Assembly: GCF_000739085.1 (NCBI RefSeq)
Contig: NZ_CP009110.1
Location: forward strand, 558,001 to 622,000
Origin: Amycolatopsis methanolica 239
Lineage (GTDB): Bacteria > Actinomycetota > Actinomycetes > Mycobacteriales > Pseudonocardiaceae
Direction: 5' to 3'
DNA length: 64,000 nucleotides
Program-made: the position numbers and the translations under genes
The notes under the pieces: model-generated
The model's database searches: none
Told to the model about the DNA's origin: nothing
The model's input: only the letters and a program-made list of their open reading frames with translations
Part shown: positions 1-64,000 of the stretch, piece after piece
How the letters are laid out: each line of letters opens with the position of its first letter
Position numbering within the stretch: the stretch's first letter is position 1

Positions 1-970
1 CGGGCTGGAACACACCGGCCGGGATGACGTGGAACATGCCTCCGGCGACCGCGGTGGCCTTGGCGTCGCGCCGGTGCAGGAACATCCGGTGCCCGTCGAT
101 CGGATCGCGCCGGATGGTCAGGGTGTTGATGCTGGGCAGCATCGGGCGGGCGAGCAGGTCGAACGGGTCCTCGATGTGGCGCCGCAGCGGCAGGTGGGCG
201 AGGCTGGGCCGCTTCCGGCCGGCGCGGAGCCAGGCGTCGGCGAACTCGTGCGCCGCGGCCTCGCAGACGTCCAGGACGTCGAAGTAGGTGGTGTAGCTGA
301 ACCCGAGGCGGCCCTTGTGGCCGGCCCAGTCGACCTCGGCGAGCCCGTAGCTGACGCGGTTGTCCAGCAGCTTCGGCCGGGCGAGGTCGCGCAGGGCGCG
401 GGAGTAGAGCCGGAAGCGGTCGCCGTCCGCGGCGAGGGGCCGGACGCTCTCGGTCTGGTTGATTCCACCGGTGATGGCGGGCTTGGGCAGGGCCTCGGCG
501 AGCCAGTACAGCTCGATGTCGGACAGCTCGACTGGCGCGGAGGGCAGCCAGCCCGGCTGGGTCAGGACAGTCGTGCCGGGGATGCAGTGGGCCTGCGGGT
601 ACAGCTCGGAGGCGAGGTCGCCGAGCCGGGCGCGGTTGGCGTTCAGCTCACGCCGCACGAGCTTCCAGTGCTCCTGGCTCTCGTGGGGCGCGCCGGCCTC
701 GCTGACCTGCCCGGGCTTGGGGATGGCGTCCGCCGAGTGGTCCGGCAGGATGCCGAGCCGTTCCGGCGGGATGTGCAGCTTGGCCGCGATCGAGCGCAGC
801 TCGGCGAGACCGGGCACCAGCTTGCCCTTCTCGACCTTCGACACCCAGGACTGCGTGGTGTTGAGCAGGTCAGCGGCTTCCTGCTGGGTGAGGTTGTGGT
901 GCTGCCGGTACCAGCGGATGACCTCGCCGGCGTCGGAGCCATCTGGGGGAGCGGCGACTGCCTGGGCCAC
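1..970 (-). CDS. XRE-family helix-turn-helix regulator (3' end beyond window)
   Basis: An open frame on the minus strand runs from a GTG at 970 through base 1, so about 323 residues are visible and the C-terminus is missing. Residues about 14-70 form an XRE helix-turn-helix (VIRWYRQHHNLTQQEAADLL, then TTQSWVSKVEKG). The long C-terminal part is not recognised; it ends with a stretch rich in R/H/D and IPAGVFQP that loosely recalls a NUDIX-like fold. A GGAGG lies 10 bases before the GTG, and an upstream ATG is in another frame. Such large XRE proteins are common in actinomycete genomic islands, which fits the tRNA scar at 3485. DNA binding is well supported; the target and any ligand are unknown. 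Confidence 0.7.
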   Translation of the reverse strand, partial: MAQAVAAPPDGSDAGEVIRWYRQHHNLTQQEAADLLNTTQSWVSKVEKGKLVPGLAELRSIAAKLHIPPERLGILPDHSADAIPKPGQVSEAGAPHESQEHWKLVRRELNANRARLGDLASELYPQAHCIPGTTVLTQPGWLPSAPVELSDIELYWLAEALPKPAITGGINQTESVRPLAADGDRFRLYSRALRDLARPKLLDNRVSYGLAEVDWAGHKGRLGFSYTTYFDVLDVCEAAAHEFADAWLRAGRKRPSLAHLPLRRHIEDPFDLLARPMLPSINTLTIRRDPIDGHRMFLHRRDAKATAVAGGMFHVIPAGVFQP

Positions 971-1085
971 GTGTAACCAGCCTCCATTGTCTGTGGCGTC
1001 TTTCACCTGCTGCCTCCGTTCGTGCTCCGACTCCCTCAGTTTGGCAGCTCGCCCTTCGTCGGGCCGTTGAAGGTGGTGACTGCCG

Positions 1086-2303
1086 TCAAGCGCGCTTCTT
1101 TTTCACGATCGGGAAGAAGCTCGATTGCTCATTAATCTTCTCTCCAAGTTGCCAATCTCTAGGAAGGCTCTGCTGAATCGACTTGTTTTTAGCTTGGGCA
1201 TACTCAAGGTTGACGTTATCTGGTAGTTGTACGCTGTCGTGAAATTCGGAAAATGAAAAGTCGATCGGACGCACGCTGACGCATCCTTCAAAGAGGCATT
1301 CGTCGTAGAACTTCACATCCACGAACTGGGCTACGTCTCCCTTTGGGAATCGTACCTTCTTGAAATTTGCGCGATCGTCGAAGATTGAATCATTGAAGTA
1401 CGTGAAGTCAACGAATTTGGCGTCCTCGAAGTCTGCGTCTTCGAAATGCGCCTCGTAGAAACTGCAAAATCCGTGGAAAGTGCAATTTAGGAAGTGTGAA
1501 AGACCGTAGAACCTTGCGCCGCTGCAATCCATACTGTTTACGGTGCACCCGGTCAAGTCGAAGTCGACGAGGTACGCGCTACGCAGGTTCAGCGTAAGGC
1601 TTCCCCAGTACCGTACTTCATCGCGAGGATTCGAGTGGTCGCGGAGGATCTCCTGTGCGGCAAGCCGTGCTAACTTCTCTGCCGACTCTTCCTTTTCGTG
1701 ATCATCAATCTCGCGAATGTTGCGGCGCTCTCCAAGCTTTAGAACCTTATTCGGATGAGGGATAAATGGAGTCCGCAGGAATGCGCAAATCACATTTACC
1801 ACCATCTGTCGCAGGTCAGGATTTTCCTGCGCTGTGCGTTCAAGAGCGTATAGGCCGCCAAGGCGAATGTGCGGTAAAGGGCTGCCAAGTTGGTCCATTC
1901 CGCTCACGTAGTTGTCGGTAGCACGACGAAGCCGTGTGTCGTTCTCGCTGCTGTCAGCCAGTCGCTCTTGATGTGACATGTTGTCGGAGGCGATGCGCTC
2001 CTGAAGGATGAGTGAATCAATCTTGTTCTTGAGGTCGAGTTCGATAGTTCGTTGCCTGCGCGCCGCTAGTAGCAATGCAAAGAAGCCGCCGATGCCTACT
2101 GCTAGCGTTCCAGACGTCCTGATCGCATCTAGAATTCCTTTGGAGGATTCGTCGCCAGCTCCGGCGAATCGCAAGAGCAGGAGAGTGATGGCAGTCGTCA
2201 GTGCTATAAGGGCAACGGCGAATCCAATTATTACTGAATTAGAGATTGGCTTACGCTCGCGCCGGTTTCCGCTGTCTGAAACCGCAGTCTTCTCGTCAGG
2301 CAT
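1086..2303 (-). CDS. Pentapeptide-repeat membrane protein
   Basis: The product has 405 residues with two N-terminal membrane helices (about 25-47 and 63-83), a charged linker of about 100 residues, and a C-terminal half (about 240-370) made of degenerate pentapeptide repeats of the A(D/N)LXX type, such as FEDADFEDAKFVDFTYF. Pentapeptide repeats form a right-handed quadrilateral beta-helix usually used for protein contacts. Codon use is clearly more AT-rich than neighbouring chromosomal genes, indicating acquired DNA. It lies 37 bp downstream of the nuclease-like gene at 2341, on the same strand, and may be co-transcribed. Function is unknown; membrane-anchored pentapeptide proteins also occur beside defence genes, so an effector or accessory role is possible but not shown. 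Confidence 0.75.
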   Translation of the reverse strand: MPDEKTAVSDSGNRRERKPISNSVIIGFAVALIALTTAITLLLLRFAGAGDESSKGILDAIRTSGTLAVGIGGFFALLLAARRQRTIELDLKNKIDSLILQERIASDNMSHQERLADSSENDTRLRRATDNYVSGMDQLGSPLPHIRLGGLYALERTAQENPDLRQMVVNVICAFLRTPFIPHPNKVLKLGERRNIREIDDHEKEESAEKLARLAAQEILRDHSNPRDEVRYWGSLTLNLRSAYLVDFDLTGCTVNSMDCSGARFYGLSHFLNCTFHGFCSFYEAHFEDADFEDAKFVDFTYFNDSIFDDRANFKKVRFPKGDVAQFVDVKFYDECLFEGCVSVRPIDFSFSEFHDSVQLPDNVNLEYAQAKNKSIQQSLPRDWQLGEKINEQSSFFPIVKKKRA

Positions 2304-2340
2304 GACTTATGCAGGTTCCTTCCGAAGGAGCAGTGTAATT

Positions 2341-3309
2341 TCAAGAATTGACGGGAAAACCGACATAGCCATCGCCATCGCGATAGATGAGGTGGATACC
2401 GACACTGTCAATAAGGTCCACCAAATCATCGTTCGGTCTGTTGGGAAGTAAAATGGCCAGGCTTGGATTAGGGGGGTCGATATGTCGACGGTAATCCATC
2501 AACTGACCGATTGCTTCCCGTATCGCCTCTCGTGAGGTGCTGCCCTTCGCTTCGTGTAGCAGGTGTGACGTCCTATCATAGATATCTGTTAGCAGAGTGG
2601 ACGTCGTACCCTTCGCTCTTATCTGAAAGCGACCGAACTCGTGAGCGTGGTGGGCCAGGAAGTCCTCGTAGTGCTCAGTCAGTTCGGCTTCGCGACGTTG
2701 AAGAGTGGTGGTGAGGCTTCCAGATCGCCTGCTTGACTTGGTCTTTGAGCGCTCGGTTGGGATCATGGCAATGCTAGTTGCGTCGGCTGGCACTAGCGTC
2801 GCGGTTGTGCTTTCAGCTGGAGGGATGACATCCTGCTCTTCGCGGACGATTTCACCTGCGGGGCGCATTCGAAACACGATGAGTTTCCGCCCAAAGTGCT
2901 CCGCCGCGGTCGCTACACGGACGGTGAACGGCTCCTCTTCATCCAGCGTCATCGGGCCGACATAGCGATGAGTCTTCGTATTGGTTCCTGGAACTGTCCC
3001 TACTGCCGTGAACAGGTGCAAGCTGCGTCCAGCGGCGCGGTGGACTAGCACAGACTTATTGTTGCCCGTAAGCTTCTGGTCCCCGGTGCTGCCAGCTGCC
3101 GTGTACTCGAAGACAGGGCCGAGGGCGTCTTCTTCAGCGAGCCAGCCGTCGTGATAGCCGTACTTTGCCCCGGACTTCTCATCGCTGTAGATCAGGATGC
3201 TCTTGGATGCGTTCGAGGGGATGATCCCGCCCTGTGTTGAGCCGCCCATGACCGCCCTGACCTGCTCTCGGGTGTAGATCTTCCCCGGTTCCAGTTGGTC
3301 CGCTGCCAC
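2341..3309 (-). CDS. ScoMcrA-like modified-DNA sensor fused to PD-(D/E)XK nuclease domain
   Basis: The 322-residue product has two parts. Residues about 10-150 match, from memory, the SRA-like domain of ScoMcrA-type type IV restriction enzymes: a GG-x-x-QGGI start, then YGYHDGW, FEYTAAGSTGDQ, a GNN turn and LHLF. Residues about 205-315 carry a probable PD-(D/E)XK nuclease: TDIYD supplies an acid, HEAKGS the ExK, and GQLMDYRR a QxxxY-like helix. ScoMcrA itself ends in an HNH nuclease, so this would be a domain-swapped relative. The likely role is cleavage of DNA carrying foreign modifications. The GTG start at 3309 follows AAGGGGG by 4 bases. It is the gene nearest the attachment scar. The fold assignments are inferred from motifs only. 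Confidence 0.6.
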   Translation of the reverse strand: MAADQLEPGKIYTREQVRAVMGGSTQGGIIPSNASKSILIYSDEKSGAKYGYHDGWLAEEDALGPVFEYTAAGSTGDQKLTGNNKSVLVHRAAGRSLHLFTAVGTVPGTNTKTHRYVGPMTLDEEEPFTVRVATAAEHFGRKLIVFRMRPAGEIVREEQDVIPPAESTTATLVPADATSIAMIPTERSKTKSSRRSGSLTTTLQRREAELTEHYEDFLAHHAHEFGRFQIRAKGTTSTLLTDIYDRTSHLLHEAKGSTSREAIREAIGQLMDYRRHIDPPNPSLAILLPNRPNDDLVDLIDSVGIHLIYRDGDGYVGFPVNS

Positions 3310-3484
3310 AACGCCCCCTTATCGTGCTGCCCTTGCGTGTGTGAGTGTGGCATCCACCCCTGACGGTTCCGCCCCACTCACCGCAGGTCCCTCAGGCCTT
3401 GGGCGGATGCGCGCCCCCAATGCGCCCCAGATTTGGGGCCAGGTTCTGGTAAAACCCCAGGTCAGCAGCGGTTTGCTCGTCCCT

Positions 3485-3534
3485 CTGTAAATCAGACGGC
3501 ACTGCCTTCAGAGGTTCGAATCCTCTACCCGCCA
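3485..3534 (+). other. tRNA-Tyr 3' fragment, probable attachment site
   Basis: The segment starts in an anticodon loop CTGTAAA (anticodon GTA, bases 3487-3489). It continues with the 3' anticodon strand TCAGA, a long class II variable arm, a T arm AGAGG-TTCGAAT-CCTCT and the acceptor strand ACCCGCC-A. The bases before it cannot pair with the anticodon stem, and no D arm or GGCGGGT 5' acceptor strand is present, so the tRNA is not intact. The pattern matches mycobacterial tRNA-Tyr from memory. Duplicated tRNA 3' ends beginning at the anticodon loop are typical attL/attR scars of integrated plasmids or ICEs. Confidence 0.8.
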
Positions 3535-3543
3535 CACAGGGCA

Positions 3544-3585
3544 AACACCCCCCCGTGACCTGCAAGAACAGGACGCGGGGGTGTT
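3544..3585 (+). terminator. Hairpin after tRNA fragment
   Basis: AACACCCCC pairs with GGGGGTGTT across a loop of about 23 bases. It probably terminated the tRNA-Tyr transcript, and its presence suggests that the chromosomal side of the attachment site starts here. Confidence 0.55.
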
Positions 3586-3746
3586 GTCGTATATCCCGCC
3601 GCGCCCCGGCACGAACGGGACGGCAAGGCATCTGCCGAGCTGTGTGACGCGCGCCAGTCGCTCTTGGTGTCGTCACCGATCGGCGGCGCAGCGTCGAGTG
3701 CGCAAGACCCACCAATACCCGCCCCCGGTGGCTGCGAATCGGGGGT

Positions 3747-5258
3747 ATGGCGACCACGACCACCCGGCCCGAGCGGCTGTCCCTCGTCCGGTCGGGGTTC
3801 TGCGGGGTGCTCGCGCTGGTCGCTGCCCTCGCGGCTGGGCATCTCGTCGCCGGTCTGATCAACGTCAACGCCTCGCCGTACCTCGCGGTCGGGAATACCG
3901 CCGTCGACCTGACTCCATTGCCCCTCAAGGACTTCGCGGTACGTACATTCGGTACGTATGACAAGCTCGTCCTGCTCGTGGGGATGGCTGTCGTCCTCCT
4001 GGTGGTCGCCGCGGGGGCCGGCGTCGCCTCGCTGCGGTCGGGTTGGCCGGGGACCGTCGTCATCGTGCTGTTCGGGCTCCTCGGCGTCGCCGCGGTGGCC
4101 GCACGACCTGACCTGAACACGCTCGCGCTCGCCGCGCCCCTCGTCAGCCTCGTCGTCGGCGTCGGGGTGTTCCGGCTTCTGCGCCGCGGCGCGGGCCACG
4201 ACGCGTCGCGGCGGTCGTTCCTGCTCGTCGCGGCCGGGGCGGTCCTCGCGGGGGGCGGGGGACAGCTGCTCGGGCGGACACGGGACGCCGCGAGCTCCCG
4301 GGCCGCGGTCGGGCCTCTCGTGCCCGCGCGCACCGCGCCTGCCATCCCGCTCGACGCGGACTTCACGCGCTTCGGCACACCGCCCTTCCTCACCCCCAAC
4401 CGCGACTTCTACCGGGTCGACACCGCGCTCACCGTCCCGCAACTGCGTGCCGAGGACTGGTCGTTGCGCCTCCACGGCCTGGTCCGCGCCGAACAGCGCC
4501 ACACCTACGCCGACATCCGCGACCGCCCGCTCGTCGAGCGCAGCATCACCATGACCTGCGTCTCCAACGAGGTCGGCGGCCCCTACACCTCCACCGCGAA
4601 CTTCATCGGCGTCGACCTCGCCGACCTGCTCGACGAGGCCGGCATCCAGCCGGGCGCCGAGCAGCTCTTCGCCACCAGCGTCGACGGCTGGACCTCCGGG
4701 ATCCCCGTCGTCGCCGCAGCCGACCACGGCCGTGGCGCCATGCTCGCCCTCGGGATGAACGGCGAGCCCCTGCCGCTGGAACACGGCTTCCCGGCCCGCC
4801 TCGTCATCCCCGGCCTCTACGGCTACGTCTCCGCCACCAAATGGGTCGTCGACCTCGAGGTCACCACCTGGCGAGCCCGCCGGGCGTACTGGCTGCGGCG
4901 CGGCTGGGCCGAACAGGCGCCGATCAAGACGCAGTCCCGTATCGACTTCCCCACGGGCTTCGCGACCGTGCCTGCCGGAACGGTGCGCGTCGCCGGGATC
5001 GCGTGGGCCCAGCACGCCGGCGTCGACCGGGTCCAGGTGCGGCTGGACAGCGGACCCTGGCAGGACGCGCGACTGTCCACAGAGGTCAATCCCGACACAT
5101 GGCGCATGTGGTACGCGGACCTGCCGGTCTCCCCGGGCTTCCACCAGGTCACCTGCCGCGCCACCGACCGCTCCGGCTACACCCAGACCCAGGACCGCGC
5201 AGGCACCGTGCCCGACGGCGCGACCGGCTGGCACGGAATTTCCTTCACCGCCGGCTGA
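3747..5258 (+). CDS. Membrane molybdopterin oxidoreductase (sulfite-oxidase family)
   Basis: The product has 503 residues. The N-terminal third has about five membrane helices (12-35, 68-90, 98-117, 124-142 and a Tat-like segment at about 150-170 beginning RRSFLLVAAGA). A sulfite-oxidase-type molybdopterin domain follows (about 195-375). The Mo-ligand cysteine is most likely the one in SITMTCVSNEVGG. The end (about 395-503) is a Mo-co dimerisation-like beta domain. Family members oxidise sulfite or act as oxidoreductases at the outer face of the membrane. The fasciclin lipoprotein gene follows 69 bp downstream, a pairing seen in other actinobacteria. The ATG follows a GGGGG tract. The exact substrate is not determinable. 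Confidence 0.85.
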   Translation: MATTTTRPERLSLVRSGFCGVLALVAALAAGHLVAGLINVNASPYLAVGNTAVDLTPLPLKDFAVRTFGTYDKLVLLVGMAVVLLVVAAGAGVASLRSGWPGTVVIVLFGLLGVAAVAARPDLNTLALAAPLVSLVVGVGVFRLLRRGAGHDASRRSFLLVAAGAVLAGGGGQLLGRTRDAASSRAAVGPLVPARTAPAIPLDADFTRFGTPPFLTPNRDFYRVDTALTVPQLRAEDWSLRLHGLVRAEQRHTYADIRDRPLVERSITMTCVSNEVGGPYTSTANFIGVDLADLLDEAGIQPGAEQLFATSVDGWTSGIPVVAAADHGRGAMLALGMNGEPLPLEHGFPARLVIPGLYGYVSATKWVVDLEVTTWRARRAYWLRRGWAEQAPIKTQSRIDFPTGFATVPAGTVRVAGIAWAQHAGVDRVQVRLDSGPWQDARLSTEVNPDTWRMWYADLPVSPGFHQVTCRATDRSGYTQTQDRAGTVPDGATGWHGISFTAG

Positions 5259-5327
5259 GGCCAATCCGGTCCGGAACCGGCCACGAATCCCGTGCACCAC
5301 CAGGAAATCCCGAATGGAGTGATTCTC

Positions 5328-5987
5328 GTGAAGACTGTTCGCATCGCCGGAGCCGGTTTCGCCGCCGCGGCAATGTTCTCGCTCGCGGCCTGCGGCACCG
5401 ACAGCGAAAGCGCTTCCAGCGCGGCAGGCACGTCCATGTCTCCGTCAAGCGCGATGCCCGCCCCGATGTCCGGCGGCAACGGCGTCACCACCAACGCCGA
5501 CGTGTTCGGCCCGGCGTGCGGCCAGCTGCCACAGGGCAGCGCGCCGGGCAGCCTGGACTCGATGGGCCCGCAGCCCGTCGCCACCGCCGCGAGCACGAAC
5601 CCGCTGCTCACCAAGCTGGTCGCCGCCGTCAAGGCCACCAATCTGGCGGACACGCTGAACAGCCAGGAAGGCATCACCGTTTTCGCCCCGGCCGACTCCG
5701 CCTTCGAAGCGGTGGGCGAGGCCAAGTTCACCGAGCTGGCCCAGAATCCGAGCCAGCTGGCGCCGATCCTGCAGTACCACGTCGTCCCGCAGCGCTACGA
5801 CGCCACCGGGCTGGAAGCCGCGGGCAGCGTGCAGACGCTGAACACCGCAGGCGGCCCGGTGCAGATCGAGGGTTCCGGCGAGAACATGACCGTCAACGGC
5901 GCCAAGGTGCTGTGCGGCAACATCCCGACCGAGAACGCGACCGTGTTCGTCATCGACAGCGTGCTCACCCCGGGCACCAACAAGTAG
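5328..5987 (+). CDS. Fasciclin-domain lipoprotein
   Basis: The 219-residue product starts with a lipoprotein signal peptide: a hydrophobic stretch, then SLAAC with Cys at about 24, then a Ser/Met-rich linker. A single FAS1 domain occupies residues about 85-219 (ATNLADTLNSQEGITVFAP, the LQYHVVPQRYDATGL segment, and a final VIDSVLTP). FAS1 proteins are extracellular adhesion or binding modules, like mycobacterial MPT70/MPT83. The GTG at 5328 was chosen over an upstream ATG because a GGAG lies 12 bases before it and the signal peptide then starts correctly. It is probably co-transcribed with the upstream oxidoreductase gene; the strong hairpin at 5996 ends the unit. Confidence 0.88.
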   Translation: MKTVRIAGAGFAAAAMFSLAACGTDSESASSAAGTSMSPSSAMPAPMSGGNGVTTNADVFGPACGQLPQGSAPGSLDSMGPQPVATAASTNPLLTKLVAAVKATNLADTLNSQEGITVFAPADSAFEAVGEAKFTELAQNPSQLAPILQYHVVPQRYDATGLEAAGSVQTLNTAGGPVQIEGSGENMTVNGAKVLCGNIPTENATVFVIDSVLTPGTNK

Positions 5988-5995
5988 GACGGGGA

Positions 5996-6028
5996 ACCGG
6001 GCCCGGCGGGAATTCCGCCGGGCCCGGT
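5996..6028 (+). terminator. Hairpin terminator after fasciclin gene
   Basis: Perfect 14-base arms (ACCGGGCCCGGCGG and its complement) face each other over 5 bases, 8 bp after the stop codon. No long T tract follows, as is usual for actinomycetes. Confidence 0.7.
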
Positions 6029-6071
6029 CCTGGGTTAGCGTGGAGACCCGTCGTCGACACTGGGGGTGGAG

Positions 6072-6584
6072 ATGGGAGTACTCGGCGCGGACCTGCCGGT
6101 CGCGCCGGACGTCGTCGAACTGGCGCTCGGCCTGATCGCGTTCCTCGTGCTGCTGTTCCTCCTCGCGAAGTTCGCGGTGCCGCGCTTCGAAGCGTTGTTC
6201 GCGGAGCGGGCGGACAAGATCGAAGGCGGGATCGAGAAAGCCGAGCAGGCGCAGAAGGCGGCGGCGGAGGCGCTCGACCGCTACCGGGCCCAGCTCGCCG
6301 ACGCGCGTGCCGAAGCGGCGCGGATCCGGGAGGAGGCCCGCGCGGAGGGTGAGCGGCGGCGCGCGGAACTCCGGGCGGAGGCGCAGGACGAGGCCCGGCG
6401 GCTGATCGCCCAGGGCGAGGCGGACCTCACCGAGCCGCGCGGCCGCGTGATGGCCGAGATGCGGCCCGAGCTGAGGCGGCTCGCGGTGGAGCTGGCGGAG
6501 CGGATCGTCGGCGAACCGCTGGCGGACGAGGCGCAGCGGCGGGGCACGGTGGACAGGTTCCTCGCAGAGCTGGAGCGGCGGTAG
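6072..6584 (+). CDS. Orphan ATP-synthase b-subunit-like protein
   Basis: The 170-residue product has one N-terminal membrane helix (about 15-37, ending LLAKFAVPRFEALF), a long Ala/Glu/Arg coiled coil (about 45-130) and a C-terminal part with LAVELAERIVGEPL, all typical of F0 subunit b. No other atp gene is nearby, so it is a stand-alone copy. It might substitute for AtpF or serve another coiled-coil role at the membrane. The ATG at 6072 is preferred over the GTG at 6066 because the GGGGG at 6062-6066 is then correctly spaced. Family assignment is firm; incorporation into the synthase is unproven. Confidence 0.75.
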   Translation: MGVLGADLPVAPDVVELALGLIAFLVLLFLLAKFAVPRFEALFAERADKIEGGIEKAEQAQKAAAEALDRYRAQLADARAEAARIREEARAEGERRRAELRAEAQDEARRLIAQGEADLTEPRGRVMAEMRPELRRLAVELAERIVGEPLADEAQRRGTVDRFLAELERR

Positions 6585-6618
6585 ACCCCGGACAGCCCCG
6601 GACAGCCCTGGACAGCAC

Positions 6619-6649
6619 GGTGCCTGGTGGCCCTCGTCCACCAGGCACC
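6619..6649. terminator. Bidirectional hairpin between convergent genes
   Basis: GGTGCCTGGTGG pairs perfectly with CCACCAGGCACC over a 7-base loop between the b-like gene (+) and the stress operon (-). Confidence 0.7.
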
Positions 6650-6661
6650 GATCGCACCGTA

Positions 6662-7261
6662 CTACCGGTTCTGCGCCGTCTGCTTGACGTCCTGCGCCGC
6701 GGATTTGGTCTCGTCCGCTACGGTCGACGCGGCGTCGGTCGCGGTCGACCGTACCGACTGGACCGCTTCCTGAGCCGGCTCGCGCAGGTTCTCCTTCATG
6801 TCCTGCGCCACCGAGCCGACCTGGCCCGCCATGCCCTGCGCCGATTCCTTGACCTGACCGGCCAGCTCACGCTCCGGCCTGCTCGCGGGGATCAGAGATG
6901 ACGCCAGCCACCCGGCGCCGAACGCGATCAGCCCCGCGGCCAGCGGGTTGCCTTCGGTCTGACGCCGCAGGGTCTGCGGCGCTTCCTGGACCTGCTCGGC
7001 GACGGTCGACGCCGCGGACGAAGCCGTCGACGACGAGCTGTCCGCCGCCTGGTGCGCCCGGTCCGTGACCGACTGCGCGCCGCTGGAAGCGCTTCCCATG
7101 ACCCGCTCCTTCAGGTTCTGCGCGAGACCCCGCGCGCGGTGCGCCCGGCGGTGCACGATGCGGCCGGGATTGACCTTTTCGGCGAGCGCGTCCACGTCAC
7201 TGCCGAGATTCCGTTGCGTGCCATCGATCTCCTGGCGAAGGCGGTCGGGGTCCGTGCTCAC
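6662..7261 (-). CDS. DUF3618-type stress protein
   Basis: This 199-residue protein has an N-terminal DUF3618-like segment (RLRQEIDGTQRNLGSDVDAL, then VNPGRIVHRR), an Ala/Ser-rich amphipathic middle, one glycine-zipper membrane helix (NPLAAGLIAFGAGWLASSLI, about 115-135) and a C-terminal tail of LEA-like Ala/Gln/Val heptads. The architecture recalls E. coli YqjD-type membrane stress proteins. The GTG at 7261 has an excellent GAGGAGG five bases upstream and overlaps the preceding stop (GTGA). It is the last gene of a three-gene operon. Its role in envelope or osmotic stress is inferred from family resemblance. Confidence 0.75.
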   Translation of the reverse strand: MSTDPDRLRQEIDGTQRNLGSDVDALAEKVNPGRIVHRRAHRARGLAQNLKERVMGSASSGAQSVTDRAHQAADSSSSTASSAASTVAEQVQEAPQTLRRQTEGNPLAAGLIAFGAGWLASSLIPASRPERELAGQVKESAQGMAGQVGSVAQDMKENLREPAQEAVQSVRSTATDAASTVADETKSAAQDVKQTAQNR

Positions 7262-7671
7262 GTTGTCCTCCTCATCTGGTCGGGCATCTGCTTGAGGCTG
7301 TCGACGGTCCGCTCGGGCACCGGGTCGACGCGGCGCATCCGGCTGCGGCCCATGACGTACAGCACGGCCGCGATCACGGCCCACACGCCGGCGACGATGA
7401 GCGCCGCCCAGCCCTGGTCCATCGCGTTGGCCAGCGCCCACCACAACGCGATCGACAGGAACAGCGCCACCATGTAGCCGCCGAACCCGGCGCCGCCGAG
7501 CATGCCCGCGCCCTTGCCCGCCTGCTTGGCTTCGGCCTTCACCTCGGCCTTCGCCAGCTCCAGTTCCTGCCGCATCAACGTCGACAGGTCCTGCGAAATG
7601 TTGCTCATCAGCTGGCCCACCGACGCATCGGCGACGTCCGGCCGCTGCCCTGGCGGTGGCGAATACGTCAT
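7258..7671 (-). CDS. Actinobacterial holin-X/YqjE-like membrane protein
   Basis: The product has 137 residues: a soluble start, an amphipathic helix (LSTLMRQELELAKAEVKAEA), two adjacent membrane helices (about 63-82 and 88-109) and a basic tail. This is the pattern of the phage_holin_3_6/YqjE group, which despite its name is usually chromosomal and not lytic. It lies between two YqjD-like genes with 4-base overlaps on both sides, so translation is coupled. A prophage origin is unlikely because no phage gene is nearby. Confidence 0.75.
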   Translation of the reverse strand: MTYSPPPGQRPDVADASVGQLMSNISQDLSTLMRQELELAKAEVKAEAKQAGKGAGMLGGAGFGGYMVALFLSIALWWALANAMDQGWAALIVAGVWAVIAAVLYVMGRSRMRRVDPVPERTVDSLKQMPDQMRRTT

Positions 7672-8297
7672 GACGGCTCCGCCCGGTGCTGCCCGCCGTA
7701 GCCGCCCGGCACCGGGGCTCCGGTTGGGTAAACGCTTTCCCCGGGGTAGGCGGTGGTCGGCGGGTGCGCGGCCGTCTCGGTCGGCGTGCCTGTCGTTTCC
7801 GTCGACGTGCGTGGTTGCGGCGCGCCACCGCTGCTCTGCTCACTCATGCTCGCGGCAACGCCCCTGGTCAGCCGGCCCGCCAGGAGCCCCGCGGCGGCCG
7901 CGCCGGCGAGGAACAGACCGGGCTTGCGCCGCGCGAAGTCTCGCAGCTCGTCGGCGAGGTCGCCAGGCTCCCGCGAATCGAGCCACGACGCCACTTTCTT
8001 CGCCCGCTGGGAAACCTCGCGGACGAGGTCCCGCGCCATTCCGGAATCCGACTGCTCCGACATCCGGTCCAGTTGATCGGCGATCGAATTCAGATTTACG
8101 GCCGCTTTCTGCTGGCTGGTGCGGGCCTGTTCACGCAATTGATCGACGCCCTGGTCCCTCAGGTTCCGCGCCTGCCGTTGCGCCTCGGATGCCACCTCTC
8201 TCGTCTGTTCGGCGGCGGTTCCGGTCACCTGGCGGCCCGAATTCGCGGCTTGCTCGCGCACGGCCTGCGGGGTCGAACTGCTGGTCTGCTGGGTCAT
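7668..8297 (-). CDS. Glycine-zipper membrane protein, first gene of stress operon
   Basis: The 209-residue product starts with a Gln/Ala/Arg-rich amphipathic region of LEA type (about 10-100), has one glycine-zipper membrane helix (GLFLAGAAAAGLLAGRLTRG, about 127-147) and ends in a low-complexity Thr/Pro/Gly tail. No catalytic motif is visible. GGAGGAGG directly precedes the ATG. It leads the operon with the holin-like and DUF3618 genes, and is divergent from the MFS gene at 8421. The exact function is unknown. Confidence 0.65.
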   Translation of the reverse strand: MTQQTSSSTPQAVREQAANSGRQVTGTAAEQTREVASEAQRQARNLRDQGVDQLREQARTSQQKAAVNLNSIADQLDRMSEQSDSGMARDLVREVSQRAKKVASWLDSREPGDLADELRDFARRKPGLFLAGAAAAGLLAGRLTRGVAASMSEQSSGGAPQPRTSTETTGTPTETAAHPPTTAYPGESVYPTGAPVPGGYGGQHRAEPS

Positions 8298-8420
8298 TCC
8301 TCCTCCTCCACACTCGGTGCCGCGCGACTACCCGGCGCGATTCCCGGTAAACGAGGAAAACAATTCTGCTTCTCGGTGGAGAGGGTAGGAATAGATCTCC
8401 GGAGCGGTAGCGTCGTGATC

Positions 8421-9521
8421 ATGACGGGAGACCTGGTGCGTGCCCGGCGTGCGGTGTCCGTGGTGTTCGCGGCGTGCGGGGCGGCGTTCGGGACGTGGCT
8501 CGCGCGGGTGCCCGCGGTGCAGGACCGGCTGGGGCTCACGACGGGACAGCTCGCCGCGGGGTTGCTCGGGCTCGCGGCCGGATCGGTCGTCGCGTTGCTG
8601 CTGGCGGGCGCGGTGATCATGCGGATCGGCAGCCGGGCGGCAGCGGTCGTGGGGGCGGTCGTGTTGTGCGGCGGGCTGCCGCTCGTCGCGGTCGCGCCGG
8701 GGGCGCCGGCCTTCGTCGCGGCGCTGGTGGTGCTGGGCGTCGGCAACAGCACGCTCGACGTGGCGATGAACGCACACGCGGCGCGCGTGGAAGACGGGTA
8801 CGGGCGGCCGATCTTCGCCGGGTTCCATGCGTTCTGGAACATCGGCGGGCTGGCCGGTTCCGGCGCGGACGCGCTGGCGGAGGCCTGGCACGTGCCGGTG
8901 GCGGTGCATTTCCCGGTGGCGGGCGGAGTTCTGCTGGCGGTCGCGCTGGTGGCGGTGCTGGGCGGGTTCCTCCGCGGGCCGGACCGCGGCCAGGGCGGGC
9001 CGGCTTTCGCTTGGCCGGGGCGGGCGCTGGTGCCGCTCGGGGTGATCGCGTTCTGCGGTTTCGTCGCCGAGGGGGCGGTGAACAGCTGGGGCGCGGTGTA
9101 CTTGAGCGAGGTGACGGCGGCCGGGCCCGCGGTCGCTTCGCTGGGGTACTTCGCGTTCTCGGTGACGATGATCGTCGTGCGGCTGGGGGCGGACCGCGTG
9201 GTGGGGCGGATCGGGGCAGTGGTGTTCCTGCGGCTGGCTTCGGTGGTGGCGGTGGGCGGGTTCGCGGTGGTCGGGGCGGGGGTGGCGGGGATCGTGCCGG
9301 TGGCATGGAGCGCGGCGGGCCGGGCGGCGCCGGCGGCGCCGGGGCGGGCGGTCGCGGCGGTGGCGGCGTGCGGCTACGCGGGATTCCTGGTGGAGCCGGT
9401 GGTGATTGGAGCGATCGCCACCTGGGGCGGTTTGCGGTGGGGGCTGGTGTCGGCGGTGGCGGTGACCGGCGTGGTGGCGGTGCTGGCGCGTGGGGTGGGT
9501 GCGGGGCGCGGAGTGGGGTGA
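8421..9521 (+). CDS. MFS transporter (YbjJ-like)
   Basis: The 366-residue protein has about ten to twelve hydrophobic helices and MFS signatures: FGTWLARVPAVQDRLGLTTGQL in the first loop, GNSTLDVAMNAHAARVE, and FHAFWNIGGLAGSGADALAE. These resemble the YbjJ/fucose-permease-like branch often linked to sugar or small-molecule efflux. It is somewhat shorter than the usual 400 residues. An alternative GTG at 8415 is better spaced from GGAG at 8401. No neighbouring enzyme hints at a substrate, and a long gene-free stretch follows. Confidence 0.75.
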   Translation: MTGDLVRARRAVSVVFAACGAAFGTWLARVPAVQDRLGLTTGQLAAGLLGLAAGSVVALLLAGAVIMRIGSRAAAVVGAVVLCGGLPLVAVAPGAPAFVAALVVLGVGNSTLDVAMNAHAARVEDGYGRPIFAGFHAFWNIGGLAGSGADALAEAWHVPVAVHFPVAGGVLLAVALVAVLGGFLRGPDRGQGGPAFAWPGRALVPLGVIAFCGFVAEGAVNSWGAVYLSEVTAAGPAVASLGYFAFSVTMIVVRLGADRVVGRIGAVVFLRLASVVAVGGFAVVGAGVAGIVPVAWSAAGRAAPAAPGRAVAAVAACGYAGFLVEPVVIGAIATWGGLRWGLVSAVAVTGVVAVLARGVGAGRGVG

Positions 9522-9988
9522 GCCGAGGGTGCGGGGCGGCATCCCGCGGAGCGGGCGCGGGTTTGCCCAGCGGAGTGACGTGGGGCTGCGGGGCCTCCGG
9601 AGCGTGCGCGGTGGTGGAGCGGTTCGCGGAGCGGGGTGAGTCGAGGTGGCCGACGAGTGGGGTGGGGGACCTGCTGGCGGAGTTGGGCTGTGAAGTGGGA
9701 CGAAGCCGGCGGAGTCGGGGCCTGCTGCGCGGGAACGGGATGGACCGGCTTGAAAGGGGGTGGGGAGGAGCGGGTTGAGCGACTGGTTGATTGCGGTGGC
9801 GGCGCCCGCCCGCTCCGCCGCATGAGCCGCGGGCGCGTGGAGCGCCGGTTCGGTCCCTGGCAGACCGCGACGTGCGTTGGGAACTGGCGTCCCCGATCGG
9901 CAGCCCGGTAGGTCTTTCGGCCCTGGTTGGCTTCACCGCGCGGCCGCAGGCTGGGACATCGGAGCGCCGTGGGGAAGGGGTGGCGCCC
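9522..9988. other. Gene-free GC-skewed stretch
   Basis: These 467 bases are very G-rich on the plus strand, with many short imperfect GGAG/GCGGAG-type repeats. I see no convincing start, domain or RNA gene. The GGGGAAGGGG at its end is the ribosome binding site of the next gene. Confidence 0.4.
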
Positions 9989-10687
9989 GTGACCGTCGAG
10001 TTGTTCGCCGGCGCCTCCACCGGCCTGGCGCTGTGGGTGGTCGCCGCGTTCGTGGTGACCTTTGTGGTCACCCGGGTCGTCGTGCGGATGATCCGCGCGG
10101 GGCGGGGGCCGTTCCGCGACACCAGCGTCGGGGACGTGCACGTCCACCACCACGTCTACGGCATCTTCCTCATGCTCCTCAGCGGCGCAGGCGAGTTCGT
10201 GTACCGGCCGGGGTCGCCGTGGGTGGAGGTGCTCGCCGTGGTCTTCGGCGCCGGCGCGGCCCTCACGCTCGACGAGTTCGCTCTCTGGCTGCACCTCGAT
10301 GACGTCTACTGGGCCCGCGAGGGACGCAAATCCGTCGACGCGGTGCTCGTCGCGGCTGCCATCGGCGCCTTCCTCGTCCTCGGGGCGCGGCCCTTCGACG
10401 ACACGGCCGACGAAGGGCGCATGGCGTTCGCCGTCACCGTTCTCGCCCACCTCGTGCTCGCCGGCATCGCCATCTTCAAGGGCAAGATCGCCTCCGGGCT
10501 GATCGGGATCGTGGTGCCGTTCGTCGCGGTCGTCGCCGCCGTGCGGCTCGCCCGGCCGGGCTCGCCGTGGGCCCGCGCCCGCTACGACGCGGCACGGCTC
10601 GCCCGAGCCGAGACCCGCTTCCGTCGCAACCGCTGGGACGGCGTCAAGGACCTGCTGGCCGGAGCCCCCACGGAGGGCCGGACATGA
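9989..10687 (+). CDS. Polytopic membrane protein of unknown function
   Basis: The 232-residue product has about six hydrophobic helices. After the first helix comes a conserved-looking VGDVHVHHHVYGIF segment whose clustered histidines could bind a metal, followed by acidic residues in LTLDEFALWLHLDDVYW. I do not recognise an enzyme family. The GTG at 9989 has GGGGAAGGGG eight bases upstream. The stop overlaps the start of the LPG-synthase-like gene (ATGA), so the two are translationally coupled and probably act together at the membrane. Confidence 0.6.
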   Translation: MTVELFAGASTGLALWVVAAFVVTFVVTRVVVRMIRAGRGPFRDTSVGDVHVHHHVYGIFLMLLSGAGEFVYRPGSPWVEVLAVVFGAGAALTLDEFALWLHLDDVYWAREGRKSVDAVLVAAAIGAFLVLGARPFDDTADEGRMAFAVTVLAHLVLAGIAIFKGKIASGLIGIVVPFVAVVAAVRLARPGSPWARARYDAARLARAETRFRRNRWDGVKDLLAGAPTEGRT

Positions 10688-12723
10688 CACACCTCCGCCG
10701 CATCCCCTTCACGCTCGCCTTCCTCGCCGCACTCCTGGTCACCGGCGTCGCCACCGGGAGCCTCTGGTCCCCGGTCGAGGACCGCGCCTGGTTCCCCGAC
10801 GTCGCGTTCGGCCTGCCCGCCTTCGAGACCGGCCGCTGGTGGACGCCCGTCACCGGGCCGTTCTTCGCGCTCACCCCGCTCTACTACCTGCCGGTCTTCC
10901 TCAGCTTCGCGTTGTTCACCGGCTTCGCCGAACTCCGGCTCGGCACGAAACGCACCATCGGCACCTTCGTGACTGGGCACCTCGTCGCGGTTCTCGGCGC
11001 CGCCGGGGTCCTCCTCGCCCTCCGGGACGTCTCGTCGTGGGCGGCGGCCGAAGCGACGGTCCTCGACGTCGGACCGTCCGCGGGCGCCTTCGCGGCGATC
11101 ACCGCCGCCACCGCGACCTTCCGCGCACCCTGGCGTTTGCGCTTGCGGATCCTGCTGGTCGGCTACGCCGGGATCGCCCTGCTCTACGGCGGCACCCTGG
11201 CCGACGTCGAGCACTTCCTCGCCGTGGCGATCACCCTGCCGCTGTCGCCGCGGATCGCCGGGCCGAACCGCGTCCGGAATACCGGACAACCCAGCCGTCG
11301 GGAATGGCGGCTGCTCGCCGCGTCCGGGCTGCTGGTCGTGGCCGCCGTCCGGATCGTCACGTGGTTCTTCCCCACGACCGGTCCACTCGGACCCACCGGC
11401 ACCGACGACTCGTCCGCCGTCGAGGTCGTCGTCGTGATCCTGCTGGCCCTCCTCGTGATGCGCGGGCTCAGCCGGGGACGCCGGGTTGCGTGGTGGGCCG
11501 TCGTCGTCATCGCCACCCTCGACATCCTGCTCACCGCGCTGGCCGGGGTCGCGCTGCTGGTCGCCACGGTCCTCGACTCCGTCGAAGCGGTCGACGACGT
11601 CCCGCTGGTGGTCACCGACAGCGTCTTCTGGCTCGGCTACCTGGTGCTGCTCGTCGCCGGGCGGCACGCCTTCCGCGTCCCGTGGCGGCCGCGCACGGCG
11701 GACGGCGACCGGCGGCACGCCATCGAACTCGTCCAGCGCAACGGCGGCGGCACGCTGTCCTGGATGACCACCTGGCCGGAGAACCGGTACTTCCCGATCG
11801 CGCACGACACCGGTTACGTGGCCTACCGCAAGCACGCCGGGGTGGCCGTCGCGCTCGGCGACCCGATCTGCCCGCGTTCCGACGGGGACGGCGCGGTCGC
11901 CGAGTTCGCCGAGAACTGCGACCGCGCCGGGCTCGTGCCGTGCCTGTTCTCCGCGACCGAACCGTCGGTGCGCGGCGCTGAGCGGCTGGGCTGGCGGTAC
12001 CTGCAGGTCGCCGAGGACACCCTGATCGACCTGACCGGCCTGGAGTTCAAGGGCAAGCAGTGGCAGCCGGCCCGCAGCGCGCTCAACCGCGCCGTCAAGG
12101 AGGGCATCACCTTCCGCCTGGTCCACCTGGCCGACGAGCCGCGTGCGGTGCTGCAGCAGGTGCGGGCGATCTCCGAGGAGTGGGTGGGCGACAAGGGCCT
12201 GCCGGAGATGGGGTTCACGCTCGGCGGGGTGGACGAGGCGCTGGACCGGCACGTGCGTGCCGGGCTCGCGGTCGACGCCGACGGGCGCGTGCACGGCGTC
12301 ACCTCGTGGATCCCGGTCTACGCCGGGAACGGCGAGATCGAGGGCTGGACGCTGGACGTGATGCGCCGCCGCTCGCACGGGTTCAAGCACGTCGTCGAGT
12401 TCCTCATCGCCTCCGCCTGCCAGGCCTTCCGCGACGCGGGCGCCCGCTACCTGTCGCTGTCCGGCGCGCCGCTCGCCCGCGCCGGAACCGACGGCGACAC
12501 GCGGGTCCTCGACGCGCTGCTGGACAAGCTCGGCGCGGCGCTCGAGCCGTACTACGGCTTCCGGTCATTGCACGCGTTCAAGGCGAAGTTCCGCCCCCGA
12601 TACGCGCCGATGTACCTGATCTACCGCGACGAAGCCGACCTGCCGCGCATCGGCGTCGCGATCGCCCGCGCCTACCTGCCGGAGGCCGGCCTGCGCGACA
12701 TCCCGAAGCTCGTCCGGTCCTGA
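10684..12723 (+). CDS. Rhomboid-like membrane domain fused to phosphatidylglycerol lysyltransferase-type domain
   Basis: The 679-residue protein starts with about six helices resembling a rhomboid fold, including a GPSAG serine motif (about 138-142) and a later EHFLAVAIT helix. A second block of helices follows (about 215-340), then a cytosolic DUF2156/LPG-synthase C-terminal domain (about 350-679; GGTLSWMTTWPENRYF, VAYRKHAGVAVALGDPI, LSGAPLARAG, FKAKFRPRYAPMYLIY). The C-terminal domain transfers aminoacyl groups from tRNA to lipids in MprF and LysX. The substrate here is unknown. Whether the rhomboid-like serine is catalytic cannot be told. It overlaps the upstream membrane gene by 4 bases. 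Confidence 0.75.
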   Translation: MTHLRRIPFTLAFLAALLVTGVATGSLWSPVEDRAWFPDVAFGLPAFETGRWWTPVTGPFFALTPLYYLPVFLSFALFTGFAELRLGTKRTIGTFVTGHLVAVLGAAGVLLALRDVSSWAAAEATVLDVGPSAGAFAAITAATATFRAPWRLRLRILLVGYAGIALLYGGTLADVEHFLAVAITLPLSPRIAGPNRVRNTGQPSRREWRLLAASGLLVVAAVRIVTWFFPTTGPLGPTGTDDSSAVEVVVVILLALLVMRGLSRGRRVAWWAVVVIATLDILLTALAGVALLVATVLDSVEAVDDVPLVVTDSVFWLGYLVLLVAGRHAFRVPWRPRTADGDRRHAIELVQRNGGGTLSWMTTWPENRYFPIAHDTGYVAYRKHAGVAVALGDPICPRSDGDGAVAEFAENCDRAGLVPCLFSATEPSVRGAERLGWRYLQVAEDTLIDLTGLEFKGKQWQPARSALNRAVKEGITFRLVHLADEPRAVLQQVRAISEEWVGDKGLPEMGFTLGGVDEALDRHVRAGLAVDADGRVHGVTSWIPVYAGNGEIEGWTLDVMRRRSHGFKHVVEFLIASACQAFRDAGARYLSLSGAPLARAGTDGDTRVLDALLDKLGAALEPYYGFRSLHAFKAKFRPRYAPMYLIYRDEADLPRIGVAIARAYLPEAGLRDIPKLVRS

Positions 12724-13078
12724 ACGGGCACCCGCGCCGGCAGCCGCACGGTCACCACGAGCTCGCCGCCGTCGCGCGGCCGGGCCGCCACTTCGCCGTC
12801 GTACGCGCTCGCGACCGAGCGCACGATCGACAGCCCCAGCCCGGCGCCCTTCGCCGGGTCCAGCCGGGGCGCGGCGCGGCGGCGGAACGGTTCGAACAGC
12901 GCCGGAACCTCCGCACCGGCCACCGCGGGCCCGGTGTTGCTCACCTCGATCTCGACCACGTCGCAGCGGGTGCGTGTGCCGACGTGGACCCAGCCGCCCG
13001 GCTCGTTGTGCCGGATGACGTTCTCGACGAGGTTGTGCACCAGCCGTTCGAGCAGCAGCGCGTCGCCGAGCGTGGGGC
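12672..13078 (-). pseudogene. Histidine kinase, C-terminal fragment
   Basis: Only the ATP-binding end of a sensor kinase remains: N box LVHNLVENVIRHN, VEIEVSNTGP, F box FEPFRR and G2 box GAGLGLSIVRSVASAYDG, then a short tail. No sensor, HAMP or phospho-acceptor His region lies upstream; the frame enters unrelated DNA near 13078, where a permease fragment on the other strand begins. The 3' end overlaps the LPG-synthase-like gene by 52 bp. The kinase was therefore truncated at its 5' side by a deletion, and is probably not expressed. Confidence 0.8.
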
Positions 13079-13752
13079 CGGATGTGCGGGTGCTGGTCGG
13101 CGGGCGCTGGTTCACGGTCGTCGGGATCTTCGAACCGGCCGCGCTGGCGCCCGAGCTGGCCTCGGCTGCGCTGGTCGGCTGGGAGGTGGCGGCGAGCGAG
13201 CTGCGGTTCGACGGGCTGCCCACCACGATCTACACGCGGTCGCAGGACGCGCAGGTCCCGGCGGTGCAGTCGGTGCTCGCCGCGACCGCGAACCCGGCCG
13301 CGCCGAACGAGGTGGAGGTGTCCCGGCCGTCCGACGCGCTCGCCGCGCAGCAGGCGGCGGGCGAGGCGTTCACCGGGCTGCTGCTCGGGCTGGGCGCGGT
13401 GGCGTTGCTCGTCGGCGGGGTCGGGGTGGCGAACACGATGGTGATCTCGGTGCTGGAGCGGCGCGCGGAGATCGGCCTGCGGCGCTCGCTCGGTGCGACG
13501 CGCGGGCAGATCCGCACCCAGCTCCTCGCGGAGTCGCTGTTGTTGTCCGCGTTGGGCGGGCTCGGCGGCGCGGTGCTGGGGAGCCTGGTGACGGTGGGCT
13601 ACGTGGTGTACCAGTCGTGGCCGGTGGTGGTGCCGCTGTGGGCGGTGGCGGGCGGCGCCGCGGCGACGCTGGTGATCGGCGGGATCGCGGGGTTGTACCC
13701 GGCGATCCGCGCGTCCCGGCTGTCGCCGACGGAGGCGCTGGCGACGCCGTGA
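13079..13752 (+). pseudogene. MacB/FtsX-type ABC permease, C-terminal fragment
   Basis: Recognisable permease sequence begins at about 13079 (VGGRWFTVVGIFEPAALAPEL) and continues to the normal end. It includes the FtsX core: a helix with LVGGVGVANTMVISVLERR, EIGLRRSLGATRGQIRTQLL, two more helices and YPAIRASRLSPTEALATP. The N-terminal helix and most of the extracytoplasmic domain are missing. It abuts the kinase fragment head-on, so one event removed both 5' ends. The intact neighbours were probably a two-component system beside a MacAB-like exporter. Confidence 0.8.
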
Positions 13753-13756
13753 GCGG

Positions 13757-13789
13757 GCCGGGTGCCGTCCGTCGGGGGCGGCACCCGGC
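13757..13789. terminator. Hairpin between permease fragment and dehydratase
   Basis: GCCGGGTGCCG pairs perfectly with CGGCACCCGGC over an 11-base loop between convergent genes. Confidence 0.65.
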
Positions 13790-13797
13790 TGTCTCGT

Positions 13798-14739
13798 TCA
13801 GCCGAGCAGTTCGCGGAAGCGCTCGACGCCGATGTTGCCGCCGGAGAGGATGACGCCGACCCGGCCGGTGAAGCCGCCCTTGAGCAGCCCGGCGAGCGAG
13901 GTCGCCCCGCTGGGTTCGAGCACGATCTTGAGCCGCTCGAACGCGAACCGCATCGCCTCGCGGATGTCGTCGTCGCTGACCAGGACGATGTCGTCGACCA
14001 GGCGCTGGTTGACGGAGAAGGTCAGCTCGCCGGGGATGTCGGCGGCGAGTCCGTCGGCGATGGTGCGCGCGACGGGGATCTGAATGCGTTCGCCCCGCTG
14101 GAGGGACTGGCGGGTGTCGTCGGCCTGCTCGGGCTCGACGCCGACCACCCGGATTCCGGGGTGCATGCCCTTGGCCGCGGTGGCGCTGCCGGCCATCAGC
14201 CCGCCGCCGCCAATCGGGGCGATGAGGGTGTCCAGCTCGCCGGTCTCGTCGAGGAGTTCCAGCGCGGCGGTGCCCTGACCGGCCATGATGTGGGGGTGCT
14301 CGTAGGGCGGGATGAGGGTCAGGCCCCGCTCCTCGGCGAGCTGGTTGCCCATCGTGACGCGGTCGCCGGTGTAGCGGTCGTAGGTCCGGACCTCGGCGCC
14401 GTAGCCGCGGGTGGCGTCCATCTTGGAGGACGGGGTGTCCTCGGGCATCAGGATGACGGCCTTGCTGCCGACGAGTTGAGCCGCGAGGGCGACCGCCTGG
14501 GCGTGATTGCCGGACGAGTATGCGGCGACGCCCTTGCTCAGCTGGTCGGGTGTCAGGTGGGAGATCGCGTGGTAGGCGCCGCGGAACTTGAAGGCGCCGA
14601 TGCGCTGGAAGTTCTCGGCCTTGAGGAACGCGGTGGTGCCGGTGCGCCGGTCGAGGGTGGTGGACGTCAGGACAGGAGTCCGATGAGCGACACCGTCGAT
14701 CCGCTTGGCGGCGCTCCTGATGGCTTCGAGATCGAGCAT
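13798..14739 (-). CDS. PLP-dependent threonine/serine (or hydroxyaspartate) dehydratase
   Basis: The 313-residue product is a fold-type II PLP enzyme. The Schiff-base lysine is in GAFKFRGAYHA (about 48-58), SSGNHAQAVA (about 75-84) is the substrate loop, the glycine loop GGGGL is near 175, and SGGN near 300 closes the active site. It lacks a C-terminal ACT regulatory domain, so it is of the catabolic or racemase/dehydratase type. It would deaminate L-threonine or L-serine, or threo-3-hydroxyaspartate; these cannot be separated by eye. It is monocistronic, with a palindromic candidate operator just before its ATG. Confidence 0.85.
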   Translation of the reverse strand: MLDLEAIRSAAKRIDGVAHRTPVLTSTTLDRRTGTTAFLKAENFQRIGAFKFRGAYHAISHLTPDQLSKGVAAYSSGNHAQAVALAAQLVGSKAVILMPEDTPSSKMDATRGYGAEVRTYDRYTGDRVTMGNQLAEERGLTLIPPYEHPHIMAGQGTAALELLDETGELDTLIAPIGGGGLMAGSATAAKGMHPGIRVVGVEPEQADDTRQSLQRGERIQIPVARTIADGLAADIPGELTFSVNQRLVDDIVLVSDDDIREAMRFAFERLKIVLEPSGATSLAGLLKGGFTGRVGVILSGGNIGVERFRELLG

Positions 14740-14740
14740 G

Positions 14741-14763
14741 GGAACATCTTATACGAGATGTCC
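14741..14763. promoter_or_regulatory. Candidate repressor operator
   Basis: ACATCT and AGATGT form a perfect inverted repeat over six bases (tatacg) right before the dehydratase start, a position where binding would block initiation. The AT-rich core stands out from its surroundings. GntR-type sites look like this, but no regulator gene is adjacent. Confidence 0.45.
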
Positions 14764-14791
14764 AGAGATTAGACGGTTCGTCAAAACGCGA

Positions 14792-14816
14792 CCCGGCAAC
14801 GCAACGACACCGACCA
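14792..14816. repeat. Copy 1 of 25-bp intergenic repeat
   Basis: CCCGGCAACGCAAC followed by a CACCGACCA-type end recurs at 18661-18685 with two differences. The copies lie outside the two ends of the ECF42-DGPF-LigC-PrimC block. Confidence 0.45.
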
Positions 14817-14895
14817 CGCACCAGACCTCCCCCCGATCCACAGTCGGTCTTCAGAGTTCTCGCCGGGCGGGCAGGCTCCGGGATGACCACCCAGC

Positions 14896-16125
14896 TCAGC
14901 TGGGGGTGGTGCACCTTGCTGCGCGTCTTTGCAGGTAGCGCTGCTCGGGCAGGCTCGTCGTCCGTTTGGCGGCCAGTTGGTATTCCTTGCGGGCCTCCGC
15001 TGTCTCGCCTGCCCGTTCCAGCAGGTGGGCGCGGACGGCGTGCAGGCGGTGGTGCTTGGCCAGACGCGGGTCCCCGGCGAGCGATTCCAGCAGCTCGAGT
15101 CCGGCTCGGGGGCCCGAGGTCATCGCCACGGCCACTGCCTTGTTCAGGGTCACCATGGGGTTCGGGGCGACTCGCTCCAGCAAGCCGTACAGGGCCAGCA
15201 CCTGGGGCCAGTCCGTCTCGTCGTCGCTCGCGGCTTCGTCGTGCACCGCGGCGATCGCGGCCTGCAGTTGGTACGCGCCGAGCCGGGTGGTCTTCGCCAA
15301 GGCCTCGCTGACCAGAGCCACCCCCTCTTCGATCATGGCGCGGTCCCAGCGGCTGCGGTCCTGTTCGGACAGCGGGACCAGCTCGCCGTCGACGGTTCTC
15401 GCGAACCGCCGCGCGTGGGTCAGCAGCATCAGCGCCAGCAGGCCCGCGACCTCCCAGTCCGACGGCAGCAGCCGCCGCACCAGGCGGGTCAGCCGGATCG
15501 CCTCCGCGGCCAGGTCGTCGCGCCGCAGGTCGGGGCCCGCGGTCGCCGTGTAGCCCTCGTTGAACATCAGGTACAGCACGTGCAGGACCGCGTTCAGCCG
15601 CTCGTCCCGCTCCTCCTCGGGCGGCAGGCTGAACCGGGCGCCCTTCACCTTCTGCTTGGCCCGGCTGATCCGCTGGGCCATCGTCGCCTCGGGGACGAAG
15701 AACGCCTTCGCGATCTCGGCCGTCGTGAGGCCGCCGACGGCGCGCAGGGTCAGCGCGGTTTGCGACGGCACCGACAGCGACGGGTGGCAGCACAGGAACA
15801 GCAGGGTGAGCGTGTCGTCCGCGTCGCCGGGGCCGCGTTCGTCCGCGCCCGGCGCCACCCGCTGCGTCGCCGGGGTGGCGAGCAGGTCCTCGTCCTCCCG
15901 GCGGCGTCGTGCGCTGTCGCTGCGCATCCAGTCGGTCAGGCGCCGCGTCGCGACCGTCAGCAGCCACCCGCGCGGGTTGTCCGGCACGCCGGTCTCGCCC
16001 CACTGGGTGGCGGCGGCGAGCAGCGCCTCCTGCACCGCGTCCTCACACGTGTCGAGCCCGCCGTAGCGGCGCATGAGGATCGCCAGCACCTGCGGCGCCA
16101 GCTCGCGCAGCGGGTCGTCGGTCAT
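14896..16125 (-). CDS. ECF42-type RNA polymerase sigma factor
   Basis: The 409-residue product has sigma region 2 (about 10-80; DTCEDAVQEALLAAATQW, then NPRGWLLTVATRRLTDWMR), region 4 (about 110-165; CCHPSLSVPSQTALTLRAVGG, LTTAEIAKAFFV, MAQRISRAKQKVKG) and a long helical C-terminal extension (about 180-409) diagnostic of the ECF42 group. In that group the C-terminal domain, not an anti-sigma factor, is thought to control activity. The upstream DGPF gene overlaps by four bases, the hallmark partner of ECF42 factors. A hairpin (ACCACCC/GGGTGGT, 14886-14910) overlaps the stop and probably terminates transcription. Confidence 0.92.
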   Translation of the reverse strand: MTDDPLRELAPQVLAILMRRYGGLDTCEDAVQEALLAAATQWGETGVPDNPRGWLLTVATRRLTDWMRSDSARRRREDEDLLATPATQRVAPGADERGPGDADDTLTLLFLCCHPSLSVPSQTALTLRAVGGLTTAEIAKAFFVPEATMAQRISRAKQKVKGARFSLPPEEERDERLNAVLHVLYLMFNEGYTATAGPDLRRDDLAAEAIRLTRLVRRLLPSDWEVAGLLALMLLTHARRFARTVDGELVPLSEQDRSRWDRAMIEEGVALVSEALAKTTRLGAYQLQAAIAAVHDEAASDDETDWPQVLALYGLLERVAPNPMVTLNKAVAVAMTSGPRAGLELLESLAGDPRLAKHHRLHAVRAHLLERAGETAEARKEYQLAAKRTTSLPEQRYLQRRAARCTTPS

Positions 16126-16469
16126 CCCTCGCCGCCGTGCAACACCGGCCACACCTCGACCTGCCGGAACGCGGCGAACGGGTTGTCCGCCGCGATCTCC
16201 AGTGCCCGCTCCTCGCTGTCCACCTCGAGCATCGCCACGCTGGCCAGGTACTCCTTGGTCTCCAGGTACGGCCCGTCGGTGACTGTCTTCTGCCCGTCGC
16301 GTACCCGGACGACCTTCGGGTCCGCGATGCCGTACGCGCCGAGCAGCTCGCCGGTCGTGAAGTACTTCTCGTTGAACGCGTCCTGCGCGGCGACGGCCGC
16401 CTGCCACTCGTCCGGATTCACCGAGTCCCACAGCTCCTGATTGCCGTACAGAATCACCATGTACTTCAT
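16122..16469 (-). CDS. YCII-related DGPF-domain protein
   Basis: The 115-residue product has the compact alpha/beta fold of YCII proteins: MKYMVILYGN at the start, an aromatic AAQDAFNEKY helix and the signature VTDGPYLETKEYL. DGPF proteins are small and of unknown biochemistry, and are tied by genome context to ECF42 sigma factors. The ATG at 16469 is used because GGGAGG then lies nine bases upstream; an ATG three codons earlier would sit directly on that site. Its stop overlaps the sigma-factor start, so the two genes are coupled. Confidence 0.9.
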   Translation of the reverse strand: MKYMVILYGNQELWDSVNPDEWQAAVAAQDAFNEKYFTTGELLGAYGIADPKVVRVRDGQKTVTDGPYLETKEYLASVAMLEVDSEERALEIAADNPFAAFRQVEVWPVLHGGEG

Positions 16470-16574
16470 GGGGGTCATCCTCCCTGGTCGAGGGTCTGTC
16501 GGAAGATGGTCCGGAGCGGATCACGTTTTCTCGACATGGCGCGCGGAGAATTTTTCCGGCCTAGAGTCGGCGGT

Positions 16575-17648
16575 GTGGACCTGCCCGTGATGCCGCCGGT
16601 CAAGCCGATGCTGGCGAAGGCCGTGCACGAGATGCCCCGCGAACCCGGGCTGCACTACGAGCCGAAGTGGGACGGGTTCCGCTGCGTCGTGTTCCGCGAC
16701 GGTGACGAGGTCGAGCTGGGCTCCCGCAACGACCGTCCCCTGACCAGGTACTTCCCCGAGCTGGTCGACCTGCTGAAGGCCGCGCTGCCGGACCGGTGCG
16801 TGGTCGACGGGGAAATCGTGATCGTCACCAGCGGCGGTCTCGACTTCGACAGCCTCCAGCTCCGGCTGCACCCGGCCGCGTCCCGCGTGCGGAAGCTGGC
16901 CGCGGAGACGCCGGCCAGTTTCGTCGCGTTCGACGTGCTCGCCCTCGACCACGCCGACCTCACCGGTGAACCGTTCCAGCGGCGCAGGCACGTCCTCGAA
17001 GGGGTGCTGGACGACTCACTCGCCCGGGTGCACCTGACCCCGATGACGCAGCACCCGGACGTCGCGCAGGACTGGTTCACCCGGTTCGAGGGCGCCGGGT
17101 TCGACGGTGTCATGGCCAAGCCGGGGGACCTGCCGTACGAGCAGGACAAGCGGGTGATGTGGAAGGTCAAGCACGAGCGCACCGCCGATTGTGTGGTGGC
17201 GGGGTTCCGCTGGCACAAGGACGGCAACGGGATCGGTTCGCTGCTGCTGGGCCTGTACGAAGGGGACGGCCGGCTGCAGCACATGGGTGTGGCGAGCAGT
17301 TTCACCGCGGCGCGGCGCCGGGAGCTGGTCGACGAACTGGCGCCGCTGCGGGAGGGTGCGATGGAGCAGCACCCGTGGCGCGAGTGGGCGTCGTTCGAGT
17401 CGGATGGCAGGCGGGTGCCGGGCGCGCAGAGCCGGTGGAACGCGGGCAAGGACCTGTCGTGGGAGCCGCTGCGGATCGAGCTGGTCGCCGAGGTCCGCTA
17501 CGACCACCTGCAGGCGGGCCGCTTCCGCCACGCGACGCGCCTCGTGCGGTTCCGGCCCGACCGAACTCCGGACTCGTGTCGTTACGACCAGTTGGAAGAG
17601 GTGCCGCCGGCGGAGCTGACCGCCCTGTTCAGCGAGGTGAGAGCATGA
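16575..17648 (+). CDS. ligC: ATP-dependent DNA ligase LigC
   Basis: The 357-residue product carries the nucleotidyltransferase motif I with the adenylated lysine in YEPKWDGFRC (about 27-36), motif III-like FVAFDVLAL, motif IV EGAGFDGVMAK, motif V VMWKVKHERTADCVVAGF, and a C-terminal OB fold (about 220-357). Length and order match mycobacterial LigC1 (about 358 residues). It seals nicks in base-excision or end-joining repair. No strong ribosome binding site is seen before the GTG. The primase-polymerase gene overlaps its stop (ATGA), as in the LigC-PrimC pair of mycobacteria. Confidence 0.92.
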   Translation: MDLPVMPPVKPMLAKAVHEMPREPGLHYEPKWDGFRCVVFRDGDEVELGSRNDRPLTRYFPELVDLLKAALPDRCVVDGEIVIVTSGGLDFDSLQLRLHPAASRVRKLAAETPASFVAFDVLALDHADLTGEPFQRRRHVLEGVLDDSLARVHLTPMTQHPDVAQDWFTRFEGAGFDGVMAKPGDLPYEQDKRVMWKVKHERTADCVVAGFRWHKDGNGIGSLLLGLYEGDGRLQHMGVASSFTAARRRELVDELAPLREGAMEQHPWREWASFESDGRRVPGAQSRWNAGKDLSWEPLRIELVAEVRYDHLQAGRFRHATRLVRFRPDRTPDSCRYDQLEEVPPAELTALFSEVRA

Positions 17649-18640
17649 GCGCCGTACCGATCGAAGGCACCGAGGTCACCATCTCGTCGCCGGACAAGGT
17701 GTACTTCACCGAGCGCGGCGAGACGAAGCTCGACCTGGTCCGGTACTACCAGGCGGTCGAGGGCCCGTTGATGGACACGCTGCGGGACCGGCCGTTGCTG
17801 CTGGAGCGCTACCCGGACGGCGCGAGCGGCAAATCGTGGTTCCAGAAGCGCGTCCCCAAGTCGACGCCGTCCTGGGTGCGGACCACAGTGGTGTCCACCC
17901 CGAACGGAACGACCTCGGATGCCCTGGTGGCGGCCGACCTGGGGCACATCCTGTGGGCGGTGAACCTGGGCTGTATCGGTTTCCACGTCTGGCCGTACCG
18001 CGCCTCGGCGCCCGAGTTCGCCGACGAGCTGCGAATCGACCTGGACCCGTCGCCCGGGGTGACGTTCGAGCAGGTCCGCGAGGCAGCGGTGCTGACGAAG
18101 GACCTGCTGGACTCCCTGGACATCACCGCGTACATCAAGACAACGGGCTCCCGGGGCCTGCACGTCTACGTCGCGCTGGAACCACGGTGGGACTCCTACG
18201 CGGTGCGCGCCGCCGCGGTCGCCTTGGCGCGGGAGCTGGAGCGCAGGCACTCGGACCTGATCACCGCGCAGTGGTGGAAGGAAGAGCGGGGCGCCCGGGT
18301 GTTCGTGGACTTCAACCAAAACGCCCCGCACAAGACGGTTTTCGGTGCATGGTGCGTCCGCCCTCGGGCCGGTGGGCAAGTCTCGACGCCCATCTCGTGG
18401 GACGAGCTGTCCACAGTGGAACCAGGTGAGCTGACCCTGTCGACGGTGCCGGACCTGGTATCCCGCCGAGGTGACCCGTGGGCGCAGATGCGGGAGCAGC
18501 CGCAGTCGATCGAGCCGCTGCTGGAGATGTCGGAGCGGGACATGGCAGCAGGTTTGATGGATGCGCCGTGGCCGCCGGTGTACCCGAAGCAGCCGAACGA
18601 GCCACCACGAGTGGCACCCAGCCGGGCGAAGAAGAGCTGA
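17645..18640 (+). CDS. Primase-polymerase (LigD-Pol-like, PrimC type)
   Basis: The 331-residue product is an archaeo-eukaryotic primase-type polymerase domain without ligase or nuclease modules. The catalytic acids are in LRIDLDPSPG (about 128-137), the nucleotide-binding segment is TTGSRGLHVYV (about 160-170), and the third acid lies near VFVDFNQNAPHKT (about 218-230). Such stand-alone enzymes fill short gaps with ribonucleotides and hand them to LigC. Stop-start overlap with ligC supports joint action in gap repair. It ends with a Pro/Lys-rich tail; a hairpin follows in the intergenic region. Confidence 0.9.
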   Translation: MSAVPIEGTEVTISSPDKVYFTERGETKLDLVRYYQAVEGPLMDTLRDRPLLLERYPDGASGKSWFQKRVPKSTPSWVRTTVVSTPNGTTSDALVAADLGHILWAVNLGCIGFHVWPYRASAPEFADELRIDLDPSPGVTFEQVREAAVLTKDLLDSLDITAYIKTTGSRGLHVYVALEPRWDSYAVRAAAVALARELERRHSDLITAQWWKEERGARVFVDFNQNAPHKTVFGAWCVRPRAGGQVSTPISWDELSTVEPGELTLSTVPDLVSRRGDPWAQMREQPQSIEPLLEMSERDMAAGLMDAPWPPVYPKQPNEPPRVAPSRAKKS

Positions 18641-18660
18641 AGGACGAAGGCAAACCGCCG

Positions 18661-18685
18661 CCCGGCAACGCAACAGCACCGACCA
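18661..18685. repeat. Copy 2 of 25-bp intergenic repeat
   Basis: It matches 14792-14816 at 23 of 25 positions in the same orientation, 3.87 kb away. Confidence 0.45.
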
Positions 18686-18720
18686 GCCCAGAACCCCGCC
18701 CCAAACGCAATCCGATCTTT

Positions 18721-18780
18721 GGTCGCCGACCAGGCGTGTCAAGGTACTCTTTCCCGCCTTGACACGCCTCCTCGGCGACC
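18721..18780. repeat. Long palindrome between convergent genes
   Basis: Two 24-base arms (18721-18744 and 18757-18780) are complementary except for two adjacent bases, with a 12-base loop. The inner nine bases GTGTCAAGG/CCTTGACAC are perfect. It lies between the primase gene (+) and the formyltransferase gene (-), so it can terminate both. Its length also recalls dispersed palindromic elements. Confidence 0.7.
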
Positions 18781-18894
18781 GAAACACAATCAGGCATCGG
18801 GGGCGGGGGTGGTCGGAAGGTGACCGTTCAAGCGCCGTGAGGCGCTCCTGCGTGACCACCCAGCTACCGTTGTGTTGGAGATCAAGGGCCGATT

Positions 18895-19833
18895 TCAGCG
18901 GCCTAGGTAGCCGCCCATCCTTGTGAAGTAGTCGGTGGCCGCAAGCTCTGTGCCGTCTTCGAGGCGGACCTGTTCGATGACCAGGCCGTGGTTCTTGCCG
19001 AACCTGGCGCCGGCGCCGGCGACGATCACCACTCCGTCGCCTTCGGAGATGAAGATCCGGCCGGGTGTGCCGCCGTAGCGTCCCTTCGAGACGGACGCCT
19101 TGGTGATCCGGATGGTCTGTCCCTTGTGGGTGGTGAAGGCGTTCGGGTACGGGTCGGACTGGGCGCGGACCAGGCGGTCGATGTCCTCGGCGGGCCAGGT
19201 CCAGTCGATGCGACTGTCCTCGATGGACCGCTTGTGGAAGAAGCTGGCCTGCGAGCGGTCCTGGGGAACCGGCTCGTAATCTCCCGATTCGAGCTTTGCC
19301 AGCGCTTCCGACACTACCGGTTCGATGAGGTCGACCGTGCGGTGGAACAGGTCCGTCACGGTGTCACGTGGACCGACCTCGACGGATCGTTGCAGGATGA
19401 TGTCGCCCGCGTCCAGCTCGTCGTTCATCATGTGCGCGGTCACGCCCACCTCCTTCTCCCCGTTGATCAGCGCCCAGATCAACGGCGAGAAACCGGCGTA
19501 GGCGGGCAACAGCGAATCGTGCACGTTGAGGGTGCCCCGGGGCGGCAGGTTGAAGATCTCCGGCGGCAGCCAGGTGCGCCAGTTGTTCGCGACGATGATC
19601 TCCGGGTCCGCCTCCTTGAGCGCGGCCGTCACGTCGTCGTCGGGGCGGTTGCGTTCGATCACCGGAACACCGTTGTCCCTGGCGAGATCCGCGACCGAGT
19701 CGGACCAGATCTTTTCGTACGCGTGGTCGCTCTTCGGGTGCGTCACGACGAGCACCACCTCGTGACCGGCGTCCAGCAGTGCACGCAGCGTGCGGTGCCC
19801 CCACGTCTGGTAGCCGAACATCGCGACCCGCAT
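18895..19833 (-). CDS. N-hydroxyornithine formyltransferase (Fmt-like)
   Basis: The 312-residue product has a methionyl-tRNA-formyltransferase fold: a Rossmann start MRVAMFGYQTWGHRTL, then the N10-formyl-tetrahydrofolate-binding and catalytic region NVHDSLLPAYAGFSPL (about 108-123, catalytic Asn and His) with Asp in NDELDAGDII, and a C-terminal OB-like domain. In coelichelin-type pathways such enzymes formylate N5-hydroxyornithine before NRPS loading. It is divergent from the ornithine monooxygenase gene, with iron boxes between. The ATG at 19833 has GAGGAGG four bases upstream; an earlier in-frame start is weaker. A housekeeping Fmt is excluded by context. Confidence 0.9.
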   Translation of the reverse strand: MRVAMFGYQTWGHRTLRALLDAGHEVVLVVTHPKSDHAYEKIWSDSVADLARDNGVPVIERNRPDDDVTAALKEADPEIIVANNWRTWLPPEIFNLPPRGTLNVHDSLLPAYAGFSPLIWALINGEKEVGVTAHMMNDELDAGDIILQRSVEVGPRDTVTDLFHRTVDLIEPVVSEALAKLESGDYEPVPQDRSQASFFHKRSIEDSRIDWTWPAEDIDRLVRAQSDPYPNAFTTHKGQTIRITKASVSKGRYGGTPGRIFISEGDGVVIVAGAGARFGKNHGLVIEQVRLEDGTELAATDYFTRMGGYLGR

Positions 19834-19878
19834 CGGTCCTCCTCGTTCCGGGATCAACATCACGCCCGAATGTAGTAG

Positions 19879-19897
19879 TTAAGCCTCCCCTAACTTA
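19879..19897 (-). promoter_or_regulatory. DtxR/IdeR iron box for formyltransferase gene
   Basis: Read on the minus strand the site gives TTAGGGGAGGCTTAA preceded by TAAG, a fair match to TTAGGTTAGGCTAACCTAA. It lies about 45 bases before the ATG and overlaps the box for the divergent gene by three bases. Confidence 0.6.
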
Positions 19898-19913
19898 GGT
19901 TAGGGTTGCCTCG
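19895..19913 (+). promoter_or_regulatory. DtxR/IdeR iron box for monooxygenase operon
   Basis: TTAGGTTAGGGTTGCCTCG matches the left half of the consensus fully and the right half in part. It lies 27-45 bases before the monooxygenase start, where a repressor would block the promoter under iron sufficiency. Confidence 0.8.
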
Positions 19914-19939
19914 GTTGTACATCTACGGATAGGACGGGC

Positions 19940-21259
19940 ATGCCAGAACCGCAGGAAGTTCCGGTCTACGACCTGGTCGGGGTCGGCTTCGGCCCTTCGA
20001 ATCTCGCACTGGCGATCGCCGTCACCGAGCACAACGCCGGCGGCGGGGAGGCGGTCACCGCGCACTTCCTCGAGCGTCAGCCGCGGTTCGGCTGGCACCG
20101 GGGGATGTTGCTGGACAACGCCACGATGCAGGTGTCGTTCCTCAAGGACCTCGTCACCATGCGCAACCCGGCCAGCGAGTTCAGCTTCCTGTCCTACCTG
20201 CACAGCCAGGGGCGCCTCGTCGATTTCATCAACCACAAGAACCTCTTCCCGCTGCGCATCGAGTTCCACGACTACCTGGAGTGGTCGGCGGCGAAGGTCG
20301 ACCACCTCGTTTCCTACGACCGCGAGGTCGCCGGGATCACGCCGGTCCTGGGCGAGGAATCGCTGTTCGACGTGCGGACCAAAGACGGGCAGGTGCTGCG
20401 CGCCCGCAACGTCGTGTTCGGCACCGGCCTGCGGCCCAACCTCCCGGAGGGGGTCACGGTCAGTGACCGGATCTGGCACAACCACCAGCTGCTGCACCGG
20501 ATCGACAAGGTGTCCGACCCCGAACGGTGCATCGTCGTCGGCGCCGGGCAGAGCGCCGCTGAGGTCACCGCTTTCCTGCACGACAAGTTCCCGCGCGCCG
20601 AGGTGTGCTCGGTGTTCGCCCGCTACGGCTACAGCCCGTCGGACGACAGCTCGTTCGCGAACCGGATCTTCGACCCGGAAGCGGTCGACGCGTTCTACAC
20701 CGCGCCGGAAGACGTCAAGCGCCGCCTGATGGACTACCACGGCAACACGAACTACTCGGCCGTCGACCTCGACCTCATCGACGACCTGTACCGCCGCGTC
20801 TACCGCGAGAAGGTGCAGGGCGTGCAGCGGCTGCGGATCTTCAACGCGTGCCGCCCTATCGACGTCACCGAAACCGAATCCGGCGTCCGGATCGCGATCG
20901 AATCCCTGACCACCGGCGAGAAGACCGTGCTGGACGCGGACCTCGTCGTCTACTCCACCGGATACCGTCCGGCCGATCCGACGTCGCTGCTCGGCGAGCT
21001 GGCCGCGAAGTGCCGCCGCGACGAGCAGGGCCGCCTGCGGATCGAGCGCGACTACCGGCTCGTCACCCCGGACGTAAAGGCCGGGCTCTACCTGCAGGGC
21101 GGGACCGAGCACTCGCACGGCATCACCTCGTCCCTGCTCTCGAACACCGCGGTGCGGGTCGGTGAAATCCTGCGCTCGATCCTCGACCGCAGGGAACCGT
21201 CATTGGACTGGCCTGCCGAGTACGCGGTCAGTGGTGTGAAAGCCGAGGAGTGGGCGTGA
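19940..21259 (+). CDS. L-ornithine N5-monooxygenase
   Basis: The 439-residue flavoprotein has an FAD site GVGFGPSNLALA (about 14-25), the substrate segment ATMQVSFLKDLVTMRNP, the NADPH site VVGAGQSAAEV (about 200-210) and the late STGYRP motif (about 342). These define the SidA/PvdA/CchB group, which hydroxylates the side-chain nitrogen of ornithine (less often lysine) with O2 and NADPH. Ornithine is inferred from the formyltransferase and the hydroxyornithine-type A-domain code in the first NRPS. Translation is coupled to the salicylate synthase by a GTGA overlap. Confidence 0.95.
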   Translation: MPEPQEVPVYDLVGVGFGPSNLALAIAVTEHNAGGGEAVTAHFLERQPRFGWHRGMLLDNATMQVSFLKDLVTMRNPASEFSFLSYLHSQGRLVDFINHKNLFPLRIEFHDYLEWSAAKVDHLVSYDREVAGITPVLGEESLFDVRTKDGQVLRARNVVFGTGLRPNLPEGVTVSDRIWHNHQLLHRIDKVSDPERCIVVGAGQSAAEVTAFLHDKFPRAEVCSVFARYGYSPSDDSSFANRIFDPEAVDAFYTAPEDVKRRLMDYHGNTNYSAVDLDLIDDLYRRVYREKVQGVQRLRIFNACRPIDVTETESGVRIAIESLTTGEKTVLDADLVVYSTGYRPADPTSLLGELAAKCRRDEQGRLRIERDYRLVTPDVKAGLYLQGGTEHSHGITSSLLSNTAVRVGEILRSILDRREPSLDWPAEYAVSGVKAEEWA

Positions 21260-22566
21260 CCGAGTACGACGTCGAGGAAACCGGCTCGGTGGCTGAGCCA
21301 CTGAGCCTTGTGACCAGACTGGCGCGCGCCGGGTTCGACAACTACGTCGTCTACGAACGCGACGGTGTGTGGACGTTCGCCGGCGGTGCGCTCGCGACGG
21401 TGTCGCTCGACGCCGAGCGAGTGCGCATCTCGTACGGCGACGAGGTGACCGATCGTGCGTGGACCGGGTCGCCGGGCGAGGCGATGCGGTCGGCGCTCGC
21501 GGAGCTGCCGGTGACGGGCTGGAACGCCTACGGTCGCGTGCACTTCTCGTTCGCCGGCCTGGTGCCGGGGCTCGGGCTGCGCGGCGCCGTGCCGCCGCCC
21601 GGTGAGGTGGTGCGCGTGATCGTGCCGCGCACCGAGGTGCGGCTGGACGGGCAGTCGGTCCGCATCCGCGGGGTGGACGCGGGCGAGCGGGCACGGGTGC
21701 GGGAGATCCTCGAAGCGTCCTTCGCGGCCGACTCGCCGCGCGCCGCCGAGGTGGACGTCCGCGCGGGCGGCGAGAGCTACCGCGAGCGGGTCGCCCAGGC
21801 GGTCAAGGAGATCCGGCAGGGGCAGTACCAGAAGGTGATCCTGTCGCGGGTCGTGCGGATCCCGTTCCCGGCGGACCTGGTCGCGACCTACGAACTGGGG
21901 CGGCGCGGCAACACTCCGGCCCGATCGTTCCTGCTGCGGCTGAACGGCGCCGAGGCTGCCGGGTTCAGCCCGGAGATCGTCGTCTCGGTCGACGGGAGCG
22001 GGCGGGTCACGACGCAGCCGCTGGCCGGGACGCGTGCGTTCGGGCGGGGCAGCGAGGCGGATGCCGCCGCGCGGGCCGAGCTCGAGTCGGACCCCAAGGA
22101 GGTGTTCGAACACGCCGTGTCGGTGCGGACCGCGCAGGAGGAGATGCGGCGGGTGTGCGTGCCGGAATCGGTGCGGGTCGGGGATTTCATGGGCATCAAG
22201 GAGCGGGGCAGCGTTCAGCACCTGGCTTCGCTGGTGAACGGGGACCTCGCGGCTGGCCGGTCGGCGTGGGACGCGCTGGAGGCGGTGTTCCCGGCGGTGA
22301 CGGCTTCCGGGATCCCCAAGCGCGAGTCGCTCGACGCGATCTCCCGGATGGATGATCCGCGCGGGTTGTACAGCGGCTCGGTGATAGCGCTTTCCCAGGA
22401 CGGTTCGCTGGACGCGGCGCTCGTGCTGCGGGCGGTCTACCAGGAGGGCGCGCAGGCGTGGCTGCGTGCGGGCGCGGGGATCGTCGCGGACTCGACGCCG
22501 GAGCGCGAGTTCGAGGAGACGTGCGAGAAGCTGGGCTCGGTGGCGCCGTTCGTGGTGCGTGCCTGA
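21256..22566 (+). CDS. Salicylate synthase (MbtI/Irp9 type)
   Basis: The 436-residue chorismate-utilising enzyme resembles MbtI along its length: KVILSRVVRIPFP with the general-base Lys, NTPARSFLLRLNGAEAAGFS, QPLAGTRAFGRG, EHAVSVR, RGSVQHLASL, FPAVTASGIPK and the final EREFEETCEKLGS. MbtI-type enzymes make isochorismate and eliminate pyruvate in the same active site, giving salicylate from chorismate. No isochorismatase or DHB dehydrogenase gene is present, consistent with salicylate rather than 2,3-dihydroxybenzoate. The GTG at 21256 is preferred because GAGGAG ends five bases before it. Confidence 0.92.
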   Translation: MTEYDVEETGSVAEPLSLVTRLARAGFDNYVVYERDGVWTFAGGALATVSLDAERVRISYGDEVTDRAWTGSPGEAMRSALAELPVTGWNAYGRVHFSFAGLVPGLGLRGAVPPPGEVVRVIVPRTEVRLDGQSVRIRGVDAGERARVREILEASFAADSPRAAEVDVRAGGESYRERVAQAVKEIRQGQYQKVILSRVVRIPFPADLVATYELGRRGNTPARSFLLRLNGAEAAGFSPEIVVSVDGSGRVTTQPLAGTRAFGRGSEADAAARAELESDPKEVFEHAVSVRTAQEEMRRVCVPESVRVGDFMGIKERGSVQHLASLVNGDLAAGRSAWDALEAVFPAVTASGIPKRESLDAISRMDDPRGLYSGSVIALSQDGSLDAALVLRAVYQEGAQAWLRAGAGIVADSTPEREFEETCEKLGSVAPFVVRA

Positions 22567-22577
22567 GCTGGTTCCCG

Positions 22578-22608
22578 ACGGTCCCGGGCGTTGGTCGCCC
22601 GGGACCGT
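22578..22608. terminator. Bidirectional hairpin terminator
   Basis: ACGGTCCCGGGCG pairs perfectly with its complement over a 5-base loop between convergent genes, with TTT on the plus side. Confidence 0.8.
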
Positions 22609-22615
22609 TTCGCGT

Positions 22616-23632
22616 TCAGCGGCGGCGCCAGAGGAGCCAGCCGAGGTAGGCGCCACCGAGCGCGGCGGTCGCCACGCCGACCGGGAGCGTCGACGCGCCG
22701 GCGACGCGCTGGGCGGCGAAGTCCGCGACCAGCACCAGCAACGCGCCCATCCACGCGGCCGGGAGGATGCCTGCGCCGGCGGCCCGGGTGAGCCGTTTCG
22801 CCAGCTGGGGCGCGGTGAGGGACACGAAGGCGATCGGGCCGGCGGCGGCGGTCGCGATGGCGCACGCGGCGGTGCCGACGATCAGCAGGTACACGCGGCT
22901 GCGCTCGACCCGCACGCCGAGCGCGGCCGCGGCGTCGTCGCCCATCTCGAGCATGTCGAGGCGGCTGGCGCCGGCGAGGAGCAGCGGGATCAACACGACC
23001 AGAGCGATCACCAGTGGCCAGAACTGGGACCAGCCGAGGTTGTTGAGGCTGCCGGTGAGCCACACCGTCGCCCGGGCGACGTCGGCGATCTGGGCGTTGA
23101 CGATCAGGTAGAAGTTGATCGCCTGGAGGATCGCGCTGATGCCGATGCCGACCAGGACCAGCCTGGAGCCGCGGACGCCACGCTGCCAGGCGAGGAGGTA
23201 CACGGCGATGGCGGTAACCAGCCCGCCGGCGAGCGCGCCGCCGGAGACGGCCAGGGTGCCGCCGCCGAAGAGCAGGATGATCAGCAGGCCGCCGGTGGTG
23301 GCGCCGTAGTTGAAGCCGATGATGTCCGGGCTGCCGAGGGGGTTGCGGGACAGGCTCTGGAACACGGCGCCGCTCATGCCGAGCGCGGCGCCGACGGCCA
23401 GCGCGATGAGCACGCGGGGCAGCCGGAGGTCGAGCACGGCGAAGTTCGTGATGCGGCTGCCGTTGCCGAGCAGGGTGCGGACGACGTCGAGCGGTGCGAC
23501 GGAGATCGACCCGGTGCCCAAGGCGAGTACCCCGAAGCCGAGGATCGCGACTGCGAGCCCGACGCAGACGAGCACCGAGCGGCGTGCTGCGGTCCGGGGC
23601 GCCGCTCGGGTCTTGGTGAGGGTCCTGGTCAT
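22616..23632 (-). CDS. Ferri-siderophore ABC permease, FepG-like
   Basis: The 338-residue product is a FecCD-family permease with about nine to ten helices. Signatures include LRLPRVLIALAVGAALGMSG, FQSLSRNPLGSPDIIGFNYG, LVGIGISAILQAIN and the ATPase-contact region GPIAFVSLTAPQLAKRL. It pairs with the next gene to form a heterodimeric importer for the ferric siderophore. Its ATG overlaps the TGA of that gene. No ATP-binding subunit follows; the operon ends here at a convergent hairpin. Confidence 0.93.
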   Translation of the reverse strand: MTRTLTKTRAAPRTAARRSVLVCVGLAVAILGFGVLALGTGSISVAPLDVVRTLLGNGSRITNFAVLDLRLPRVLIALAVGAALGMSGAVFQSLSRNPLGSPDIIGFNYGATTGGLLIILLFGGGTLAVSGGALAGGLVTAIAVYLLAWQRGVRGSRLVLVGIGISAILQAINFYLIVNAQIADVARATVWLTGSLNNLGWSQFWPLVIALVVLIPLLLAGASRLDMLEMGDDAAAALGVRVERSRVYLLIVGTAACAIATAAAGPIAFVSLTAPQLAKRLTRAAGAGILPAAWMGALLVLVADFAAQRVAGASTLPVGVATAALGGAYLGWLLWRRR

Positions 23633-24684
23633 GAGCGGGCCGCCTTCGTGCGGCGCACCAGTGCGATGAACAGCGGCGCCCCGAGCAGGGCGGTCACCAC
23701 CCCGACGTCGATCTCCTCCCTGGCGATCACCCGCCCCAGGACGTCGGCCAGCAACAGCAGCGCCGGGGCCAGCAGGGCGCAGTACGGCAGCACCCACCGC
23801 TGGTCCGGCCCGGTGATCGCGCGGACCATGTGCGGCACCGCGAGCCCGACGAACACCAGCGGCCCCACGGCGGCCGTCGCGGCGCCGGCCAGCAACGTGA
23901 CCGCCAGGAGCGTCAGTCCGCGCGTCCGGCCCAGGTGGGCGCCCAGCGACTTGCCCGCCTCGTCGCCGAGGGCGAGCGCGTTCAGCGGGCGCGCCAGGAA
24001 CAACGCGAGCACCACCCCGGCCACCAGGAACGGCAACACCCGCACCAGGGTGCCGCCGTCGGCGCGCTCCAGCGAACCCACCGTCCAGAACCGCATCTGG
24101 TCCAGCGTCTGGGTGTCCAGCAGGGTCATCACCTGGGTCAGGCCGGTCAGCGCGGCGGAGACGGCCGTCCCCGCCAGCGCGAGCCGCACCGGCGACGAGC
24201 CGCCGCGGCCGGCGATCACGTACAACACGAAACCCGCGATGGCCGCGCCGAGGAACGCGAACCACACGAACACTCGCAGATCGGTGACCCCGAGCACCCC
24301 GACCGACAATGCGGCCGCCGTCGCCGCGCCCGCGTTGATCCCCAGCAGGCCCGGGTCGGCGAGCGGGTTGCGGGTCAGCGCCTGCATCAGCGCCCCGGCC
24401 ACGCCCAGCGACGCGCCGACCGCGATGCCGATCAGCGTCCGCGGCACGCGGATCGACCAGACCACATAGGACGAATCCGAGCCGTCACGGTGGAACAACG
24501 CGTCCACGACCGTCCCGAGTGGAATGGACCGCGCGCCGACGGCGATGCTCAGCAACGCGATGGCCACGAGGACCACGAGCGCGACGACCAGGCCGGCCGC
24601 CCGGGACGGCGCCGCCAAGCGCGGCGCAGGCGCTTGACCGGAGGTGGTCCGGGAGGCGGCTCGGGTGGATCCACCGGTGCTCAC
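23629..24684 (-). CDS. Ferri-siderophore ABC permease, FepD-like
   Basis: The 351-residue FecCD permease has IRVPRTLIGIAVGASLGVAGAL, LTRNPLADPGLLGINAGA, and GPLVFVGLAVPHMVRA, the segment that touches the ATPase. The GTG at 24684 has GGAG seven bases upstream and gives a normal family length; the frame stays open further upstream through low-complexity DNA but has no better start. It is transcribed after the AMP-ligase gene, from which it is separated by 223 bp, and overlaps the FepG-like gene by four bases. Confidence 0.93.
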   Translation of the reverse strand: MSTGGSTRAASRTTSGQAPAPRLAAPSRAAGLVVALVVLVAIALLSIAVGARSIPLGTVVDALFHRDGSDSSYVVWSIRVPRTLIGIAVGASLGVAGALMQALTRNPLADPGLLGINAGAATAAALSVGVLGVTDLRVFVWFAFLGAAIAGFVLYVIAGRGGSSPVRLALAGTAVSAALTGLTQVMTLLDTQTLDQMRFWTVGSLERADGGTLVRVLPFLVAGVVLALFLARPLNALALGDEAGKSLGAHLGRTRGLTLLAVTLLAGAATAAVGPLVFVGLAVPHMVRAITGPDQRWVLPYCALLAPALLLLADVLGRVIAREEIDVGVVTALLGAPLFIALVRRTKAARS

Positions 24685-24907
24685 GGGTGTTCTCCAGGTA
24701 CGGGGCGGGCAGTGTGCTGGGGGCTGCGGGTGCTCACGCGGCGGGGACCGGCGCCGCGGCAGCTGGTGCTTCTCCGGTGTGGGTGGACGTTGGCGGCGTG
24801 GCGGCGGGTGCTGGCCCGGTGTGCGCGGGTGTCGGCACCGCAATCGCCAGTGCTCATCCGGCGCCGGCCGCAGTCGGCACTGTCTCCGGCGCCGCGATCG
24901 CCAGCGC
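24685..24907 (-). repeat. Degenerate repeats between AMP-ligase and permease genes
   Basis: This spacer carries several imperfect copies of a unit containing GGTGCTCACG or GCCAGYGCTCAYCC (around 24677, 24728, 24767, 24856 and 24900). It stays open in the permease frame but reads as low-complexity Pro/Arg sequence, so it is probably not coding. Confidence 0.4.
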
Positions 24908-26503
24908 TCACCCCGCGATCCGCTTGGCGAGCGCGACCTTCGAAACCTTCCCGACCTTCGTCAGCGGGAAGCTGTCCAGCACCTCCAGCCGGTCGGGCAG
25001 CTTGTACGCCGCGACGCCGCGCTCCCGCAGGAACGCCGTCACCTCCCGCAGCGTCGGCGCCTCCCCGCGCACCACCAGGAACGCGCACGTCCGCTCGCCC
25101 ATCACCTCGTCCGGCATCCCGACCACCGCGGCGTCGTGCACGGCCGGGTGCGCCAGCAGGTGGTTCTCCAGCTCCTCGGCCGGGATCTTCTCGCCACCCC
25201 GGTTGATCTGGTCCTTGATCCGCCCCTCGACGACCAGGTGCCCGGACGGCAGCGCCCGCACCACGTCCCCGCTGCGGTAGAACCCGTCGGGCGTGAACGA
25301 GCGCGCGTTGTGCTGCTTCGCCCGGTAGTAGCCCCGCAGCGTGTACGGCCCGCGGGTGAGCAGCTCGCCGCTTTCGCCGGGCGCCACCGGGTCGCCTTCC
25401 TCGTCGACCACGAGCACCTCGTCCGCCGGGCACAGCGGGCGGCCCTGCGTGGTGATCTTCAGCTCGTCCGGATCGTCCAGCCGGGTGAAGTTCAGCAGTC
25501 CCTCGGCCATCCCGAAGACCTGCTGGAGATCGCAGCCGAGCGTCGGGCGCACCCGGGATGCGGGCTCCGCGTTGAACTTCGCGCCACCCACTTGGAGCAA
25601 TTGCAGGCTGGACAGGTCCTCGTCCATGAACTCGGTCGCGTCCATCCACAACAGCGCGACCGGCGGGACCACCGCGGCCACCGTGACCCGCTCCCGCTCG
25701 ATGAGCTCGAACGCCGTGTCCGCACTGGGGTCCGGCGCCAGCACGACCATGCCACCGGCGGCCATCGCGCCGAGCAGCCCGGGCGAAGCCAGCGCGAAGT
25801 TGTGCGCCGCGGGCAATGCCACCAGGTACCGCGTGTCTGCCGAGAACCCGGACACCTCGGCGCTCGCCCGCGCGTTGTAGAGGTAGTCCTGGTGCGTCCG
25901 CGGGATCAGCTTGGGCGTACCGGTCGTCCCGCCGGAGAGCAGGAACAACGCCACGTCAGCGGGATCCGGCTCCGGCAACGGTACCGGCGGCGCGGTCGGC
26001 AGCGGCTGGAACTCCGCGTGCTCGCCGACGACGAACACCCGCCGCACCGACGGCACCGCCTTCTGCACCGTCCGCGCCAGCTCCCGGTAGTCGTACCCGG
26101 CGTCGTCAGTGTCCGCGACCACGTACGCGGCCGCGTCGCTCAGCTCGCACAGCGGCACGATCTCGCTCTCCCGGTGCGCGGGCAGCGCCAGCACCGGCAG
26201 CACCCCGGCGCGCAGGAAAGCGAAGAACAGAGCCACGAACTCGGGCACGTTCGGCAGCTGCACCACGACGCGCTCACCCGGCCGCAGCCCCGCCGACACC
26301 AGTCCGGCCGCCAGGCGCGAGGCCCACGCGTCGAGTTCGGCGTAGGTCCAGCGCGCGCCATCGGCGGCGACGAGCGCCACCCGCTCGCCGTGCGCCGCGG
26401 CGCCCTCGGTCAGCAGGACGTCGAGCGACTGTCCGGTCCAATAGCCTTCGGCGCGGTACTTCGCCGCCAGTCCCTCGGGCCAGGGCACACAGCCGTGCAA
26501 CAT
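24908..26503 (-). CDS. Salicyl/2,3-DHB-AMP ligase
   Basis: The 531-residue enzyme belongs to the DhbE/EntE/MbtA family: P-loop [20 protein letters not shown] (189-208), HNFALASPG (234-242), [14 protein letters not shown] (331-344), the hinge-adjacent YRSGDVVR and the C-terminal [11 protein letters not shown] with catalytic Lys near KVGKVSK. It adenylates an aryl acid and loads it on the aryl carrier protein at the start of the NRPS encoded at 47490. Numbering coincides with DhbE: Asn235 is present, Ser240 is DHB-like, while Leu337 is salicylate-like. With the salicylate synthase in the locus, salicylate is the probable substrate. It shares an iron-box promoter region with the exporter gene. 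Confidence 0.92.
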
Positions 26504-26528
26504 CGTCAGCTCCCTCGATCGCGCGAAC

Positions 26529-26547
26529 TTAGGTTAGGCTAGCCGAC
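26529..26547. promoter_or_regulatory. DtxR/IdeR iron box between AMP-ligase and exporter genes
   Basis: TTAGGTTAGGCTAGCCGAC matches the 19-bp consensus at the first thirteen positions. It lies 25 bases from the ligase start and 20 bases from the exporter start, so one site may control both divergent units. Confidence 0.85.
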
Positions 26548-26567
26548 GTTACGAAGGGAAGGTGCTC

Positions 26568-27833
26568 GTGCGGCTCGGGGAAATGGTCATCGACGTCACG
26601 CCGCTACGGAGCGCATCCGCGTACCGGCTGGTCTTCGCCGCGCAGACACTCACCGTGCTGACGACGGCGCTGACCAACGTCGCCATCAACCTGCACGTCT
26701 ACCAGGTGACCGGGTCGTCGGTCCAGGTCGGACTGGTCAGTCTGGTGTTCGGCATCGCGTTGCTGGGCGGGTTGCTCGCGGGCGGGGTGATGGCCGACCG
26801 GGTCGACCGGCGCCGCCTCATCCTCACCACGCGGTCGGTCGTCGCGGTCGTGCTCGGCGGGCTGGCGATCAACGCCGCGATCCCGCACCCGATGCTGTGG
26901 TTCGTCTACGTGGCCGCGATCCTCGCCGGCGCGATCAACGGTCTCGGTGGATCGGCGTTGATGGCGGCGATCCCGTCGCTGGTCAAACCGGAGCACCTGA
27001 CCGCGGCCGGCGCTCTGATCACGGTCACCAGCCAGTTCGGCGCGATGGTCGGCCCGACGGTCGCCGGGGTGGTCGCGGCCGGGCCCGGCGTCGCCGCGTG
27101 CTTCGCGATCGACGCGCTCGGCTACGTCGCCGCGGTCCTGCTCATGCGGCGGCTGCCCGAGCTGCGGGCCGGCAAGCCGGACGAGGACCACCAGCACCCG
27201 TTCCACGCGATCGCCGAGGGTTTCCGCTTCCTGCGGCACAACGCGGTCGTGCGCGGACTGTTGCTGATCGACCTGTGGGCGATGCTCTTCGCGATGCCGT
27301 ACGCGCTCTTCCCGCAGATGGGCACGGAGGTCTTCGGCGGCGGCCCGTCCGCGGTCGGCCTGCTCTACACCGCACCCGCGGTCGGCGCGTTCGTCGGCGC
27401 GCTGGTCAGCGGCTGGGCCGGCCGGATCCGGCACAGCGGCCGCGCGCTGATCGGCTCGGTCCTGTTGTGGGGCTTGGGTGTCACGGCGTTCGGCCTGTCC
27501 GGCGAGCTGTGGCTGGGATTGCTGTTCCTGGCGATCGCGGGCATCGGCGACACGACGTCGGAGATCCTGCGGCGGGCGCTGTTGCAGCACCACACGCCTG
27601 ACCACCTGCAGGGCCGGGTCAGCAGCCTGTGGCTCGCGCAGGCCACCACGGGCCCGGCCGTTGGCAACGCCGAGGCCGGCTTGGCCGCGCGGTTGCTCGG
27701 CCCGGCGGGCGGGATCGTGGCCGGCGGGATCGTGTGCGTGCTCGGCGTCTGCCTGGTCGCGGTGACCATGCCCGGACTGCGCCGGGCCAGCCTTCAAGGA
27801 GAACCATGCCACTCGCCGACGTCAACGGCATAA
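26568..27833 (+). CDS. EntS-like MFS siderophore exporter
   Basis: The protein has about 421 residues and twelve predicted helices. It starts with LVFAAQTLTVLTTALTNVAI and has the MFS loop GVMADRVDRRRLIL. INGLGGSALMAAIPSLV and the central loop before HAIAEGFRFLRHNAVVRGLL resemble the enterobactin exporter EntS and its actinobacterial relatives. It would secrete the iron-free siderophore. The GTG at 26568 was chosen for its 5-base spacing from GGGAAGG; GTG 26562 and ATG 26583 are alternatives. Its 3' end overlaps the hydrolase gene by 28 bp. Confidence 0.88.
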   Translation: MRLGEMVIDVTPLRSASAYRLVFAAQTLTVLTTALTNVAINLHVYQVTGSSVQVGLVSLVFGIALLGGLLAGGVMADRVDRRRLILTTRSVVAVVLGGLAINAAIPHPMLWFVYVAAILAGAINGLGGSALMAAIPSLVKPEHLTAAGALITVTSQFGAMVGPTVAGVVAAGPGVAACFAIDALGYVAAVLLMRRLPELRAGKPDEDHQHPFHAIAEGFRFLRHNAVVRGLLLIDLWAMLFAMPYALFPQMGTEVFGGGPSAVGLLYTAPAVGAFVGALVSGWAGRIRHSGRALIGSVLLWGLGVTAFGLSGELWLGLLFLAIAGIGDTTSEILRRALLQHHTPDHLQGRVSSLWLAQATTGPAVGNAEAGLAARLLGPAGGIVAGGIVCVLGVCLVAVTMPGLRRASLQGEPCHSPTSTA

Positions 27834-28609
27834 AGATCAACTACGATGACCTCGGCTCGGGCGATCCGGTGGTGCTGGTGATGGGCACCGCGGCGAACGG
27901 CCGGGTGTGGCACCTGCACCAGGTGCCCGCGCTCGTCGACGCCGGCTACCGCGCGATCACCTTCGACAACCGCGGGATTTCGCCTGCCGAGCCGGGTTTC
28001 GCGATCGACGACCTGGTCGCCGACACCGCGGGCCTGATCGAGCACCTCGGCCTCGGCCCGTGCCGCCTGGTCGGTACGTCGATGGGCGCGCAGGTGGTCA
28101 CCGAGCTGATGCTCGCGCGCCCCGAGTTGGTCAGCCAGGCCGTGCTGATGGCCACCCGCGGCCGCCCGGACGCGATGCGCGCGGCGATGGGCGCGGCGGA
28201 GAAGGAGTTGCGGGACAGCGAGATCGCGCTGCCCGCGAAGTACGAGGCCGTCACGCGCGCAGTGCAGAATCTCTCACCCCGCACGCTGAACGACGACGCG
28301 GCGGTCGCGGACTGGCTCGACATCTTCGAGATGTCGCCGACCCTGTGGACGCCCGGCCTGCGCGCGCAGCTCGACCTCGACATCACCGAGAGCCGCCTGG
28401 ACGCCTACCGCGCGATCGACGTCCCCTGCCTGGTCATCGGGTTCGCCGACGACCTCCGCCTGCCCGCGTACCTCGCGCGCGAGGTCGCCGACGCGATCCC
28501 GTCCGCGCGGTACCTGGAAATCGCGGACGCCGGGCACTACGGATATCTGGAGCGTCCGGACGTGGTCAACGACGCTCTTGTCACCTTTTTCGCCGCTGGA
28601 CACTCTTAG
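27806..28609 (+). CDS. Alpha/beta-hydrolase of siderophore locus
   Basis: The 267-residue protein has an oxyanion segment VMGTAANGRVWH, nucleophile elbow GTSMG (Ser at about 93), a probable acid in GFADDLRLP and the final His in DAGHYGYLERP. The fold is that of soluble esterases/peroxidases. The elbow is not the GHSMG usual for type II thioesterases. AAGGAG lies five bases before the ATG, inside the exporter gene. It could proofread or release the NRPS chain, or hydrolyse the ferric siderophore inside the cell. The choice is open, but it matters because the NRPSs lack a thioesterase domain. Confidence 0.8.
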   Translation: MPLADVNGIKINYDDLGSGDPVVLVMGTAANGRVWHLHQVPALVDAGYRAITFDNRGISPAEPGFAIDDLVADTAGLIEHLGLGPCRLVGTSMGAQVVTELMLARPELVSQAVLMATRGRPDAMRAAMGAAEKELRDSEIALPAKYEAVTRAVQNLSPRTLNDDAAVADWLDIFEMSPTLWTPGLRAQLDLDITESRLDAYRAIDVPCLVIGFADDLRLPAYLAREVADAIPSARYLEIADAGHYGYLERPDVVNDALVTFFAAGHS

Positions 28610-28620
28610 TATCGCCTTAC

Positions 28621-28639
28621 TAAGGTAAGCCTCAGTTGA
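28621..28639 (+). promoter_or_regulatory. DtxR/IdeR iron box before mbtH-NRPS operon
   Basis: The 19 bases from TAAGGTAAGCCT onward agree with the consensus at about fourteen positions; just upstream CTTAC and GTAAG form an inverted repeat. The site ends 23 bases before the mbtH start. Confidence 0.65.
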
Positions 28640-28662
28640 CCTGACGGCACTGGAGGCTTGTG

Positions 28663-28869
28663 GTGACGAACCCCTTCGACGACGACAACGGGCGCTTCTA
28701 CGCGCTGGTCAACGACGAGGGCCAGTACTCGCTGTGGCCCACCTTCGCGGAGGTGCCCGCGGGCTGGCGGATCGTCTTCGGGGAGGACAGCCGCCAGGCG
28801 TGCCTGGACCACATCGAGGCCAACTGGACCGACATGCGACCGCGCAGCCTGGTCGAGAGCGAGTCCTGA
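28663..28869 (+). CDS. mbtH: MbtH-like protein
   Basis: The 68-residue product shows the family signature: [24 protein letters not shown], then [10 protein letters not shown] and a final WTDMRPRSL. MbtH proteins bind adenylation domains and are needed for their folding or activity. The GTG at 28663 is six bases from GGAGG; an adjacent GTG at 28660 is too close. The first NRPS gene starts two bases after its stop, so the protein is made together with its clients. Confidence 0.96.
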
Positions 28870-28871
28870 GG

Positions 28872-47489
<18,618 letters not shown>

Positions 47490-47496
<7 letters not shown>

Positions 47497-50400
47497 GTCA
47501 GCAGCCGACGGTGGGAGAGCTCCTGCGCGAGGTCACCGACCTGCTGGGGCCCGAGGCGGCGGAGCTGTCCGAGAACGACAGCCTCATCGAGTGGGGCCTC
47601 GACTCGATCCAGCTCATGCAGGTAGCGAACAAGTGGCGCAAGCAGGGCATCAAGGTCGGCTTCGCGAAACTGGCCAAGAACCCGACGCTGGCCGGGTGGC
47701 GGGAGCTCCTGGCCACCGCGGCCGGGGTCGCGCCCGAGCCGGAGGTGACCGTCGAGGTCGACGAGACCGAGCCGTTCCCGCTCGCGTTGATGCAGCACGC
47801 GTACTGGATCGGCCGCGACGAGGAGACCACGCTCGGCTCGGTCGCCGCGCACCTTTACGTCGAGTTCGACGGCCCGGACCTGGACCCGCAGCGCCTGGAC
47901 GTGGCCGTGCGGAAGCTCGTCGCCCGGCACGGGATGCTGCGCGCCGCCTTCCTCGACGACGGCCGCCAGCGGATCCTGCCCGAGCGCGCCCAGCCGTCGC
48001 TGCTCGTGCACGACCTGCGTGACCTGGACGACGAGGCCGAGACGCGTCGCCTTGCCGAGTTGCGGGACGCGTCTTCGCACGCGCGCCTGGACGTGGCGAA
48101 CGGCGAGGTGTTCAAGATCCAGCTCAGCCGGCGGTCCGGCGACCGGGCGCGGCTGCACGTCGACGTCGACATGCTCGCCGCCGACGCGTTGAGCTACCGC
48201 GTCCTGCTGTCGGATCTCGCGCGGTTCTACGACGAGCCGGACGCCGAGCCGGAGCCGATCGGCTACAGCTACCCGCGCTACCTCGCCGAACGCGAGGTGA
48301 CCCGCCGGGCCGAGCAGGAGAAGGCCCGCGAGTGGTGGCAGCGGCGGATCCCGGAGCTGCCGGGCGCGCCCGACCTGCCGCTGGTGCCGGAAACCGAGCG
48401 CGCCGACGCCACCCGCGTCACCCGTCGGCACCACTGGCTGGCGCCGGAGGACCGCAAGCGCCTCGGCGCCCGCGCGCACGAGCACGGCCTGACCCCGGCG
48501 ATGGTCGTCGCGGCCGCGTTCGCGGAGACCCTGTCGTCGTGGAGCGCGCAGCCGCGGTTCCTGATGAACCTGCCGATGTTCGACCGGCAGAGCACCCACC
48601 CGGACGTCGACAAGCTGGTCGGCGACTTCACCAGCTCAGTGCTGCTGGAAGTCGATTTCTCGACCGAGGCGTCTTTTGTGGAGCACGCGAAGGCGTTGCA
48701 GGACCGGATGCACGCCGACGCGGAGCACGCCGCGTACTCGGGTGTGGAGGTGCTGCGGGACCTGTCCCGGCACCACGGTGAGCAGGTGCTCGCGCCGGTG
48801 GTGTTCACCAGTGCGCTGAACCTGGGCGAGCTGTTCGACGCACGCGTGCGGCGGTGTTTCGGTGAAGCGGTGTGGATCATCTCGCAGGGGCCGCAGGTGC
48901 TGCTGGACGCGCAGGTCACCGAGGTCAACGAGGGGCTGTTGATCAACTGGGACGTGCGGGAGAACGCCTTCCCGGCCGGGATGATCGACGCGATGTTCGC
49001 CGCGTTCCAGGACCTGATCACCCGGCTCGGCCAGCGGGACGACGCGTGGGAGCAGCCGGTCGGCGGTGCGTTGCCGCGGGAGCAGGCCGAGGTGCGGACG
49101 CGGGTCAACGCGACGGACGGGCCGCGCAGCGGGCGGCTGCTGCAGGACGGGTTCTTCTCGCGTGCCGTCGCGCAGCCGGACGCGCCTGCGCTGCTGTGGG
49201 GCACGGATGGAGTACTCAGCTACGGCGCTTTGCGGGACCGGGCGCTGCGGATCGCGAAGTCGTTGCAGAACAAGGGTGTTGTGCCCGGTGACCTGGTCGG
49301 GGTGAGCCTGCCGAAGGGGCCGGACCAGATCGCCGCGGTGCTCGGCGTGCTGGCCGCGGGCGCCGGGTACGTGCCGGTCGGTGTCGACCAACCCGCGGCG
49401 CGGGCGGAGCGGATCCGGCGGATCGCCGGGTTCTCGCATGTGCTGACGTCCGCCGAGGAGGCGGCCGAGCCGCTCGCCGAGCCGGTGCGCGTGGACGAGG
49501 AGCAGATCGCGTACGTGCTGTTCACGTCCGGTTCGACGGGGGAGCCGAAGGGCGTGGAGGTGCCGCACCGGGCGGCGATGAACACGATCGACGACCTCAA
49601 CGAGCGGTTCGCGGTGGGTGCCGACGACCGGTGCCTCGCGGTGTCCGCGCTGGACTTCGACCTGTCCGTGTACGACGTCTTCGGCCTGCTGTCCGCGGGC
49701 GGCGCGGTCGTGCTGGTGGAGGAGGGCGACCGCAAGGAGGCGCGGCAGTGGGTCGAGCTGGCTGCCTCGCGCCGGGTCACGCTGGTCAACTGCGTGCCAG
49801 CGCTGCTGGACATGCTGCTGTCCGCGGCGCGGCCGGGTGAGCTGAGCGGGTTGCGGACGGTGTTGCTGGGCGGTGACTGGGTCGGCACGGACCTGCCCGG
49901 CCGGGTGGCGGAGCAGGCGCCGCGGTGCCGGTTCGCCGGGCTCGGCGGCACCACGGAGACGGCGATCCATTCGACGGTGTGCGAGGTGCACGGGGTGCCG
50001 TCGTCGTGGCGTTCGGTGCCGTACGGAACACCGCTGCGGAACGTCGTGTGCCGGGTGGTGGACGTGCGGGGCCGGGACTGCCCGGACTGGGTCGCGGGGG
50101 AGTTGTGGATCGGCGGCGACGGGGTCGCCCACGGGTACCGGGCGGATCCGGAGCGGACCGCGGACCGGTTCGTGGAGCACGACGGCCGCCGCTGGTACCG
50201 CACGGGCGATTTGGCGCGGTACTGGCCGGACGGCACGCTGGAGTTCCTGGGGCGCCGGGACTTCCAGGTGAAGGTGCGCGGGGTGCGGATCGAGCTGGGC
50301 GAGGTGGAGGCCGCGCTGGCTGAGTTCCCCGCGGTGCACCGGGGCGTCGCGGGCGTGGCGGGCAACCAGCTCGTGGCGGCCGTCGGCGGCTCGGTGGACG

Positions 50401-50873
50401 GCGACGAGGTCCGGGAGTTCGTGCGAACGTTGTTGCCGCCGCACATGGTCCCGGCTCGCGTGGTGGTGCTGGACGCCTTGCCGCTGACCGCGAACGGCAA
50501 GGTGGACCGCCGCGCGGTGGCGGCGCACTGGCAGGCGTCGGCGGACAGTTACGTCGCGCCGGAGACTCCGTTGGAGCAGGTGCTGGCCAAGGTGTGGGCC
50601 GAGGTGCTCGGAGTGGCACGCGTAGGCCGCGACGACCCGTTCTTCGCACTCGGCGGAGACTCCGTGCTGGCGACGATGATCGTCGGCCGCCTGCGGGAAG
50701 CGCTGGACACGTCGGAAGTGACTGTGCGTACGCTGTTCTCGGCGCTGACGGTGGGCGCGATGGCGGCGCGCTTGGCGGCCGACCAGTCGGTGCCCGGGCG
50801 CCTGGAGCAGGTGGCGGAGATCTACCTGGAGGTGGACGCGCTCTCCGAGGAGGACGTGAACGCGCAGTTGTGA
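47490..50873 (+). CDS. Starter NRPS ArCP-Cy-A-T
   Basis: The 1127-residue protein opens with an aryl carrier domain (WGLDSIQL, Ser39), then a heterocyclisation domain whose motif D-M-L-A-A-D at 227-232 replaces HHxxxDG, an A domain ([11 protein letters not shown] near 677; [10 protein letters not shown]) and a T domain (Ser1058), ending with an acidic SEEDVNAQL tail. The architecture equals MbtB without its thioesterase. Aryl acid from the AMP ligase is condensed with Ser, Thr or Cys and cyclised to a hydroxyphenyl-oxazoline or thiazoline. The code DLYNLGLIHK agrees with the Cys code at eight of ten positions, while Gly301 and His331 recall Thr codes, so the residue is undecided. The GTG overlaps the previous stop by seven bases. 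Confidence 0.95.
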
Positions 50874-50883
50874 TCCGGCGGCC

Positions 50884-51208
50884 GGCGCTACGCGGGTTTC
50901 TCGGGCGCCGGCTTCGCTTCGCTACGCCCGGATCTGCCTCTCCCGAACCCGATCTCTCATTGTTCGGTTGCCGAGCCACCGATTTGGCTGGGGATCGGGT
51001 TGCGGGAGGGGACTGGTCCGTGGGGTGATCGTTTTCCGTTGCCGACTACCAGACGTGAGTCGGCAACGAGAAGTAACAACCAGGCCGTCCAGCCCTCCCC
51101 AGCCCCCGATCCACAGCCCAGTTCGGCCGTAGAAACAATCAAAAATCGGGGCGGCCAATATCGGGGCGTAGCGAAGCGAAGCCGACGCCGTAGATACCCG
51201 CGTAGCGG
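50884..51208. repeat. Element of about 325 bp with terminal inverted repeats
   Basis: The ends (50884-50934 and 51159-51208) are inverted copies about 50 bases long, with a perfect 20-base core (GGCTTCGCTTCGCTACGCCC and complement) and about 85 percent identity overall. The interior contains further hairpins: GTTGCCGACT/AGTCGGCAAC at 51038-51067 and AACCCGATC/GATCGGGTT. No gene is present. It fills most of the gap between the convergent NRPS and binding-protein genes and resembles a MITE-like or structured palindromic insertion. Confidence 0.65.
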
Positions 51209-51212
51209 CAAC

Positions 51213-51249
51213 AAAAAGGAGCCCTCCCCGCCAAAGCGAGGAGGGCTCC
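51213..51249 (-). terminator. Intrinsic terminator of binding-protein gene
   Basis: GGAGCCCTCC (51218-51227) pairs perfectly with GGAGGGCTCC (51240-51249); read on the minus strand the stem is followed by TTTTTGT. It lies 13 bases after the stop codon. Confidence 0.88.
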
Positions 51250-51261
51250 GTCAACCAAAGA

Positions 51262-52278
51262 TCAACCCAGCTTCGCCAACCCAGGCTTCAACTTCTCCAG
51301 CACCCACGGAATGTCCAGCACCGTGGGAGCACGCAGCGCCGAGATCGTCTCCATGTCGACGACCAGGTAGTTGCCGGCCTTGATGGGGGCCACCAGCTGG
51401 TTGCCCTCGAACGCCGTCTGGTAGTCGGGCGAGGTGTAGGCGACGATCACCAGGTCCGCGGCGAGCTTGTCGTACTGCTCCGGGGTCAGCGAACCGGTCG
51501 GGCTGCCCGCGTCGGTCTGCGCGGCGTCTGTCACCGTCGGGCTCAGCTTCAGGCCGAGCGACTCCACGAGCTGCACCGCGAAGTCCTTCTGCGACACCAG
51601 CGTGAACATCTTGCCCGCGGTGTTGCCGACCGACGCGGTGAACGTCTTGCCCACCGCGTTCGGGTACTGCGCCTTCAGCTGGTCGATCGCGCCCTGGGTG
51701 TTCGTCTCGACCTGCTTCGCGTCGGCGGTCTTGCCGAGCGCCCGCGCGACCACGTCGAGGTGTTCCTGCCAGCTCTGCGAACCCCACTCGGTCGCGTAGC
51801 CGATCGTCGGCGCGATCTTGGACAGGTTCGCGTACTCCTCTTCGAGGCCGTAGTCCGCGGTCGCGAGGATCAGGTCCGGCGTGAGCGCCCCGACCTGTTC
51901 GGCGTTGACACCACTCGCCGCGTTGACGATCTGCGTCTTGGCCGGGCCGACCTTGCCCTCCAGCCAGGACGGCACACCGTCCATCCCGGACTTGTTGAAG
52001 AACGCGACCGGCGTGACACCGAGCGCGACGGCCGCGTCGAGGTCGTCGGTCGACGTGCCGATCACGACGACGCGCTGCGGCGCCTTCTCGATCGTCGTGG
52101 TGCCGAACTTGTGCGTGATGCTCACCGGGAAGGCCGACGCGTCGGCACTCGCTGAGGACGCCGTCTGCGTCGACGAATCCTGCACATTGCCACACGCCAC
52201 GAGCCCGAGGCCGAGCACACCCGCGACCGAAGCGGCCACGAGTGAGCGGAGTCCGGGCAGGCGAACCCTGCGAGACAT
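51262..52278 (-). CDS. Ferri-siderophore-binding lipoprotein (FepB/FecB family)
   Basis: The 338-residue product has a lipoprotein signal with LVAC and lipid Cys at 29, a Ser/Ala linker, then a class III periplasmic-binding fold: FGTTTIEKAPQRVVVIGTSTDDLDAAVALGVTPVAF, LTPDLILAT, and a C-terminal YLVVDMETISALRAPTVLDIPWVLEKLKPGL. It captures the ferric siderophore for the FepD/FepG-like permeases. The ATG at 52278 (AAAGGG upstream) gives a proper signal peptide, whereas an ATG 15 codons earlier would place residues before it. An iron box lies 42-60 bases upstream. Confidence 0.93.
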   Translation of the reverse strand: MSRRVRLPGLRSLVAASVAGVLGLGLVACGNVQDSSTQTASSASADASAFPVSITHKFGTTTIEKAPQRVVVIGTSTDDLDAAVALGVTPVAFFNKSGMDGVPSWLEGKVGPAKTQIVNAASGVNAEQVGALTPDLILATADYGLEEEYANLSKIAPTIGYATEWGSQSWQEHLDVVARALGKTADAKQVETNTQGAIDQLKAQYPNAVGKTFTASVGNTAGKMFTLVSQKDFAVQLVESLGLKLSPTVTDAAQTDAGSPTGSLTPEQYDKLAADLVIVAYTSPDYQTAFEGNQLVAPIKAGNYLVVDMETISALRAPTVLDIPWVLEKLKPGLAKLG

Positions 52279-52319
52279 GGCAACACCCTTTCGAAGGAAC
52301 TGCGACAAATTGCGCCAAG

Positions 52320-52338
52320 TCAAGCAAGGCTAACCTAA
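52320..52338 (-). promoter_or_regulatory. DtxR/IdeR iron box of binding-protein gene
   Basis: On the minus strand it reads TTAGGTTAGCCTTGCTTGA, with the first twelve bases matching the consensus. It should repress the uptake gene when iron is plentiful. Confidence 0.85.
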
Positions 52339-52384
52339 GGAATCAACCCCGCGATGTGCGACGCAGATCACCCCGAAACCGCTT

Positions 52385-54505
52385 TCACCCAGCTAGGCGC
52401 AGGTCCCAGCCCTCCGGCAGCCCCCGAACCTTGGCCACTTCGTGATCTGCCTCGACGTGCACGGTGAGCTCGCCGAGTCGCAGGTCCGACAACCGCACCC
52501 GGCCCCACTGCCCCGGCAGGTGCGGTCGGACCACCAGCCGGTGCTGCGGCACGTGCGGTTCGAGCCCGAGGAACGACCGCACCAGCAGCAACGGCGCCGC
52601 GCTCGCCCAGGCCTGCGGCGAACACGACGTCGGGTAGGGGATCGGCGGGCTGAACTCCGATCGCGAGAACCCGCAGAACAGCTCGGGCAGCCGGCCGCCG
52701 AACGAAGCCGCGGCGTCGAGCAGTCCGGTCGCCAGCCGCTGCGCCAGGTCCACCGCGCCCGGCAGGTGCGCGTACCGCAGCAGCCCGGCCACCGCGATCG
52801 CCGTGTCGTGCGGCCATACCGAGCCGTTGTGGTAGCTCATCGGGTTGTACGCGCCCATCGCCGAGGAAAGCGTCCGCAGCCCGTAGCCGCTGTCCATCTC
52901 CGGCCTGCTGAGCCGCTCGATCAGCACCGCGGCGTGCTCGTCGGTCGCGATGCCTGACCACAGGCAGTGCGCGGTGTTGCTGGTCAGCGCGTCGAGCGGC
53001 TGCTTGCGACCATCCAGCGCGACGGCGTACCAGCCCTGCTCCGGCAGCCAGAACGCCTCGGCGAACCGCTCCCGCAGCCGTTCGGCGCGCTCCCGGCAGC
53101 GCGCCGAGGTGGCCGGGTCGTTGAACGCGTCGGCCAGTTCGGCGCGCGCCAGCCAGGCCGCGTAGGCGTAGCCCTGCACCTCGCACAACGCGATCGGCGT
53201 GGTCGCCAGCCGCCCGGCCGCGTCGTTGATGCCGTCGAAGCTGTCCTTCCAGCCCTGGTTGAGCAGGCCACGGTCGGTCGCCCGCCGGTACTCGACGAAC
53301 CCGTCGCCGTCCCGGTCGCCGTAGCGTTCCAGCCATTCCAGGGCCGCGTCGGCGGCCGGGAGCAGCGCCCGCACCGCCGTCTCGCCCGCGCCCCAGCGCC
53401 AGCACTCGGCCAGCAGCATGACGAACAGCGGCGACGCGTCCACCGTGCCGTAGTAGTGGCTGCCGCCGAGCACCTGGTCGCTGTCCGGACCGAGCCGCAG
53501 CTCGTGCAGGATCCGGCCGGGCTCCTCCTCGGTCAATGGGTCGACACGCTTGCCCTGCAGCTCCGCCAGCGTCTCCAGCGTGCCCAGCGCGAGCCCGACG
53601 TCCAGTGGCAGCGCCATCCACGCGGTGAGCAGGCTGTCCCGCCCGAACAACGTCATGAACCAGGGCGCGCCTGCCGCGACGAACGGGCGGCCGTCCTGGC
53701 TGCTGTCGTGGATCTGCAACGCGCCGAGATCGCTTTCGGTGCGCTGCAGCACCTGCGTCAGCACCGGGTCGTCGGCCGCGATCATCGTGCTCACGTCGCG
53801 CCACGCGCGGATCTTGCGCGCCGGCCCGCTCGCCTCGACCTCCTCGCCGCGGTCGAACTGCGGCCGCACCCGCCGGTTCCCGACGGTCGGCTGCACCACG
53901 ATCTCGGTCGACCACTCGCCGCGGGCAGGCACGACGACCCGCCAGTTCAGCACGCCGGGCGCGGCCAGCGGGTCCGCGGTGGCGCTCACCGACAGGCCGC
54001 GCGAGCCGTCGGACCGGTCGCGCAGCAACAGTTCCGAGCCTGCCACGGTGGCGTCCGCCCCGCCGTGGGCGGGGCGGCCCTCCTTGACCGCGAACAGGTC
54101 CGAGAAGTCCGCATCGACGTGCAGGGTCAGCGTCGCGACGGTGTTCTCCCGCCCGAGGTTCCGCAGCGTGATCGTCTCCCGCAGACCGTCGCCGACCAGC
54201 CGCTCCCGCACGAGTAGAAGGGTGCTGTCGGCCTGGCCCGGCTTGGGGTTGCGGCGCAGCACGAACTGCGCCGCGAACGCCTCCGGCGAGATGACCGACA
54301 GCGGGTGCGGGGACTGCCCGTCCAGCCGCAGCTCCCACCGCGAGACCAGCCGCGCGTCCCGGAAGAACAGGCCTTGCGACGTGCCCGGCTGGATGTCGCC
54401 GTTGGTGCCGGACAGGCAGAACGTGCTGCCCTCGACGAGCGTGACCGTGCCGCCCGCGCTGGTCACGGGCACCGGTTCGCCCGCGTTGAACGCTTCCGGC
54501 GTCAT
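52385..54505 (-). CDS. Amylo-alpha-1,6-glucosidase / glycogen-debranching-like enzyme
   Basis: The 706-residue product has an N-terminal beta domain of bacterial debranching enzymes (about 15-210; FCLSGTNGDIQPGTSQGLFFRDARLVSRWEL) and an (alpha/alpha)6-barrel (about 260-640; APWFMTLFGRDSLLTAWMALP, DRDGDGFVEYRR, GLLNQGWKDSFD, GYAYAAWLARAEL, NPMSYHNGSVWPHDTAIAV). The Asp in FGRDS and the Asp/Glu residues near GWKDS and WPHD are probable catalytic or sugar-binding acids. It is GH15/GH63-like and cytosolic, acting on alpha-glucans or related oligosaccharides. Its start overlaps the stop of the glycosyltransferase gene (ATGA), so both fall under the CIRCE-bearing promoter. Confidence 0.85.
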   Translation of the reverse strand: MTPEAFNAGEPVPVTSAGGTVTLVEGSTFCLSGTNGDIQPGTSQGLFFRDARLVSRWELRLDGQSPHPLSVISPEAFAAQFVLRRNPKPGQADSTLLLVRERLVGDGLRETITLRNLGRENTVATLTLHVDADFSDLFAVKEGRPAHGGADATVAGSELLLRDRSDGSRGLSVSATADPLAAPGVLNWRVVVPARGEWSTEIVVQPTVGNRRVRPQFDRGEEVEASGPARKIRAWRDVSTMIAADDPVLTQVLQRTESDLGALQIHDSSQDGRPFVAAGAPWFMTLFGRDSLLTAWMALPLDVGLALGTLETLAELQGKRVDPLTEEEPGRILHELRLGPDSDQVLGGSHYYGTVDASPLFVMLLAECWRWGAGETAVRALLPAADAALEWLERYGDRDGDGFVEYRRATDRGLLNQGWKDSFDGINDAAGRLATTPIALCEVQGYAYAAWLARAELADAFNDPATSARCRERAERLRERFAEAFWLPEQGWYAVALDGRKQPLDALTSNTAHCLWSGIATDEHAAVLIERLSRPEMDSGYGLRTLSSAMGAYNPMSYHNGSVWPHDTAIAVAGLLRYAHLPGAVDLAQRLATGLLDAAASFGGRLPELFCGFSRSEFSPPIPYPTSCSPQAWASAAPLLLVRSFLGLEPHVPQHRLVVRPHLPGQWGRVRLSDLRLGELTVHVEADHEVAKVRGLPEGWDLRLAG

Positions 54506-55719
54506 GGCCGTCCTCCGGATGGCTGCAGGGTGGGGCCGTCGTTGTCCATCTGGTCGTAGGCGCGGTCGAGCGCCGAGTCCAGGGCCGCGTAGTCGCGACG
54601 CAGCCGGCTGACCTCGACCGCCCGCCGGTACGCGGCCTCGTAGCCGGCGCCCAGCCCGCCGACGTCGAAGTGCTCGGCGACGTGCGCGCGGCACTTGGCC
54701 GGGTCGAGGTGGCCGACGTCGTGCAGGGCCTGCACCAGGTCGGCCGGGTCGTCGCGCACCAGGCCGGTGACGCCCTCCACGACGACCTCCGGCACCGCGC
54801 CGGACCGCAGCGCCACCACCGGCGTGCCGCACGCCATCGCCTCGATCATGACCATCCCGAACGGCTCCTCCCACTGGATCGGGAAGAGCAGGCAGCGGGC
54901 CTTGGCGAGCAGCTCGCGCTTCGCGGTCGCGTCGGCGACGCCGAACACGTGGTCGTTGTCGGTGAGCCGCGGCCGGACCTCCCGCTCGAAGTACTCCTTC
55001 TCGATCGGCTCGGCGCACTTGCCCGCCAGGACCAGTCGCAGCCCGGCGCGGTGCGCGGCCTCCAGCGCGAGGTGCGGCGCCTTGTCCGGGTGGAACCGGC
55101 CGAGGAACAACGCGTAGTCGTCCTTTTCGGCCTGGAACGGCCAGTCGGCCAGCCGCAGTGCGTTGTGGACGGTGCCGATCCAGTTCAGGCCGGGCGCCAG
55201 CTCGCGCTGCCGGTCGCTGATCGCCACCAGGTGCACGTCGTCGCCCAGTTCGGTGTAGTAGCGCGCCATGTCCTCGCCGACCGGGCCGTGCACGGTCACC
55301 ACAGTCGGCACGCCGTATGCGGGGGCGTTGAGCGGGCCGGCCAGCGAGTGGTCGTGCACGACGTCGACGCCCTCGGTCGCGGCGAGCCGCTGCACCGCCC
55401 GGCGCGCGGCGATGGCGTGCATGACCTCCGGGTAGGGCTCGCCGAGCAGTTCGGGCACGGTGCGGTCCCAGACCGGGACGAACCGCGCCTTCGTGCCGGG
55501 ACGGCCCGCGCCGATCAGGGTGACGTGGTGCCCGCGGTCGACGAGGGCGTCCGCGAGGTCGGCCACGACCGCCTCGACCCCGCCGTAGGCCTTCGGAGGA
55601 ACGTCGAAGTAGGGCGGGACGACCATCGCCACGCGGAGCGGGCGGTCGGGGTCGTCCCGTCGCACGGCGGCGTGCGAAACAGATCGGGCTTTCCACGCGG
55701 GGCGGTGCGCGCTGCTCAA
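54502..55719 (-). CDS. GT4 glycosyltransferase
   Basis: The 405-residue product is a GT-B enzyme: VAMVVPPYFDVPPKAYGGVEAVV with the acceptor-side glycine loop (about 30-52), DVVHDHSLAG, TVHGPVGEDMA, FLGRFHPDKAPHLALEAA (about 205-222) and the donor-binding EEPFGMVMIEAMACGTPVVAL (about 290-310, E-x7-E motif). It starts with TTG, four bases after a strong GAGGAGG. Relatives make alpha-glucosides or mannosides from nucleotide-sugar donors; the partner debranching gene points to alpha-glucan metabolism. The promoter carries a perfect CIRCE operator, predicting heat-shock control. Confidence 0.88.
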   Translation of the reverse strand: MSSAHRPAWKARSVSHAAVRRDDPDRPLRVAMVVPPYFDVPPKAYGGVEAVVADLADALVDRGHHVTLIGAGRPGTKARFVPVWDRTVPELLGEPYPEVMHAIAARRAVQRLAATEGVDVVHDHSLAGPLNAPAYGVPTVVTVHGPVGEDMARYYTELGDDVHLVAISDRQRELAPGLNWIGTVHNALRLADWPFQAEKDDYALFLGRFHPDKAPHLALEAAHRAGLRLVLAGKCAEPIEKEYFEREVRPRLTDNDHVFGVADATAKRELLAKARCLLFPIQWEEPFGMVMIEAMACGTPVVALRSGAVPEVVVEGVTGLVRDDPADLVQALHDVGHLDPAKCRAHVAEHFDVGGLGAGYEAAYRRAVEVSRLRRDYAALDSALDRAYDQMDNDGPTLQPSGGRP

Positions 55720-55745
55720 GCTGCCTCCTCGGACCGTCTATGCAA

Positions 55746-55772
55746 TTAGCACTCTCCTACTAAGAGTGCTAA
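55746..55772 (-). promoter_or_regulatory. CIRCE element (HrcA operator), perfect match
   Basis: TTAGCACTC (55746-55754), nine spacer bases and GAGTGCTAA (55764-55772) form the exact CIRCE consensus with the canonical spacing. It ends 27 bases before the TTG of the glycosyltransferase gene. HrcA binding here would repress the glycosyltransferase/debranching operon at normal temperature. No groES/groEL gene is nearby. Confidence 0.93.
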
Positions 55773-55818
55773 TACAGCGGCGCGCACCTCGGCAAGCTCC
55801 GGGTGTGGGAGATCTGTG

Positions 55819-57117
55819 TCACACGGTAATCCGCCTCGCCGCGAGGACGCCCGCGAGTCCGAGTGCCGCGGTCCCGGCGAGGACCGCGAGGAACGCCGCC
55901 GGTGCCGCGCCTTCCGCCGCGATGAGCGACCGAGTCCACTCGCGACAGCCGTGGCCAGGGTCTGCGCCAGCTGGAGCGCCGCGCTGACCGAGCCCTGTTG
56001 CTCGTCGGGGCGCGGCCGAGGGTCTCGGTGGTGGCGGCGTTGAACGCGACACCCATGCCGGCTCCGCCGATCACCCAGCCGAGCGCCGCGAGCAGCCCTG
56101 GACCGACGAGTACGCCGTAGGCCAGTACCGCCACCTCGGCCACCAGGACTGCGAAACCCAGACCCACCGCCATCCGCCGGTTGCGGTCCCAGTTCGCTTG
56201 CGCTGCCGAGCCGGCCACCCAGCTCAGCGCCCCGGCCGACAGGCCCAGGCCGGCTTCGAAGGCGCTCACGTGCCGAAGTTCGGTCAACCCCAGCGGCAGG
56301 AACGCCCCGGTGCCGAAGTACACCGCGCACAGCAGGAACCGCACGACCACCCCGGCGGGGACGCCGCGCCGGACGACGAGCGTCCCGGCCAGGGTGACCT
56401 GCCGCAGCGCCAGGATGGCGAGGGCGAAACCGGCGGAGGCGAGCGGAACCAGCACCGCGACGGCGCGGAGTTCCAGTACGGCCAACAGGATCGCGGTTCC
56501 CGCGGCGAGCGCGGTGCTGCTGACGAGCGGCCGCCACCGGGACGATCGCAGGGTCGTGGCGGCCGGCCGTGCCAGTCCGGGGAGCGTGCACCAGCCCGCG
56601 ACCCCGGCGAGCGGGATCATGGCCAGGAACACCCACCGCCAGCCCGCCGAACTCGCCACCGCCGCCGCGACGACCGGGCCGGCCAGCGACGGGATCGTCC
56701 AGGCCGAGGACAGCAGCGCGAACATGCTGGCATGCAGCCGTTCGGGGTAGACCAGCCCGATCAGCGTGTAGGCCATCGCCATCACCGCGCCGACCCCGGG
56801 GCCCTGTGTGAACCGGCCGAGCAGGAACACCGGCCACGAGGGGCGAGGCCGGCCAGCGCGCTGCCGAGTGCGAACGCGACCAGCCCGGCGGCAAGCGGAC
56901 GGGCCGGCCCGCCCCGGTCGGCGGCGTGACCGGCGAGGACGGTGTCGACGATGTTGGCCAGCATCAGCGCGGCCAAGGCCCAGCCGTAGGAGCCGAGGCC
57001 GCCGAGCAGGCGGGAGATGTCCGGGAGGATGGTCGCCACCCCGAGGGATTCGAGCGCGACCAGTCCGACGGTGAGCACGATGCCGACGGTGCGGGCCCGG
57101 TAGCGGGCCGAGAGCAC
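55819..57117 (-). pseudogene. MFS drug-efflux transporter, frameshifted
   Basis: An MFS protein of about 14-helix type can be read only by changing frame three times. The start at GTG 57117 gives VGIVLTVGLVALESLGVATILP and GHAADRGGPARPLAAGLV. Near 56840 the frame shifts to FLLGRFTQGPGVGAVMAMAYTL and runs to FNAATTETLGRAPTSN. Near 56015 it shifts to QQGSVSAALQLAQTLATAVA. Near 55935 it shifts to SLIAAEGAAPAAFLAVLAG and ends at 55819. Each piece is well conserved in kind, so decay is recent or the sequence has indel errors in GC runs. It is divergent from a TetR gene, the usual regulator of such pumps. Confidence 0.8.
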
Positions 57118-57154
57118 CCTCGGAAGCCGGGGAGAGGGTCATGGCGGCGATTAT

Positions 57155-57169
57155 GTTCCATACCGGAAC
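57155..57169. promoter_or_regulatory. Candidate TetR operator
   Basis: GTTCC and GGAAC form a perfect inverted repeat over five bases between the divergent MFS and TetR genes, a typical position for autoregulation. Confidence 0.55.
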
Positions 57170-57195
57170 GAAATCGAAGTGCTAGGGTGGCGGCT

Positions 57196-57834
57196 GTGAC
57201 GGGCACCCGGGCCGGCCGGCCACGCGACGAGCGCATCGATGGAGCCGTCCGCGAAGCGACGGTGGACCTGCTGAACGAGGTGGGCTACGCGGCGCTCACC
57301 CTGGAGGCGGTGGCGACCAGGGCGGGCACGAGCAAACCCGCGCTACGCCGCCGCTGGCGGGGGCGTCCGCACCTGGTGGTCGACGCGCTGGTGGCCACCG
57401 TCGGCGCGGTGCCGACGCCGGACACCGGGTGCACGCGCTGCGACCTGATCGCGGGCATCGGGACGCTCAGCGAGGCCTTCACGACCCGGATCGGACGGCG
57501 CGTGCTGCCCGCGCTGGTCGCCGACCTCGCCGACGATCCGGAACTCGCGGAGGTGTTCCTGCGCGACTACTTCCACACGCGACGGAGGTCCACGGCGGAA
57601 GCCCTGCGCCGCGGCGTCGAGCGCGGCGACCTCGACCCGGACCTCGACTTCGACCTCGTGCTCGACATGCTCGCCTCGACCACCTACTACCGGGTCCTCT
57701 TCGGACACCTGCCGGTCACCGATCACCTCGCGGAGCAGGTGGTGGACGTGGTGCTGACCGGAGCCGCCACGCCGGGCTGGCGCGGCTGCGCTCACCGGCC
57801 CGGGCCGCCGGGGCGGACCAGGCCGGACTCGTAG
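57196..57834 (+). CDS. TetR-family repressor
   Basis: The 212-residue product has an N-terminal helix-turn-helix (VREATVDLLNEVGYAALTLEAVATRAGTSKPAL in pieces at about 17-50, recognition helix near KPALRRRW) and a C-terminal helical ligand domain with DYFHTRRRSTAEALRRGVERG. The start GTG at 57196 is five bases from AGGGTGG; GTG 57187 is possible. It faces the broken MFS gene and probably regulated it. The 3' end overlaps the regulator fragment on the opposite strand by 43 bp. Confidence 0.88.
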   Translation: MTGTRAGRPRDERIDGAVREATVDLLNEVGYAALTLEAVATRAGTSKPALRRRWRGRPHLVVDALVATVGAVPTPDTGCTRCDLIAGIGTLSEAFTTRIGRRVLPALVADLADDPELAEVFLRDYFHTRRRSTAEALRRGVERGDLDPDLDFDLVLDMLASTTYYRVLFGHLPVTDHLAEQVVDVVLTGAATPGWRGCAHRPGPPGRTRPDS

Positions 57835-58245
57835 GCGATGTGCACCAGCTGGGCGCGATCGCGGGCATCCAGTTTGGACAGCAACCGGCTCACGTAGGTG
57901 CGGGTCGTGGCCGGGCTCAGGAACAGCCGCCCGGCGATCTCGTCGTTGGACCGGCCCGCGGCGACCTCGGCGAGCAGTTCCGGTTCCCGCTCGGTCAGGC
58001 GCGCCAGCCGCCCCGGGTCGGTGCGGTGCCCGTGCGCCGCCGCTATCACGCGCCGGGTGACCGACGGCGACAGCAGTGCGTCACCTGCGGCGACCGTCCG
58101 ACCCGCGGCCCGCAGGTCGTCCGGCTCGGTGTTCTTCAGCAGGAATCCCGAGGCGACGGCGCGGATCGCGTCGAAGATGTGCTCGTCGGTGTCGAACGTG
58201 GTCAGGACGACCACCCACACGGCACGCAACCGCGGGTCGGCGACG
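57792..58245 (-). pseudogene. LuxR-type response regulator, C-terminal part
   Basis: The fragment begins in the middle of a receiver domain (DPRLRAVWVVVLTTFDTDEHIFDAI, with the Lys in GFLLKNTEPDDL) and continues through an intact LuxR helix-turn-helix (LTEREPELLAEVAAG, SNDEIAGRLFLSPATTRTYVSRLLSKL). The phosphorylation-site half of the receiver and any start codon are missing. The frame upstream of about 58245 is antisense to a multicopper-oxidase fragment. It was therefore cut at the 5' side. Confidence 0.8.
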
Positions 58246-58255
58246 TGCGGCCGTT

Positions 58256-58628
58256 GTCCCGCTCGGATGCCGTGGCGGAACGCGACTTCACGTTCCGCCG
58301 CGGCGGGGCCGAGCACCACGGGATGACACTGTGGACGGTCAACGGGATGCCGTTCAGCGCGGACGGCGTCGTGGCCGAGCCCGCCCTGGGCACGGTGGAG
58401 CTGTGGCCGTTGCGGGCGCAGAACGTGCCGCACCCGATCCACATCCACCTCGCGCCGTTCCAGGTGCCGGGCGCCGCGCACGGCTGGAAGGACACGGTCG
58501 ACCTGGGCAACGGCGACCAGGCCGAGGTGCTCATGCGGTTCGAGGGTTATCGCGGGAAGTACGTCCTGCACTGCCACAACCTCGAACACGAGGACATGAT
58601 GATGATGGCGAATTTCGTGGTCCGGTGA
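58256..58628 (+). pseudogene. Multicopper oxidase, C-terminal fragment
   Basis: About 120 residues of a cupredoxin end remain, including the copper-binding motifs HPIHIHLAPFQV and YVLHCHNLEHEDMMMMANF, which provide type 1/2/3 copper ligands. Everything before WTVNGMPFS is gone and no start is near. It meets the response-regulator fragment head-on at about 58250. It ends one base before the Spo0M-like stop on the other strand. Confidence 0.82.
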
Positions 58629-58629
58629 G

Positions 58630-59583
58630 TTACTCCTCGCCGTCGAACTCGAAGGCCTCTTCCAGCATCTCGCCCATGATCATGCCGCCGACGACACCCG
58701 CCGCGGCGCCGGCCACCATGCCGCCGACGCCCATGCCGCGGCCGTGACCGTGGTGGCCGTGGTGGCCGGGGTGGTAGCCACCGAAGGCCGGGTTGCCGAA
58801 CGCGGAGTGCCCGCCGCGCTGGGCGGCTTCGCTCAGCCACTGCCCGATGAGCGCGGCCCAGTCGGCGTTCTCCGCGTCCTGGTGCGACATCTGGAAGCGG
58901 CCGAACGAGTCGCCGCCTGCCTGCATGAAGCGGCCCCGCCGGTCGGCCTCGAGCACGACGGCGAGATCGTGCGGCCCGGCGACGAAGGTCAGTTCGACCT
59001 CGTTGATCCGCCCGGCGAACTCGGCCGGCGGGAAGAACTCGAGCTCCTGGTAGAAGCCCAGCTCCTGGCGCACGCCGTAGAGGTGGCCCGCTTCCACGTC
59101 GGCGTTGCGGAAGCGGAACCCGAGCTGCCCGAACGCGTCGAGCACCCGGTCCTGCGACGGCAGCGGGTGCACGTGGACCGGGTCGAGGTCACCCTTGTCC
59201 GGCGCGCCCGAGATCACCAGCTCGGTCCGCACACCGACCGCCATGCCGTGCAGGAGCGAGTCGCCGACCGCGGTGATCGGCGTCTCCCACGGCAGGCGCA
59301 GCTCGAACGGCACCGTGACCAGCTGACCGGACGGCACCCGCACGCCCTGCTGCACGAGCTGGCGGTGGAACTCCCCGGTGGCCGCGGACTCGTGCCCGCC
59401 GTGCTCGATCTCGATCCGCGTGACCAGCGACAGGACGACCTGGTCGATGGCCGCGTCTGCGCTGCCGCCCTGGATCCGGACCTGCCCCGTGACCACCCCA
59501 CCGGGCGTCACGTGCGGCGAGTCGAGCACGGTGTCGACCGACGGCCCACCGATGCCGAAGGCGCTGAGCATCCGCTTGAACAT
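58630..59583 (-). CDS. Spo0M-like (SpoOM) protein with His/Gly-rich tail
   Basis: The 317-residue product has the SpoOM arrestin-like domain at about 1-235: MFKRMLSAFGIGGPSVDTVL, VTPGGVVTGQVRIQGG, LVTRIEIEHGG, VPFELRLPWETPIT, PVHVHPLPSQDRVLDAF. In Bacillus Spo0M influences sporulation and cell shape; in actinobacteria its role is not established. The C-terminus adds a HPGHHGHHGHGRG stretch that could bind metal and a glycine-zipper helix (MVAGAAAGVVGGMIMGEM), which may insert in or contact the membrane. GAGGA precedes the ATG. It appears monocistronic. Confidence 0.88.
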   Translation of the reverse strand: MFKRMLSAFGIGGPSVDTVLDSPHVTPGGVVTGQVRIQGGSADAAIDQVVLSLVTRIEIEHGGHESAATGEFHRQLVQQGVRVPSGQLVTVPFELRLPWETPITAVGDSLLHGMAVGVRTELVISGAPDKGDLDPVHVHPLPSQDRVLDAFGQLGFRFRNADVEAGHLYGVRQELGFYQELEFFPPAEFAGRINEVELTFVAGPHDLAVVLEADRRGRFMQAGGDSFGRFQMSHQDAENADWAALIGQWLSEAAQRGGHSAFGNPAFGGYHPGHHGHHGHGRGMGVGGMVAGAAAGVVGGMIMGEMLEEAFEFDGEE

Positions 59584-59657
59584 GGACAGTTCCTCCTGAG
59601 ATCCGGACAAAACAGACTCAAGATCGAGACTATCGCCACCCCACCCGCCGCGGTGGG

Positions 59658-60302
59658 TCAGGAGCCCAGGTACCGCAAGACAGCCAGCACCCGCCGGCTG
59701 TACCCGCTCGTATGGCTCAACCGCAGCTTGTCGAAGATCGCGTTCACGTGCTTCTCCACCGCGGACTGCGACACGTACAGCTCCGCCGCGATGCCGGCGT
59801 TCGTGTGCCCCTCGGCCATCTTCGCCAGCACTTCGCGTTCCCGGGCGGTCAGCGTCGCGAGCGGGTCGGCGTGCGTGGTGCGTGCCAGCAGCCGCCGGAC
59901 GACCTCGGGGTCGAACGCCGCCCCGCCGGATCCGACCCGTTCCAGTGCGTCGAGGAACTCGCCGACCTGCATCACCCGGTCCTTGAGCAGGTACCCCACC
60001 CGACCGCCGTCGTCCGTGATCAGCTCGGTCGCGTACCGCTTCTCCACGTACTGGGACAGCACCAGCACCCCGACGTCCGGCCAGCGCCGCCGGATCTCCA
60101 GCGCCGCCCGCAGGCCCTCGTCGGTGTGGTCGGGCGGCATTCGGATGTCCGTCACCACCACGTCCGGCTGCGCCCGGGCCACCTCGTCGAGCAGCTCCGT
60201 GGCGTTGCCGACCGCGGCGAGCACCTCGTGGCCCTCCTCGGCGAGCAGCCGGATCAGGCCCTCCCGCAGCAACGTCGAATCCTCGGCCAGGATCACCCGC
60301 AC
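59658..60302 (-). CDS. NarL/LuxR-type response regulator
   Basis: The 214-residue product has a receiver domain with the acidic pair in LAEDS, the phospho-acceptor Asp in VVVTDIRMPP (about 54) and Lys in GYLLKDRV. It ends in a LuxR helix-turn-helix (LTAREREVLAKMAEGHTN, YVSQSAVEKHVNAIFDKL). It is encoded downstream of its kinase, overlapping it by ten bases. Unlike the fragment at 57792 it is complete. The target genes are unknown; the DedA gene starts on the other side of the kinase. Confidence 0.93.
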   Translation of the reverse strand: MRVILAEDSTLLREGLIRLLAEEGHEVLAAVGNATELLDEVARAQPDVVVTDIRMPPDHTDEGLRAALEIRRRWPDVGVLVLSQYVEKRYATELITDDGGRVGYLLKDRVMQVGEFLDALERVGSGGAAFDPEVVRRLLARTTHADPLATLTAREREVLAKMAEGHTNAGIAAELYVSQSAVEKHVNAIFDKLRLSHTSGYSRRVLAVLRYLGS

Positions 60303-61423
60303 GGCAGCTCCGCCCGCACGACCGTCGGCCCGCCGGCCGGACTGTCCACAGTGAACACGCCGTCGGCCGCGCCGACCCGCCTGGCCAGGCCGGATAGCCC
60401 GTTGCCCGTGACCTGAGCGCCGCCAACGCCGTCGTCGGTGATCGTCACGCCGACCATCCTGCCCGCCCGCGCCACCGCGATCTCGATGCGGCTCGCCGCC
60501 GCGTGCTTGATCGCGTTCGTCACCGCCTCCGACGCGACGAAGTAGGCGACCGTCTCGGTCGCCGGATCCAACCTCTCCGCCAGCGCGTACGAGAGCGCGA
60601 CCGGCAGGCTCGACCGCTCGGCCAGCGCCTCCAGCGCCGTGGCAAGCCCGCCTTCGTCCAGCGCGATCGGGTACACGCGCCACGCCACGTCCCGCAGTTC
60701 CTGCAGCGCGAGCTGCGTCTCCTCGTGCGCCTGCCGCAGCAGCGCCTCCGCCCGCTCCGGGTCCTTCGCGCGCCGGGCGCGGCCGAGCAGCATGCCCAGC
60801 GACACGATCCGCTGCTGCACCCCGTCGTGCAGGTCGCGTTCGATCCGCCGCCGCTCGTCGTTCACCGCCTCGACGACCTCGGCGCGGCTGTGGGTGAGCG
60901 CGTCGACCCGGCGCTGCAACCGTTCCTGCTTCGTGGGGCCGAAGAAGTGGTGCGCCAGCGTGCGTTCCAGTGCGCCGACGCCGATGAGCCCCTGCACGGC
61001 GAGGAACACGAGCAGCGCGCCCATCAGCAGCAGCACGGGCACGTCGAACCAGTCCTGGTCGTCGCCGAGCGGCTGCCCGCCCGCCAGCCGCCACACCGTG
61101 ATCACCGCCGTCGCCAGGCCCAGCCCGATCAAGGCGAAGACACCCGCGCCGAGACCGCCCGCGACGCTGCGCGACGCCAGGTACCGCAGCGCGCGCGAGT
61201 CGCGGTAGTCGTCCGAGGTGGGGTAGTCGAGGAACCGCTGGAGCCGCGCCCGTTCCCGCTCGGCGAACCAGCGGGTGGCCCGGAACACGGTGGGGCGCGC
61301 GGCCGGCACCGCGAGGGCGAGCGTCGCCACGACGACGAAGGCCGCCTCGGCGAACGCACTCAGCCCGCCGAGCGCCAGGCCCGCCGTCACCCGGATCGCG
61401 CGGCGCAGGTCCACTGTGGGCAC
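60293..61423 (-). CDS. NarX/DesK-type sensor histidine kinase
   Basis: The 376-residue product has two N-terminal hydrophobic hairpins (about 12-38 and 90-150), a HisKA_3 dimerisation domain with the phospho-acceptor in RRRIERDLHDGVQQRI (about 195-210) and an HATPase end (SEAVTNAIKHA, ITDDGVGGA, GNGLSGLARRV). It lacks a recognisable extracellular sensor domain, so signals probably arise in the membrane. GTG start at 61423. It forms an operon with the response regulator. Confidence 0.92.
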   Translation of the reverse strand: MPTVDLRRAIRVTAGLALGGLSAFAEAAFVVVATLALAVPAARPTVFRATRWFAERERARLQRFLDYPTSDDYRDSRALRYLASRSVAGGLGAGVFALIGLGLATAVITVWRLAGGQPLGDDQDWFDVPVLLLMGALLVFLAVQGLIGVGALERTLAHHFFGPTKQERLQRRVDALTHSRAEVVEAVNDERRRIERDLHDGVQQRIVSLGMLLGRARRAKDPERAEALLRQAHEETQLALQELRDVAWRVYPIALDEGGLATALEALAERSSLPVALSYALAERLDPATETVAYFVASEAVTNAIKHAAASRIEIAVARAGRMVGVTITDDGVGGAQVTGNGLSGLARRVGAADGVFTVDSPAGGPTVVRAELPCG

Positions 61424-61530
61424 AACCCGAGGTTAGCGGGGTTCCGCCCGGCCGGTACTGAGGTTTTCCGCAGGATGATCGGGTGCCGCGCCCCATGTCC
61501 GGCCGCCGCCCGCGAACCTAGCTTCGAATC

Positions 61531-62169
61531 ATGGAGCTCCAACTCGCACAGGCCGAACCGCTCGGGGGACTCGCCGGCTGGGCCGTCTCGCTCATGGATT
61601 CGCTCGGCGGCCCGGGCGCGGCCATCATCGTCGGCCTGGACAACCTGTTCCCGCCCATCCCGAGCGAGCTGGTGCTGCCGCTCGCCGGGTTCTCCGCGGG
61701 CCAGGGCACGTTCAGCCTGCTCGAAGCGCTGGCCTGGACCACGTTCGGCTCGGTCGCGGGCGCCGTCATCGTCTACTGGCTGGGCGCGCTGCTCGGCCGC
61801 GAGCGGACCCGCGCGCTGCTGCTGCGCATCCCGCTGGTCAAGGCCTCCGACTTCGACCGCACCGAGGCGTGGTTCGCCAAGCACGGCACGAAGGCGGTGT
61901 TCTTCGGCCGGATGGTGCCGATCTTCCGCAGCCTGATCTCATTGCCCGCCGGGATCGAGCGGATGGCGTTCGGCAAGTTCCTCGTGCTCACCACGCTGGG
62001 CAGCCTGATCTGGAACACGATCTTCGTCGTCGCCGGCTACCTGCTCGGCGCGAACTGGCACGTGGTGGACCGCTACGCCGGCTTCTTCCAGTACGCGGTG
62101 ATCGGCGCCGTCGCGATCGCGCTCGCGGTGTTCGTCACCACCCGGCTGCGTGAGCGCGTCCGGGCGTGA
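61531..62169 (+). CDS. DedA-family membrane protein
   Basis: The 212-residue product shows the DedA (VTT) pattern: a first helix, LDNLFPPIPSELVLPLAGF with the conserved acidic/proline re-entrant loop (about 36-54), an amphipathic segment with AWFAKHGTKAVFFGRMVPIFRSLISLPAG (Arg residues at about 131 and 137) and further helices. DedA proteins flip lipids such as undecaprenyl phosphate or phosphatidylethanolamine and maintain membrane potential. It is monocistronic, divergent from the sensor kinase. Confidence 0.92.
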   Translation: MELQLAQAEPLGGLAGWAVSLMDSLGGPGAAIIVGLDNLFPPIPSELVLPLAGFSAGQGTFSLLEALAWTTFGSVAGAVIVYWLGALLGRERTRALLLRIPLVKASDFDRTEAWFAKHGTKAVFFGRMVPIFRSLISLPAGIERMAFGKFLVLTTLGSLIWNTIFVVAGYLLGANWHVVDRYAGFFQYAVIGAVAIALAVFVTTRLRERVRA

Positions 62170-62173
62170 ACAC

Positions 62174-62210
62174 GGAGCCGCCCTCCCCCGGGGCAGGGGA
62201 GGGCGGCTCC
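62174..62210. terminator. Bidirectional terminator between dedA-like and lon genes
   Basis: GGAGCCGCCCTCCCC pairs with GGGGAGGGCGGCTCC over a 7-base loop, five bases after the DedA stop and twelve before the Lon stop. Confidence 0.88.
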
Positions 62211-62221
62211 GCTCGCGGGCG

Positions 62222-64000
<1,779 letters not shown>

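Follow-up and report, generated by a model that had tools for sequence, protein, structure and literature searches.

A CIRCE element conserved upstream of a GT4 glycosyltransferase-glycosidase operon predicts a carbohydrate target of HrcA in Amycolatopsis methanolica and related actinobacteria

A perfect CIRCE element was found directly before an operon that encodes a GT4 glycosyltransferase and a GDE-type glycosidase, an arrangement from which repression of the operon by HrcA is likely. The element occupies positions 55746-55772 of the window, i.e. of the whole stretch of 64,000 nucleotides that was analysed, and this inverted repeat is assigned to neither strand. It showed no mismatch to the CIRCE consensus TTAGCACTC-N9-GAGTGCTAA, so that the exact 9-9-9 structure reported in the initial annotation was confirmed, and it was found at the same place in relatives. 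The element very probably is a working HrcA operator, and its conservation marks the GT4-GDE operon as a likely, predicted HrcA target.

On the minus strand, a TTGCCG box was followed by CIRCE, a Shine-Dalgarno-like box, the GT4 gene and the GDE-type gene. The TTGCCG box (55790-55795, minus strand) resembles a -35 box with a predicted promoter role and lies 17 nt before the first base of CIRCE. The GT4 gene (54502-55719, minus strand) encodes 405 aa from a TTG start, with PF00534, PF13692 and PF13439 over cut-off, and the GDE-type gene (52385-54505, minus strand), amylo-alpha-1,6-glucosidase-like, encodes 706 aa from an ATG, with PF14742, PF22422 and PF06202 over cut-off. CIRCE is separated from the TTG at 55719 by 26 bases and not by 27, as had first been counted. 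The strong ribosome binding site noted in the initial annotation corresponds to GAGGAGG at 55724-55730 (minus strand), a box read from the sequence 4 bases upstream of the TTG. Likewise, the four-base overlap of the two sugar genes was borne out as ATGA, the GT4 gene ending at 54502 and the ATG of the GDE gene lying at 54505. In many database entries the GT4 protein has 387 aa, i.e. 18 residues fewer than the form starting at TTG. Both the TTG start and the GAGGAGG box are kept in the nearest relatives, and CIRCE lies upstream of the GT4 gene whichever start applies. Beyond CIRCE, a stretch encoding an MFS transporter (55769-57142, minus strand) lies on the same strand and is directed toward CIRCE, so that CIRCE can precede no gene set other than the GT4 operon; the MFS gene was thus ruled out as its target. 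This stretch is split over several reading frames in the window, while in the Amycolatopsis thermalba relative (L005) it forms a single open frame of 456 codons; in the window it represents either a decayed gene or the result of sequencing errors.

To place the element within the HrcA/CIRCE set of the genome, the single contig of 7,237,391 bases (7.24 Mb) was searched at up to three mismatches. Five sites were obtained, among which that at 55746-55772 was the sole perfect one, and the reversed control pattern yielded no site in the whole genome. The other four sites lie before groES (Cpn10, L002), a zinc-ribbon gene (Zn_ribbon_8, L003) and groEL (Cpn60, L004), the last having a tandem pair. 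A single hrcA gene was detected (206.6 bits, the cut-off being 22.2), followed by dnaJ. In the passages of PMC7448276 cited here, direct repression by HrcA of M. tuberculosis comprises three genes of the Hsp60/Hsp10 family and ruc (Rv0991c), itself an HrcA-repressed chaperone gene. Judged by its domain and its CIRCE, the zinc-ribbon gene appears to be the counterpart of ruc. The genome thus resembles the described actinobacterial regulon (groES-groEL1, groEL2 and ruc in M. tuberculosis) in having the same operator at groES, groEL and a ruc-like gene and in having one hrcA gene. It differs in that the additional target is a carbohydrate operon, whereas the four direct targets given for M. tuberculosis in those passages are the three Hsp60/Hsp10-family genes and ruc. 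The four other sites thus stand at gene kinds already described, and the fifth and best-matching one marks the sugar operon. In 14 further genomes, chosen by their known state (12 with and 2 without the GT4 site), three to six CIRCE sites per genome were found at up to two mismatches; the GT4 site was present in 12 of the 14 and was perfect in 11 of these 12. In one of the genomes resembling mycobacteria, a second perfect CIRCE (L195, G290:C1:841343-841369) was observed where an open frame reads like an HxlR-type regulator, which is another possible non-chaperone target of HrcA, as far as the sequence goes. Control by HspR was considered as well and rejected for the class sample described below, since the best matches to the HAIR consensus had at least four mismatches in all 46 loci of that set.

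The initial annotation had proposed that relatives be searched for CIRCE before orthologous GT4-debranching pairs, and such sites were indeed found in members of the Pseudonocardiaceae, in Mycobacterium, in a Glycomyces and in two Nocardia. Among the loci most similar in GDE (the best 80 of 540 candidates), CIRCE was present at up to four mismatches in 23, all of them at two or fewer, with one site per locus and always upstream of GT4. A GT4 gene was adjacent in 66 of these 80 loci and all 23 sites belonged to these 66; the 14 loci without an adjacent GT4 gene had no CIRCE. Within the 66 loci, grouped by the titles of their records, the element was carried by all eight Pseudonocardiaceae, by 12 of 13 Mycobacterium/Mycolicibacterium, by the single Glycomyces and by 2 of 42 Nocardia, and by neither of two metagenome-assembled genomes. 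The earlier assignment of the link to "this lineage" was consequently too narrow, as several families carry CIRCE, but also too wide, as 40 of the 42 Nocardia loci in that set are without it.

Samples drawn by taxonomy gave the following picture, CIRCE being counted at up to two mismatches for the class, the family and the mycobacterial genus. Among 394 genomes sampled evenly over the class, 43 had a GT4 match, our own included, and CIRCE was present in 5 of the 46 other places taken. In the family sample (200 genomes, 40 matched including our own), 16 of 42 other places carried it: 16 of 18 loci with at least 76% identity, and none of 24 loci with 51-60% identity. The two close family loci that lacked it were L145, in which the left arm is kept and the right arm damaged (5 mismatches), and L152, in which no CIRCE is recognisable (6 mismatches). 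The mycobacterial genus sample was drawn from the genus of G290, whose GT4 protein groups with those of named Mycobacterium; 29 of 248 genomes matched with 34 places, and CIRCE was found in 27 of the 30 places taken, including a locus whose GT4 protein shares 95% identity with P0102 of M. smegmatis. Three genomes (G082, G290 and G383) are common to this sample and the class sample. The order sample (377 genomes, 28 matched including our own, 31 places) contributed 13 new loci, of which two had CIRCE, although one of these may repeat the Glycomyces locus already counted. Two loci of a Glycomyces-like genus (L200 and L202) showed a decayed CIRCE upstream of GT4 with 6 mismatches each and at about the same distance, and their relative L197 was observed to have a perfect CIRCE at about that place, indicating that the element comes and goes within one genus. 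In at least two loci, L079 and L098, the available sequence before GT4 is short (about 10 and 140 bases, respectively); they were counted as without CIRCE, although a site might lie beyond the sequence end. As to the operon, its distribution is patchy and it is accessory; no GT4 match at threshold was found in 160 of the 200 family genomes and in 219 of the 248 genomes of the mycobacterial genus.

To follow the history of the site, 147 distinct GT4 proteins and TeGSS, a solved glucosylsucrose synthase, were placed in a FastTree tree; eight duplicate proteins had been dropped and some long branches were flagged. CIRCE was carried by 38 of the 147, the protein of the window included. Seven changes suffice to explain this distribution, compared with at least 29 in 200 shuffles of the labels, these counts not separating gain from loss. 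Two deep branches with CIRCE were represented by L103, whose site lies 392 nt upstream of the point where the aligned GT4 begins, and by L106 (genome G299). The latter was observed to have a CIRCE with one mismatch upstream of a GT4 gene with no GDE alongside, so that in this locus the function under regulation may be that of GT4 by itself. The presence of the site in these deep branches reflects either retention or separate gains.

Fixed-distance boxes were found around CIRCE in two groups of relatives. A TTG box stands 16-17 nt ahead of the first CIRCE base in all 18 distinct Pseudonocardiaceae rows, apart from the window, which also has the box, and in Glycomyces. An (C/A/G)ATAAT hexamer ending on the first T of CIRCE was present in all 16 Mycobacterium/Nocardia rows, and ATAAT stood at the same position in 25 of the 27 loci from the later mycobacterial genus sample; L103 and L106 had neither the TTG box nor the hexamer. 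The fixed distances suggest that CIRCE overlies the predicted core promoter in both the Pseudonocardiaceae/Glycomyces and the Mycobacterium/Nocardia groups, but a simple sigma-70 and terminator scan of the window, which returned no promoter and no terminator, speaks against this prediction.

To judge how often such a site might arise by chance, the best mismatch counts were compiled for 154 pooled GT4 loci from the first three samples (GDE, class and family, duplicates included). There were no mismatches in 25 loci, one in 16, two in 3, five in 1 and six to ten in 109, so that 44 of the 154 carried CIRCE at two or fewer. Among 3,080 first-order Markov sequences, none had a site at up to three mismatches, two had one at up to four and 27 at up to five; dinucleotide shuffles of the window gave none at up to three mismatches in 100. 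CIRCE is conserved beyond chance, and a chance origin was rejected on the basis of the window shuffles, the reversed-pattern control and the random sequences. The decayed forms in L200, L202 and L145 and the many Nocardia without CIRCE would fit a chance or relic sequence with no present function; against the perfect match in the window and in the pooled loci, and its failure to appear at this level in random sequences, we consider such a sequence very improbable. Hardly any credence can be given to the idea that the repeat acts as a 5′ mRNA hairpin and not as a repressor site. Lying so close before the start codon, it would be transcribed if initiation took place upstream; however, the letters of its arms hold the HrcA consensus beyond what mere pairing demands, the same motif stands at groES, groEL and the ruc-like gene of this genome, and the boxes place the repeat on the predicted promoter.

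The solved structure nearest to the GT4 protein was glucosylsucrose synthase TeGSS (7fg9/7fga/8x3u; E 3.2e-61), with 39% identity over 333 aligned residues. This enzyme (TeGSS/Tll1591) and alr1000 are described in the cited passages of PMC9909042 as cyanobacterial UDP-glucose:sucrose alpha-1,2-glucosyltransferases, and glucosylsucroses are stated there to increase in cyanobacteria under salt and heat stress, which makes the relative a stress solute enzyme. The donor and catalytic residues Tyr18, Arg179, Lys184 and Glu256 of TeGSS were kept in all 147 GT4 proteins, the protein of the window included, and Trp254 in 146. By contrast, residues on the sucrose side and rim are altered in the GT4 protein of the window (Trp10 to Tyr, Tyr97 to Ala, Arg117 to Pro, Thr119 to Gly and Asn122 to Met). 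Trp10 was kept in 51 of the 147 proteins, mostly in those without CIRCE. The stretch with Tyr70 and Glu74 was aligned differently by the two alignments. The genome contains OtsA, and its best match to the one sucrose-phosphate synthase profile used, which need not find every such enzyme kind, reached 89.7 bits against a cut-off of 576. Given the changed acceptor side and no sucrose-phosphate synthase over cut-off, sucrose was not favoured as acceptor. These comparisons lead us to regard the GT4 protein as a probable retaining glucosyltransferase that uses UDP-glucose and acts on a small acceptor other than sucrose, for which trehalose is plausible. It also differs from the cyanobacterial enzyme in being paired with a GDE-type glycosidase and in standing under a predicted HrcA operator.

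The glycosidase showed GDE_N_bis (158.5 bits) and GDE_C (36.7 bits) domains, with cut-offs of 22.1 and 21. Its nearest solved relative was 7vma, an amylo-alpha-1,6-glucosidase of Thermococcus gammatolerans, which it resembles in domain order by sequence and predicted model and to which it is 30% identical in the structural alignment. The E. coli GH63 enzyme YgjK, also solved with a 2-O-alpha-glucosyl sugar, was a further structural match of the predicted model; this AlphaFold model (mean pLDDT 70.7) was used just for naming structural neighbours. Among the best 80 of 540 loci, the nearest named relative of the GDE came from A. thermalba, with 98% identity in its best segment.

These findings can be joined in one model. 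At normal temperature, HrcA would hold the operon off by sitting on the core promoter and blocking RNA polymerase; heat would inactivate HrcA and release the operon along with the chaperonin genes, as at groESL. The GT4 enzyme would then transfer an alpha-glucosyl unit from UDP-glucose to a small acceptor, for which trehalose is more plausible than sucrose. With the glycosidase removing this unit again, the cell would maintain a pool of a protective oligosaccharide that is adjusted to stress. The model as a whole, with heat-released repression and a small glucosylated solute that is made and recycled, seems to us rather more probable than its competitors together, its standing being below that of the operator because of the solute step. 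It is weakened by the odd placing of synthesis and breakdown of one sugar under a single operator; a pool with fast turnover or a transglycosylating GDE would explain this, which is speculation.

If HrcA controls the operon for another end, the remodelling of alpha-glucan under heat has to be weighed, in which GT4 would extend glycogen chains and GDE would debranch them. The GDE_C (amylo-alpha-1,6-glucosidase) domain over cut-off and the nearest solved relative of the glycosidase speak for it. However, the GT4 protein is closest to an enzyme with a small sugar acceptor, and the glycogen-synthase (GlgA type) models gave it 73.6 and 29.4 bits, far below their cut-offs of 302.4 and 328.45, which leaves glycogen remodelling unlikely. 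Less likely again is that GT4 adds glucose to a lipid or to a glycan of the envelope and that GDE trims the product. PimA and other GT4 enzymes are indeed among the weaker matches, and many of the carriers are mycolic-acid bacteria; yet the soluble glucosylsucrose synthase was by far the best match (against E 5.8e-11 for PimA), and no envelope gene belonged to the conserved pair in the loci compared, where the two neighbours were examined. The initial annotation had placed alpha-glucan remodelling in the HrcA regulon, as glycogen or as an oligosaccharide acting as a thermoprotectant. With the conserved CIRCE the operon stands as a predicted HrcA target, while the glycogen part of that proposal lost ground and the oligosaccharide fits better, the GT4 protein being nearest to glucosylsucrose synthase.

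If a conserved carbohydrate operon belongs to the HrcA regulon, protein quality control would be linked with sugar metabolism, relatives of Amycolatopsis and mycobacteria would be expected to make a stress solute not yet described, and the GT4-GDE pair, which is named just generally in databases, would gain a testable function. More tentatively, and with doubt prevailing, HrcA might also run a chemical-chaperone pathway in several families of actinobacteria, with chaperonins and a new, non-sucrose alpha-glucosyl oligosaccharide (e.g. glucosyl-trehalose), made by GT4 and recycled by GDE, under the same operator. If this were true, help for protein folding and a protective sugar would belong to one heat-shock response. 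The HrcA targets documented for actinobacteria in the cited passages of PMC7448276 are chaperone genes. In the open-licence papers searched, no report of HrcA control of a GT4-GDE-type operon was found, in line with the earlier remark that no description of the link was known; operator and regulator are known, and the carbohydrate operon as a target class is, as far as seen, new.

About 60 bases after the GDE gene, a gene for an iron-siderophore-type binding protein (Peripla_BP_2; 51262-52323, minus strand) was observed. It follows GDE in the window and its closest relatives (L005 and L135-L139), where transcription from the heat-shock promoter may extend into it. It had no match in L006, L007 and L008 and was therefore not counted as a third gene of the conserved unit. 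Beside it lies a long open frame (47250-50873, plus strand) with motifs that presumably belong to a nonribosomal peptide synthetase.
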